NCBI GenBank assembly: GCA_023954855.1
Contig: JAGSGY010000043.1
Location: forward strand, 1 to 44,591
Direction of reading: 5' to 3'
DNA from: Pseudomonadota bacterium
GTDB lineage: Bacteria > Myxococcota_A > UBA796 > GCA-2862545
Length of the DNA stretch: 44,591 nucleotides
Shown here: piece by piece, positions 1 to 44,591 of the stretch
How positions within the stretch are numbered: the stretch's first letter is position 1
Layout: every line of letters begins with the position of its first letter
Program-made: the position numbers and the translations under genes
The notes under the pieces: model-generated
What the model saw: the letters and a program-made list of their open reading frames with translations, nothing else
The model's database searches: none
Told to the model about the DNA's origin: nothing

Positions 1-133
1 ACCGACGCGGATGCCGACACCGACGCGGATGCCGACACCGACGCGGATGCCGACACCGACGCGGATGCCGACACCGACGCGGATGCCGACACCGACGCGG
101 ATGCCGACACCGACGCGGATGCCGACACCGACG
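1..133 (+). repeat. 18-bp tandem repeat, seven perfect copies
   Basis: The unit accgacgcggatgccgac occurs seven times without a mismatch from 1 to 126, followed by a 7-base partial copy. It is in frame and encodes TDADAD. Perfect identity at the DNA level implies recent expansion or ongoing slippage. The array may continue left of the window, so the true copy number is unknown. Confidence 0.95.
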
Positions 134-546
134 TGTCGCGGACCTCGATCACCATCGGCGAGTTTTGCGGCGGCGAGCCGACGCTCGGCACCGGGGCCTA
201 CCAGGGCACGCTCGCCTCGAACCTCAATGACTTCAGCTCGGGCTGCGGTCGCTCGGCTGCTGGACGCGAAGGGTCGGTCAAGGTGGAGGTGCCGGCGGGG
301 CAGACCCTCACGGTCGACTACCGCTCCACCGCGGATGACGGCGTGCTCTACATCCTCGACACCTGCCCCGTCATGAGCAGCTGCATCGACAGCGTCGACT
401 CGACTGGCGACGGCGGCCTAGAGACCCTGTCCTGGACGAACAGCGGTGGATCCGCGAGCACGGTCCACGTGTTCCTCGACAACTTTGGCTCCGTCGGCTT
501 CGGTACTGGCGGCGGACCGTTCGAGCTCGACATCACCGTCGAGTAG
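1..546 (+). CDS. Asp-rich repeat protein with PPC-like C-terminal domain (5' partial)
   Basis: The reading frame is open from base 1, so the N-terminus lies outside the window; the GTG at 133 is an internal codon, not the start. The first 42 residues are seven copies of the hexapeptide TDADAD, an acidic linker typical of secreted myxobacterial proteins. The following 135 residues look like a pre-peptidase C-terminal (PPC)-type beta-sandwich: regularly spaced Cys and aromatic positions, a VEVPAGQTLTVDY strand pair, a YILDTCP segment and a final FELDITVE strand. PPC-like domains sit at the end of exported proteins and are often needed for export or surface display. I infer a secreted or surface lipoprotein; the missing N-terminus should carry the signal peptide. 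No enzyme domain is visible. Confidence 0.75.
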   Translation, partial: TDADADTDADADTDADADTDADADTDADADTDADADTDADADTDVSRTSITIGEFCGGEPTLGTGAYQGTLASNLNDFSSGCGRSAAGREGSVKVEVPAGQTLTVDYRSTADDGVLYILDTCPVMSSCIDSVDSTGDGGLETLSWTNSGGSASTVHVFLDNFGSVGFGTGGGPFELDITVE

Positions 547-552
547 GGTGGT

Positions 553-1305
553 CTACGGCCGTCGATCCATGCGCATGACGCGCAGCGGGTAGGTACCCGG
601 GCATTCCTTGCCGCCGGCGGCGAGGATCAGTCGGCCACGGGACCCCATGCGAGCGTCTTCGCGTACCTTCCAGCCGATGTGGTTCATCCGCGTGATGCTC
701 CAGCGTGTGGCATCGTCGTCGCCGACGCCCGGTAGACCCACGATGACGGTGGAGCGCTCACATGCGCTGTGCACGCGTTCGAGCGTCGCTTCGAGTTGGT
801 CCTGGTTCATACGACCGGCGAGCCCCTCCATCAGCACAACCGAGCGACCGTCACGGCGATTGTCGATGGTCCACGAGGCTGGAGGAAGGGCTCTACGCAC
901 CACCTTCGCCCAAGCTTCGGCGTACGGACTGTTCTCGAGCAACGCGTTCTTGACCGAGAACAAGCTCGGCTCTTCGACTTCACGAACCGAGCGAAACACG
1001 TCCGCCAGACGGGGCACCAATCGGAACCAGCGCGCATCGAAGCCGGGTCCGAGGCTCCACAGATGAAGGGGCTCATTCTGGTCTCGCGCCACCAGAGCGA
1101 CCTCGGTGAGCATGCGATCCACCACCGCGGTGCGTGCGCGAATGGTGGTGAACGCCGCCTGTGCAGCCCCGTACGGATGCAGGTCAGCCTGCTGCTTGAG
1201 CATCCACGCTGCGACGGGGTCGGTGGCCGCACGCACCCGTCCACTGCGGGCTTCGCCGAGAGCAGAGAGCGTCAGTCGAGTGATGAGGGGGAGGCGGTTA
1301 TCCAT
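553..1305 (-). CDS. LCMT-family SAM-dependent methyltransferase
   Basis: A 250-residue protein that resembles the leucine carboxyl methyltransferase / TcmP-type O-methyltransferase family. The visible signature is the motif I region WSLGPGFDARWFRL (about residues 83-96), which corresponds to the family's LGAGLDTRAYRL, preceded by an Arg-rich ARTAVVDRML helix. The expected role is SAM-dependent methyl transfer to a small molecule or carboxyl group in the cytoplasm; the substrate cannot be read from the sequence. The stop lies 6 bases from the stop of the convergent gene to its left, and the next gene on the right is divergent, so it is probably transcribed alone. Confidence 0.6.
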   Translation of the reverse strand: MDNRLPLITRLTLSALGEARSGRVRAATDPVAAWMLKQQADLHPYGAAQAAFTTIRARTAVVDRMLTEVALVARDQNEPLHLWSLGPGFDARWFRLVPRLADVFRSVREVEEPSLFSVKNALLENSPYAEAWAKVVRRALPPASWTIDNRRDGRSVVLMEGLAGRMNQDQLEATLERVHSACERSTVIVGLPGVGDDDATRWSITRMNHIGWKVREDARMGSRGRLILAAGGKECPGTYPLRVMRMDRRP

Positions 1306-1414
1306 GGACCCTGTGCAAGGACCGGGACAGTCTACAGGCAGATCGGCTGCGCGCGTGCCTCACCGCTTGACGACGGGCCTGAGCGCGTGGCCAAATGCGC
1401 TCGGAGGCCGCCTG

Positions 1415-1828
1415 ATGCGCACCCTGGTCCCAGTCCTCATCTTTGCCCTGTCGGGTTGCACGGCGATCAAGTCGTCGGTGCACCTCGTGCAAGCGGAGCA
1501 AGCCGTCACGCGTGCCGAGCAGCGCAACGCGGACGACGATGCGATCTACGAGTACACGATGTCGCTCCGCTACCTCGAGAAGGCCCGTGAAGAGAACGGC
1601 TACTCGGACTACAAGGACTCCACCACGCTGTCGAAGGCGGCGGTGGAATGGGCCGAACAGGCCGTGAGCGCCGTAGAGATGGGTGGCTCGACCTACCGCC
1701 CGACCGCGCCCGCAGAGGCGGACGACGAGTCGATCCCCGAAGAGACCGATGACGTCGAGGTCATCGACGAGTCCTTGCCCGACCTTGGCGATGACGACCT
1801 TCCCGAAGACCTGCTCGAGGACGAGTAA
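1415..1828 (+). CDS. Small acidic lipoprotein paired with OmpA
   Basis: 137 residues. The signal peptide ends in lipobox LSGC (Cys15), so the mature protein should be lipid-anchored. The middle (about residues 20-80) is predicted helical with a TPR/coiled-coil character, similar in feel to DUF4398-type proteins that precede OmpA genes. The last 40 residues are strongly acidic (Asp/Glu-rich). The ATG at 1415 is chosen because GGAGG sits at 1403-1407 and because the lipobox falls at the right distance; longer upstream extensions have no signal. Its TAA abuts the GTG of the OmpA-like gene without any gap, so the two are almost certainly cotranscribed and translationally coupled. I infer an envelope or peptidoglycan-linked complex. 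Confidence 0.7.
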   Translation: MRTLVPVLIFALSGCTAIKSSVHLVQAEQAVTRAEQRNADDDAIYEYTMSLRYLEKAREENGYSDYKDSTTLSKAAVEWAEQAVSAVEMGGSTYRPTAPAEADDESIPEETDDVEVIDESLPDLGDDDLPEDLLEDE

Positions 1829-3172
1829 GTGCAGAAGAAACCTTTCCTGCTCACGCTCTTGCTCGTCGCCGCATGCGTCGACCCGCGCACAGTGCAGCAG
1901 ACCCTCGACCAGACCGAAGACCTGATCAAGCAGGCCAACGCGGTGCACGCCCGCATCTGCGCGCCCGAGCACCTCGCGAACGCCGAGTCCGGCGTCGACT
2001 TCGTGCAGCTCGAGTACAAGCAGGGCAGTGTTCAGCGGGCCTACGATCACGTGCAGTTCGCGCACTCCGAGGCGGCTCTCGCCCTCGAGGTGGCGACGCC
2101 CTGTGGCACTGCCGATCGCGACGAAGACACGATTGTCGACCTCTTCGACGACTGCCCGGACGAGCCTGAAGACTTCGATGGTGTCGAGGACGAAGATGGC
2201 TGCCGCGACATCGACCCGAATGGCGACGAAGATGCCGACGGCATCGTCAACAAGGACGATGCGTGCATGTACGAGCCCGAGGACCTCGACGGGCACGATG
2301 ACCTCGACGGCTGCCCCGAAGAGTCCGCAGATACCGATGGCGACGGCCTGATCGACGCCCTCGATGCCTGTCCGCAAGAGCCCGAGGATGTCGACCAGTT
2401 CCGCGACAGCGATGGCTGTCCCGATCCCGACAACGACGCCGACACCGTGCTCGATGTGCAGGATGCCTGCATCGACGTGCCCGAGGACCTCGACGGCTGG
2501 GAAGACACTGACGGCTGCCCCGAGGAAGACAACGACCTCGACGGCATCGTCGACCTCGACGACGCCTGTCCCGACGTGGCCGGCGACATCAAGTACAACG
2601 GCTGTCCGCCGACGGACCGTGACGGCGACCTGATCGAGGACCACGAAGACAAGTGTCCCGATGAGCCGGGCATCCCCGAGAAGCAGGGCTGCCCCGAGAC
2701 CGACCGCGACAACGACGGCTTTGTCGACGACGTCGACCAGTGCCCCGACGAGCCCGAGACGGTGAACGAGTACCTCGACGACGATGGCTGTCCCGATAGC
2801 AAGCCGTCGCGGGTCAAGATCACGCGTACCCAGGTCGAGATCACCGAGATGATCTTGTTCGACACGGGCAAGGCGACCATCAAGTCCGCCAGCCACGCGG
2901 TGCTCAACGACGTGAAGCAGGTGCTTCTCGACCGGCCCACCATGGAGCTGCGCATCGAGGGTCACACCGACAGCCAGGGCTCCGACGTCTTCAACATGAA
3001 GCTGTCGCGCGAGCGCGCCGCATCGGTTCTGCAGTTCCTCGTCGACGGCGGCATCGAGGCAAGCCGTCTCGACTCCAAGGGCTACGGCGAGACCAGTCCG
3101 ATCGACACGAACCGCACCGCCGAGGGCCGTCAGGCCAACCGTCGCGTCGAGTTCCACATCACGATGCAGTAG
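1829..3172 (+). CDS. OmpA/Pal-like lipoprotein with TSP3 calcium repeats
   Basis: 447 residues. A GTG start follows directly after the upstream stop codon. The N-terminus LLTLLLVAAC gives a lipoprotein signal. Residues about 30-95 are helical. Then about seven thrombospondin type 3 repeats follow, each with the pattern D-x-DGDGxxDxxDxCPxEPED, which bind Ca2+ and form a rigid stalk. The last about 120 residues are an OmpA C-terminal domain: ILFDTGKATI, LRIEGHTDSQG, the NMKLSRERA helix and the QANRRVEF end, which together bind diaminopimelate in peptidoglycan. The probable role is tethering the outer membrane to the cell wall. It forms an operon with the preceding lipoprotein gene, and a GTG-started gene follows 25 bases later. 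Confidence 0.88.
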   Translation: MQKKPFLLTLLLVAACVDPRTVQQTLDQTEDLIKQANAVHARICAPEHLANAESGVDFVQLEYKQGSVQRAYDHVQFAHSEAALALEVATPCGTADRDEDTIVDLFDDCPDEPEDFDGVEDEDGCRDIDPNGDEDADGIVNKDDACMYEPEDLDGHDDLDGCPEESADTDGDGLIDALDACPQEPEDVDQFRDSDGCPDPDNDADTVLDVQDACIDVPEDLDGWEDTDGCPEEDNDLDGIVDLDDACPDVAGDIKYNGCPPTDRDGDLIEDHEDKCPDEPGIPEKQGCPETDRDNDGFVDDVDQCPDEPETVNEYLDDDGCPDSKPSRVKITRTQVEITEMILFDTGKATIKSASHAVLNDVKQVLLDRPTMELRIEGHTDSQGSDVFNMKLSRERAASVLQFLVDGGIEASRLDSKGYGETSPIDTNRTAEGRQANRRVEFHITMQ

Positions 3173-3197
3173 TCTCCGGCGTCTGTCGGAGGTTTCT

Positions 3198-4097
3198 GTG
3201 AATCCACGTGCGGTGGCTTCGGTCGTGGTGGGCTTCGTGCTCGCCGTGGGAATTGGATTCTGGCTCGCCTCGGGTGAGCAGGAGGCTGCGGATGCGGCGG
3301 GCTCGGTCGCGCCTTCAGAGGTCGTAGCCAAGGCGCCGCTTCCAGCCCCGACGGAGCGTCTACGGGACCTGCCGCTCGGCGGTGCACTCCTCGAGCAAGA
3401 CGCGCTTCAGGGGCTGTTTCCAAGCCAGAGCATCGCGCGTTGCGGCGCGCCCGAGGACCTCGGGTCGGGGCGGTACGGCATGCAGAACGCGACGGTGCTG
3501 ATCCGAGACGGGGAGACTTGGGTGCTCGGCGATGCTGGCGGTGAGGGACCGGTGCGCGCCCTGGGCCGCTGGGCCGGGTACCTCACTTGGGAAGGCTCGG
3601 AGTGCAGCTGGGATGCGCCGGAGTTCGTGACCGTTCGCGGGCAAGTCGAGCCGGCTGGGGCCTACCGGGTGGCTGGCTGTCCCGTAGGGGAGGTCGTGGA
3701 GACAGACGCCTCTGGGGCGTTCTCGGTGGTGGTGCCCTTGGGCCAGAAGTGTGCGGCGCGGGCCGTGCATCTCGAAGGAGAGACGACGGCGATGGGACGG
3801 CCGGTCCAGGTCTCTGCGGTGTCCGACCTCGAGATTCGTCTGCGACCGCCCGAGGCCCTGCCCGAGCAGGGCGAGATCCTGGCGATGCTTCGTCCCATGA
3901 CCGAGAAGAGGCTCGTCGAAGAGCGTGCGGAGCTTGAGGCGCTTCGGGAGCTCGATGACCGCCACGCCACCGCCGAGTGGCTCATCGCCATCGCCGAGGA
4001 ACGCGTTGCCTTCTTCGAGGCCGAAGTGAGAGCCTTCGACGATCCGGGCCAGGCCTCGCGCATCGTCGAAGACTTCATCCTCAGCCAGTCGAACTAG
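3198..4097 (+). CDS. Membrane-anchored envelope protein of unknown function
   Basis: 299 residues. The start is GTG at 3198, with CGGAGG at 3187-3192. Residues about 5-25 form a hydrophobic signal or anchor segment (VASVVVGFVLAVGIGFWLA), so the rest should be periplasmic. The middle part is beta-rich with three to four cysteines and a VTVRGQVEPAG-like strand that recalls carboxypeptidase-regulatory-like folds, but weakly. The C-terminal 80 residues are helical and charged. It follows the OmpA gene by 25 bases and probably shares its transcript. The stop overlaps the msrB stop by CTAG (4094-4097). I do not recognise a family. Confidence 0.65.
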   Translation: MNPRAVASVVVGFVLAVGIGFWLASGEQEAADAAGSVAPSEVVAKAPLPAPTERLRDLPLGGALLEQDALQGLFPSQSIARCGAPEDLGSGRYGMQNATVLIRDGETWVLGDAGGEGPVRALGRWAGYLTWEGSECSWDAPEFVTVRGQVEPAGAYRVAGCPVGEVVETDASGAFSVVVPLGQKCAARAVHLEGETTAMGRPVQVSAVSDLEIRLRPPEALPEQGEILAMLRPMTEKRLVEERAELEALRELDDRHATAEWLIAIAEERVAFFEAEVRAFDDPGQASRIVEDFILSQSN

Positions 4098-4618
4098 TCG
4101 CGCTTCTTCTTCGACTTCTTCGTGGCAGCGGGCAGCTTGTCGAGCGCGTTGCCGTTGATGCAGTAGCGCTGTCCAGTCGGCTTCGGGCCGTCCGGAAACA
4201 CGTGGCCGAGGTGGCCCCCGCAGCGTGCACACACGACCTCGGTGCGGACCATGCCGAACTGGGTGTCGGTGATCTCGTCGACGCGGTCGGCGGCGATGGG
4301 GGCGTAGTAGCTGGGCCAGCCCGTGCCGGACTCGAACTTGGTGTCGGCGTCGAACAGCTCGAGCCCGCAGCCGCCACAGGTGTAGATGCCGCGCTCGTGG
4401 TCGTCCCAGAAGTCTCCGGTGAAGGCCCGCTCGGTTCCGGCCTCACGCAGAATGCGGAACTCCTCGGCGGTCAGGGCTTCCTGCCACTCGGCGACGGTCT
4501 TTACCACCCGGTCATCGCGGGAGGGCTCGGGGCGCTCGGCGGTCGACGCGAGCGAAGAGCCGAGCATGGCGAGCAGCACCGAGCCGCTGGCAATCAGAGC
4601 GAGGGAGATCTTGGTCAT
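4094..4618 (-). CDS. msrB: Peptide-methionine (R)-S-oxide reductase, exported
   Basis: 174 residues. It reduces the R-epimer of methionine sulfoxide in proteins. All family marks are visible: zinc site CGGC (Cys81, Cys84) and CARC (Cys130, Cys133), the SGTGWPSYY motif, GGHLGHVFPDGP, and the catalytic Cys153 in RYCINGNAL. Residues 1-25 form a signal peptide ending near LASTA, so it should act in the periplasm on oxidised envelope proteins. ATG 4618 is chosen because GGAGGCTCC precedes it and because a signal peptide follows; the frame stays open upstream without any similarity. No thioredoxin-type reductant gene is adjacent. The tail ends in a Lys-rich stretch (KKSKKKRD). Confidence 0.93.
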   Translation of the reverse strand: MTKISLALIASGSVLLAMLGSSLASTAERPEPSRDDRVVKTVAEWQEALTAEEFRILREAGTERAFTGDFWDDHERGIYTCGGCGLELFDADTKFESGTGWPSYYAPIAADRVDEITDTQFGMVRTEVVCARCGGHLGHVFPDGPKPTGQRYCINGNALDKLPAATKKSKKKRD

Positions 4619-4786
4619 GGAGCCTCCTGAGGGTTCTATCCTGCAGTACGCCGCAGCGGTTCGCACGGTTACCTGGTGTCGACGATTTGTCGGCTCATGA
4701 GGGCGAACCCGCTGAATGGCGAATGTTCGTCCAGGGCGGTCGAAAGGGCCTGATCGGGATATTGGGCGGGTCCTGCCGGAGGCTTC

Positions 4787-6268
4787 ATGACCGCTCTCGA
4801 TACGCTCCACTCGATCCGCTCCGCTACGGGCACTGCGCAGACGACGGGTCTGTCCGATGACGTCATCGAACGCTTTCTTGGGACCGACCCGAGCTTGGGC
4901 CAGGCGATCGCGCTTGCGGCCGATGCGTTCAAGGTGGCTCAGGCGAACTTCCCCGAGCTTCTCGGCGACGAAGTCGATGCGATTCAGGCCATCCAAGCCG
5001 GCTACGTGAACTTCTACTCGTCGGGCGCGGTCAACCCCTACGTCTCGCTCGCGGCGAAGGGCGCTTGGCTCATCACGCTGCATGGCGCAGTGCTCCACGA
5101 CTCCGGCGGCTACGGCATGCTCGGCTTCGGGCACAACCCCGACGCGGTGATCGAGGCCATGGCCCGTCCCGCCGTCATGGCGAACATCATGACCGCCAAC
5201 CTCGCGCAGATCGGCCTTGAGAAGGGGCTTCGCAAGGAGCTCGGCCACGCTCGGGCCGACGGCTGTCCCTTCGAGCGCTTCCTCTGCATGAACTCCGGTT
5301 CCGAGGCGATGACCGTCGCTTCGCGCATCACCGACATCAACGCGAAGAACGTTGCGAACGGGCGTCGCACCGTGTTCCTCGGCGTCGAGCACGCCTTCCA
5401 TGGCCGCACGGACCGCCCGGCGCAGCTCTCGGACTCGTCACTGCCGACGTACCGCAAGTTCTGCAAGTCCTTCGCCGAGCGCGACAACCTCTGGACGGTG
5501 CCCGCGAACGACGTGGCGGCCCTCGAGGCAGCGTTCACACGCGCCGCCGAAGAGAACGTGTTCATCGAGGCGATGTTCATGGAGCCGGTACAGGGCGAGG
5601 GCAGCCCGGGCATGGCGATGAGTCGCCCCTTCTACGACGCCGCTCGCCGGCTGACTCGCGCCCACGACGCGCTGTTCATCATCGACAGCATCCAGGCCGG
5701 CTTGCGGACCTGGGGCACGCTGTCGCTCGTCGACTACCCCGGCTTCGAAGACTGCGACCCGCCGGACATGGAGAGCTGGTCCAAGGCGCTCAACGGCGGT
5801 CAGTACCCGCTGTCGGTGCTGGGTCTGTCCAAGCGTGCCGTCGAGGTCTACCAGCGCGGCGTATACGGCAACACCATGACCACCAACCCGCGTGCCCTCG
5901 ACGTCGCCATCTCGGTACTCGACCAGATCGACGACGAGCTGCGCGCGAACATCCGCCGGCAGGGTGCCGCCTTTGTGACGGACCTCGAGGCCCTCGCCGA
6001 AGAGTTCCCCGGACTCATCCTCGAAGTGCAGGGCACCGGCCTGTTGTTCTGTGCCGAGCTCGACCCCGACCAGGCGACCGTCATCGGCCCCGGCTCGGCG
6101 GAGATTCGCATGCGCATGCGCGGCATTGGCGTCATCCATGGTGGCCGCAACGCGCTTCGCTTCACCCCGCACTTCCGCATCACCGATGCCGAGCGCGCGC
6201 TGGTGATCGACACGCTTCGCGAGGTTCTCGCCGAGATTCGCTCCGAGCAGCAGGCCGTCGCCAAGTAG
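4787..6268 (+). CDS. Class III PLP-dependent aminotransferase
   Basis: 493 residues, a usual length for fold-type I class III aminotransferases with an N-terminal extension. Visible marks are FLCMNSGSEAMTVASRI (phosphate-binding loop), VEHAFHGRT, the FMEPVQGEGS segment, IIDSIQAGLRTWG around the pyridine-binding Asp, and SKALNGGQYPLS with the probable PLP lysine Lys333. In most relatives the Asp is followed by Glu (DEVQ); here it is DSIQ, which suggests a divergent subfamily. The reaction should be transfer of a terminal amino group to 2-oxoglutarate or pyruvate; the substrate is unknown. The ATG at 4787 is preceded by GGAGG. The downstream TrmO gene begins 67 bases after the stop. Confidence 0.85.
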   Translation: MTALDTLHSIRSATGTAQTTGLSDDVIERFLGTDPSLGQAIALAADAFKVAQANFPELLGDEVDAIQAIQAGYVNFYSSGAVNPYVSLAAKGAWLITLHGAVLHDSGGYGMLGFGHNPDAVIEAMARPAVMANIMTANLAQIGLEKGLRKELGHARADGCPFERFLCMNSGSEAMTVASRITDINAKNVANGRRTVFLGVEHAFHGRTDRPAQLSDSSLPTYRKFCKSFAERDNLWTVPANDVAALEAAFTRAAEENVFIEAMFMEPVQGEGSPGMAMSRPFYDAARRLTRAHDALFIIDSIQAGLRTWGTLSLVDYPGFEDCDPPDMESWSKALNGGQYPLSVLGLSKRAVEVYQRGVYGNTMTTNPRALDVAISVLDQIDDELRANIRRQGAAFVTDLEALAEEFPGLILEVQGTGLLFCAELDPDQATVIGPGSAEIRMRMRGIGVIHGGRNALRFTPHFRITDAERALVIDTLREVLAEIRSEQQAVAK

Positions 6269-6335
6269 TGAGGTCGCGCTGAAGGGTCCCAAGCCAGCCA
6301 AGAACTACACCCATGTCGTCGAGACCCCCGAGTCG

Positions 6336-6797
6336 GTGACGGCCAGGGTGATTGCCGTGGTGCACTCGCCCTGGACCGAGAGACACGGCACTCCGCGTCA
6401 GCCGCTACGCGCGCTGGGGATGGAGTCGGGCATCGTCGATGGCACGGTCGAGCTCAAGCGCGACATCGCGATCGAGTTTCTTCAGGACCTCGAGAGCTTT
6501 AGCCACATCTGGTTACTGCCCTGGTTTCACCTGAATAATCCGCGACGCCGTCCCTTGGTCACTCCGCCGAGGGGTGGGCCTAAGCGCGGCGTGCTCTCGA
6601 CCCGCGCGCCCCACCGACCCAATCCGCTCGGACTGTCGGTGGTACGCCTACTCAAGGTGGAAGGACGGGTGCTGCACGTACGTGGCCTGGACCTGCTCAA
6701 CGGCACGCCGATCCTCGACATCAAGCCGTACATCAGCGACTACGATGCGCTTCCCGAGGCCTCGCGAGGTTGGCTGGAAGACATGCCCAACCCGTAG
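6336..6797 (+). CDS. trmO: tRNA (N6-threonylcarbamoyladenosine37-N6)-methyltransferase TrmO (TsaA/YaeB family)
   Basis: 153 residues, matching the single-domain core of the TsaA/UPF0066 family, which uses SAM to methylate t6A37 in some tRNAs. Visible marks are VVHSPWTERHGTPRQP at the N-terminus, FLQDLESFSHIWLLPWFH, RGVLSTRAPHRPNPLGLSVV (family hallmark RxPxRPNPIG) and LLNGTPILDIKPYI at the end. GTG 6336 is used as the start because the core begins right after it; the frame is open upstream for about 20 codons without a good start codon. It probably shares a transcript with the aminotransferase. Confidence 0.88.
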   Translation: MTARVIAVVHSPWTERHGTPRQPLRALGMESGIVDGTVELKRDIAIEFLQDLESFSHIWLLPWFHLNNPRRRPLVTPPRGGPKRGVLSTRAPHRPNPLGLSVVRLLKVEGRVLHVRGLDLLNGTPILDIKPYISDYDALPEASRGWLEDMPNP

Positions 6798-6834
6798 AAA
6801 AGCCGCGTATACTGGGCGCCATCTCGGAGTGCCT

Positions 6835-7641
6835 TTGCGCCTGTTCTTCCTGCTGTTCCTCGCGGGCTGCTCACCTTCGCTGCCGGACTTCACGCCGACC
6901 GACGACGACGATGTCGAGACCGGTCTGTTCTTCGACGGCATGCGCATCGCGCCCGGAATGCTCAGCTTCTTTGAAGACGATGTCTGTCCGGATGGATGGT
7001 CCGAGTGGGAGGCTGGGGCTGGACGCGCTTTGGTCGGGGCCAACGAGGGCGACAAGGTCGGCACCACCACCGGCACGGCGCTCGAAGACCACGTGCCGGC
7101 AGCACACAGTCACGCGGTGACTGGCGATGTCGCCGTGGGTTCGGCGGGTGTCGCGGGCATCCAGGGCTGCTGCAACACTTCGCCGGGGTCCGAGGGTACC
7201 TACGCTGTGGCGAATGGGGTGGGAGACGAGCGCGACACCCGACTACCCACGATCGCGATGCGGGTCTGCAAGAAGGACGGAAGCACCAACCGCAGCCCCG
7301 AGACCGACATCTACCCGAGCGGGACCGTGGCCTACTTCGACCGTCCTGCCTGCCCCACGGCTTGGTCCCAGCTGCTCGAGGGCAAGGGGCGTCTCGTCGT
7401 AGGACTGACCATGTTCGGTGACCCCCTGCAGACCGTCGGAACCCCGCTCGCGGATGGCGAAGACCGCACCCATAGCCATGCGGTGACCGGGTCGGCCACG
7501 GTGTCTTCCAACCCGATCTCCGGCGCGTCCGGAGGGTCGATGTACGCGGCCTCCGGCGCTCATTCCATGAGCGGAGGCGTCACCGATGAGGGCACCAGCG
7601 GCCTTCCCACCGTCGCAGCGCTCCTCTGCGCGAAGGACTGA
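6835..7641 (+). CDS. Lipoprotein with two tail-collar-like HxH modules
   Basis: About 268 residues from the TTG at 6835 (GGAG at 6826-6829); an in-frame GTG at 6829 is an alternative. The signal peptide FFLLFLAGC gives a lipobox, then an Asp-rich linker. Two similar modules follow, at about residues 40-150 and 158-268. Each opens with a Cys-Pro-x-x-W motif (VCPDGWSEW; ACPTAWSQL), continues with GRALVG or GRLVVG, then an HSHAVTG motif, a Gly/Ser-rich stretch, and closes with LPT(I/V)A...C. This layout recalls phage tail-collar and short-tail-fibre tips, where HxH motifs bind metal. Module-end Cys pairs could form disulfides. A third module is the next gene. I infer a surface-displayed trimeric fibre-like lipoprotein; binding partners are unknown. 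Confidence 0.65.
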   Translation: MRLFFLLFLAGCSPSLPDFTPTDDDDVETGLFFDGMRIAPGMLSFFEDDVCPDGWSEWEAGAGRALVGANEGDKVGTTTGTALEDHVPAAHSHAVTGDVAVGSAGVAGIQGCCNTSPGSEGTYAVANGVGDERDTRLPTIAMRVCKKDGSTNRSPETDIYPSGTVAYFDRPACPTAWSQLLEGKGRLVVGLTMFGDPLQTVGTPLADGEDRTHSHAVTGSATVSSNPISGASGGSMYAASGAHSMSGGVTDEGTSGLPTVAALLCAKD

Positions 7642-7644
7642 AGC

Positions 7645-8046
7645 ATGCGTGTTCTCTGGGTCCTGGCCCTGCTGTTCGCCCCCGCACTCGCCGACACCGG
7701 CGTGGTCGAAGAGATCCCTGTCGGCAGCGTGCTCTACATGAACGCAGCGGCCTGTCCCGAGGGTTGGACCGAGCCGTTTGAGCAGCGTGGCCGCATCGTC
7801 GTCGGCGTGACCTCCAACAACAGCATCGGCGACACCTCCGGCGAGCCCCTCGAAGCGGGCGAGGACCGCGAACATGGCCATGCGGTGACCGGCGAAATCA
7901 GCGTGCCGTCCGAGAGCGTAGCGCTCGCGAGCGGCGGCAGCAACGGCATCGGCGGCAACGGCACCTTTGCGGTGACCGGCACCGCCGAGCCCGTCAGCGC
8001 CGGGCTTCCGACGGTGGCCTTGCGCGCCTGTCGCTTCGGCGGCTAG
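7645..8046 (+). CDS. Secreted single tail-collar-like HxH module protein
   Basis: 133 residues, starting 4 bases after the preceding stop. A signal peptide ([16 protein letters not shown]) is followed by one module of the same kind as in the upstream lipoprotein: [31 protein letters not shown], a Gly/Ser/Asn-rich middle and [10 protein letters not shown] near the end. It lacks a lipobox, so it would be free in the periplasm or secreted. The three modules across two genes look like tandem duplication followed by splitting. The stop overlaps the hsaF stop by CTAG (8043-8046). Confidence 0.7.
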
Positions 8047-9050
8047 CCGCGCTTCTTCGCCATGTTGATGGCGACGTCTTCGATCAGGTCCTCTTGGCCG
8101 CCGACCGTCTTCATGCGTCCCATCTCGACCAGGATGTCGCGGCTCGACACGCCGTACTTCTTGGCCGCGCGCTGCGCGAAGAGTAGGAACGAGCTGTAGA
8201 CGCCGGCGTAGCCGAGGATCAGCGCGTCGCGGTCGATGCGGCAGGGCTTGTCCATCATCGGAATCACCAGGTCCTCGGCGACGTCCATGACGCCGTAGAG
8301 GTCGATGCCGGTGTCGACGCCCATGCGGTCGAGCACGGCGATGAGCACTTCGGTGGGGGTGTTTCCGGCGCCCGCACCCATCCCGGCGCAAGAGCTGTCG
8401 ATGCGGTCGGCACCGGCTTCGATGGCGGCGAGGGAGTTGGCCACACCCATGGCGAGGTTGTGGTGACCGTGAAAGCCGATCTGGGTCTCGGGGCGGAGCT
8501 CGGAGCGGAGGGCTGCGATGCGAGCGGTGACGTCGGCGGGCAGCATGAAGCCCGCTGAGTCGGTGCAGTAGAGGATCTCAGCGCCGAAGTCCTCCATGAT
8601 CTTCGCTTGCGTCACCAGCTGCTCCGGCGTGACCATGTGGGCCATCATCAGAAAGCCGACGGTCTCGGCGCCGAGCTTTCGCGACAGGCCAATGTGCTGG
8701 CCGGCCACGTCGGCCTCGGTGCAGTGGGTGGCCACGCGAATGCACTGCACGCCGCAGTCGACGGCCATCTGCAAGTCGTCGGCGGTTCCGATTCCAGGCA
8801 GGGTTAGTGCGGAGATGCGCGCGTTCTTCATCTTGGGCACGACGGCCTTGAGGTACTCCTCGTCGGTGTGTGCGGGGAAGCCGTAGTTCACCGAGGCACC
8901 GCCGAGGCCGTCGCCGTGGGTGACCTCGATCAGGGGCATACCGGCCTCATCGAGGGCCGTCGCCACCGCGACCATCTGGTCGAGCGAGAGCTGGTGACGC
9001 GTCGGGTGCATGCCGTCGCGCAGGGACATCTCGTGGATGAGCACACTCAT
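8043..9050 (-). CDS. hsaF: 4-hydroxy-2-oxoacid aldolase (HsaF/BphI type)
   Basis: 335 residues. It splits 4-hydroxy-2-oxohexanoate (or oxopentanoate) into pyruvate and an aldehyde that is channelled to the partner dehydrogenase. Visible marks are [12 protein letters not shown] at the N-terminus (catalytic Arg-Asp), [20 protein letters not shown], the metal-binding [12 protein letters not shown] and a C-terminal DmpG-like communication domain. ATG 9050 overlaps the stop of the dehydrogenase gene (ATGA, 9047-9050), so the two are translationally coupled, as expected for proteins that form one complex. The name hsaF rather than bphI/mhpE is inferred from the KstR-like boxes and the hsaACDE homologues in the window. 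Confidence 0.9.
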
Positions 9051-9922
9051 TGCGCACCTCGCTGGGCCAGCATTTCGGCGGTCTTCAGGGCCGCCGCAGT
9101 CATGATGTCGAGGTTGCCGGCGTAGGTCGGCAGGTAGTCGCCGAGGCCCTCGACCTCGACCCACACCGTGACCCGGTTGCCGTCGAAGACCGGCCCATTC
9201 TTGAGTCGATAGCCGGGCACGTAAGTCTTCACCTCGGCCACCATTTTGTGGACCGACGCGGTGATGGCCGCTTGGTCCGGCTCGCCCTCGGTGAGGCAGT
9301 GAATCGTGTCGCGCATCAAGATCGGCGGATCGGCGGGGTTGATGACGATGATCGCCTTGCCCTTCTTGGCCCCTCCCACCGCTTCGATGCCTGCACGAGT
9401 GGTGCGCGTGAACTCGTCGATGTTGTTGCGCGTGCCCGGTCCGATGCTCCGTGAGGCGACGGTCGCCACGATCTCGCCGTAGGCCACGGGCTGAACCCGC
9501 GAGACGGCTGCAACCATGGGAATGGTGGCCTGACCGCCGCAAGTGACCATGTTCACGTTCGGGGCATCGGCGTGCTCGGTGAGGTTGACCGGAGGGATGC
9601 AGTACGGGCCGACCGCCGCTGGGGTCAGGTCGATCATGCGCACACCGTGGGCCGCGAGCTTCTCGTAGTGGTGGCGGTGGTACTTCGCGCTGGTTGCGTC
9701 GAACGCGAGCTGCACGCCGTCGGCGATCACCTCGTCGATGACGGCGTCGAGACCCTCATGGCTGGTCTTGATGCCGTGTTCCCGCGCGATGCGCAGCCCC
9801 TCAGAAGTCTCGACGACGCCGATGCTCCAGACGATGTCGATGGATTCGCTCCGCATTGCCTTGTAGAGCAAGTCGGTGCCGATGTTTCCCGGGCCGATGA
9901 TGACGGCCTTGAGCTTCCCCAT
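9047..9922 (-). CDS. hsaG: Acylating aldehyde dehydrogenase (HsaG/BphJ type)
   Basis: 291 residues. It oxidises propionaldehyde or acetaldehyde released by the aldolase to the acyl-CoA using NAD+ and CoA. The N-terminal Rossmann motif GPGNIGTDL (about residues 10-18), FDATSAKYH, the catalytic Cys128 in [10 protein letters not shown] and [12 protein letters not shown] are visible, with the usual family length. ATG 9922 begins directly at the conserved N-terminus. It is first in a two-gene operon with the aldolase. Two KstR-like palindromes lie 12 and 36 bases upstream of the start codon, so transcription should be repressed until a steroid-derived ligand is present. Confidence 0.92.
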
Positions 9923-9933
9923 GCGGGCTCCGG

Positions 9934-9947
9934 TAGAACGTGTTTCA
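9934..9947. promoter_or_regulatory. KstR-like operator, hsaGF proximal box
   Basis: TAGAACGTGTTTCA fits T-N2-AAC-N2-GTT-N2-A, the KstR operator core as I recall it from mycobacteria and rhodococci. It has one imperfect arm. It lies 12 bases upstream of the hsaG start codon, 24 bases centre to centre from the next box. Confidence 0.7.
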
Positions 9948-9957
9948 GTCGGCGCAA

Positions 9958-9971
9958 TAGAACATGTTCTA
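9958..9971. promoter_or_regulatory. KstR-like operator, hsaGF distal box
   Basis: TAGAACATGTTCTA is a perfect 14-bp palindrome, identical to the boxes at 21302 and 37225. It lies between hsaG (minus) and the divergent cysteine-rich protein gene (plus), so it could affect both. Confidence 0.82.
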
Positions 9972-10100
9972 GTTGTGGGGACAAGGCCTGCGGGATCGGA
10001 CCTCACCTTCGAGTAGTGCCGGACGCGGACCGCGTGGGGCCCTGACCGAACAAGACAATCCTGCAACCGTGGATTTGCTAGCTTCGAGCCTGGAGTCCAC

Positions 10101-10655
10101 TTGCTCGTGTTGCTCGCTACCGCCTTGGCCTGGTCCCCGCTGGACGTGCCGTCGATTCCGGCCGTGGACCGCTATGCGCAGTGCGAGAACGAAGTGCTCG
10201 ACCCGATGCCGGTGGAGCTTGCCTTCACTGAGCGTGTGTTTGTCGAAGCGCGTGACTGCCCCGAAGGGGATCCCTGCTGTGCGGTCGGAGGCTTTGCGTG
10301 GTGGGAGCCAAGTGAAGGGCCAGCGATCACGCTTCTTCAGGCGCCGGGCTGTGCTGCGGATGAGTGCGGTCGCTGTGGCTTTGAGCTCACGGCAGTGGGG
10401 CAGCGTGAGCGCCGATGCGAGGATGGGCGAGAGCGTCTCGTCTTCCGGCCGCGCTTCACTGTGACGAAGCCCATCGTCTACGACGAGGCGGTGTTTCCAG
10501 ATCGGCTGGTCTGGGTGCTCTTTCCAGGGATGCCCGACTACCGGCCGGTTCCGGTGGAAGAGGACCCGACGCCTCCGGCGCCCGCGGTGTTCGCGGTACA
10601 CGAGATCGAGATTCCCGACACGCGCGATGCCACGGAGACGGTGGCAGGTCCCTAG
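10101..10655 (+). CDS. Cysteine-rich secreted protein of unknown function
   Basis: 184 residues from TTG 10101, with GGAG at 10092-10095; an in-frame GTG at 10107 is an alternative. A short signal peptide ([11 protein letters not shown]) precedes a domain with about ten cysteines, including the clusters [13 protein letters not shown] and [13 protein letters not shown], which should form disulfides in the periplasm. The C-terminus is Pro-rich, then acidic. It is divergent from hsaGF and about 130 bases from the KstR-like box at 9958, so steroid control is possible but unproven. The stop overlaps the hflX stop by CTAG (10652-10655). No family recognised. Confidence 0.6.
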
Positions 10656-11977
10656 CTGGGATTGCGGGCGAGCAGGGCCTGAAGTCGGGCGATGTCCGCC
10701 TCGGGGGCGCGGATCTCGTAGTGCACGCCGTCGTCTTCGTAGACTTCGGACATCACGCGCGCGCAGCGTCGAACCTCGCCGATCAGCTTGCTCTGGTCGT
10801 AGGGCACGATCATCGACGCAGGGCTGAACTGGTCTTCAAAGGCCTTGACGATGACCCCGTGAACACGCTTCACATCGTCGGCGTCGAGTGCCGAGCACTG
10901 AATCGCGTCGGGGTAGCGCACGCGTAGATCGGCACGACCTGCGTCGTCGAGTTGGTCGACCTTGTTGAGCACCAGCAGTCGTGGAGCCGTGGCGTCGATC
11001 TCGGCGAGGACTTCGGCGGTGACCTGCAGCTGACCCTCGAAGGCCGGATCAGAGGCATCGACGACGTGCAGCAGCAGAGAGGCTTCAGCGGCCTCATCGA
11101 GGGTCGAGCGGAACGAGGCCACCAGGTCGTGTGGTAGTCGCTGGATGAACCCGACGGTGTCCGAGACGAGGATGCGCGGGGCGACCTCGGGGTGCATGGC
11201 GCGCACCGTCGTGTCGAGGGTGGCGAACAGCTTGTCCTCGACGAGGACCGAGGAAGTCGTGAGCTTGCGCATCCACGAGGACTTTCCGGCGTTGGTGTAG
11301 CCGACAAGTGCCACGCGGAGGGTCTGCTGACGCCGGTTGCGACGAACGCTGCGCTCGCCCTCGATCGAGGCAATCTCGCGCCGAAGCTCTGCGACCCGGT
11401 CGCGAATGCGGCGACGGTCAAGCTCGAGCGACGACTCACCGGCGCCTTTGCCGCCGATGCCGCCCTGTTCGCGGTCGGCCTTGCCGCTGACCCGCATGCG
11501 GGGGGCGATGTACAGCAGGCGTGCGATCTCGACCTGCAGGCGAGCCTCACGGCTCGAGGCGTGGCGGTGGAAGATCTCGACGATGATGCCGGTGCGGTCG
11601 GTGACCTCGCATTCCACCGCTCGCTGCAGGTTGCCGATCTGTTTGGGGGCGAGCTCTGCATCGACGATGACCATGTCGACGGGGTGCTCGGCGGTCTCGA
11701 GCATCTCTTCGCGTGCCGCTTCTTCTTGGAGCAGGCGCTGGTCGGCCGGTCCACGTGCGATGACGCCGGTTCCACCGGTGTAAAAGGCGAGTTCCTTACG
11801 CTTGCCGTCGCCGAGCACGCCGGCGTCGATGGACTTGCGCTTCTGGGTGATCTCGGCGACCACCTCGATGCCAAGGGTCTTTGCGAGGCGACCGAGCTCG
11901 GCGAGCGAACTCTTGGCGTCGGCGTCACTCACGTCTGGGGTCTGAACACCGACGAGAACGGCGCGCTTCTTGGCCAT
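10652..11977 (-). CDS. hflX: GTPase HflX
   Basis: 441 residues. HflX is a ribosome-binding GTPase that splits stalled 70S ribosomes under stress. In order: N-terminal HflX domain (about 1-195) with KRKSIDAGVLGDGKRKEL, the family hallmark FHRHASSREARLQVE and GIGGKGAGESSLELDRR; a short helical linker; then the G domain with G1 GYTNAGKSS, G3 DTVGFIQRLP and G4 NKVD; then a C-terminal domain. The gene starts at ATG 11977 with GGAGG four bases upstream. No hfq or hflKC is adjacent, unlike in enterobacteria. Confidence 0.95.
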   Translation of the reverse strand: MAKKRAVLVGVQTPDVSDADAKSSLAELGRLAKTLGIEVVAEITQKRKSIDAGVLGDGKRKELAFYTGGTGVIARGPADQRLLQEEAAREEMLETAEHPVDMVIVDAELAPKQIGNLQRAVECEVTDRTGIIVEIFHRHASSREARLQVEIARLLYIAPRMRVSGKADREQGGIGGKGAGESSLELDRRRIRDRVAELRREIASIEGERSVRRNRRQQTLRVALVGYTNAGKSSWMRKLTTSSVLVEDKLFATLDTTVRAMHPEVAPRILVSDTVGFIQRLPHDLVASFRSTLDEAAEASLLLHVVDASDPAFEGQLQVTAEVLAEIDATAPRLLVLNKVDQLDDAGRADLRVRYPDAIQCSALDADDVKRVHGVIVKAFEDQFSPASMIVPYDQSKLIGEVRRCARVMSEVYEDDGVHYEIRAPEADIARLQALLARNPS

Positions 11978-12080
11978 GGGGCCTCCGTCGCAGGCTTCTA
12001 TCCGGTCGGCGCGGTGTGTGTGGCTCGGCGGTGTTGGCCGCGACGGCGCCGAGGGGGCAGAAAAAGCCTCCGCCCGTCGG

Positions 12081-12398
12081 TCAGTATCCGCATTCCGGCA
12101 TGAGGTTTCGGGCCTCGCCGGGGTAGCAGCAGGCGGTGGACTCGTCAGGTCCGGCCTCTGTGACTACGCCCGGGCCCGTGATCGCGCGGATCTCGGAGCT
12201 GCACTCACCATTCACGAAGAGGTAGGGGTCCGCCATGGCCTCCTCTGGGGTCGGGCAGGGGTCGTCTGGGGCGTCGAGAGACAGGCAGATGTTCGTGGTC
12301 TGGCGCCACTCGGGTTCCGCTTCGCATGCGGTGAGCAAGAGGGCGGCGGTTAGTGCAAGACGGCGGATGGGCCCTCCTTTGCGATGGCTGCACCGCAT
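12081..12398 (-). CDS. Small cysteine-containing lipoprotein
   Basis: 105 residues if read from ATG 12398. The hydrophobic stretch RRLALTAALLLTAC gives a lipobox, followed by a short acidic domain with about seven Cys, including ACCYPGEA. The annotated ATG has no ribosome-binding site. A strong AAAGGAGG lies inside the frame, four bases before an ATC codon at 12366-12368, exactly where neighbouring genes place ATG (compare hflX). The functional start may therefore be this ATC, or an ATG lost by mutation, giving the simpler sequence IRRLALTAALLLTAC. No family recognised. The next lipoprotein gene lies upstream on the same strand, with 28 bases between them. Confidence 0.55.
   Translation of the reverse strand: MRCSHRKGGPIRRLALTAALLLTACEAEPEWRQTTNICLSLDAPDDPCPTPEEAMADPYLFVNGECSSEIRAITGPGVVTEAGPDESTACCYPGEARNLMPECGY
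12366..12380 (-). promoter_or_regulatory. Shine-Dalgarno site followed by an ATC codon
   Basis: On the minus strand AAAGGAGG is followed after four to five bases by ATC rather than ATG/GTG/TTG. Spacing and sequence match the hflX and darP sites (GGAGGCCCCATG), so this is the best-looking ribosome site for the lipoprotein gene despite the non-canonical codon. Confidence 0.4.
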
Positions 12399-12426
12399 GG
12401 CGACGGTACGACGGGGGTGCCGGAGC

Positions 12427-12873
12427 TCACAGCGAGAGCCGAACGGTGGCCTCGCGCTGGTCTGCGGCTCCGCACCCCGTGGGGTTGGACAACGCGTAGT
12501 CGGGGGCGTAGTTCTCTTCGATGAGCAGCACGCCATCCTCGGTCAGGCTGAGGGTGAAGGCATCTGGAGCAAAGTCGTCAATCCGGAGGCCGTCGAGGGG
12601 ATTCGGGTCGCCGAAGCCGACGCTTGACGCGCCGGTGCAGTCCAGCTCGAGCGGAATGAGCGGGTCCCCGGTGTCGGAATCGAGACGTCGGTCGTCGACG
12701 CAGACGATGGTCTCGCCTCCGCCCTCGAGGGTCAGCTTGTAGAGGCTGGAACTCCAGGACACGCCGTCGATCTCGACGAACAGCATGTCGGGGACGTCGA
12801 TGGGGTTGCAGTTCTGCCGAAACAGGCCGCAGCCGGAGGCCATGATGGGGAGAAGGAGCAGTAGCCAACGCAT
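12427..12873 (-). CDS. Hypothetical lipoprotein
   Basis: 148 residues. The signal peptide MRWLLLLLPIMASGC contains a clear lipobox with Cys15. The mature part is mostly beta (alternating LTLEGGGETIVCV, DAFTLSLTEDGVLLIEE) with five further Cys and many acidic residues, consistent with a small outer-membrane or periplasmic lipoprotein. No family recognised. It is followed on the same strand, 28 bases later, by the smaller Cys-rich lipoprotein gene, so the two may be cotranscribed. The TetR gene lies upstream and also on the minus strand, 82 bases away. Confidence 0.65.
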   Translation of the reverse strand: MRWLLLLLPIMASGCGLFRQNCNPIDVPDMLFVEIDGVSWSSSLYKLTLEGGGETIVCVDDRRLDSDTGDPLIPLELDCTGASSVGFGDPNPLDGLRIDDFAPDAFTLSLTEDGVLLIEENYAPDYALSNPTGCGAADQREATVRLSL

Positions 12874-12955
12874 GGCCTAGCCTAGCTCAGCGTCGGGTCG
12901 GGGGCGCGTCAGTGACTCGTTGGCGCCTTCGGCTCTCCCGCGCAGGCTCGCGCGC

Positions 12956-13609
12956 TCAATCTGCCGGGGGAGCGCCGCAGAACTGGGCCACAAGTCCGTC
13001 GACCAAGCCGGAATCCGAGTGGATGAGGGGCGCGCTGTCGGCGGTCCGAATCAGGCCCTGCACGGTGCTTAGACCCACTACGGCCGTGTGAGCGAGAAAG
13101 GCCAGGCGTCGGGCTGGAAGGCCGGGGGGAAGCCGTTCGGCCTCGCGGTCCGCGTCGATCAGGTCGGCCATGCGTCCAAAAATGCGGGCATTCAGAGGCC
13201 GGAGGCGGGCCAGCATGGCCTCGTCAAAGGGCGCGGCGTCGGTGGCGAGCTGAGGATGCAGGTACACGAGCTTGACCTCGAGGGGATGGGCCGCGTGGTG
13301 GGTCGCGAGACTCCGAATCATCGTCTCAAGCGCCGTAGCACCCTTCGTCGAGCCTTCGTTCAGCGCCTCCTCCAGGGCCTCCACTTCGCGTGTGAGCGCG
13401 CCAAACAGCAGCTCGAACAGCAGGGCCTCTTTGGAGGGGAAGTAGTAGTAGAGGGCGGCCTTGGTGAGCTGGAGTTCGCGGGCGACCGCAGCCAACGAGA
13501 GGCGCGCCAGCCCGTGGGAGTCGAGCACACGTCGGGCGGCGTTGAGAATCTCGTCACGGGTCTGTTCGCGGCGGCGAGCCGAACGCGCTTCTCGGGCATC
13601 CATGCACAC
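12956..13609 (-). CDS. TetR-family transcriptional repressor
   Basis: 217 residues. The N-terminal helix-turn-helix is clear: RDEILNAARRVLDSHGL, then SLAAVARELQLTKAALYYYF and PSKEALLFELL (residues about 18-70), the standard TetR_N pattern. The C-terminal ligand and dimer domain is helical and not assignable. ATG at 13609 or 13603 (MCMD) are both possible. It is divergent from a GST/MAPEG pair across an 80-base intergenic region that holds two short ACC-N3-GGT palindromes, so it most likely represses both itself and the detoxification genes. Its probable operators differ from the KstR-like boxes, so it is unlikely to be the steroid regulator. Confidence 0.88.
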   Translation of the reverse strand: MCMDAREARSARRREQTRDEILNAARRVLDSHGLARLSLAAVARELQLTKAALYYYFPSKEALLFELLFGALTREVEALEEALNEGSTKGATALETMIRSLATHHAAHPLEVKLVYLHPQLATDAAPFDEAMLARLRPLNARIFGRMADLIDADREAERLPPGLPARRLAFLAHTAVVGLSTVQGLIRTADSAPLIHSDSGLVDGLVAQFCGAPPAD

Positions 13610-13633
13610 ATTCTACCAGCAGTCGGAGAATTA

Positions 13634-13662
13634 ACCACTGGTCAGATAATTCTACCTATGGT
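13634..13662. promoter_or_regulatory. Putative double operator of the divergent TetR regulator
   Basis: Two 9-bp near-palindromes, ACCACTGGT (13634-13642) and ACCTATGGT (13654-13662), lie 20 bp apart centre to centre, about two helical turns, on the same face of the DNA. They sit in an AT-rich stretch between divergent start codons, the usual place for TetR operators. Confidence 0.5.
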
Positions 13663-13688
13663 AAAACGTGGCGAACGAAGGGGAGGCC

Positions 13689-14303
13689 ATGGAGTCGCTG
13701 CATCTCATCGCGGATGAGGGATGCCCATACGGGCACCGGATTCGTGCCCTTGCCGCGCATCTCGAGTTGGGATTGCAGGTGGTCGAGGGACCCATTGGGC
13801 AAGCCCATCCCGAGGCCCTTGCGCACTCGCCGACCGGGCGGGTGCCCCTCTTGGTGCACGGTTCGCTCGTGCTGGGGGAGTCGGTGGTCATCGGCGATTA
13901 CCTGGCAGATCTGGGTGACTGGCGCGGGTTTCCCGCGGGTCCGGGCGAGAGGGCCCGGCATCGCGAGGCCATGGCGCTCTTCGACCTCTACTTGGCTGGT
14001 TTGGTGTTTCGGCCGCGTCCCGTCAGTCCACGTGCCGAAGAGGTCCTCGATCGACTTCAGGAGCTGGTCTTGGCGTTCGACGTGAGCCCATGCCGGCTTG
14101 CCTTCCATGTCGCCCCGTTCTTCCTTCGAGTGCTGCATTGGTACCCAGAGGGCCCTCTGCTCCAGGCGATTGCTGGGCGTCCGGGGCTCAGGGCCTGGCT
14201 TCACGCGTCCTGCGCACTTGATCCGGTGCTCGCCACCAGCCCGTCGACGGAAGAGTCCGTCGCTCATCTTCGCGCGGCCCAGCCGCTACTCAACGCAACT
14301 TGA
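13689..14303 (+). CDS. Glutathione S-transferase-like protein
   Basis: About 204 residues from ATG 13689, which follows GGGGAGG closely; a GTG at 13668 in the same frame has no ribosome site and is very close to the operator. The N-terminal thioredoxin-like half shows DEGCPYGHRIRA (with Cys in the position of the catalytic residue) and the glutathione-binding pattern GRVPLLVHGSLVLGESVVI. The C-terminal half is all-helical, as in GSTs. It should conjugate or transfer glutathione to electrophiles in the cytoplasm. Its stop overlaps the frame of the following MAPEG gene, and both are divergent from the TetR gene, so the three form one detoxification unit. Confidence 0.75.
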   Translation: MESLHLIADEGCPYGHRIRALAAHLELGLQVVEGPIGQAHPEALAHSPTGRVPLLVHGSLVLGESVVIGDYLADLGDWRGFPAGPGERARHREAMALFDLYLAGLVFRPRPVSPRAEEVLDRLQELVLAFDVSPCRLAFHVAPFFLRVLHWYPEGPLLQAIAGRPGLRAWLHASCALDPVLATSPSTEESVAHLRAAQPLLNAT

Positions 14304-14317
14304 TGCTTGGAGACACC

Positions 14318-14782
14318 ATGCACTTGCTCTCTTTCGACAATCCCGTCTTCGTCGCCTACGCCGCCTCTGCTGCACTGTTGGCGCTCAAGTACCTGGGCCA
14401 AGGGTGGGCCACCGTGGTTGCGATGATCTCCACAGACTCAGGACTGATGAATCCCGAGGACTTCAAGAAGACGCCCTTCAACGCCAACCCGAGACCGGAG
14501 CAGGCTGAGGAGGCCGGGAGTGTCGGAAGGTCGCGACGCATGCATCGCAACGACACCGAGAATCTGCCGCCCTTCTTTGCGATTGGACTGCTCTTCGTGT
14601 TGGCGGAGCCCAGCCTGATGTGGGCGAGGATCCTTCTCTATGGTGTGGTGGGGGCGCGCTTTGGCCACGCACTCGCGTACGCGACAGGGCAGATTCACGA
14701 GGTGCGCGCTGGCTTCTTCTCGTTGGGGTCGCTGCTGACGATGGGCATGGCAGGCTGGGTGCTCTGGACGGCCCTCTCCTGA
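14318..14782 (+). CDS. MAPEG-family membrane protein
   Basis: 154 residues from ATG 14318, chosen because GGAG is at 14309-14312; an in-frame ATG at 14303 would overlap the GST stop. Four hydrophobic helices are visible (about residues 10-30, 75-93, 96-115 and 130-152). The motif RMHRNDTENLPPFFAIGLLF after helix 1 matches the MAPEG signature (R-x-H-x-N-x-x-E-N), which binds glutathione in microsomal GST1 and mPGES-1. The expected role is glutathione-dependent conjugation or peroxide reduction of lipophilic substrates at the inner membrane, complementing the soluble GST before it. Confidence 0.82.
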   Translation: MHLLSFDNPVFVAYAASAALLALKYLGQGWATVVAMISTDSGLMNPEDFKKTPFNANPRPEQAEEAGSVGRSRRMHRNDTENLPPFFAIGLLFVLAEPSLMWARILLYGVVGARFGHALAYATGQIHEVRAGFFSLGSLLTMGMAGWVLWTALS

Positions 14783-14836
14783 CGCGCTCCTGTGACCGCG
14801 CCTTGGGGTAGGGTCCCGTCACCGAAGGAGAGCCAG

Positions 14837-16120
14837 ATGTGGGTCCTATGGTCGAGCCTTGTCCTTGCCGCGGAGTGGACCACTGCGCCGGTTGGGTTGC
14901 CGGTGGTCGAGAACGCCGTGGACCGGCCGGTGAGCGAGTTCGTGTGGTGGTCGGCCGGCGACGCTTCTTCGGGGACAGTGAAGAAGTGTGCGAAGGGAAA
15001 GGACGTGACCTCGCAGCTCACCGCAACGCCGGCGTTGGTAGAGATCACGCCTGGCGCGGTGTCTTTCGGGGGGCAGGTCGTGACCGCGCTTCAGGACGGT
15101 GCGATTCCGCCGAGCGCGCTGGAGGGGCAGTACCTGGCCGCGCTCGGTCCTCTGTTGAAGGCGGCGGATGATGCGCAGGTCGCACTCTCGGAACAGGGCT
15201 GCCAGCCGGGCGAGGAGGCGCATCCTCGGCTGCTCGTGGTTGCCGATGCTCGCGTGCCCTTTGGTGTGGCACGTACGGTGATGGCGACGGCTGCGCAGGC
15301 GGGGACGGTCCGCGACGTGGCTCTGGCTGCGCGGGATGCCTACCCGAGCCAGCCTGGAAGCCCGTCGGGTTCAGAGGTTTCCACCGTGCACACGGCGGTA
15401 CACGTGTCTGCCGTAGGCCTGAAAGTGGTCGGCAATGCCCCGCGTCTCAGGCCAGACGGGGCCGAGGCCCTTCATTTGCCCTGCGAGGGGGACTGCACCA
15501 CCGCAAGCTACGACTGGGCCGGCCTGAGTGAGCTCGCGGCGGCCGTGAAGGCCGATTTCCCCGGAGAGCGCTTCGCCGTGCTCGTGCCCGACGTACGCAT
15601 TCCCGTGGCGGCGGTGGGTGAGGCGGTGGATGCGTTGGCGCCAAGCTTCGCAGTCGTGCTCGCCGGGAGCGTGGGCCAGGATGGCGACGAAGGCTCGATT
15701 GAAGAGCCGATTGTCGCGGATGAGCGACCGGTCGTCCTCGACTCCGAGGGGATGGTGACGGTGCTTCCCACCTCGCTGCCGACCATGACCAAGGGCTTTG
15801 GCACCCCGATCAAGCTGGGCTCACTCGACCGCGAGCTCATCAACGAGCCGATTGCGGCGCAGATCGGGACCATCCAGCGGTGCTACGCCGCTGAGCTTGC
15901 GAGGACACCGAATCTGGCTGGGAAGGTGGTTCTCAAGTTCGTCATCTCCGCCGACGGAACAGTCGGGGAGCGCGGCATCAAGTCCTCCGAGCTTGGGCAT
16001 GAGGGTGTCGAGAGCTGCATCCTCGACGTGATCGGCGACCTCGTCTTCGCCAAGCCGAAGGGCGGTGGCGTGGTGATGGTGAGCTACCCCTTCTTGTTCG
16101 CGCCGCAGACCGCCGACTGA
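14837..16120 (+). CDS. Envelope protein with AgmX/PglI-like C-terminal domain
   Basis: 427 residues from ATG 14837 (AAGGAG at 14825-14830). A short N-terminal hydrophobic segment (WVLWSSLVLAA) acts as a signal peptide. Residues about 60-300 contain two related halves that each carry a LLVVADARVPFGVARTVM- or AVLVPDVRIPVAAVGEAV-like strand-helix unit, similar to the ExbD/TolR-type periplasmic fold. The last about 90 residues, with QIGTIQRCYAAELARTPNLAG and a final VSYPFLF strand, match the AgmX/PglI C-terminal domain common in Myxococcota. I infer a periplasmic energy-coupling or envelope protein; a link to gliding is not shown. Confidence 0.7.
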   Translation: MWVLWSSLVLAAEWTTAPVGLPVVENAVDRPVSEFVWWSAGDASSGTVKKCAKGKDVTSQLTATPALVEITPGAVSFGGQVVTALQDGAIPPSALEGQYLAALGPLLKAADDAQVALSEQGCQPGEEAHPRLLVVADARVPFGVARTVMATAAQAGTVRDVALAARDAYPSQPGSPSGSEVSTVHTAVHVSAVGLKVVGNAPRLRPDGAEALHLPCEGDCTTASYDWAGLSELAAAVKADFPGERFAVLVPDVRIPVAAVGEAVDALAPSFAVVLAGSVGQDGDEGSIEEPIVADERPVVLDSEGMVTVLPTSLPTMTKGFGTPIKLGSLDRELINEPIAAQIGTIQRCYAAELARTPNLAGKVVLKFVISADGTVGERGIKSSELGHEGVESCILDVIGDLVFAKPKGGGVVMVSYPFLFAPQTAD

Positions 16121-16135
16121 CTCGTAGGAGCTTCC

Positions 16136-16888
16136 TTGCCACTCACTCTTCCGCCCGAAGCGCTTCCGATTGGGGCTGCGCGCTGGGCCGAGCTCCCGTC
16201 CAGCTTCGGAGCGCTTCCCAAGCTCACTTCGTGGCTCGCCGGATTGAGCCACGAGGATCAGCGTGCTCAGTCCATGGAGCAGCTGTGGGGCTACGTGCAC
16301 CACCAGGGGGATGTGTACGACCTGACCCTCTGGACGGTGCCGCACGTCCTCTTGGCCACCGAGCACGCAACGGACGATACGGACTTGCTTGCCTACGCAG
16401 CGAGCGTGCTTGCTCAGCGGGAGGAGAGCGCGGTACCCGAGTCTCTCGTGGCCTGGTGCGTCGACAATGTCGTTCGACTCGCCATTGAGCGCCTGGGAAG
16501 TGGTGGACTCTCTGACGAGGACGTGGTGGCCTTGCTCGCCGCTTCGGTCGTCGACGTGGACCGTGCGCTCGCGGGTCGACTGATGCTCGAGTTCACCGGG
16601 GAGGAGCTGATGGGGACCTGCCCCGTCTGCGAGTCCGAGATCTACATCTGGCCGACCGACGAGGGCCTGGCCGTGTCTTCCGACGATCCGGTAGGCAAGC
16701 CGAGCGCGCTCCGCCCCGTCGACGCACCGGCCTCCTTGACAACTCCGAGCATACGGCGGCTCGTGAGCCTTGCCGCACTGGCGGGCGCCCCACGCATTGC
16801 CGAGCAGCTTCAGTGTCTGGATGCGCGCACGCCGTGCCCAGACTGCGGCGAAACGGTGCATCTGCTCGAAGCCGTACGGGCCTACTAG
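16136..16888 (+). CDS. HEAT-like protein with two CxxC zinc-binding pairs
   Basis: 250 residues from TTG 16136, with GGAG at 16127-16130. The first 170 residues are helical; the segment LWGYVHHQGDVYDLTLWTVP resembles the HQG-type repeats of HEAT-like immunity or scaffold proteins. Two CxxC pairs follow, CPVC at about 162-165 and CPDC at about 238-241, which could form a split zinc ribbon. It starts 16 bases after the AgmX-like gene on the same strand and ends 46 bases before the helicase gene. Function unknown. Confidence 0.6.
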   Translation: MPLTLPPEALPIGAARWAELPSSFGALPKLTSWLAGLSHEDQRAQSMEQLWGYVHHQGDVYDLTLWTVPHVLLATEHATDDTDLLAYAASVLAQREESAVPESLVAWCVDNVVRLAIERLGSGGLSDEDVVALLAASVVDVDRALAGRLMLEFTGEELMGTCPVCESEIYIWPTDEGLAVSSDDPVGKPSALRPVDAPASLTTPSIRRLVSLAALAGAPRIAEQLQCLDARTPCPDCGETVHLLEAVRAY

Positions 16889-16934
16889 GCTCATCACCGC
16901 GGCTCACCGCCCACGCCGGCGTTAAGCCTTCGGC

Positions 16935-19127
16935 ATGGACCACCTGCTGGGGCTGGGACCGCGGCGGGTCGTCGCGATGCTTGGGCCGACCAACACGGGC
17001 AAGACCCACAACGCCATCGAGCGCATGCTTCGCCACCGCACGGGCATGATCGGGCTTCCGCTGCGCTTGCTCGCGCGGGAGGTCTATGACCGGGTCGTCG
17101 CTCAGGTCGGCGAGGGTGCGGTCGCCCTGGTGACCGGCGAAGAGAAGCGCACCCCGAGCACGGCGCGATTCTGGGTGTGCACGGTTGAGGCCATGCCCAT
17201 GGAGCGGGCGGTGCACTTCCTCGCCATCGACGAGATCCAACTCGCCGGAGACCGGGTTCGTGGGCACGTCTTCACGGATCGACTCTTGCACGCACGGGGG
17301 TTGATGGAGACCTGGTTCATGGGCTCGGACTCGGCGGCGAGTCTCGTGCTCGACCTGGTTCCGGACGCGGAGCTCGAGCGCCGTCCACGTCTGTCGACGC
17401 TGCGGCACGCCGGCATGTCCTACTTGACCGACCTGCCGCCACGGTCTGCGGTCGTGGCCTTCTCGGCCCGCGAGGTCACCGCGCTCGCTGAGCGTCTTCG
17501 CGACCGACGCGGGGGAGCGGCGGTGGTTCTCGGAGCGCTGTCTCCGCGCACGCGCAATGCCCAGGTGGCGCTGTTTCAGTCGGGCGAGGTGCCCTACCTC
17601 GTCGCGACCGATGCTATCGGCATGGGCCTGAACCTCGATGTGCATCACGTTGCGCTAGCGGGCTTGAGCAAGTTCGATGGCATCAGCCGGCGCGCGCTGA
17701 GCGCTGCGGAGGTGGGGCAGATCGCGGGCCGTGCGGGGCGCTACACCCAGGGCGGAACCTTCGGCACCACCGAGCAGGTTGGCGAGCTCGAGCCCGAGCT
17801 GGTGCGGCGCATCGAGAAGCACGACTTCGAGCGGCTGCAGCGGGCGTACTGGCGCTCGCCCGATCTCGACTTCGGCTCGGTGGACGCACTGCTGCACAGC
17901 CTCGATGCGAAGGCGCCGCACCGACGGTTGGTCCGAGTGAAGGACTCTGGCGACGAAGAAGCGCTGCGCGTACTGGCGGGCGACGACGCGATTCGACGTC
18001 GGGCCGTCGGAGAGGGCCGTGTGCGGCTGCTCTGGGATGTGTGCCGGGTGCCCGACTTTCGGAAGACGCTCACCGGCGATCACACCGATCTGCTGCGGGT
18101 GCTCTACTTGTCGCTCTGTGATCGGGGTCACATCCGGCCCGAGTTCGCCGACCGCCGGCTCTCGCGATTGGACCGCTCGGATGGCGGCGTGGGGGCGCTC
18201 ACCACCCGCATTGCCTTCGTGCGTACCTGGGCGACGCTGTCGCATCGTCGCGGCTGGTTTGAAGACGCCCGCCACTGGCAGGAGAGGGCGGCGGCGATCG
18301 AGGAACGCCTCTCCGACGCATTGCACGACGAGCTGACCCATCGCTTCGTCGAGCGCCGCAATCGCCATGGCTGGACGCCGAAGCTCTCTGGCTCGTCGGT
18401 CGAGGTCGCCGGAACTCAGGTCGGCGGGATTGTCGGATTGCGCCTGGTCGCAGCGGGCCTCACGGGGGCCCAGGCCCAGGCCGTTCGAGCGGCGGCGGCA
18501 CCGGCACTGCGCGAGCGAGCAGAGGCGGTGATTGCCGCGAAGGACGCCGCGCTCTCGATCGGCGCGGATCGGTTGATTCGGCACGATGACGAGCCGATTG
18601 CCCACTTGGTCCGTGGGGACCACCCGCTGTCGCCCGAGGTCGAAGTCGACAGCGCGGCGCTTCCACGACCGGTGGTCGAGCGGGTGCGCGAGCGTCTGTT
18701 GTGGTGGGTGCGCGCCCAGGTGGACGGCTTGCTGGCGCCGCTGCGGTCGCCGGCGGTCCTCGCCCTCGGGCCGGAAGAATCGCGCGCCTTCGCCCGAGCC
18801 GTCGACGAGCTTGGCGTGCTGCGCAAACTCGCCCACGTCGATGCCTTCGGGGCGCTCACCAAGACCCAGTGGTGGACACTTCACGATGCGGGGCTCTCCG
18901 AGTATCGAGGCTTGGTGTGGCTCAACCACATGCACATTCGCGGGTGGACGCGGTGGCGGGCTGCGCTCGCACGGACCTACTGGCCGGGTCTACCGGACAT
19001 TGGCCCGGGCGAGTCTCCGGTGCGGGTCGACGTCGGTGAAGGGGCCGATGCCGATGCCTGGGAGCGGCTCGGCTACGCGATTCGTGGCCGTTATGCGGTT
19101 CGGCTCGATCGGCTGCGGATCCGCTAG
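16935..19127 (+). CDS. SUV3-like ATP-dependent RNA helicase
   Basis: 730 residues. The superfamily 2 motifs match the SUV3 (mitochondrial degradosome) group: motif I GPTNTGKTHNAIE with Lys23, GLPLRLLAREVYDR (motif Ia), TGEEKRTP, CTVEAMPMER, motif II DEIQ (99-102), FSAREVTAL, ATDAIGMGLNL (motif V) and GQIAGRAGRY (motif VI). The C-terminal 400 residues are a mostly helical region without a clear domain. The family unwinds structured RNA 3' to 5' and in mitochondria works with PNPase. In bacteria it is known mainly from Alphaproteobacteria. The gene is 46 bases downstream of the CxxC protein; its stop overlaps that of darP by CTAG (19124-19127). Confidence 0.88.
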   Translation: MDHLLGLGPRRVVAMLGPTNTGKTHNAIERMLRHRTGMIGLPLRLLAREVYDRVVAQVGEGAVALVTGEEKRTPSTARFWVCTVEAMPMERAVHFLAIDEIQLAGDRVRGHVFTDRLLHARGLMETWFMGSDSAASLVLDLVPDAELERRPRLSTLRHAGMSYLTDLPPRSAVVAFSAREVTALAERLRDRRGGAAVVLGALSPRTRNAQVALFQSGEVPYLVATDAIGMGLNLDVHHVALAGLSKFDGISRRALSAAEVGQIAGRAGRYTQGGTFGTTEQVGELEPELVRRIEKHDFERLQRAYWRSPDLDFGSVDALLHSLDAKAPHRRLVRVKDSGDEEALRVLAGDDAIRRRAVGEGRVRLLWDVCRVPDFRKTLTGDHTDLLRVLYLSLCDRGHIRPEFADRRLSRLDRSDGGVGALTTRIAFVRTWATLSHRRGWFEDARHWQERAAAIEERLSDALHDELTHRFVERRNRHGWTPKLSGSSVEVAGTQVGGIVGLRLVAAGLTGAQAQAVRAAAAPALRERAEAVIAAKDAALSIGADRLIRHDDEPIAHLVRGDHPLSPEVEVDSAALPRPVVERVRERLLWWVRAQVDGLLAPLRSPAVLALGPEESRAFARAVDELGVLRKLAHVDAFGALTKTQWWTLHDAGLSEYRGLVWLNHMHIRGWTRWRAALARTYWPGLPDIGPGESPVRVDVGEGADADAWERLGYAIRGRYAVRLDRLRIR

Positions 19128-19651
19128 AGCCCGGCGGCTTCGCGGAGGGCGGACATCAGGGCCTTGTTCGTGCGCGGCGTCGCGGACTTACGCATCTTGT
19201 TCGCGAGCTGGCGAATGCGCTGACGGTCTCCGGCAGGGTGAGCCTCGAGGAAGGCCTGAATGACGTCGTCGCCGCCTTCGATGACGCGCGTGCGCCAGCG
19301 AACGATCTGCTCGAGATCGGCGTCGCGTGCCGAGGAGCCGCTCTCTCCGCCCAGCGCTGCGCGGATGGCGTCATGGTCTTCACCGCGGAGCACGGATCCA
19401 AGGCGCAGCAGCTGACGTCGGCGGGCACCGTGGGCGCCGGACTTGATGGCGTGCATCGCCCGGACCTCGCGACGGGACTCTTCGCTTAGGGGCAGGGCAT
19501 CGAGCTGGGATGGGGTCATCGCGATCAAGATCTCGGCGAACTCGTCCGCGTCGCCTGCCGGCTGCTTCTTCTCACGTCGACTGCGTCGCACGGGACTGGC
19601 CGTCACCGGCTCCTCCGCATCCCGCACCCACTCGAAGTCCTTCTTGCCCAT
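19124..19651 (-). CDS. darP: Ribosome-associated protein DarP (YjgA, DUF615)
   Basis: 175 residues. It is a DUF615 protein; the E. coli homologue helps late 50S assembly. Visible marks are the N-terminal basic stretch RRSRREKKQ, LPLSEESRREVRAMHAIKSG (family pattern LPLxxxLxxAIxxAxxIxxxGARRRQ), HGARRRQLLRLGSVLRGED and WRTRVIEGGDDVIQAFLEA at the end. ATG 19651 is preceded by GGGAGG. Monocistronic by position: it is convergent with the helicase gene, and the steroid genes that precede it are separated by 45 bases. Confidence 0.88.
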   Translation of the reverse strand: MGKKDFEWVRDAEEPVTASPVRRSRREKKQPAGDADEFAEILIAMTPSQLDALPLSEESRREVRAMHAIKSGAHGARRRQLLRLGSVLRGEDHDAIRAALGGESGSSARDADLEQIVRWRTRVIEGGDDVIQAFLEAHPAGDRQRIRQLANKMRKSATPRTNKALMSALREAAGL

Positions 19652-19696
19652 GGGGCCTCCCGTCCTCGGCGGGTATCCCGGGGCTGGGTCTGTTCG

Positions 19697-20467
19697 CTAG
19701 GTGAAGCGCAGCGACAGGGAGCCGATACCCTCGATGCTCACGTGCATGGTGTCGCCCGCTTGCACGGCTTCAAGGGGCACAAGTGACCCGGAGAGCACGA
19801 TGTCGCCGGCCTTCAGGCCAATCCCGAGCTCACCAAAGGTGTTCGCGAGCCAGGCCACGGCCTTCAGGGGAGAGCCGAGGGCGGCGTTGCCCAGTCCTTC
19901 CGACAAGAAGGCGCCGTTCTTCTGAACGACCATCTTGCAGCCCTCGAAGTCCACGCCAAAAGGGCTCACTCCGGGTCCCAACGCGAACATGCCTGAGCTC
20001 GCGTTGTCGGCGACCGTGTCCTCGATGCCGATCTTCCAGTCCGCGATGCGCGAGTCGACGACCTCGAAGCAAGCGTGCACGGTGGCCGTCGCGTCAAAGA
20101 CGTCCTGGGCCGTCACCCCTGGGCCCATCAAGTCTTCGCGCAGGGTGAAGGCGATCTCGCCCTCGGCCTTCGGCTGAATCATCAGCTCGGAGACGGGCAT
20201 CTCGTCGCTGCACAGCATCGCGTCGGTGAGGGTGCCGAAGTCGGGCTGATGCACGCCGAGCATGTTCTGAACGGCGGGGCTGGTGACCCCGATCTTGCGA
20301 CCGATGATGCGCTCTCCGTCGGCCAGGCGCCGCTGCAGCATGGCGTCTGAGATCTGGTACGCCATCTCGATGGTCAGTCCATCCACGCGTCCCTTCAACG
20401 GAGCGACCACCTCGCGGGAGCGAAGGGCCGTGTACAGCTCGAGTCCGAGCGCGTCGACATCAGCCAT
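19697..20467 (-). CDS. hsaE: 2-hydroxyhexa-2,4-dienoate / 2-oxopent-4-enoate hydratase (HsaE type)
   Basis: 256 residues, normal for the MhpD/BphH/HsaE hydratase family of the FAH superfamily. It adds water to the dienoate released by HsaD to give 4-hydroxy-2-oxohexanoate. Visible marks are RIIGRKIGVTSPAVQNMLGV, QPDFGTLTDAML, QPKAEGEIAFTL with the metal-binding Glu residues, and GDIVLSGSLVP near the end. ATG 20467 overlaps the hsaD stop by 8 bases, so it is coupled to hsaD. The assignment to the steroid branch rests on context, since the fold is shared with aromatic meta-cleavage pathways. Confidence 0.9.
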   Translation of the reverse strand: MADVDALGLELYTALRSREVVAPLKGRVDGLTIEMAYQISDAMLQRRLADGERIIGRKIGVTSPAVQNMLGVHQPDFGTLTDAMLCSDEMPVSELMIQPKAEGEIAFTLREDLMGPGVTAQDVFDATATVHACFEVVDSRIADWKIGIEDTVADNASSGMFALGPGVSPFGVDFEGCKMVVQKNGAFLSEGLGNAALGSPLKAVAWLANTFGELGIGLKAGDIVLSGSLVPLEAVQAGDTMHVSIEGIGSLSLRFT

Positions 20468-21281
20468 GGGTCAGGAACTCCGCGACGGCACGGTTGAAGA
20501 CCTCGGCGTGTTCGACCATCACCCAGTGTCCGCACTGGTTCAGCAAGATCACCCGGCAGTTTGGCACCTGGGTGGCGAGCTTGGTGGCGCCGGTGGGCGG
20601 GCAGAACACGTCGTTCATGCCCCACAGGCCAAGCGTGGGACAGGTGAGCTCGGAGAGCTGCTCTTCCTGGTTGTCGACGCGCATGGTCTTGAACACGTGG
20701 ATCGGCTGGGTGAGGGCGATCTCGGTGCGCCGCTCGGTCACGCCTTCCGGGAACTGCGAGGCGTCGAAGACCTGCTTGGTGAACACCCGACGCATGCCGT
20801 CGAGGGTGATGCCCTCCGGGCCGTAGATGCAGCGAATCATGCTGCGAATGCCCTTCATCTCCATGTACGCCTCGCGCTTCTCGAGGCCGCCCGGTGCCAT
20901 GAGGACCAGCTTCGAGACGCGGTCGGAGTGGGTGAGTGCGACGCGAATCGCCTGGGCACCACCCTGGCTATTGCCGATGATGGCGTACTGTTCGTGGCCG
21001 AGGGACGCCATCACGTCGGCGGCGCACTCTGCCATGAAGGGCAGGGTGTAGTCGACGTCGGTGGGCTTGTCCGACAGGCCGTAGCCAATCGAGTCGAGCA
21101 GCACGGACTGGTATCCGTGAGCCGCTAGGGCCTCGGCGTTTTTCAGGAAGTTTGACCACCCGCTCGCGCCGGGGCCGCTCCCGTGGAGCCAGAGCACGGG
21201 TTGGCCCTCGCCGACGGTGTGAAAGTGCATCTTGTAGCCGTGTCGCGTGGTCGCGAAAAGGCCTTCGGGAAGGGCGGTCAT
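20460..21281 (-). CDS. hsaD: Meta-cleavage product hydrolase (HsaD type)
   Basis: 273 residues, alpha/beta hydrolase fold. It cleaves the C-C bond of the ring-opened product 4,9-DSHA. Visible marks are HGSGPGASGWSNF (oxyanion region), nucleophile elbow GNSQGG with Ser105, Asp224 in GMNDVFCP and His252 in CGHWVMVEH. HGSGPGASGW and CGHW are typical of the BphD/HsaD/MhpC group rather than general hydrolases. ATG 21281 is preceded by GGAGAGCCC. A perfect KstR-like palindrome lies 21 bases upstream of the start. It forms a two-gene operon with hsaE. Confidence 0.92.
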   Translation of the reverse strand: MTALPEGLFATTRHGYKMHFHTVGEGQPVLWLHGSGPGASGWSNFLKNAEALAAHGYQSVLLDSIGYGLSDKPTDVDYTLPFMAECAADVMASLGHEQYAIIGNSQGGAQAIRVALTHSDRVSKLVLMAPGGLEKREAYMEMKGIRSMIRCIYGPEGITLDGMRRVFTKQVFDASQFPEGVTERRTEIALTQPIHVFKTMRVDNQEEQLSELTCPTLGLWGMNDVFCPPTGATKLATQVPNCRVILLNQCGHWVMVEHAEVFNRAVAEFLTHG

Positions 21282-21301
21282 GGGCTCTCCAGCGGGCGAA
21301 G

Positions 21302-21315
21302 TAGAACATGTTCTA
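21302..21315. promoter_or_regulatory. KstR-like operator, hsaDE
   Basis: TAGAACATGTTCTA, a perfect 14-bp palindrome identical to the boxes at 9958 and 37225, 21 bases upstream of hsaD. It is also 77 bases upstream of the divergent arsR-type gene. Confidence 0.85.
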
Positions 21316-21352
21316 GTGCGTCGTGCAATGCGTTCTCTGTGGGGTTCTCGAC

Positions 21353-21393
21353 ATTGGTAACGACAGTGTTACGGTAACGGTGGAGTTACCAAT
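21353..21393. promoter_or_regulatory. Putative ArsR autoregulatory operator
   Basis: GTTAC occurs four times in alternating orientation: ATTGGTAAC (21353-21361), GTTACGGTAAC (21368-21378) and GTTACCAAT (21385-21393). The outer two are perfect 9-bp inverted repeats and the middle one is itself a palindrome. The right arm runs from the Shine-Dalgarno region into the ATG, so a bound regulator would block transcription or translation of its own gene. Confidence 0.6.
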
Positions 21394-21697
21394 GCAGGCA
21401 CTCGATGCACTCGGAAATCCCACGCGACGGCAGGTCCTTGAGCTTCTCAAGCAGGGCGAACACACGGTGCAGAGCCTTGCCGATCAGCTCCCGGTGAGCC
21501 GTCCTGCCGTCAGTCGGCACCTGCGCCTACTCACCGAGGCAGGCCTGGTTCGCCATCGAGCCGAGGGTGCGCGCAATCTGTATGCCTTGCGTCCCGAGGG
21601 CTTCGATGCGCTCAGGGCCTACCTGGACAGCTTCTGGGATGACGCGCTCGCCCGCTTCAAGCTCGTCGCAGAGAACGTGGAGGACGACGGTGTCTGA
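21392..21697 (+). CDS. ArsR-family winged-helix regulator
   Basis: 101 residues from ATG 21392, with GGAG at 21382-21385. It is a compact winged helix: ALGNPTRRQVLELLKQGEHT, VQSLADQLPVSRPAVSRHLR (recognition helix) and LTEAGLVRHRAEGARNLYAL (wing). There is no metal-binding ELCVCDL motif, so it is not a metal sensor; it belongs to the group that is cotranscribed with SRPBCC proteins. Its stop overlaps the next gene by 8 bases. The GTTAC repeats over its promoter and start codon suggest autoregulation. Confidence 0.87.
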   Translation: MQALDALGNPTRRQVLELLKQGEHTVQSLADQLPVSRPAVSRHLRLLTEAGLVRHRAEGARNLYALRPEGFDALRAYLDSFWDDALARFKLVAENVEDDGV

Positions 21698-22139
21698 TCC
21701 TCTTGTCCGTCGCAGTCTGGTCGTGAACGTGCCTCCCAAGGCGGCCTTCGAGACGTGGACGCAGCGCGTGGATCTGTGGTGGCCGCCGTCGCATCGCCAA
21801 CACGCTCGCTCCGGCCTCACGCTGCGCTTTGAAGAGGGAGTCGGCGGCCGCTTGGTCGAGGGCAACCCCGAGGACGGTGAAGTCGAGTACGGGCGGGTGA
21901 CCGTCTGGGAGCCGCCGGATCGGCTCGACTACGCCTTCTTTCTCGGCACCGGCCCCGCGAGTCCCACCGCAGTGTCGATTCGGTTCGAGGCCATTCCCCA
22001 GGGCACCCGAGTGCTCGTCGAACATCGCCCAGGTGCGTCGGGTGAGCTGTTCGCTCGCTCGGTCGGGGGCTTCGAGCGGGCCTGGACCGAGGTGTTGTCC
22101 TGTTTCGAGAGTCATTCATCTACAGGAGTCGAGCCATGA
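21690..22139 (+). CDS. SRPBCC (AHSA1-like) protein
   Basis: 149 residues from GTG 21690, with GGAGG at 21679-21683 inside the preceding gene. The START/SRPBCC fold is suggested by RRSLVVNVPPKAAFETWT at the N-terminus, a TLRFEEGVGGRLVEGN segment, YGRVTVWEPPDRLDYAF, and a C-terminal helix FARSVGGFERAWTEVLSCF. Such proteins have a large hydrophobic cavity and are regularly encoded with ArsR regulators, possibly binding the ligand or acting as effectors. Substrate unknown. It overlaps dsrE-like gene by ATGA (22136-22139), so the three genes are one operon. Confidence 0.78.
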   Translation: MSDPLVRRSLVVNVPPKAAFETWTQRVDLWWPPSHRQHARSGLTLRFEEGVGGRLVEGNPEDGEVEYGRVTVWEPPDRLDYAFFLGTGPASPTAVSIRFEAIPQGTRVLVEHRPGASGELFARSVGGFERAWTEVLSCFESHSSTGVEP

Positions 22140-22513
22140 AGAAGGTCGCCATCGTTACCCATATGGAGCACGCCAGTCCGGCCGATCGCGGTCGCATGGC
22201 CCATGCCCTGCACCTGGCCCGTGATCTCAAGGACGGGGGAGCCGAGGTGAAGCTGGTCTTCGGCGGCAAGTCCGTCGACTGGCTCGCCCAGCTCACCAAT
22301 CCCGAGCGCGACAAGGAGCATCCCTTCGTCCGCGCCTACGGCAACGTCTTCGACGCGGTTCGAGATCACGCCGAGGCGTGCAACTTCTGCTGCATCCGCT
22401 TTGATGCGACCGAGTCCGTGCAGGCGGCGGGCATACCCATTCGCGGCGAGGGCAAGGACCACATGAACCTAGCCGCCTACGTGCTCGACGGCTGGGAGCT
22501 GATCACGTTCTAG
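22136..22513 (+). CDS. DsrE/DsrF-like protein
   Basis: 125 residues. The fold is indicated by VAIVTHMEHASPADRGRMAH at the N-terminus, AEVKLVFGGKSVDWLA and a C-terminal AAYVLDGWELITF. DsrE-like proteins are small homo-oligomeric domains that carry sulfur or other ligands. Here the cysteines are clustered in CNFCCIRFDA (Cys82, Cys85, Cys86), a pattern that could bind a metal or persulfide. Third gene of the ArsR-SRPBCC-DsrE operon. Its stop shares CTAG (22510-22513) with the convergent GMC oxidoreductase gene. Confidence 0.78.
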   Translation: MKKVAIVTHMEHASPADRGRMAHALHLARDLKDGGAEVKLVFGGKSVDWLAQLTNPERDKEHPFVRAYGNVFDAVRDHAEACNFCCIRFDATESVQAAGIPIRGEGKDHMNLAAYVLDGWELITF

Positions 22514-24021
22514 GTGTCGAGGAGCTGCTGGGCGCGAAGCTTGGCGATGCCCATGATCGTGTGCTGTGGATTCACGCCGAGCACCGTCGGTAGCGCCGAG
22601 GCATCGGCCACGTACAGGCCGTCGTAGTGGTGCACCTTTCCGTTCGCGTCCACGACGGATCGAGTCGGATCCGAGCCCATCACCGCACCGCCGAACAGGT
22701 GGCTGAGGATGGCGACATAGGCACGCGGGTCGCGCGGCGCGTCGAGCAGCTTGTCGACCTCGTCCGGGCCGATGCTGTAGGGCATGCCGGCGATGGCGGG
22801 CACGACCTTCTTGGCTCCGGCTGCGAAGTGCGTCTTTGCGACGAGGTGCATGCCGCGGACGAACTTCTCCATGTCGGCGCGGTCGAGGGTGTAGGTCACC
22901 ATCGGCTTGCCGCCCATGCCATTGCGCACGCGGCCGTGGCTGTTGGCGCGCACCGCCTGAATCCACATCGCCATCTTCCGGTACTCGGCCATGCGCTCCA
23001 TCAGCAGCTTTCCGCCGCCCTTCAGGCGCGTGATCACCATCTCGGGTGGAATCGACAAGGTCTCCAGCTTGAGGCCGGGGTCTTCGCGGTACGCGGTCGA
23101 GGCCCAGCCCTGCGTCGCGCCGATGTTCATGTCGACAGGGTCGTCGTACACGCCGTAGACGCCGGTGCCGGGATGCGCGCGAAAGAAGCGGCCGAGGTTG
23201 TCGTTCTTCACGCCCGAGCGCATGAGGATGCACGGGGTGTGCGTCGCTGAGGCCGCGATGATCACGGCCTTTTTGGCGCGGACGTTGAACTTGGCGCCCC
23301 ACTTCTTGGTCTTTGGGTGCTGGAACCAGCCGGTGACGCCGACGGCGCGGCGCTTCTTGTCGAAGAGCACCTTGTCGACGGGGGCGCACGAGAGCACCTC
23401 TCCGCCCTTAGCGAGGACCTCGGGCACGTAGTTCAAGTTGGTGGACTGCTTTGCGCCGGTGCGACAGCCCTGCAGGCACTGTCCCGAGCCCACGCAGCCC
23501 TTGGCGTAGCGGTGGATGACGTGCGACTCGTAGCCGAGGGCGTTGGCGCCCTCCATCGCGAGGTTGTTGCTGCGACCGCGGGACGCGACGGGGACTTCGG
23601 TGACGAACAGCTCGCGCTCGACCTCATCCTGGTTGGCCCAGACTTTTTTGGCCATCTCGATGCCGCCGACACCGTGCTCCTTCTCCCACATCTCGAAGAT
23701 GTCGCCGGGAGTGCGTACACAGATGGCCGAGTTGATGACGGTGGTGCCGCCCATGGTGCGGGCCTGAACGACCGGCCAGAAGGCGCGGCCCATCGCGATG
23801 GTCGAGCCCCAGTCGTCGAACAGGTCGCGCATCGCTCCGTGTGAGCTGCTCGGGTAGTGCTCGGGATCGCGCCAGGCGCCTGCCTCGACGATCGCCACGC
23901 TGACGCCGCCTCGTGCGAGCTGCGCCGCCACGGTTGCGCCGCCGGCGCCACTGCCCACGACCACGTAGTCGGCTTCGGCCTCGAAGGTGCGGCCCTTCTC
24001 TTGGAAGGAGGTGTGGCTCAT
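22510..24021 (-). CDS. GMC-type FAD-dependent oxidoreductase
   Basis: 503 residues. The N-terminal FAD-binding motif is VVVGSGAGGATVAAQLA with IVEAG at the end of the second strand. The segment MGGTTVINSAICVRTP corresponds to the GMC signature 1. The Cys-rich stretch GCVGSGQCLQGCRTGAKQST resembles the C-x-x-G-C pattern of long-chain alcohol oxidases and related dehydrogenases. The C-terminus has SHLFGGAVMG and NPQHTIMGIA with the active-site His. It should oxidise an alcohol; the substrate is unknown and a steroid hydroxyl is only one possibility, since no KstR-like box precedes it. ATG 24021 overlaps the stop of the upstream membrane protein gene by ATGA. Confidence 0.88.
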   Translation of the reverse strand: MSHTSFQEKGRTFEAEADYVVVGSGAGGATVAAQLARGGVSVAIVEAGAWRDPEHYPSSSHGAMRDLFDDWGSTIAMGRAFWPVVQARTMGGTTVINSAICVRTPGDIFEMWEKEHGVGGIEMAKKVWANQDEVERELFVTEVPVASRGRSNNLAMEGANALGYESHVIHRYAKGCVGSGQCLQGCRTGAKQSTNLNYVPEVLAKGGEVLSCAPVDKVLFDKKRRAVGVTGWFQHPKTKKWGAKFNVRAKKAVIIAASATHTPCILMRSGVKNDNLGRFFRAHPGTGVYGVYDDPVDMNIGATQGWASTAYREDPGLKLETLSIPPEMVITRLKGGGKLLMERMAEYRKMAMWIQAVRANSHGRVRNGMGGKPMVTYTLDRADMEKFVRGMHLVAKTHFAAGAKKVVPAIAGMPYSIGPDEVDKLLDAPRDPRAYVAILSHLFGGAVMGSDPTRSVVDANGKVHHYDGLYVADASALPTVLGVNPQHTIMGIAKLRAQQLLDT

Positions 24022-24410
24022 GAGGTCCTCCACGTGCCCGGATCTTCGGGGTAGGGCTCGAGGTTCAGCCTCTCTCGCACCGAGGGCTGAAGTCCCCATG
24101 CGAAGCCCGCGTACATCTTGACCAGGAAGACGGCTTGTTGAACCAGGTAGATCGGCGAGGTGCAGAGCTTGAAGGCGTGTCGGTCGAGCAGGCGGGGCGA
24201 CAGCATGAAGGACGGCAGGGGCACGCCGATTGTGATCAGCGGTGAGATCACGAAGATCAGCGAGCCCGCGAGCACGCCAGCGAGGTTGGTCCAGTTGGTC
24301 TCGCGGGCCATCTTCGCCAGGTAGGCGTCGGCGACCTCGGGAGTGAGTCCGGGCAGGTCGTCTCGGGGGGGCATCATTGGCACCATGGCGGTGCGCATCA
24401 GCCAAATCAC
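24018..24410 (-). CDS. Small membrane partner of the GMC oxidoreductase
   Basis: 130 residues from GTG 24410, preceded by GGAG. One strong hydrophobic helix is seen at about residues 42-68 (LAGVLAGSLIFVISPLITIGVPLP), and a second weaker one at about 85-105. The last 25 residues are polar (PYPEDPGTWRTS). It precedes and overlaps the GMC gene by 4 bases, so the two should be made in fixed ratio. I infer a membrane anchor or electron-transfer partner for the flavoenzyme, but no redox motif is visible. No family recognised. Confidence 0.6.
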   Translation of the reverse strand: MIWLMRTAMVPMMPPRDDLPGLTPEVADAYLAKMARETNWTNLAGVLAGSLIFVISPLITIGVPLPSFMLSPRLLDRHAFKLCTSPIYLVQQAVFLVKMYAGFAWGLQPSVRERLNLEPYPEDPGTWRTS

Positions 24411-24566
24411 GGCGTCTCCTCGATGGGCGGATCTACCATACCCACAACCCGGCGTCGTTGGCTTTTCGACCGATGGGTCACAATGATGCGGCTACCCGCA
24501 CATGCACGGGTCGGCTTCGGGCGGTATCCATTGGAGGACGGTGGCCCGCCGTCGCGGAGGCACGCC

Positions 24567-25574
24567 TTGCACATTCGTCCACTCGAAGAGGCTGATCGAC
24601 TGGCTGCCGCGGCGATCCGCGTGCGACCGGATGTCGCGCCATATCTGGGTGTTTCGGCGCAGCGACGACCCGAGACCTGCCTTGCAGACTTGCGCAAGGG
24701 CCATGTGTTGGGAGCGTTTCGGGACGGACAGATGGTGGCCGTTGCTCAGCTGCGGCCGTCGTCGCGCATGCGCATGCGTCACGTAGCTTCTGTTGATCTG
24801 TACTGCGGTGCGGAGGGCATCGACGAGGCCGAAGCGCTTGCGGCGCATCTCGTCTACATTTGCGACCATTGGCTTCAGCTCTGGAAGCTCGAGCTCGCTG
24901 CGGACCCTGAGGCGCCATGGCTCGAGGCCGCACACAAAGCGGGCTTCGAGCTCGAGCAGACGCGTCGGTCGCGCCGGTGGCGGGCGGGTGAGTCTCGTGA
25001 CGAACTGCTTCTCGGGTGGGTGCAGTCTGGCTTGCGCATCGCCACGCCCACGTCGGCTTCTCCGCTACCTCCACGCCTGCCGAAGCGGCCGATCACACTG
25101 CGGCCCGCCGTCCCCGATGACGCCGAGCGCTTCGCGACGCTGCATCACGAGGACTCGGTGCTGCGGGGCACCTTGCAGACCCCACTGCGGAATGCCGACA
25201 CCTGGCGAGGCATGCTCGGCGGGGACCAAACCGCCGCCAGCCTGGTCGCCGAGATCGACGGACGGCTCGTCGGCAGTGGGGCGTTGTTCGCGCCAGGCGG
25301 ACCTGCTCACCAGACCGGGGTGATCGGCTTGTCGGTTGAGACGGCCAGCCAAGGTTGTGGCGCGGGGACGGCGATCATGCGTGAGCTGATTCGCATCGGG
25401 CGAGACGACCTCGGTCTACGGCGTATCGAGCTCGAGGTCGACGCCGAGAATGTCGGTGCCCGCGGGCTGTACGCCAAGCTGGGCTTTGTCGAAGAGGGAC
25501 TGCGTAGGCAGGGGTCTTGGCGCATCGATGGCTACGCGAGCGCGATCAGCATGGCCATTGTGTATCGATCCTGA
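24567..25574 (+). CDS. Double GNAT acetyltransferase
   Basis: 335 residues from TTG 24567, chosen because GGAGG is at 24556-24560 and because the GNAT domain LHIRPLEEADRLAAAAI starts right there; the frame is open for 48 codons upstream without similarity. Two tandem GNAT-like domains: the first (1-165) lacks the acetyl-CoA pyrophosphate-binding Q/R-x-x-G-x-G/A loop, the second (172-335) has ETASQGCGAGTAIMREL with a plausible loop and a NVGARGLYAKLGFVEEG motif B. The first half is likely a degenerate or substrate-binding copy. Substrate unknown. Confidence 0.75.
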   Translation: MHIRPLEEADRLAAAAIRVRPDVAPYLGVSAQRRPETCLADLRKGHVLGAFRDGQMVAVAQLRPSSRMRMRHVASVDLYCGAEGIDEAEALAAHLVYICDHWLQLWKLELAADPEAPWLEAAHKAGFELEQTRRSRRWRAGESRDELLLGWVQSGLRIATPTSASPLPPRLPKRPITLRPAVPDDAERFATLHHEDSVLRGTLQTPLRNADTWRGMLGGDQTAASLVAEIDGRLVGSGALFAPGGPAHQTGVIGLSVETASQGCGAGTAIMRELIRIGRDDLGLRRIELEVDAENVGARGLYAKLGFVEEGLRRQGSWRIDGYASAISMAIVYRS

Positions 25575-25582
25575 AACCGGGT

Positions 25583-25614
25583 TTGCACTCATGACCATGA
25601 CAGTGCATACTGTC
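25583..25614 (+). promoter_or_regulatory. Lipase promoter with palindromic operator over the -10
   Basis: TTGCAC (25583-25588) and CATACT (25606-25611) are spaced by 17 bases and lie 23 bases before the lipase ATG, a plausible sigma-70-type promoter. A palindrome with perfect 6-bp arms, GACAGT-GCAT-ACTGTC (25599-25614), covers the -10 element. This is the standard layout for repression by a TetR-like regulator. Confidence 0.5.
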
Positions 25615-25633
25615 GCAGTCAATGAGGTAAGCC

Positions 25634-26404
25634 ATGCGCAGCGACTACAAGTTCAAGGCCACCCGAAACAACGCTCTCGCCGAGGGGGCGTCGCTTGCCC
25701 TCCAGACGCTGCTGTTTCCCTTCGCGTACCTTCCGAGTCGGCACGAGACGGCACGCGACCGAGAGCTGCACACGCTGGTGTTCGTGCATGGGCTCGCCGC
25801 GAACCGAGCCAGCGTCTATCCACTTCAGGCCTACCTCTACGCCCAGGGCTACACCCGACAGTACAGCTACAGCTACGCGACGGTGGGCTCGATCGAGAAG
25901 CTGGCGCTCGACCTGAAGCGCCGCCTCGATCGCGACATCAAGGGCGGTCGCATCGACATCATCGGCCACTCGCTCGGGGGGTTGGTGTCCCGCTTCTACC
26001 TACAGGCGCTCGGCGGTGACCGACGGGTGTCGCGCTTTGTGACCCTCGGCACACCCCATCAGGGCACGCACGCCACCGCGTATCTTCCGACACCACTGGT
26101 TCGGCAGATGTCCCCGGGTTCGCCGTTCATTCGCTACCTTGAGAGCCTGCCCGACCCGAACTGCTTGTGCACGTCCATCGGCGTCGAGGGGGATGCCATC
26201 GTGCTTCCGCCCCAGGCGAGCCAGGCGCCGTTCGGCAACTACCACCACTTCGATGGGCTCGGTCACACGGCCATGCTGCTCTCGCCGCAGGTGCTGCGAA
26301 GGGTTCAGGGTGCGCTCGGACCGAATCTCGAGGCGCGGCGGCCGCTGCTCGCCGACCTCCATCCCCGGGTGATCGATGCGGTGCTCGTCGAGTCCGGCGG
26401 CTAG
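25634..26404 (+). CDS. Lipase/esterase-like alpha/beta hydrolase
   Basis: 256 residues. The oxyanion region HGLAANRASVYPL and the nucleophile elbow GHSLGGL with Ser113 follow the triacylglycerol-lipase pattern; GTPHQGTHATAYL after it is typical of lipases of the LipA/EstA kind. A catalytic His is likely in GLGHTAMLL. It lacks a signal peptide, so it may be cytoplasmic, but the N-terminal hydrophobic helix (ASLALQTLLFPFAYLP) may associate with the membrane. A palindrome covers its promoter. The stop overlaps the rsmJ stop by CTAG (26401-26404). Substrate, such as a fatty-acid or steryl ester, is not determinable. Confidence 0.8.
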   Translation: MRSDYKFKATRNNALAEGASLALQTLLFPFAYLPSRHETARDRELHTLVFVHGLAANRASVYPLQAYLYAQGYTRQYSYSYATVGSIEKLALDLKRRLDRDIKGGRIDIIGHSLGGLVSRFYLQALGGDRRVSRFVTLGTPHQGTHATAYLPTPLVRQMSPGSPFIRYLESLPDPNCLCTSIGVEGDAIVLPPQASQAPFGNYHHFDGLGHTAMLLSPQVLRRVQGALGPNLEARRPLLADLHPRVIDAVLVESGG

Positions 26405-27024
26405 CGGTGCATCATGAACACGTCGTAGCGCGTGGACTTGCCCAAGATCTGGTGCGACGGCGCCCGGATGCCTTCAGGCAGTGGGGCCTTTCGCGGCCAC
26501 TTCAGCACGACGCGCTTTGAGGCTGTCGCGAGTGCCGCTTCGATGAGCTCCGCACTGTCGGCGTCTTCGCCCACCAGTGCGCGAACCTGGCGCATCTCCT
26601 TCTTCACCAGTGCTGTGCTGTTGCGCGGCGGATGCATCGGGTCCACGAGGACGATCTCGGGGTCTAGCGTCGCGAGCAGGCTTCGCGCGTCACCGTGGAG
26701 CAGGGTCATTCTCGAGATGATCTCAGCGTGGATGCCGCCCGCGTCATGTGCGCGCTGCATGCCCTCCTGAAGGCGCCGATGCATCTCGGCAGACCGCTCG
26801 ATGAGGGTCACTTCTGCGCCGAGCGAGGCGAGCAAGAAGGCGTCGCGACCGAGGCCCGCCGTGGCGTCGACGACCCGAACGTCCCGTTGGCCCTTCATGC
26901 CGATGGCCTTGGGGAGAGCCTGACCTTTGCCGCCACCGAAGCGGAGGCGGTGGCCCACGGCGCCGCCGACGAAGTCGCAGAGGAGATCGTCGACCTGCAC
27001 CTCGGTGTTGGACGGATCGGCCAT
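26401..27024 (-). CDS. rsmJ: 16S rRNA (guanine1516-N2)-methyltransferase RsmJ
   Basis: 207 residues. It methylates G1516 of 16S rRNA using SAM. Motifs match the family: VVDATAGLGRDAFLLASLGA (motif I), LIERSAEMHRRLQEGMQRA, LVDPMHPPRNSTALVKKEMR (catalytic DPM-P-x), VRALVGEDADS and KRVVLKWPRKAP. ATG 27024 starts shortly before the conserved core; the frame is open further upstream without similarity. It is downstream of the response regulator gene on the same strand, 40 bases away, and may share its transcript. Confidence 0.88.
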   Translation of the reverse strand: MADPSNTEVQVDDLLCDFVGGAVGHRLRFGGGKGQALPKAIGMKGQRDVRVVDATAGLGRDAFLLASLGAEVTLIERSAEMHRRLQEGMQRAHDAGGIHAEIISRMTLLHGDARSLLATLDPEIVLVDPMHPPRNSTALVKKEMRQVRALVGEDADSAELIEAALATASKRVVLKWPRKAPLPEGIRAPSHQILGKSTRYDVFMMHR

Positions 27025-27064
27025 GGCGCGCAGTCTAGTGCGCTGCAGACCGTCCTGCGTCGCC

Positions 27065-28375
27065 CTAGCCCATTTCGTAGCGGGCCAGCTTGTCGTACAG
27101 CGTGCGCAGGCCGATGCCGAGGTGCTCCGCGGACTGTCGACGATTGCCGTCAAAATGGGCCAGTGCTCGCGCAATGGCATCGCGCTCGGCCTCTGCCATC
27201 GTCGGGGGCTGGGACGGGTCTCGGCTCGCGGCGGGGCCCGCCAGCCAGTTGGCCTCGATGAGGTCGTCGCGCGAGAGAATGGCGGCACGCTCGAGCGCGT
27301 TCGCGAGCTCGCGCACATTGCCAGGCCAGTCGCGCTTCTGGATGGCGCTCAGGGCCTCTGGGCCAAGACGGAGCTGGCGACGGCCCAGGGTCTCGCCGAT
27401 GCGCTTGAGCAGCGATGCGCACAGGGGCTCGAGGTCTGCCGTGCGCTCGCGCAGAGGCGGCACCTTCACGGGAAACACGGCGAGTCGGTAGTACAGGTCC
27501 TGGCGAAAGCTGCCGTCGCGCACGGCCTGCTCGAGGTCGCGATTGGTGGCGGCGACCCAGCGCACGTCGGCGGTGAGGGTCTGGGTGCCTCCGACGCGCT
27601 CGTAGCGGCGTTCCTGAAGCACGCGCAGCAGCTTGGCCTGCAGCTCTGGGGCCAGCTCGCCGATCTCGTCGAGGAAGAAGGTTCCACCCTCAGCCAGCTC
27701 GATGCGCCCGCGCTTTCTGGCATTGGCTCCGGTGAAGGCGCCTCGCTCATGGCCGAACAACTCAGACTCAAGCAGGTTGGCGTTCAAGCCGGCGCAGTTG
27801 ACCGCCACGAAGGCACCGTTGCGGCCGGACTGCTCGTGCAGCGACTTTGCGGCGACCTCCTTTCCCACGCCGGATTCGCCGAGCAACAACACGGTGGCGT
27901 TGGTCTGGGCGACCCGCGAGAGGGCCTCGACGACGGGGACCATTGCCGACGCTCCCCACGACAAGGTGGGCGAGGCCGCCGGACGGGTGGCCTCGACCTT
28001 GGTCTCGAGGGCGCGGTGGTTCAGCGCACGGTCGACCACCGCACGCAATGCTTTTGGGCTCGGAAGAGGTTTCTCGAGGAAGTCGTAGGCGCCCTCACGC
28101 ATCGCCTTCACAGCGGTGCCCACCGTTCCGTGTGCGGTCAGGACGATCGACATCAGCTCGGGCTGCGTCGCCTTCGCGTGCGTCACCAGCTCGATTCCGC
28201 TCATGCCCGGCATCTTCAGATCCGTGAGCATCAGGTGGAACTGCGCCTTCGACAGCTGCACGGCGGCCGCTTCTCCGCTGTCGGCTTGCACGACCTCGTG
28301 TCCCGCGAGTTGCAGCGTATCGGCGACGAAGCTGCGCACTCCGGCTTCGTCGTCCACGACTAGGATCTGGGCCAT
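27065..28375 (-). CDS. NtrC-family response regulator (sigma-54 activator)
   Basis: 436 residues. Receiver domain (1-115): acidic pair Asp8-Asp9, phospho-acceptor Asp52 in [11 protein letters not shown], Lys102. AAA+ domain (about 138-375): Walker A GESGVGKE (166-173), the sigma-54-contacting GAFTGA loop (212-217), Walker [12 protein letters not shown], and the arginine-finger region [10 protein letters not shown]-terminal Fis-type helix-turn-helix ending [20 protein letters not shown]. It activates sigma-54 promoters after phosphorylation. The start overlaps the histidine kinase stop by one base (TGATG). Target genes are unknown; one likely target is its own operon (see the promoter at 29622). 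Confidence 0.95.
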
Positions 28376-29556
28376 CAGCGCTCTCCGGGAAGGGTCAGGG
28401 TGAACACAGCACCGCCGTCGGGGTGGTCGGCGGCGTCGAGTCGACCCGCATGGGCGTGGGCAATGCGGCTCGCGATGGCCAATCCAAGGCCGGTCCCGCG
28501 GGTGCGGGTGGTGTGGAAGGGCTCACACAGTTCCTCGATGCTCTGTCCGTCGATGCCTGCCCCGCGGTCGCGCACGGTGATCACCAGCCAGTGGTCACTC
28601 GTCTCGGCGTGCAGGTCGATGACCTCGTCGCTGGCCTGCCGAGCGTTGCCCACCAGGTTGGTGACCGCGCGCCGAAGCAGGCTGGGGTCGACCGCCCAGC
28701 TGAGCGGTGGACAGACCACGTCAATCGGCCCAGCAATGACCTCGGTGACCGACTCGAGCAGGGGCCCGATCTCGGTCTCGGCGATCTGAATCTGCTCGCG
28801 CCTGGCGAACTCGAGCAAGCTCTGCACGATGTTCTGGATGCGAATGGCCTCGCTGACCACGCGCTGTGCGCGCTCTTCTTCCGGCTTGCCTTCCAGAAGC
28901 TCCTCGAGGAGCTGGGCGTGGCCCTTGAGCGAGGCGAGGGGGTTCTTGATCTCGTGGGCGAGCACGGCGGTCATCTCGCCCATCTTTGCGAGCCGACGGG
29001 TGTCTTCGAGGCCTCTCTCGGCCAGGGTCTGCTGCGCATCCACGCGGGCGAACCAGACGGCGGCGCCCACCAAGAGAAGGCCCACGAGCCCGGCGATGCC
29101 GAAGGAGATGCGAGCGCGTCGGGCGAGGGCGTGCGCGCGTCTAGGTACGAAGGCGACGGCGAGGGCCTCGGGCTCGAGCCCACGTTCGACCATGGCGCGC
29201 GCGAGCTCTGGATTCACCGGGCCAAACACGACCATGTGGCCGTCCTTGAGTCTGCGCACCGGACCCCGCTGACCTTCGAAGTCTGGCGTCGGCCCGGAGG
29301 TGACCGTGAACTCGCCGCGGGGGGACCCGAGGCCGATCCACTGCAGACCTTCGTGGGCGTTGGCTTCGACCAGGGCAGCCAGACCAGCGTCGGTGGGCTC
29401 GATGTGGCGGGCGCGTCGCTGGTAGGCGTGCGCCTCGGCCATGGCCATGTCTTGGGCAGTGTGCTGGAGCCCGAGGCTCGTCCAGCCCACGGCGATCAGC
29501 AGGGTGAAGGCGGCGGCCACTGCGATGGCCACAATGGCCTGGGAGCGCTGGATCAT
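28375..29556 (-). CDS. Sensor histidine kinase, NtrB-like partner
   Basis: 393 residues. Topology: TM1 at about residues 8-28, a periplasmic sensor region (30-147) without a recognisable domain, TM2 at about 150-170, then a short linker helix. The dimerisation domain has H-box [20 protein letters not shown] with His201. The ATPase has N-box [12 protein letters not shown]1 DRGAGIDG and G2 GTGLGLAI. It should sense an envelope signal and phosphorylate the response regulator encoded immediately downstream. ATG 29556 is used; an NtrC-type promoter is visible upstream. Confidence 0.93.
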
Positions 29557-29621
29557 CGCGTTCTCATCCCGGTCCCGCCGCGCTGGTTCGTCTCGGCCAT
29601 CACGCTCCTCGTACGAGAAGT

Positions 29622-29637
29622 TGCGAAGGTCATGCCA
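29622..29637 (-). promoter_or_regulatory. Putative sigma-54 promoter of the two-component operon
   Basis: On the minus strand TGGCATGACCTTCGCA fits the -24/-12 consensus TGGCAYR-N4-TTGCW except for one base, with GG and GC separated by the required 10 bases. It lies about 66 bases upstream of the kinase start. The operon encodes a sigma-54 activator, so autoregulation is plausible. Confidence 0.45.
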
Positions 29638-29700
29638 GGATGAGACGGGTCGATGAAGGGCTCCACATCGGCATCATCGCATTGGGCACGGTCAGGGCGT

Positions 29701-29734
29701 GCGGATTTCGCATGGGTCGTCGCGCGAAATCCGC
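29701..29734. promoter_or_regulatory. Perfect 11-bp inverted repeat, upstream activator site or terminator
   Basis: GCGGATTTCGC (29701-29711) and GCGAAATCCGC (29724-29734) are exact inverted copies, 23 bp apart centre to centre. They lie between trxC and the kinase, about 64 bp upstream of the putative sigma-54 promoter, the usual distance for NtrC-type activator sites. A stem here could also end trxC transcription, but no T-run follows on the minus strand. Confidence 0.5.
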
Positions 29735-29738
29735 AGCT

Positions 29739-30179
29739 CTAGGGCAAGTGCGGGGACACCCAGGTCTGCAGCTGCGGGAAGGGCCTGAAGCCGGCGGCCT
29801 TGTCGACCACCGTTCCTCCGCTGAACAGGAACAGCGCTGGAATGCCCTGCACACCCAGTTGCCCGGCGTGCCGCTGGAACTTCTCGGTGTCGACCTTTGC
29901 GATGATGACGCGACCGCGCTCGGCCGCACCCAGCTTCTCCAGGTGCGGGGAGAGCATCTTGCAGGGGCCACACCAGTCCGCGTAGAAGTCGACGAGCACG
30001 GGCACTGGTGAGCTTCGAATCAAGCGCGCGAGCCCCTCATCCGAGACGTGAATCGGCTCGCCTTGGGTGGGCAGGGCGGTCTTGCACGCACCACAGCTCG
30101 GGCCGCTGGTGAGGCGGCTCTCGGGCACGCGATTGAGTCGGGCGCACGACGGGCAGGCGATGACGGTCGGGTCAGGCAT
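29739..30179 (-). CDS. trxC: Thioredoxin 2 (TrxC-like, with N-terminal zinc site)
   Basis: 146 residues. Two CxxC pairs at the N-terminus, CPSC (9-12) and CGAC (29-32), form the zinc-binding region that defines thioredoxin 2. The thioredoxin fold follows with the active site DFYADWCGPCKM (Cys70, Cys73), cis-Pro in GIPALFLFSGG and KVDTEKFQ. It reduces disulfides in the cytoplasm and may be oxidative-stress-induced. ATG 30179 is preceded by GGAGGCCTG. The kinase gene lies downstream, separated by 182 bases that contain regulatory elements; trxC is therefore likely to be its own transcript. Confidence 0.93.
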   Translation of the reverse strand: MPDPTVIACPSCARLNRVPESRLTSGPSCGACKTALPTQGEPIHVSDEGLARLIRSSPVPVLVDFYADWCGPCKMLSPHLEKLGAAERGRVIIAKVDTEKFQRHAGQLGVQGIPALFLFSGGTVVDKAAGFRPFPQLQTWVSPHLP

Positions 30180-30258
30180 CAGGCCTCCTTTCGTGAGAGC
30201 GTGCGCACGGGGCAGGCGGCGTCCACCCCTTGCCACCTCCAGAGGTACCATCGCGACG

Positions 30259-33200
30259 ATGTCCACAGGTCCGCTTCGACTAGGTCGCTACGAGCTGATT
30301 CGCCTGATTGGTGAAGGCGGCATGGGCCGTGTCTGGGAGGCGGACCTCTGCGGCCCTGCGGGCTTCCGAAAGCGGGTTGCGCTCAAGGTTCTCAAGGCGG
30401 GCGGCGGGGGGCTTGCACACGAGGCTCGACTGGGCGGCCTGCTTCGGCATCCGCATCTCGTCGAGGTGTACGAGCTCGGTGTGGCCGAGGTCGACGGGGC
30501 CGAGACCTGGTTCTGCGCGATGGAGCTGGTGCCGGGCCGCGTGGTCGATCACATCCCGATGCCCCTGTCTGCGGCAGTGGATGTGGTGCGGCAAGCTGCC
30601 CTCGGTCTCGCCCACGCGGCAGACCAGATTGGGCTCGTCCACCTGGACCTGAAGCCGGCGAACCTGCTGGTGCACAAGGGGGTGGTGAAGGTCGCCGACT
30701 TGGGTATCTCCCGTGCTTTCGGGGCAGGGCGCGGCAAGAAGGTCGAGGGCACACCGGCGTACATGTCTCCGGAGCAGCGCGCAGGTCGAGGGGTCGATGC
30801 GCGCTCGGACGTGTTCAGCCTCGGTGTGCTGTTGATTGCCTTGGTACAGGGCAAGCCCTCTCGGGATCCCAAGGCGATTCCAGAGCTTCAGCCGATCTTG
30901 GAGCTGTGCCTGGCCGAGGACCCTAACGCACGCTTTCGCACCGCCGCCGAGCTGGCGGACGCCTTGATGGCGCTCGCCCTCGCGGGGCCGGTGCTCGACG
31001 ACCGCTTGCCCTCCACATTCACGGCGTCGCATACCGGCGCGACCTCCACGGCCAACAGCGACACCTACAGCTTCGCCACCGAGGTGCTCGAGCGCCGCAG
31101 CAACCTCGGCCCTGAGCCCGACGCGTTCGTGGGCCGTGGTGAGCTCGTGGACGATGTGCTCGAGCGGCTCAAGTCTCCGGGACTGTGGACCTTCAAGGCC
31201 ATGGGGGGCCTGGGCAAGACCCGGCTGGCGAGTCGCGTGGCACGGCGGTGGCACATCTCCGCTGCGCTTCCCGCGTGGTTCTGTGATTTGTCGGAGTGCT
31301 GGTCCGAAGCCGATGTGCTCGCGGTGATGGCGCGGGTGCTCGAGGTGCCGGGCGGACGCGAAGACCTCGACGCGATGAGTCGGCGTGTCGGCGCTGCGAT
31401 GGCGGCGGGTCCGATGCTGGTCGTGCTCGACAACCTGGAACAGGTGCCGTTTGTCGCGCAGTTCGTGACCCAGTGGATGCAGCAGGCTCCAGAGCTCCGT
31501 GTCGTTGCGACTTCTCGGGAGCCGCTTCGCATTCGCGGTGAGGCGGTCATCGAGGTCGAGCCCCTCACCGAAGACGAGGCGGTGGAGCTGCTCGCGGCAC
31601 GGGCCGAAGCGCGGGGAGCGACGGTTCCGATCGACGCCGATCTGCGTGAGCTCGCCATGCGCCTGGACGGCATTCCACTCGCCCTTGAACTGGCATCGGG
31701 TCGACTGTCGATGCTGAGCGCCCGGCAGGTGCTCGACCGACTCGAGCAGCGACTCAAGCTGCTCAGCCGGGGACGAAAGGGCGCGCCGGCTCGGCAGGCG
31801 ACGCTTCGCGGTGCCCTCGACTGGAGCTGGGACCTGCTCGATGCGCATGAGCGACTGGCGTTCGTTCAGCTGGCCGTGTTTGCGGGTGGATTCACGCTCG
31901 AGGCCGCTGAAGAGGTGCTCAACCTCCCCGACGACGCCCCATGGGCGATGGACCTCGTGCAGTCCCTTCACGAGCGAAGCCTGCTGCGCTCTTCGGGCAA
32001 CCCGCCACGCTTCGCGATGTTCGAGTCGCTTCGTGCCTATGCCCAATCTCGCGGCGACAGCGGTGTGCAGCCGGCCCATGCCCACTTCTACGCTTCGCTG
32101 GGGCAGCCTCAGGCCTTGATGGCCCTGAATCGGCACGGTGGGCCCGAGAAGGTCACCGAGCTTCTCCGTGAGGCCGACAACCTCAAGAGCGCGGCTGAGT
32201 GGGCTGTAAGCGCCGACGATCCGCTTGCGGTACCGCTGATTCAGGCGGTGGTGAATCTGCTGCTGCGCCATGGGCCGGTGCCGCAGACCGTGGAGTGGAT
32301 CGAGCGAGGACTCGGTGTGAGCGGTCTGTCGCAGAGCCAACGGCACGAGCTTCTCGTGCTTCTTGGCACGGCGATGCGCCGTTCCGGTCATGCCGAGGCG
32401 GCAGCGGGCTTGGCAAAGGGCGTGGAGGCGGCACGTACCAGCGGAATTGCGAGGCTTCTCGTCGCCGCGCTGCTGTCGTTGGCAAACTTCGAGTGGGAGC
32501 AGGGCCGGCTCGAGAGCTGCGAGAGCCTTGCACACGAGGCCACCGACGCCGCCTTGCACTCCGAGGACGAGCGAGACCAGGCCCTCGCGTCCTCGATTCA
32601 CGGCCTGCTTGCGTTGCAGCGGGGTCAGCTCGACGGGGCGCGGCAGGCCTACGAGAAGTCACTCGCGATTGCCAAGCGCGTCGGCGATGTGCGCCATGAG
32701 GGCCTGGCCTATGTGAACCTCGGCATCGTTGCGGATGACCAGGGTGAGGTGGCGCTCGCGGAGCGGCTGTATCGCAAGGGGCGGCGGGCCTTTCGAGAAG
32801 TCGGCGACCGCGGTGCCGAGGCCAATCTCCTCGGCAATCTTGCGGCGATGTACAGCGACCACGGACGCATGGACGAGGCCGACAAGCTGCAGGGCAAGGC
32901 GCTCGAGCTGGTCGAGCGGGTGGGGGACCAACGCACCACGGGGGTGCTTCTCGGCTCGAGGGGCTCCCTCGCCCGGGACCAGGGTGCGTTCGACCGCGCC
33001 CGGGAGTTCTTTGTGCGCGCGCTCGCGTGCCATCGCAAGGTGCGAAACCGGCGCTACGAGGGCATCGTGCTCTGCTACCTCGGAGAGCTTGATCTCGAGG
33101 AAGAGCGGTTTGAGCAGGCCGCCGAGCAACTCGAGCAGGCCCTTGCGATTCACGTCGAGGTCCAAGATCCGGCGTTTCAGGCCATGGACAGGGTCTGTCG

Positions 33201-33576
33201 AGCTCGGCTTGGCTTGCGGGTAGGCGCGCCGCAACCCGCCCTTCGCGACGCCGAGGCGGCGGTGGAGCTCGCTCGGGACCGTCACGTGCAGACCCTCGCG
33301 AGTGCGCTGTCTTTGCGGGGCGAGGCTCGTGCGTTGCTCGGTCTTCCAGGCGCGGTCGAGGACGTCGATGAGGCCCTCGAGTTGCTCGAGGCATCCGAGT
33401 TCATTCGCGAAGTGGCGAGCGGCCTGCTCACCCGAGCGCGGGTGGCCCATGCCCTGGAGCAGAGCACCGTCGAGTGGATGGGCAAGGCCCACACGGTGAT
33501 CTCGGGACTCGGGCTGCCGAGCGGCGGCCCCCTGGGTCGCGAGTGGACGCGGACCGAGGCCCTGCTCCGGGGCTAG
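30259..33576 (+). CDS. Ser/Thr protein kinase fused to NB-ARC-type ATPase and TPR repeats
   Basis: 1105 residues from ATG 30259. Kinase domain (about 8-255): Gly loop LIGEGGMGRVWEA, Lys43 in VALKVLK, catalytic loop VHLDLKPANLL (Asp130; HRD is HLD), DLG in place of DFG (Asp147), and PAYMSPEQR. Linker, then an STAND/NB-ARC ATPase: FVGRGELVDD, Walker A GGLGKT (316-321, Lys320), Walker B MLVVLDN (Asp391), LDGIPLALELASGRL. The C-terminal 450 residues form about ten TPR-like helical pairs such as GLAYVNLGIVADDQGEVALA. No transmembrane segment is seen. The design suggests a signal-integrating switch: TPRs bind a ligand or partner, the ATPase oligomerises and the kinase phosphorylates targets. Confidence 0.9.
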   Translation: MSTGPLRLGRYELIRLIGEGGMGRVWEADLCGPAGFRKRVALKVLKAGGGGLAHEARLGGLLRHPHLVEVYELGVAEVDGAETWFCAMELVPGRVVDHIPMPLSAAVDVVRQAALGLAHAADQIGLVHLDLKPANLLVHKGVVKVADLGISRAFGAGRGKKVEGTPAYMSPEQRAGRGVDARSDVFSLGVLLIALVQGKPSRDPKAIPELQPILELCLAEDPNARFRTAAELADALMALALAGPVLDDRLPSTFTASHTGATSTANSDTYSFATEVLERRSNLGPEPDAFVGRGELVDDVLERLKSPGLWTFKAMGGLGKTRLASRVARRWHISAALPAWFCDLSECWSEADVLAVMARVLEVPGGREDLDAMSRRVGAAMAAGPMLVVLDNLEQVPFVAQFVTQWMQQAPELRVVATSREPLRIRGEAVIEVEPLTEDEAVELLAARAEARGATVPIDADLRELAMRLDGIPLALELASGRLSMLSARQVLDRLEQRLKLLSRGRKGAPARQATLRGALDWSWDLLDAHERLAFVQLAVFAGGFTLEAAEEVLNLPDDAPWAMDLVQSLHERSLLRSSGNPPRFAMFESLRAYAQSRGDSGVQPAHAHFYASLGQPQALMALNRHGGPEKVTELLREADNLKSAAEWAVSADDPLAVPLIQAVVNLLLRHGPVPQTVEWIERGLGVSGLSQSQRHELLVLLGTAMRRSGHAEAAAGLAKGVEAARTSGIARLLVAALLSLANFEWEQGRLESCESLAHEATDAALHSEDERDQALASSIHGLLALQRGQLDGARQAYEKSLAIAKRVGDVRHEGLAYVNLGIVADDQGEVALAERLYRKGRRAFREVGDRGAEANLLGNLAAMYSDHGRMDEADKLQGKALELVERVGDQRTTGVLLGSRGSLARDQGAFDRAREFFVRALACHRKVRNRRYEGIVLCYLGELDLEEERFEQAAEQLEQALAIHVEVQDPAFQAMDRVCRARLGLRVGAPQPALRDAEAAVELARDRHVQTLASALSLRGEARALLGLPGAVEDVDEALELLEASEFIREVASGLLTRARVAHALEQSTVEWMGKAHTVISGLGLPSGGPLGREWTRTEALLRG

Positions 33577-33580
33577 GGGC

Positions 33581-34171
33581 CTAGTCCGCCTTTCCGTTCG
33601 CCTCTTCGAGACGCGGAAGCTCGTCGACGATGCGCACCGTGAGCGTCGTCTCTTCGCCGCGGCGCGTCAGGTCGAAGACCAGCTCGTCCGAAGAGCGGGC
33701 GGCTGCGTAGGCCTTCATCGCCCCGTGCATGCTGGTGGCGCTGATGCCGTTCAGCCCATGCACGATGTCGCCATTCTTGACCCCGATGGCGTTGGGCAGG
33801 GTGTTTCGGCGAATGCCGCTCACCCGGTATCCGTCGATCTCACCGTTCATGTCGCGATGCGGAATGGCGCGTCCGGCAGACCCGCCGTTCTCGGCGAAGT
33901 TCTCGAGGGTCTCACGCTCGACGATCGCCTCCTTCTCGCTCACGACCCGCACGCCATCCATGGGCGCCGGAGGCTGCGGCTCGTAGGTGCGTCGCGATGG
34001 GCGGCGTGTTTCGATGACTTCGATGCGCTTCTTCAGCGCGGCATTCTCTTCGAGCAGCTCGGCTTGGTCGATGCCATGCTGGGCTTGCTCGGCCTCGAGC
34101 TTGGTGACGCGCTCTTCGAGAGCGCTGTCGGCACAGCCGACCAACAGGAACAACACCATCCATCGGGTCAT
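33581..34171 (-). CDS. Lipoprotein with GspC-like PDZ domain
   Basis: 196 residues from ATG 34171 (GAGGACCCC before it). Signal peptide MTRWMVLFLLVGC gives a lipobox with Cys13. A coiled coil follows (about 20-55: LEERVTKLEAEQAQ, LLEENAALKKRIEV), then a linker, and a C-terminal PDZ-like domain with GYRVSGIRRNTLPNAIGVKN, GDIVHGLNGISATSMHGAM and TRRGEETTLTVRIVD. This PDZ closely follows the pattern of type II secretion protein GspC, but no other T2SS gene is nearby. Anchored in the periplasm, it may act as a scaffold or protease-like sensor. The stop lies 4 bases beyond the convergent kinase gene stop. Confidence 0.72.
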   Translation of the reverse strand: MTRWMVLFLLVGCADSALEERVTKLEAEQAQHGIDQAELLEENAALKKRIEVIETRRPSRRTYEPQPPAPMDGVRVVSEKEAIVERETLENFAENGGSAGRAIPHRDMNGEIDGYRVSGIRRNTLPNAIGVKNGDIVHGLNGISATSMHGAMKAYAAARSSDELVFDLTRRGEETTLTVRIVDELPRLEEANGKAD

Positions 34172-34243
34172 GGGGTCCTCACGGTGACGGGAGCATCCCT
34201 GCAGCAAGCGTTGCGTGGGATGTCCGGACCCTAGCGCGAGGGG

Positions 34244-35104
34244 CTATGGCTTCGGCTTGGCAAAGACGATTTGTGGTGGATGGTGACCCCACTCGCTGAT
34301 GCAGTCGTAGGTGGTCGGCTCCCACGTCTCGTCGTCGACCTCGCGGCCGCCCCAGCCAAACTCGAAGTGAAAGCGGCTCGGCGTGAGCGCGTAGAAGCTG
34401 AACATGCGGTCGTTCGGGTGGCGACCGAGGGTCTGCATGATGCGCACGCCGCCGCGAATCGCGCGGTCGTAGGCCATGCCGACGTCGTCGAAGTGCTTCA
34501 CCTCGAGCATGAAGTGGTGCAGGCGCTTGCGCTGAGGCCCGCCAAACGCGAGCGAGTGGTGGCGCGCGTTGCTGTGGAAGAACGAGAGGTCGACCTTGTG
34601 GCCGTAGATCTCGGTACGGATGTGGTCCGAGAGCTTGAAGCCGACGACGTCCTCGTAGAACACCCGGCTCGCTTCCTTGTCGGGCGAGGTGAGCACGATG
34701 TGGCCGAGGCCCAGTTCGTTGGCGACGAAGCCGCGCTTGGCGACCTCGCTCGTGAACGGGGCATCGCTGCGAGCCATCCCGCTCACGAGCTCCGTCGGCA
34801 CTCCGCCGGGATCGGTGAGGGTGAAGCGCTTGGCGCAGTCTCTGGCCGAGGCGTCCGCTTCGGTGACCTCGTGTCCGGCCGCGCGAATGCGTGCGACAGC
34901 GGCGTCGAGCGATGCCTCATCGTCGAACTCCCAGCCGAGACAGGCCAGGTCGTCGGCCGGTCCCTCGGTGATCTGGATGCGCCAAGTGTGGTCGTCGTGT
35001 CGAAAGCGTCCGCCGCCCACGTCGTCGACGGCGAGGATGCCCGTGAGAAAGGCGGTCCAGGCCTCGGTGTCCGAGACCTCGAACTCGAGAAAGCCGAGCT
35101 GCAT
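34244..35104 (-). CDS. hsaC: 3,4-DHSA extradiol dioxygenase (HsaC type)
   Basis: 286 residues, a two-domain type I extradiol dioxygenase. Iron ligands in the C-terminal domain are visible: His135 in LGLGHIVL, a His in HHFMLEV (196/197) and Glu248 in FHFEFGWGG. Catalytic support residues are His182/183 in ARHHSLAFG and Tyr238 in FYALTPS. It opens the catechol ring A of 3,4-dihydroxy-9,10-seco-steroid at the meta position. The close match to the BphC/HsaC pattern and the adjacent hsaA gene support the steroid assignment. ATG 35104 lies 9 bases after the hsaA stop. Third gene of the amidohydrolase-hsaA-hsaC operon. Confidence 0.92.
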   Translation of the reverse strand: MQLGFLEFEVSDTEAWTAFLTGILAVDDVGGGRFRHDDHTWRIQITEGPADDLACLGWEFDDEASLDAAVARIRAAGHEVTEADASARDCAKRFTLTDPGGVPTELVSGMARSDAPFTSEVAKRGFVANELGLGHIVLTSPDKEASRVFYEDVVGFKLSDHIRTEIYGHKVDLSFFHSNARHHSLAFGGPQRKRLHHFMLEVKHFDDVGMAYDRAIRGGVRIMQTLGRHPNDRMFSFYALTPSRFHFEFGWGGREVDDETWEPTTYDCISEWGHHPPQIVFAKPKP

Positions 35105-35113
35105 CGGTGCGTC

Positions 35114-36331
35114 CTAGATGAAGAAGTCGCGGGTGCGTCCGCCGAGCTGCAAGTTGCCGTAGTTCCGGCCGCTGGCGTCGGGGCGATTCGCGTAGTGGGC
35201 ACGCGCTCCGTGCACGTCGCAGAAGAAGCGGTGCATTGGGCTGTTGGTGAACAGGGCGCGAGCTCCGCACAGCGTGAACAGCTCATCGACGACGCTCGCC
35301 ATGTGCGTCACAACCTGGGCACTGTCCCAGCGCCAGGCCACGCGCTGCTCGACGGGAATGCGCTCGCCACGTGCGGCGTAGTCCATCATCACGTCGAAGT
35401 TCCGGTGCAGCACGAGCTCAGCGGCGTCGATGGCCGATGCAGCGCGTGCGCAGGCCATCTGGGCGGTGGGGTCTTGTGCGGCGCGATTGCCGTCGGCGGC
35501 GCCGACCTTGGTCGCGGTGACCGACTTGTAGAAAGCGAGGGCGCCGCGTGCGATGCCGATGGACGTCGTCGACACCGAGCGGGTGAAGATCTGTCCGAAG
35601 GGAATGCCGTAGAGCGGAGCCTCGTTGAGTGCATTCCCGGGACTCACGCAGCGAAAGCCGTCCGACATCTTGTGGGTGCGGTGCTCGGGCACAAAGGCCT
35701 TCTCGATCACCACATCCTTGGAGCCGGTGCCCTTGAGGGCGATGGTGTGCCAGTTGTCGTCGATGACGTAGTCGGAGCGCGGCACCAGGAAGGTGCGCAT
35801 GTCCGGCGGGCCCTCGTCCACGGGAGCGAAGCCGCCCAGGAAGACCCAGTCGCAGTGGTCGCAGCCCGATGAGAAGGACCAGCGGCCGCTGATCTCGAAG
35901 CCGCCCTCGACGCGGGTGACCTTGCCAGTCGGCGCGTAGGACGAAGACACGCGGGCGCCGGGGCTCTCGGCCCAGACCTCTTGCTGGGCCTTGTCGTCGA
36001 AGAGGGCGAGCTGCCAGGCGTGGACCGCGACCACGCCGAGCACCCAAGCCGACGAGGAGCAGGCCTCGGCGATGGTCATCTGCACATCGAAGAAGGTGTT
36101 GGGATGCACCTCGAGTCCGCCGAAGCGCTTCGGCTGCAGCATGCGCCAAAAGCCCGCCCGCTCGAAGTCGGCAATGGTCTCACTTGGGAGAGACCGGACG
36201 GCCTCGGCCTCGTCGATGCGCGAGCGGAGGACCTCCTGCAGCGCGCGAGCATTGGCCAGTAGCTTTTCGCGAACATCGATGGCGCCGGCGAGTGGGTCGG
36301 CCGCGTCGGTCACGGGGAAAGGAAGGCTCAT
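35114..36331 (-). CDS. hsaA: Flavin-dependent monooxygenase oxygenase subunit (HsaA type)
   Basis: 405 residues, acyl-CoA dehydrogenase fold used by FMNH2-dependent monooxygenases. It hydroxylates 3-HSA to 3,4-DHSA. Marks: ERAGFWRMLQPKRFGGLEV, ACSSSAWVLGVVAVHAW, SGRWSFSSGCDHCDWVFLG, LKGTGSKDVVIEKAFVPEHRT and the C-terminal HRFFCDVHGARAHYANRPD. The enzyme needs reduced flavin from the reductase HsaB, whose gene is not in this window. ATG 36331 overlaps the amidohydrolase gene stop by 4 bases. Confidence 0.9.
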   Translation of the reverse strand: MSLPFPVTDAADPLAGAIDVREKLLANARALQEVLRSRIDEAEAVRSLPSETIADFERAGFWRMLQPKRFGGLEVHPNTFFDVQMTIAEACSSSAWVLGVVAVHAWQLALFDDKAQQEVWAESPGARVSSSYAPTGKVTRVEGGFEISGRWSFSSGCDHCDWVFLGGFAPVDEGPPDMRTFLVPRSDYVIDDNWHTIALKGTGSKDVVIEKAFVPEHRTHKMSDGFRCVSPGNALNEAPLYGIPFGQIFTRSVSTTSIGIARGALAFYKSVTATKVGAADGNRAAQDPTAQMACARAASAIDAAELVLHRNFDVMMDYAARGERIPVEQRVAWRWDSAQVVTHMASVVDELFTLCGARALFTNSPMHRFFCDVHGARAHYANRPDASGRNYGNLQLGGRTRDFFI

Positions 36332-37188
36332 AGCTTGAAGACCTTTGTGGCGTTGTCGCGCAGAAAGCGCGGCCAGACGTCATCCTTGAAGGGCACGTTG
36401 GGCAGCTCGGCGAAGATGCGTTCGAGCGACAGGCCCATCGGCCAGTAGCCTGCGTACATGATCTTCTTGGACCCGCGCGTGTTGGCGTAGTCGATGATGG
36501 ATTTGGGGTAGTGCTTGGGTGCGAATGCCGAGGTCATGTAGTAGAGATTTGGATACTTGAGCATCAGCTTAACGGCCAAATCTGTCCATGGCTCCGCACC
36601 GTGACGCATGATGAAGGTCAGCTCGGGGAAGAACCAGCAGACCTCGTCGATGAGCTCGACCTTCTGCGGCCCCATGGGAATGCGGGGTCCGGGCACGCCC
36701 ACGGTGCACGAGAACGGCAGGTCGAGTTCCACGCACTTGGCGTAGATCGGGTACCAGCGCTTGTCGTTGATCGGGACCTGCGGCAGCGTTCCGGATGGAA
36801 AGCCGGTCACCGACTTGATGCCGAGGGTCTCGTGCATCTCGATGATCTTTCGGACCTCGGCCATGCCGTTGTTCGGGTTGGCGTGGTAGCTGCCGAAGAA
36901 GCGGTCGGGGTAGCGCTTGAGGGCCTGCACGCTGGTCTCGTGCTGCACGCCAATCATCGCTTTGTCGATGCCGAACGCGTCCATCTTGTCGACGGTGTAC
37001 GCGACGTAGTCCTCGGTGTCCGAGATGTCGGGCACGTTCCGGAACATGTATTCGACGGGCATCTTCGAGTAGTTCTTGCTCTGCTCGTCCATGAACAGGG
37101 GCTGCATGAAGTCGTACCACTCCCGGCTGGACTGGCCGGGGATCTGCAGCATGCAGTCGATGACGCCGATGTCTTTAGGATAGGCCAC
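36328..37188 (-). CDS. Amidohydrolase-2-family protein with degenerate metal site
   Basis: 286 residues, first gene of the KstR-box operon with hsaA and hsaC. It has the amidohydrolase 2 (ACMSD-like) TIM-barrel pattern: N-terminal VIDCMLQIPGQ, KMDAFGIDKAMIGVQHET, RYPDRFFGSYHANPNNG, DLPFSCTVGVPGP, FIMRHGAEPWTDL and the final FLRDNATKVFKL. The usual H-x-H of strand 1 is replaced: VIDCML (residues 9-14) has no His. His196 in MRHGAEPW is present. The usual GSDyP near the end reads YAGYWP (246-250), losing the Asp. Most metal ligands are thus missing, so it may be a lyase or hydratase without metal, or non-catalytic. Its role in the steroid pathway is unknown. Confidence 0.8.
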   Translation of the reverse strand: MAYPKDIGVIDCMLQIPGQSSREWYDFMQPLFMDEQSKNYSKMPVEYMFRNVPDISDTEDYVAYTVDKMDAFGIDKAMIGVQHETSVQALKRYPDRFFGSYHANPNNGMAEVRKIIEMHETLGIKSVTGFPSGTLPQVPINDKRWYPIYAKCVELDLPFSCTVGVPGPRIPMGPQKVELIDEVCWFFPELTFIMRHGAEPWTDLAVKLMLKYPNLYYMTSAFAPKHYPKSIIDYANTRGSKKIMYAGYWPMGLSLERIFAELPNVPFKDDVWPRFLRDNATKVFKL

Positions 37189-37198
37189 TTTGCCTCGG

Positions 37199-37212
37199 TA
37201 GAACGTGTTCTA
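37199..37212. promoter_or_regulatory. KstR-like operator, amidohydrolase-hsaAC proximal box
   Basis: TAGAACGTGTTCTA, one central base different from the other perfect boxes, palindromic in both arms. It lies 11 bases upstream of the amidohydrolase start codon and 26 bases centre to centre from the next box. Confidence 0.82.
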
Positions 37213-37224
37213 GCGGACGAGGAT

Positions 37225-37238
37225 TAGAACATGTTCTA
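37225..37238. promoter_or_regulatory. KstR-like operator, amidohydrolase-hsaAC distal box
   Basis: TAGAACATGTTCTA, identical to the boxes at 9958 and 21302. Paired with the box at 37199 in the same way as the pair before hsaG, which suggests cooperative binding of two dimers at the two promoters that carry pairs. Confidence 0.85.
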
Positions 37239-37279
37239 CTTTGCATCGCCAGCCCTGTTTGTGAGGGGGGGTGTGACAA

Positions 37280-37336
37280 CCAATGACAGACAAAGGATAC
37301 ACGAAAAAATTGTCGTGTTAATGTTGTCGCCATTGG
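37280..37336 (+). promoter_or_regulatory. Leader hairpin over the ribosome site of the ABC gene
   Basis: CCAATG (37280-37285) pairs with CATTGG (37331-37336), and the stem continues with GACAA (37289-37293) to TTGTC (37324-37328) past one mismatch and one bulge. An inner stem ACACGA (37299-37304) to TCGTGT (37313-37318) lies within. The outer right arm contains the first two G of the TTGGAGAA ribosome site. As RNA it could hide that site; as DNA it could be an operator. Confidence 0.45.
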
Positions 37337-37343
37337 AGAACCC

Positions 37344-39458
37344 ATGCAGGTGCTTCGTGCCCACCCACTACCGCCGATGGAGTCGCTGCTGCTCACGCTC
37401 GTGGAGCGCGCGGAGCTGAGTGCGGATGCTGAGTCTGTGGCCAGGGCCATCGCGGATGCCCGGGACGAGCACTGGACCGAAGCCGTGGACGATGCGAGCG
37501 AGGCCCTCGGTCTTCGGCCCCGCTGGATCGTGGCCACGACCGCTGAGGCTGCCGGACTTTCGTCGCATGGCTTTCCCCTGGTGACGTGTGCGCCAGACCG
37601 GTTGGGCCGCCCGCGGTGGTGGATGGTCGACGGCGCTCGGCTGGGTCGAGTGCGCCTGACGCGCCTGGGCGACGGCAAGGGCGCGCAGTGGCTGGACCGG
37701 ATCACCCTTCGCAAGCGGATTGGCACCGACGAGTTTGCTTGGGCCATGGTCGAGCCGCTTCTCCCGGCCGCGCGCATGGCGGCTCGAACTGAGAACTCAC
37801 CTCACCCTCTTCGCCGGCTGGTGGGTCTGTTCCGTGCCGAGCGCCGCGAGATGATGGCGATTGGTGCCTACGCCCTCGCGCTGGGACTGCTCTCGCTCGC
37901 GACGCCACTGGCGATGCAGGTCCTTATCAACTGGCTCGCATTTGGAGCCCTGCTCCAGCCGGTCCTGGTGCTGGGCGCGGCACTGTTCATCTTCTTGGCT
38001 CTCGCGGCTGCGATGCGCACGCTCCAGCGCCTAGCGGTCGAGACGGTGCAGCGCCGGTTGTTTGTTCGGCTCTCGAGCGACCTCGCGGCCCGCCTCTCCA
38101 GGGTGGAGCTCAAGAGCCTTGATCGCACCTATGGACCCGAGCTGGTCAATCGTTTCTTCGACGTGCTGACCGTGCAGAAGGCGACGCGCACGCTCTTCCT
38201 CGATGGGCTGGCGGCACTCCTTCAGGCGCTGGTGGGCCTGGTTGTACTGGCGGTCTACCACCCGGCGCTGCTGGGCTTCGACCTGGCGTTGGTGGTCGCG
38301 ATTGCCCTGGTGTGGGGACCCGCAGGCAGGGGAGGCACGTCCACCGCCATTCTCGAGTCGAAGCGGAAGTACGAGGTCGCCGGCTGGATCGAGGAGGTGG
38401 CGCGTCATCCGCTGCTGTTCAAGCTCGGTGGCGCTGCGCTCGGTGAGGTCCGCGCAGATCGGCTGACCCGCGGCTACCTCGAGGCACGCGCCTCGCACTT
38501 CGCGGTGTTCTTGCGCCAGTACGTCGGCATGCAGGGCGTGCAAGTCATCGCCAGCACCTCGCTGCTGGTGCTCTGCGGCTGGCTCGTGCTCGAGGGAGAG
38601 CTCTCTCTAGGTCAGCTTGTGGCTGCCGAGTTCATCATGACCTCGGCTCTCGCCGGGCTCGCCAAGTTCACCGACAAGCTGGATACAACCTACGATCTAC
38701 TCGCTGCAGTCGACAAGATCGGTGCGCTGGTGGACCTGCCAGGCGAGCGCTCGACGGGCCTTCGTGGCCAAGAACTGAACGGGCCGGCGACCGTGGTGCT
38801 CGAGGACGTGGCCTTTCAGTGGCCGAGTCTCCCCGGAGGCTTCGCGGGTCTGAGTCTGGCGCTGGAGCCTGGATCGCGCACCGCCATTGTCGGGGGACCG
38901 GGGTCGGGGAAGAGCCTGCTCGCGGATCTCGTCCTCGGCGCGCGTACCCCTACAGCAGGACGGCTGGTTCGCGATGGGCTCGACGCCCGCATGATGCATC
39001 CCGAGGCGCTCTACCGCGACGTCGCACTGTTGCGCGGCACCGAGGTCTTCGCTGGGAGCATTCGCGACAACCTCTCCCTGGGCCGCCAGGACATCGACAG
39101 CGAGCGCATGCTCCGGGCCCTCGAGCGGGTCGGCCTCGGCCAGGTCATCGCGCTCTTGGCGGACGGCTTGGACACCGAGCTTGCGCCGACGGGTGCGCCG
39201 CTCTCGGAGGGCCATGTGCGCGCTCTGATGGTGGGCCGGGCCTTGGTGGCTCGTCCGCGCTTGCTCGTCGTCGACGGGTTCTTCGACGGCCTGTCTCATG
39301 AGGCCCGCAACGGCCTCCTGCGTCCGATCCTCTCGGACGACAGCCCCTTCACCCTTCTCGTTCTCACTCAGGATCGAGGGCTCGCCAGATTGGTCGGCCC
39401 CGTTCTCGAGCTTCACTCTGGAGGCCTCCGTGCACGCCCCCGTCTCTCGCCCGTCTAG
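37344..39458 (+). CDS. Type I secretion-like ABC transporter with degenerate ATPase
   Basis: 704 residues. N-terminal domain (1-150) may be a C39-like remnant (GFPLVTCAPDRLGRPRWWMVDG in part) without catalytic residues I can name. Transmembrane domain about 165-420 with several hydrophobic helices. ATPase (about 485-704): Walker A GGPGSGKS (517-524) is intact. The Q-loop glutamine is Arg564 (ALLRGTEVF). The signature LSGGQ is LSEGH (620-624). Walker B ends LLVVDG: Asp644 is present but the catalytic Glu is Gly645. The switch His is Gln676 (VLTQD). It could bind ATP but hydrolyse it poorly. It overlaps hlyD-like gene by 29 bases and is followed by a TolC-like gene, so a trans-envelope export channel is likely. 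Confidence 0.85.
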   Translation: MQVLRAHPLPPMESLLLTLVERAELSADAESVARAIADARDEHWTEAVDDASEALGLRPRWIVATTAEAAGLSSHGFPLVTCAPDRLGRPRWWMVDGARLGRVRLTRLGDGKGAQWLDRITLRKRIGTDEFAWAMVEPLLPAARMAARTENSPHPLRRLVGLFRAERREMMAIGAYALALGLLSLATPLAMQVLINWLAFGALLQPVLVLGAALFIFLALAAAMRTLQRLAVETVQRRLFVRLSSDLAARLSRVELKSLDRTYGPELVNRFFDVLTVQKATRTLFLDGLAALLQALVGLVVLAVYHPALLGFDLALVVAIALVWGPAGRGGTSTAILESKRKYEVAGWIEEVARHPLLFKLGGAALGEVRADRLTRGYLEARASHFAVFLRQYVGMQGVQVIASTSLLVLCGWLVLEGELSLGQLVAAEFIMTSALAGLAKFTDKLDTTYDLLAAVDKIGALVDLPGERSTGLRGQELNGPATVVLEDVAFQWPSLPGGFAGLSLALEPGSRTAIVGGPGSGKSLLADLVLGARTPTAGRLVRDGLDARMMHPEALYRDVALLRGTEVFAGSIRDNLSLGRQDIDSERMLRALERVGLGQVIALLADGLDTELAPTGAPLSEGHVRALMVGRALVARPRLLVVDGFFDGLSHEARNGLLRPILSDDSPFTLLVLTQDRGLARLVGPVLELHSGGLRARPRLSPV

Positions 39459-40764
39459 GACCTCGACGACTCGTCTGACGCTGGCCGGCCCGAGCGACCT
39501 TCCGGCGCAGCGACTGGTGACGCCGCCTCGGATGGTTCTCGAGGTCGCGCGCGCCATCGTCGTGGTGCTCCCGTTGGTGTCTCTGCTGCTGCTCATCGTG
39601 CCTTGGCAGCAGTCGGCGACCGGATCCGGCCGCGTCATGGCTTGGTCGCCGGACCATCGGCCGCAGGTCGTCGAGGCTCCCGTGGAGGGACGCATTGCCG
39701 AGTGGCTGGTCCGCGAAGGCGACCGCGTGATTGCGGGGCAGCCGCTGGTCCTGCTCGAGGACAACGACGCCGACTGGCTGAGTCGCTTGGAGGGCCAGCG
39801 GGATGCGGGGGTGACGGGTGTGGCCGCCTTCACCGAGCAGGTCCGGCGCTACGAGGACAAGCTCACGGCAGAGCGTGCGAGCTTGGACCTAGCCATGGCG
39901 GAGTACGTGGCCAAGATTGCCGGCCTGGTACAGAAGCAGACCGGCGAGCGCGCCGCCCGCGATACGGCCGATCTCAATGAGCAGAGGCAGCGGGCGCTGT
40001 TCGACTCGGGCATTCGCTCGGCGCGAAGCTGGGAGCTCGCCAAGCTCGAGCTGGACAAGGCGCAGGCGGCGCTGTCAGCACGCGACGAGCAGATAGCGGC
40101 GACGCAGCAGGCCAAGGCGAAGGCCCGAGCACAAGCCCAGAGCAAGATCGCGACGGTGGAGGCGGATGCAGAGGCCGCTCGGGCGAAGCTGGCTACGGCG
40201 TCGCAGAAGCAACTCGAGCTGGACGGGGACTTCGCTCGGCAGGCCCGCCAACGGGTGCTGGCGCCCGTGGATGGAGTTGTCCAGGTCCTGCACGGCGGGC
40301 CCGGGGGCGAGCAAGTGAAGCGCGCAGACCGGCTTGTCACCCTGGTTCCCGAGACGAATGACCGCGCCGTCGAGCTCTCCGTCGACGGCAACGACATGCC
40401 GCTAGTGGAAGAGGGGGCCGAGGTCCGCCTGCTCTTCGAGGGGTGGCCAGCCCTTCAGTTTGTCGGCCTACCCGGCGCGAGTGGTGGAACGTTCGAGGGC
40501 CAGGTCGCGTGGATCGACCCCGCTGCCGATGACGAGGGCAAGTTCCGGGTGGTGGTGGTGCCGCAGGGCGGCCAGCCCTGGCCAGACGCCGCGGTGCTGC
40601 GCCAGGGTGTTCGAGCCAAGGGCTTCGTGCTGCTGGGACAGGTGAAGCTCGGCTATGAGCTGTGGCGTCAGATCAACGGCTTCCCTCCGCTGCCGCGGGT
40701 CGACAAGAAGGCACCGACGCTCCCGAGTGGCAAGAAGCCGCGCGCGCCCGCGAGCCTGAAGTGA
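39430..40764 (+). CDS. HlyD-family periplasmic adaptor
   Basis: 444 residues from GTG 39430, with GGAGG at 39420-39424 inside the preceding gene. One N-terminal transmembrane helix (about 40-57, ARAIVVVLPLVSLLLLIVP), then a lipoyl-type half-motif APVEGRIAEWLVREGDRVIAGQPLVLLED, a long coiled-coil hairpin (about 120-275, rich in Ala, Glu, Lys), the second lipoyl half VLAPVDGVVQVLHGGPGG and a beta-barrel domain up to the C-terminus. It bridges the inner-membrane ABC protein and the TolC-like channel. The stop overlaps the next gene by GTGA. Confidence 0.9.
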   Translation: MHAPVSRPSRTSTTRLTLAGPSDLPAQRLVTPPRMVLEVARAIVVVLPLVSLLLLIVPWQQSATGSGRVMAWSPDHRPQVVEAPVEGRIAEWLVREGDRVIAGQPLVLLEDNDADWLSRLEGQRDAGVTGVAAFTEQVRRYEDKLTAERASLDLAMAEYVAKIAGLVQKQTGERAARDTADLNEQRQRALFDSGIRSARSWELAKLELDKAQAALSARDEQIAATQQAKAKARAQAQSKIATVEADAEAARAKLATASQKQLELDGDFARQARQRVLAPVDGVVQVLHGGPGGEQVKRADRLVTLVPETNDRAVELSVDGNDMPLVEEGAEVRLLFEGWPALQFVGLPGASGGTFEGQVAWIDPAADDEGKFRVVVVPQGGQPWPDAAVLRQGVRAKGFVLLGQVKLGYELWRQINGFPPLPRVDKKAPTLPSGKKPRAPASLK

Positions 40765-42077
40765 CCTCGCTGTGGTTCATTGCGGCCTTGGCCGCCCCAC
40801 TGCAGCTGAGCGATGTCCAGCAGGGGCTGGACGGTCGTGTGCCCGCGCTTGCCGCTGCACAGGCCGAGCTCCAAGCAGCGCGTGCCGAGCTCATCGCCGC
40901 GCGTGGGGCCTTCGACCCCGTGTTGTCCGGGGAGAGCGCGTCGTACACGGGCAAGAACGCACGGGCGAGCGCCGACCTGAGTCTTCAAGCCACCTCGCTG
41001 TTTGGCCCCTCCATCGAGGCTGGCTACCGCGTGGGAGCTGGAGACTTCCCAGGCTACGACGGACGGAAGACGGCCGCTGCGGGCGAGGTTCGCCTGGGAG
41101 TCGAGGTCCCCTTGTTGCGAGGCTTGGGACTCAGCAGCGAGCGCGCAGATCGGATGCAGGCCCAAGTCGGGTTGCAGGGCGAGGGCGCGATGCGTGATGC
41201 GCGAACGCAGGCGGTGCGGCGGGCCACGGAGCAGGCGTGGTGGCAGTGGGTAGCGGCCGGTGCCAGGCTCGAGGTAGCCGAGCAGCAACTCGCCCTCGCC
41301 CTCACACGGAACGAGGCCCTCGCTGCCGAGGTGAGCGGTGGGGCGCGCGCAGCCATGGACCAACTCGACAACGAGCGGGCGCTGTTCGGCCGGCGTGCCG
41401 ACTTGGTGGTGGCAGAGCAGGAGTTGGCGGTGGCCGCGCTGGAGCTCTCCTTGTGGCACCGGGATGAAGCCGGCACGCCCATCGTCCCCGGGCGCGAACA
41501 GCTTCCTGGGCTCGAGGCACCGCGATTGGCTGAGGTCGATGTGGCGATGGCTCTGGCGCGCCCGGATCTGCAGGCACTCAGGGCCTCCGCGGAGCAGGCG
41601 GGCATCCGTCGGGCGGTCGCGAGCAACGCTCAGCTTCCAGAGCTTCAGGCCAAGGTGGCGACGCGTCAGGACCTTACGGACGAGCCGCAGGAGTGGGTGG
41701 TCGGAGCGAAGCTCGAGCTTCCTTTGGCGCTTCGCGAGGGCCGTGGAGAGCGCGCCAAGGCCGTGGCGATGGAGTCTGCGGTTCTCGCCCGCGTGGAGGG
41801 CGCCGAGGATCGCGTCGCGGCTGAACTCGCGGCGGCTCTGGAGCGACGAGAAGCGGCGTCCCAGAGGGGTGAGTGGGCCGCTCGGTCCGCTGTGCGCGCT
41901 CGCGAGCTTCTCGTGCTGGAGCGCCGAAGCTGGGAGCTTGGCGCCTCGAACCTGTTCGTGCTCGTACAGCGGGAAGATGCACTTGCGAGCGCCGCCAAGC
42001 ATCAGATCGATGCCGAGCTTGCGGTCGCCCTCGCGGATCTCTCGGTTCGGGCCGCTGCGGGCGCGCTCACGGAGTGA
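40761..42077 (+). CDS. TolC-family outer-membrane channel
   Basis: 438 residues from GTG 40761, which overlaps the HlyD stop (40761-40764). A short signal peptide (LWFIAALAAP) precedes two homologous halves with long Ala/Glu/Arg-rich helices, such as LAAAQAELQAARAELIAARGAF and the C-terminal RARELLVLERRSWELGAS. Typical TolC marks are VEVPLLRGLG in the first half and KLELPLALREGRGERAKAV in the second. It should form the trimeric exit duct of the export system. No substrate with RTX repeats or a GG leader is seen nearby. Confidence 0.86.
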   Translation: MTSLWFIAALAAPLQLSDVQQGLDGRVPALAAAQAELQAARAELIAARGAFDPVLSGESASYTGKNARASADLSLQATSLFGPSIEAGYRVGAGDFPGYDGRKTAAAGEVRLGVEVPLLRGLGLSSERADRMQAQVGLQGEGAMRDARTQAVRRATEQAWWQWVAAGARLEVAEQQLALALTRNEALAAEVSGGARAAMDQLDNERALFGRRADLVVAEQELAVAALELSLWHRDEAGTPIVPGREQLPGLEAPRLAEVDVAMALARPDLQALRASAEQAGIRRAVASNAQLPELQAKVATRQDLTDEPQEWVVGAKLELPLALREGRGERAKAVAMESAVLARVEGAEDRVAAELAAALERREAASQRGEWAARSAVRARELLVLERRSWELGASNLFVLVQREDALASAAKHQIDAELAVALADLSVRAAAGALTE

Positions 42078-42231
42078 TCGGGGTCTGGTGGAGACCCGAA
42101 GGTGAACGGCCGCGGGGGCGATCGCGGGTTCGTGGTGTCGTTTGCATAGGCTTTTGAGGTCGTGAGATCTCGCCTGTGTTCGGTGTTTAAAGCGGTGAAG
42201 AGGGGTTTGACGGATGACTCATCTAGACGAA

Positions 42232-42271
42232 CATCGTGCAAACACGATGCATAGGGTGTATATGGTTTGCA
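42232..42271. promoter_or_regulatory. Inverted repeats upstream of the haem-motif lipoprotein
   Basis: CATCGTG-CAAA-CACGATG (42232-42249) is a perfect 7-bp stem with a 4-base loop. A second pair, TGCAAAC (42237-42243) and GTTTGCA (42265-42271), overlaps it and could form an alternative fold. The 203-base gap after the TolC gene holds these and nothing else that I recognise. They may be an operator or a leader structure. Confidence 0.4.
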
Positions 42272-42280
42272 GGAGGGTTC

Positions 42281-43645
42281 ATGAGATTCGTCTTTCCATT
42301 GCTGCTGGTGGCGTGCGGAGTGTCGGAACAGCCCGACCCCGAAGCGGTGGTCGCGGAGGCCCTCGCACGGTGCATCTACGTGAACTCCTTCTCGGATGCC
42401 GAGGAGTGCAAGGAGTACATCGGCGCGAGCTGGACCGAGGATGCCGCACGCACCGACTGCGACGCGCCGATGCCCGGTGCGGACGCGGGAACCTTCGAGC
42501 TCGAAGCGAGCTGCGACCGGTCGAGCATTCTGGGAGAATGCTTCATCGACGAGGGGGGAGACGAGGCGTCCACGCTGGTGTTTCCCGGCGTTGTAGGGGA
42601 CTCCTGCGATGGCCTGAGCCTGGGATGCGGCTTCGCAGGAGGCGAGTTCGTGGCATCTGACGCCTGCGACGGCGGGAGCACGGTTGTGCCGTCTGGAAGT
42701 GTGTTCAAACCGTTTGAGCAGGTGTGCGTGGACCCGCTTCCGGGGGAGCCCGCAGGCGCGTCGGCCGACGGCCAGGTGTGCACATGGGAAGCGATCTCGG
42801 CATCGACGGAGGAAGGCCGGTACTACGCGGACTACGCGGACTGCGCGACGGTGATCACTCAGCGCCCCTACTATCCGGCGAGTGCTGAGGCGCCGGCCAG
42901 CAGCGATGACCCGCGATTGGCCGATCCGGAGTGGATGGCCGAGTATGACTGGGTGACCTCGCAGGTCGAGGCGTCTGCTTGCGTTTGCTGCCACACCGAG
43001 GCCGAGGCCCCGAACGGAGAGCCGTCTGGATGGTTCCTCGAAGCCGGCCCCATCTGGACCGAGACCTTTGACGACGACGGCATGGCCATGATTGCCGGCT
43101 GGATTGACTCGACCGCGTTTGGCGCTTTCGACGCAGACGACAACAACGGCTTCGCGCGCGATAGCACCGGCATGCCAAGCACCGACCCCGACCGCATGAA
43201 GGCCTTCTTTGAAGGGGAGCTGTCTCGGCGTGGGTTGACGCAGGCCGACTTCGTCACCACCGCCCCCTTCGGTGGACCGCTCTATGACCAGCTGCAGTTC
43301 GAGCCGGGGGCCTGCGCGAACGGTGAAGGCGTGTCGGCTGACGGAACGATTACCTGGTCGGGTGGAAGTGCTCGGTACGTCTACGTGCTGGAGTCGGATG
43401 CGAGTGCGCCCGGGGTGCCGCCGAACCTAGACCTTCCATTCGGTACGGTTTGGCGCCTCGACGTCGACTACCAGGCCGATCCGCTGGAGTCGGGAATTGG
43501 CTATGGGGGCGGCGTTGCGGGGGCGTCACAGCGCTGGCCAGAGAGCGGTTCAGCGCCGGAGCTCTTGTCCGGCCAGACCTACTTCTTGTACGTGCTCGCA
43601 GACATCTACGTGCCGCTCACACGCTGCCTCTTCGTGGCGCCATGA
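42281..43645 (+). CDS. Lipoprotein with a CxxCH haem-binding motif
   Basis: 454 residues from ATG 42281, with AGGAGGG just before it. MRFVFPLLLVAC gives a lipobox with Cys12. The mature protein is acidic and rich in Cys (about 20). One CxxCH motif, CVCCH at 234-238, could attach a c-type haem; the surrounding region (PEWMAEYDWVTSQVEASACV) is helical. The C-terminal 110 residues look like beta strands with paired Tyr and Cys. No family recognised. Its stop overlaps the cytochrome gene start by four bases (ATGA, 43642-43645), so the two are coupled and may form an electron-transfer pair at the outer membrane. Confidence 0.65.
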   Translation: MRFVFPLLLVACGVSEQPDPEAVVAEALARCIYVNSFSDAEECKEYIGASWTEDAARTDCDAPMPGADAGTFELEASCDRSSILGECFIDEGGDEASTLVFPGVVGDSCDGLSLGCGFAGGEFVASDACDGGSTVVPSGSVFKPFEQVCVDPLPGEPAGASADGQVCTWEAISASTEEGRYYADYADCATVITQRPYYPASAEAPASSDDPRLADPEWMAEYDWVTSQVEASACVCCHTEAEAPNGEPSGWFLEAGPIWTETFDDDGMAMIAGWIDSTAFGAFDADDNNGFARDSTGMPSTDPDRMKAFFEGELSRRGLTQADFVTTAPFGGPLYDQLQFEPGACANGEGVSADGTITWSGGSARYVYVLESDASAPGVPPNLDLPFGTVWRLDVDYQADPLESGIGYGGGVAGASQRWPESGSAPELLSGQTYFLYVLADIYVPLTRCLFVAP

Positions 43646-43959
43646 TGGGGCGCCTTTCCGGGATTCTCCTGCTGGGTCTCGCGGCCTGTGAGCCCGCCAT
43701 CGACGAACCGGCGCCAGGGGCGGGGGAGGAGGCCTACAGCGGTGAAGAGCTCTTCGCGCTCGCTTGCTCCGGTTGTCATGGTGCAGATGGCCGAGGAGGC
43801 GCTTCCGGACCGGACCTCGAGGAGCGGACGATGGAGCTTACCGAGGCGGACGTCGTCGACATCGTGCTGTTCGGGTCCGGCTACATGGACCCGGTTCGGC
43901 TGACCGAGGAGCAGGCGCTTCGGGTCGCCGAGTATGTGATTGACTCGGTCGAGGACTAG
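43642..43959 (+). CDS. Small class I cytochrome c lipoprotein
   Basis: 105 residues from ATG 43642 (a second ATG follows at 43645). The lipobox LGLAAC puts Cys16 at the mature end. An acidic linker is followed by a minimal cytochrome c domain: GEELFALACSGCHGADGRGG with CSGCH (Cys42, Cys45, His46), and Met82 in GSGYMDPV as the likely axial ligand, then a C-terminal helix ALRVAEYVIDSVED. It should be a membrane-anchored electron carrier in the periplasm. It is coupled to the haem-motif lipoprotein gene upstream. Confidence 0.88.
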   Translation: MMGRLSGILLLGLAACEPAIDEPAPGAGEEAYSGEELFALACSGCHGADGRGGASGPDLEERTMELTEADVVDIVLFGSGYMDPVRLTEEQALRVAEYVIDSVED

Positions 43960-43999
43960 AGACCCCGAGCGGGTGACCAGAGGGTTCGGATTGCGGGGA

Positions 44000-44497
44000 T
44001 CAGAGGCGAATCGCGACCTGCCCGCCGATGTCGATGCCCCCAATCGGGTCGACGACCGTCGGTGTGAGCACCCATCCTAGGTGGGGTCCGAACTCGACGC
44101 GTCCGACGAGGAGGTTTGCCCGTAGGGTCATGCCGGTGGTCGCGGTCAGCTGGGTGAAGTCGTGGACGTAGGCTGCGCCGAGCTGGGTGCTGAGCGCGAG
44201 CGACGCATGCTGCCCTCGAACCCCGAACTCGGCGCCTCCTGTGAGGGAGAGGGAATGGCAGGGGTACATGTGCAGTCCGAGCTCGGGGCGCCAGTACAGG
44301 TGGGTCTGCGCGGGTCGCTCCTTGTCGAAAGCGAGCCGAAGGCCGGCGCTCGGTGAGGTGCACAGGTCGGGCGCACCGGTCAGGCCCACGTCGACACTGA
44401 CCACCTTGCGAGGCCGCGGGTCGAATTGCACATCGTCGAGAGGGTAGGCCGAGGCGGTGGGCGCGATCAGAACGGCGAGGGCGGTGAGAGCTTTCAT
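44000..44497 (-). CDS. Small outer-membrane beta-barrel-like protein
   Basis: 165 residues. A signal peptide (MKALTALAVLIAPTASA) is followed by short alternating strands rich in aromatic and small residues (VVSVDVGLTG, LYWRPELGLHMY, LSLTGGAEFGVR, LALSTQLGAAYVH, MTLRANLLVGRVEFGPHLGWVL, DIGGQVAIRL), with a final hydrophobic residue, as in small eight-stranded barrels. No family recognised. A possible further barrel gene lies just upstream on the same strand. Confidence 0.7.
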   Translation of the reverse strand: MKALTALAVLIAPTASAYPLDDVQFDPRPRKVVSVDVGLTGAPDLCTSPSAGLRLAFDKERPAQTHLYWRPELGLHMYPCHSLSLTGGAEFGVRGQHASLALSTQLGAAYVHDFTQLTATTGMTLRANLLVGRVEFGPHLGWVLTPTVVDPIGGIDIGGQVAIRL

Positions 44498-44532
44498 GTG
44501 AGTGGAGTGCCCCGGTGCCGTCCTTGGCGCGC

Positions 44533-44591
44533 TTACGCGGGGTGACCGTCTTCCTCCGGAGGAAAGGTGAGACGAAGTCCGACGCCGATGA
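44533..44591 (-). CDS. C-terminus of a further beta-barrel-like protein (partial)
   Basis: Only the last 19 codons are inside the window. The sequence reads IGVGLRLTFPPEEDGHPA before the TAA, where IGVGLRLTF looks like a terminal barrel strand. It ends 35 bases before the start of the next minus-strand gene, so both may be in one operon. The short length makes this tentative. Confidence 0.45.
   Translation of the reverse strand, partial: IGVGLRLTFPPEEDGHPA

Follow-up and report, generated by a model that had tools for sequence, protein, structure and literature searches.

An undescribed amidohydrolase-2 clade without the usual metal ligands is tied to KstR-controlled steroid ring degradation

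What does an amidohydrolase stripped of its metal ligands do at the head of an operon for steroid ring degradation? Aerobic steroid degradation matters both environmentally and for mycobacterial infection, and the list of enzymes acting on rings A and B is thought to be nearly complete. The question is raised by a gene, here called AmH, in a 44,591-nt stretch of DNA (the window). Its product belongs to Amidohydro_2 according to the Pfam profile (PF04909, E 2.6e-23, 83.7 bits against a cut-off of 26.4) and matched none of the NCBIfam models in the profile search. The original prediction made AmH the first gene of an operon with hsaA and hsaC, preceded by two KstR-like boxes, and both points were borne out: the hsaA start codon overlaps the AmH stop codon in an ATGA, the gene order is AmH, hsaA, hsaC on the minus strand, and two perfect predicted KstR-type boxes (TnnAACnnGTTnnA) lie 5′ of AmH (Table 1). 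On reading of the sequence, AmH and hsaA are translationally coupled in the window. Downstream of the hsaC operon, the other strand encodes a large protein (30067-33576) with, by eye, a serine/threonine-kinase-like start, an ATPase and repeat regions.

Table 1 Steroid genes and predicted KstR-type boxes in the window
Feature	Position	Strand	Evidence and remarks
AmH	36328..37188	-	286 aa; GTG start with GAGG just 5′; open reading frame and sequence
hsaA (3-HSA monooxygenase oxygenase subunit)	35114..36331	-	NF045629, E 6.9e-125, 416.8 bits, just under the curated cut-off of 450
hsaC-like extradiol dioxygenase, BphC type	34244..35104	-	NF045631, E 7.7e-60, and TIGR03213, E 1.8e-78, both scores under cut-off
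KstR-like box TAGAACGTGTTCTA	37199..37212	.	11 nt 5′ of the AmH start
Second KstR-like box TAGAACATGTTCTA	37225..37238	.	37 bases 5′ of the AmH start
hsaD-like meta-cleavage product hydrolase	20460..21281	-	NF045632, E 1.9e-47; own box at 21302-21315
hsaE-like 2-oxopent-4-enoate hydratase	19697..20467	-	TIGR03220, E 4.9e-106
hsaG-like acylating acetaldehyde dehydrogenase	9047..9922	-	TIGR03215, E 9.6e-137; ATG at about 9922
Box pair of the hsaG-like gene	9934-9947 and 9958-9971		Predicted KstR-type
hsaF-like aldolase, after the hsaG-like gene	about 8046-9050		Profile scan

The window holds five perfect boxes against 0.10 expected in shuffled sequence, a number that none of 100 shuffles reached, and steroid genes stand behind all five, namely HsaG-HsaF (two boxes), HsaD-HsaE (one) and AmH-HsaA-HsaC (two). 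Elsewhere in the same genome, on contig C77, KshA and KstD carry one box pair each (9107, 9132, 11870 and 11894). Boxes in this genome are found at KstD, KshA, AmH-HsaA-HsaC, HsaD-HsaE and HsaG-HsaF, and AmH is therefore the sole gene without an assigned step among the identified boxed genes for rings A and B. The paired boxes are spaced by 24-25 bases on C77 and by 24 and 26 bases in the window, where the three boxed meta-cleavage operons are spread across some 29 kb and separated by unrelated genes. Further perfect or near-perfect TAGAACATGTTCTA boxes occur on contigs C26, C60, C76, C102 and C146; they probably mark the remaining KstR regulon (side chain and uptake) of this uncultured bacterium. 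A set of ABC transporter, membrane-fusion and outer-membrane factor genes (37344-42105) runs divergently from AmH out of a common promoter region; it resembles type I secretion, and the KstR boxes may influence it as well.

A scan of genomes yielded relatives of AmH at 80 loci, with 59-88% identity, and whole-genome searches added others; the carriers are Myxococcota and other 'delta' lineages, gamma- and alphaproteobacteria, and actinobacteria. Cultured marine strains of Zhongshania and BD1-7 have members of the family too. The family divides into clades by its neighbours, and the clade of the window adjoins HsaA, either in the same operon or divergently. At one locus (L165), AmH heads a single run AmH-HsaA-HsaC-HsaD-HsaE-HsaG-HsaF. 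At three others (L002-L004), AmH-HsaA-HsaC runs divergently from KshA and KstD, with HsaD next in L002 and L004, so that AmH is again the gene left without an assigned step. Roughly a dozen loci of Myxococcota place AmH between HsaA, HsaE, HsaG and HsaF on one side and KstR, KshA, FadD and a thiolase on the other. A second arrangement, in which AmH is followed directly by a KshA_C Rieske gene, is found in alphaproteobacteria, a gammaproteobacterium and actinobacteria, and the pair occurs on Novosphingobium and Sphingobium plasmids, including that of the estrogen degrader ES2-1. On these megaplasmids (L083-L085) the order FadD-AmH-KshA_C Rieske-amidase is kept, interrupted in L084 by an SDR gene. 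Further clades of the family neighbour MBL, SnoaL and molybdenum enzymes, or FAD, OYE, MaoC and SDR genes, and because of these different contexts the substrate range of the family may be wider. One sister clade in Spongiibacteraceae and Halieaceae (L010-L021, L028, L050 and L059-L078) has genes for an MBL-fold hydrolase and a SnoaL-like protein on its flanks, in Spongiibacteraceae one for a molybdenum hydroxylase as well, and its loci have no KstR boxes.

Box occurrence follows these clades. Within 350 bases upstream, where the background is 0.046 per kb, a KstR-type box precedes each of the 24 HsaA-linked members that could be assessed, 4 of the 14 KshA15-linked members and 3 of the 54 members classed as 'other', and none was found upstream in the remaining groups (0/19, 0/13, 0/3 and 0/3). 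AmH is the first gene after the box in the window and at L001-L004, L008 and L165; where AmH and HsaA diverge, the box may serve both. One genus (g69, L159-L161) has in this place a distant amidohydrolase relative that retains the strand-8 Asp and is without HxH; it is divergent from HsaA, which has HsaC behind it, with a KstR-type box in between. The presence of a different subfamily at this place is an argument for the position beside hsaA having a function.

The association extends to whole genomes. In a survey of 282 genomes of the phylum, 47 carried AmH (E <= 1e-60); all 47 also encode a KshA_C Rieske protein, against 16.7 expected from its presence in 100 of the 282 (p 9e-26), and 24 encode HsaA, against 5.3 expected (p 2e-15), p-values that ignore shared ancestry. 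As a matched control, the amidohydrolase paralogue from the same genome as AmH co-occurs with KshA in 30/50 genomes (17.7 expected) and with HsaA in 17/50 (5.7 expected); lifestyle and phylogeny thus inflate the AmH figures in part, but the control falls well short of 47/47. Conversely, three of the 24 phylum genomes with HsaA at >=400 bits are without AmH. Among carriers outside the close set, 47/50 have KshA_C and 31/50 an HsaA-like protein (E <= 1e-90). For 246 actinobacterial genomes, KshA_C is present in six of the eight with a strong AmH match, compared with 12 overall (p 9e-8). Some actinobacterial genomes with very strong KshA (G405, G427, G481 and G566) have a distant AmH relative or none, so AmH is not required everywhere for the steroid pathway. 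In another actinobacterial genome (L120:8047-10700) the family is present as three tandem copies that have diverged from one another.

The gene itself is under strong purifying selection: against four close relatives, dN/dS is 0.15-0.24 (0.090/0.581, 0.165/0.680, 0.192/0.851 and 0.210/1.003). These ratios, the intact frames and the invariant residues dismiss a decayed pseudogene. At least 125 relatives keep the same residues: H196, Y248, R169, Q175 and Y217 in all 125, D11 in 124 and M13 in 119; D181 and N236 are likewise listed as invariant in this alignment, and E199 is nearly so. The family also has a signature of its own, GVPGPR...Q...DE..WFFPE.

These residues bear directly on the metal site. 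Strand 1 of AmH reads V-I-D11-C-M13-L-Q15 where the family has DxHxH, with position 15 variable, and strand 8 reads A-G-Y248-W-P where the family has (S)D-(Y)P; both replacements are those described in the original prediction. At strand 6, H196 sits in RHGAEPW, a His-Gly motif. In an alignment with LigJ, H178 of strand 5 pairs with AmH T162, a position that varies between Cys, Thr and Asn across the family, and LigJ H223 pairs with H196; LigJ H178 binds zinc, and LigJ H223 serves as catalytic acid/base rather than as a ligand of the zinc. It follows that all four usual ligands are gone from AmH and that the His it retains is the catalytic residue. The earlier reading of H196 as all that was left thus stands in that H196 is the only invariant His of the family (125 members, and 81 in a smaller alignment), and fails in that H196 corresponds to the catalytic His and not to a metal ligand. 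In short, the metal-ligand set of the ACMSD/decarboxylase branch (strand-1 HxH, strand-5 His and strand-8 Asp) fails in AmH, and the catalytic His of that branch, in the strand-6 HG motif, is present.

Loss of HxH is not a one-off oddity of AmH, as a wider subfamily is also without it. The paralogue in the same genome (contig C145) has DAW in its place, a Mycobacterium branderi plasmid protein combines DAW with an ordinary Asp on strand 8, and DTF is found, likewise with the strand-8 Asp, in a divergent relative next to HsaA. What marks off the AmH family is that Tyr248 takes the place of the strand-8 Asp. No second conserved cluster of His, Asp, Glu or Cys that could make up a replacement metal site was seen in the 125-member alignment, and AmH is probably metal-independent.

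An AlphaFold model built with 54 homologues (mean pLDDT 87.9, pTM 0.88) is a confident amidohydrolase (beta/alpha)8 barrel. The strand list of the model places D11, H196, T219/S220 and Y248 where strands of the barrel have their C-terminal ends, which is the site of catalysis in amidohydrolases. The top structural match in the PDB is 3IRS (BB4693; Z 27.6 over 258 residues, 22% identity), which is also the top PDB match by sequence (E 3.5e-20). Next come ACMSD-type decarboxylases (Z about 18-20), LigJ and LigY (18.6-19.5) and LigI (about 18.5).

AmH is therefore very likely functional, KstR-regulated and part of ring A/B degradation. The original prediction of a functional protein in steroid catabolism is upheld by purifying selection, the invariant residues at the barrel mouth, the kept boxes and the linkage to hsaA, hsaC, hsaD, kshA and kstD. 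The search for orthologues near steroid genes that it proposed found them beside such genes repeatedly, hsaE, hsaF and hsaG included. It had also known of no described role for such a protein in the seco-steroid branch, and we likewise found none in the papers searched on amidohydrolases with KstR, hsaC, steroid degradation or cholesterol; the amidohydrolases met there were bile-salt amidases or entries in transcriptome lists, and for none of them was membership of the AmH family shown. Rv3510c, a possible mycobacterial relative, appears in a cholesterol gene list as a conserved hypothetical only. AmH is probably an undescribed working part of the steroid pathway.

Which step might it serve? 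In the textbook pathway, one chemical step lies between KshA and HsaA, the conversion of 9-hydroxy-ADD into the phenol 3-HSA, and 9OHADD is held to undergo this ring opening spontaneously (PMC4064121), which counts against the reading that follows. Our best explanation, which we put forward tentatively, is that AmH is a metal-independent enzyme of the KstR-controlled 9,10-seco pathway that works at the hand-over from KshA to HsaA. With KshA as the 9alpha-hydroxylase and HsaA as the phenol hydroxylase, AmH would act on the steroid nucleus between them. As a specific reaction we propose, somewhat doubtfully, that it promotes opening of ring B by retro-aldol cleavage of the C9-C10 bond of the 9-hydroxy-1,4-dien-3-one. 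His196 would accept the proton of the 9-hydroxyl, the C9-C10 bond would then break and ring A turn aromatic, and the invariant Arg169 and Tyr248 would steady the nascent phenolate. A base (His196) and oxyanion-stabilising residues (Arg169 and Tyr248) could suffice for a speed-up, with no metal needed. AmH would thus either accelerate an otherwise spontaneous step or stop an unstable intermediate from going astray. Among the nearest characterised folds are C-C lyases that release phenols, namely the ortho-benzoic acid decarboxylases (Z about 20). That all of this amounts to a dedicated metal-free C9-C10 ring-B-opening enzyme in the aerobic steroid pathway of Myxococcota and other Gram-negative steroid degraders is an unlikely reading when taken in full.

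About as likely, all variants taken together, is that AmH is a metal-free enzyme of steroid-nucleus degradation at a different step, such as C-C cleavage (hydrolytic or retro-Claisen), tautomerisation, lactone opening or decarboxylation of a beta-keto acid, for example of a 4-carboxy-3-ketosteroid derived from methyl-sterols. Its fold relatives comprise C-C hydrolases (LigY), a hydratase (LigJ), decarboxylases and pyrone hydrolases, and the KshA_C Rieske protein paired with AmH in many carriers scores only 88-110 bits, compared with 180-250 for the best proteins, so that this partner may not be a canonical 9alpha-hydroxylase; in addition, the model for 4beta-methylsterol monooxygenase gives weak matches to the Rieske proteins. 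The partners of the window's clade, however, are the ring A/B genes themselves, and the known C-C hydrolase, HsaD, is already encoded in the same genome.

Improbable, in our judgement, is a non-catalytic AmH that would serve as a binding or accessory protein, for example as a carrier of 3-HSA or of an unstable intermediate, or as a partner of HsaA. The disappearance of every canonical metal ligand and the coupling to hsaA in the window would fit such a role, but this coupling is not general, as AmH stands alone or with KshA at many loci, and the invariant polar residues at the strand ends together with the fully conserved catalytic His argue for chemistry. Very improbable is that AmH works as a conventional enzyme through a different metal site hidden from sequence: the nearly invariant D11, E199 and H196 could in principle offer three ligands to a metal, against which stand the missing second conserved His, the Cys/Thr/Asn variation at position 162 and the universal strand-8 Tyr.

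Together, these results define an undescribed, metal-ligand-free amidohydrolase-2 clade with a strong link to KstR-controlled steroid ring degradation. A KstR-controlled gene at the head of the hsa operon throughout a whole bacterial branch would mean either an extra catalysed step or a new variant of the route. The family as such, in which a conserved Tyr/Arg/His arrangement has taken the place of the metal site, offers testable metal-free chemistry on the amidohydrolase barrel.

Among known proteins, the closest match, BB4693 (3IRS), is an uncharacterised amidohydrolase-2 TIM barrel that, like AmH, is without Asp on strand 8 (aligned LLFGTAYPM); unlike the AmH family, it does not have the GVPGPR...Q...DE..WFFPE signature. 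The LigJ hydratase and the LigY meta-cleavage hydrolase share the fold of AmH and, in LigJ, the counterparts of H196 and T162 noted above; both are zinc enzymes. LigI, the 2-pyrone-4,6-dicarboxylate hydrolase (4di8/4di9, about 10% identity to AmH), offers a precedent as a metal-independent member of the amidohydrolase superfamily, although it is a known lactonase of lignin catabolism; for AmH, what the sequence shows is that the ligands are missing. Decarboxylases of the ACMSD, gamma-resorcylate and LigW type have the same barrel and the strand-6 His-Gly motif; they depend on a metal and employ an Asp as the acid, whereas AmH has neither HxH, nor the strand-5 His, nor the strand-8 Asp. Metal-dependent decarboxylases of this superfamily perform C-C lyase chemistry and release phenols (PMC6644310). 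AmH does not stand in for HsaD, which has a separate KstR-boxed gene in the window. HsaD belongs to the same regulon and pathway as AmH and differs from it in fold, an alpha/beta hydrolase beside a TIM barrel.
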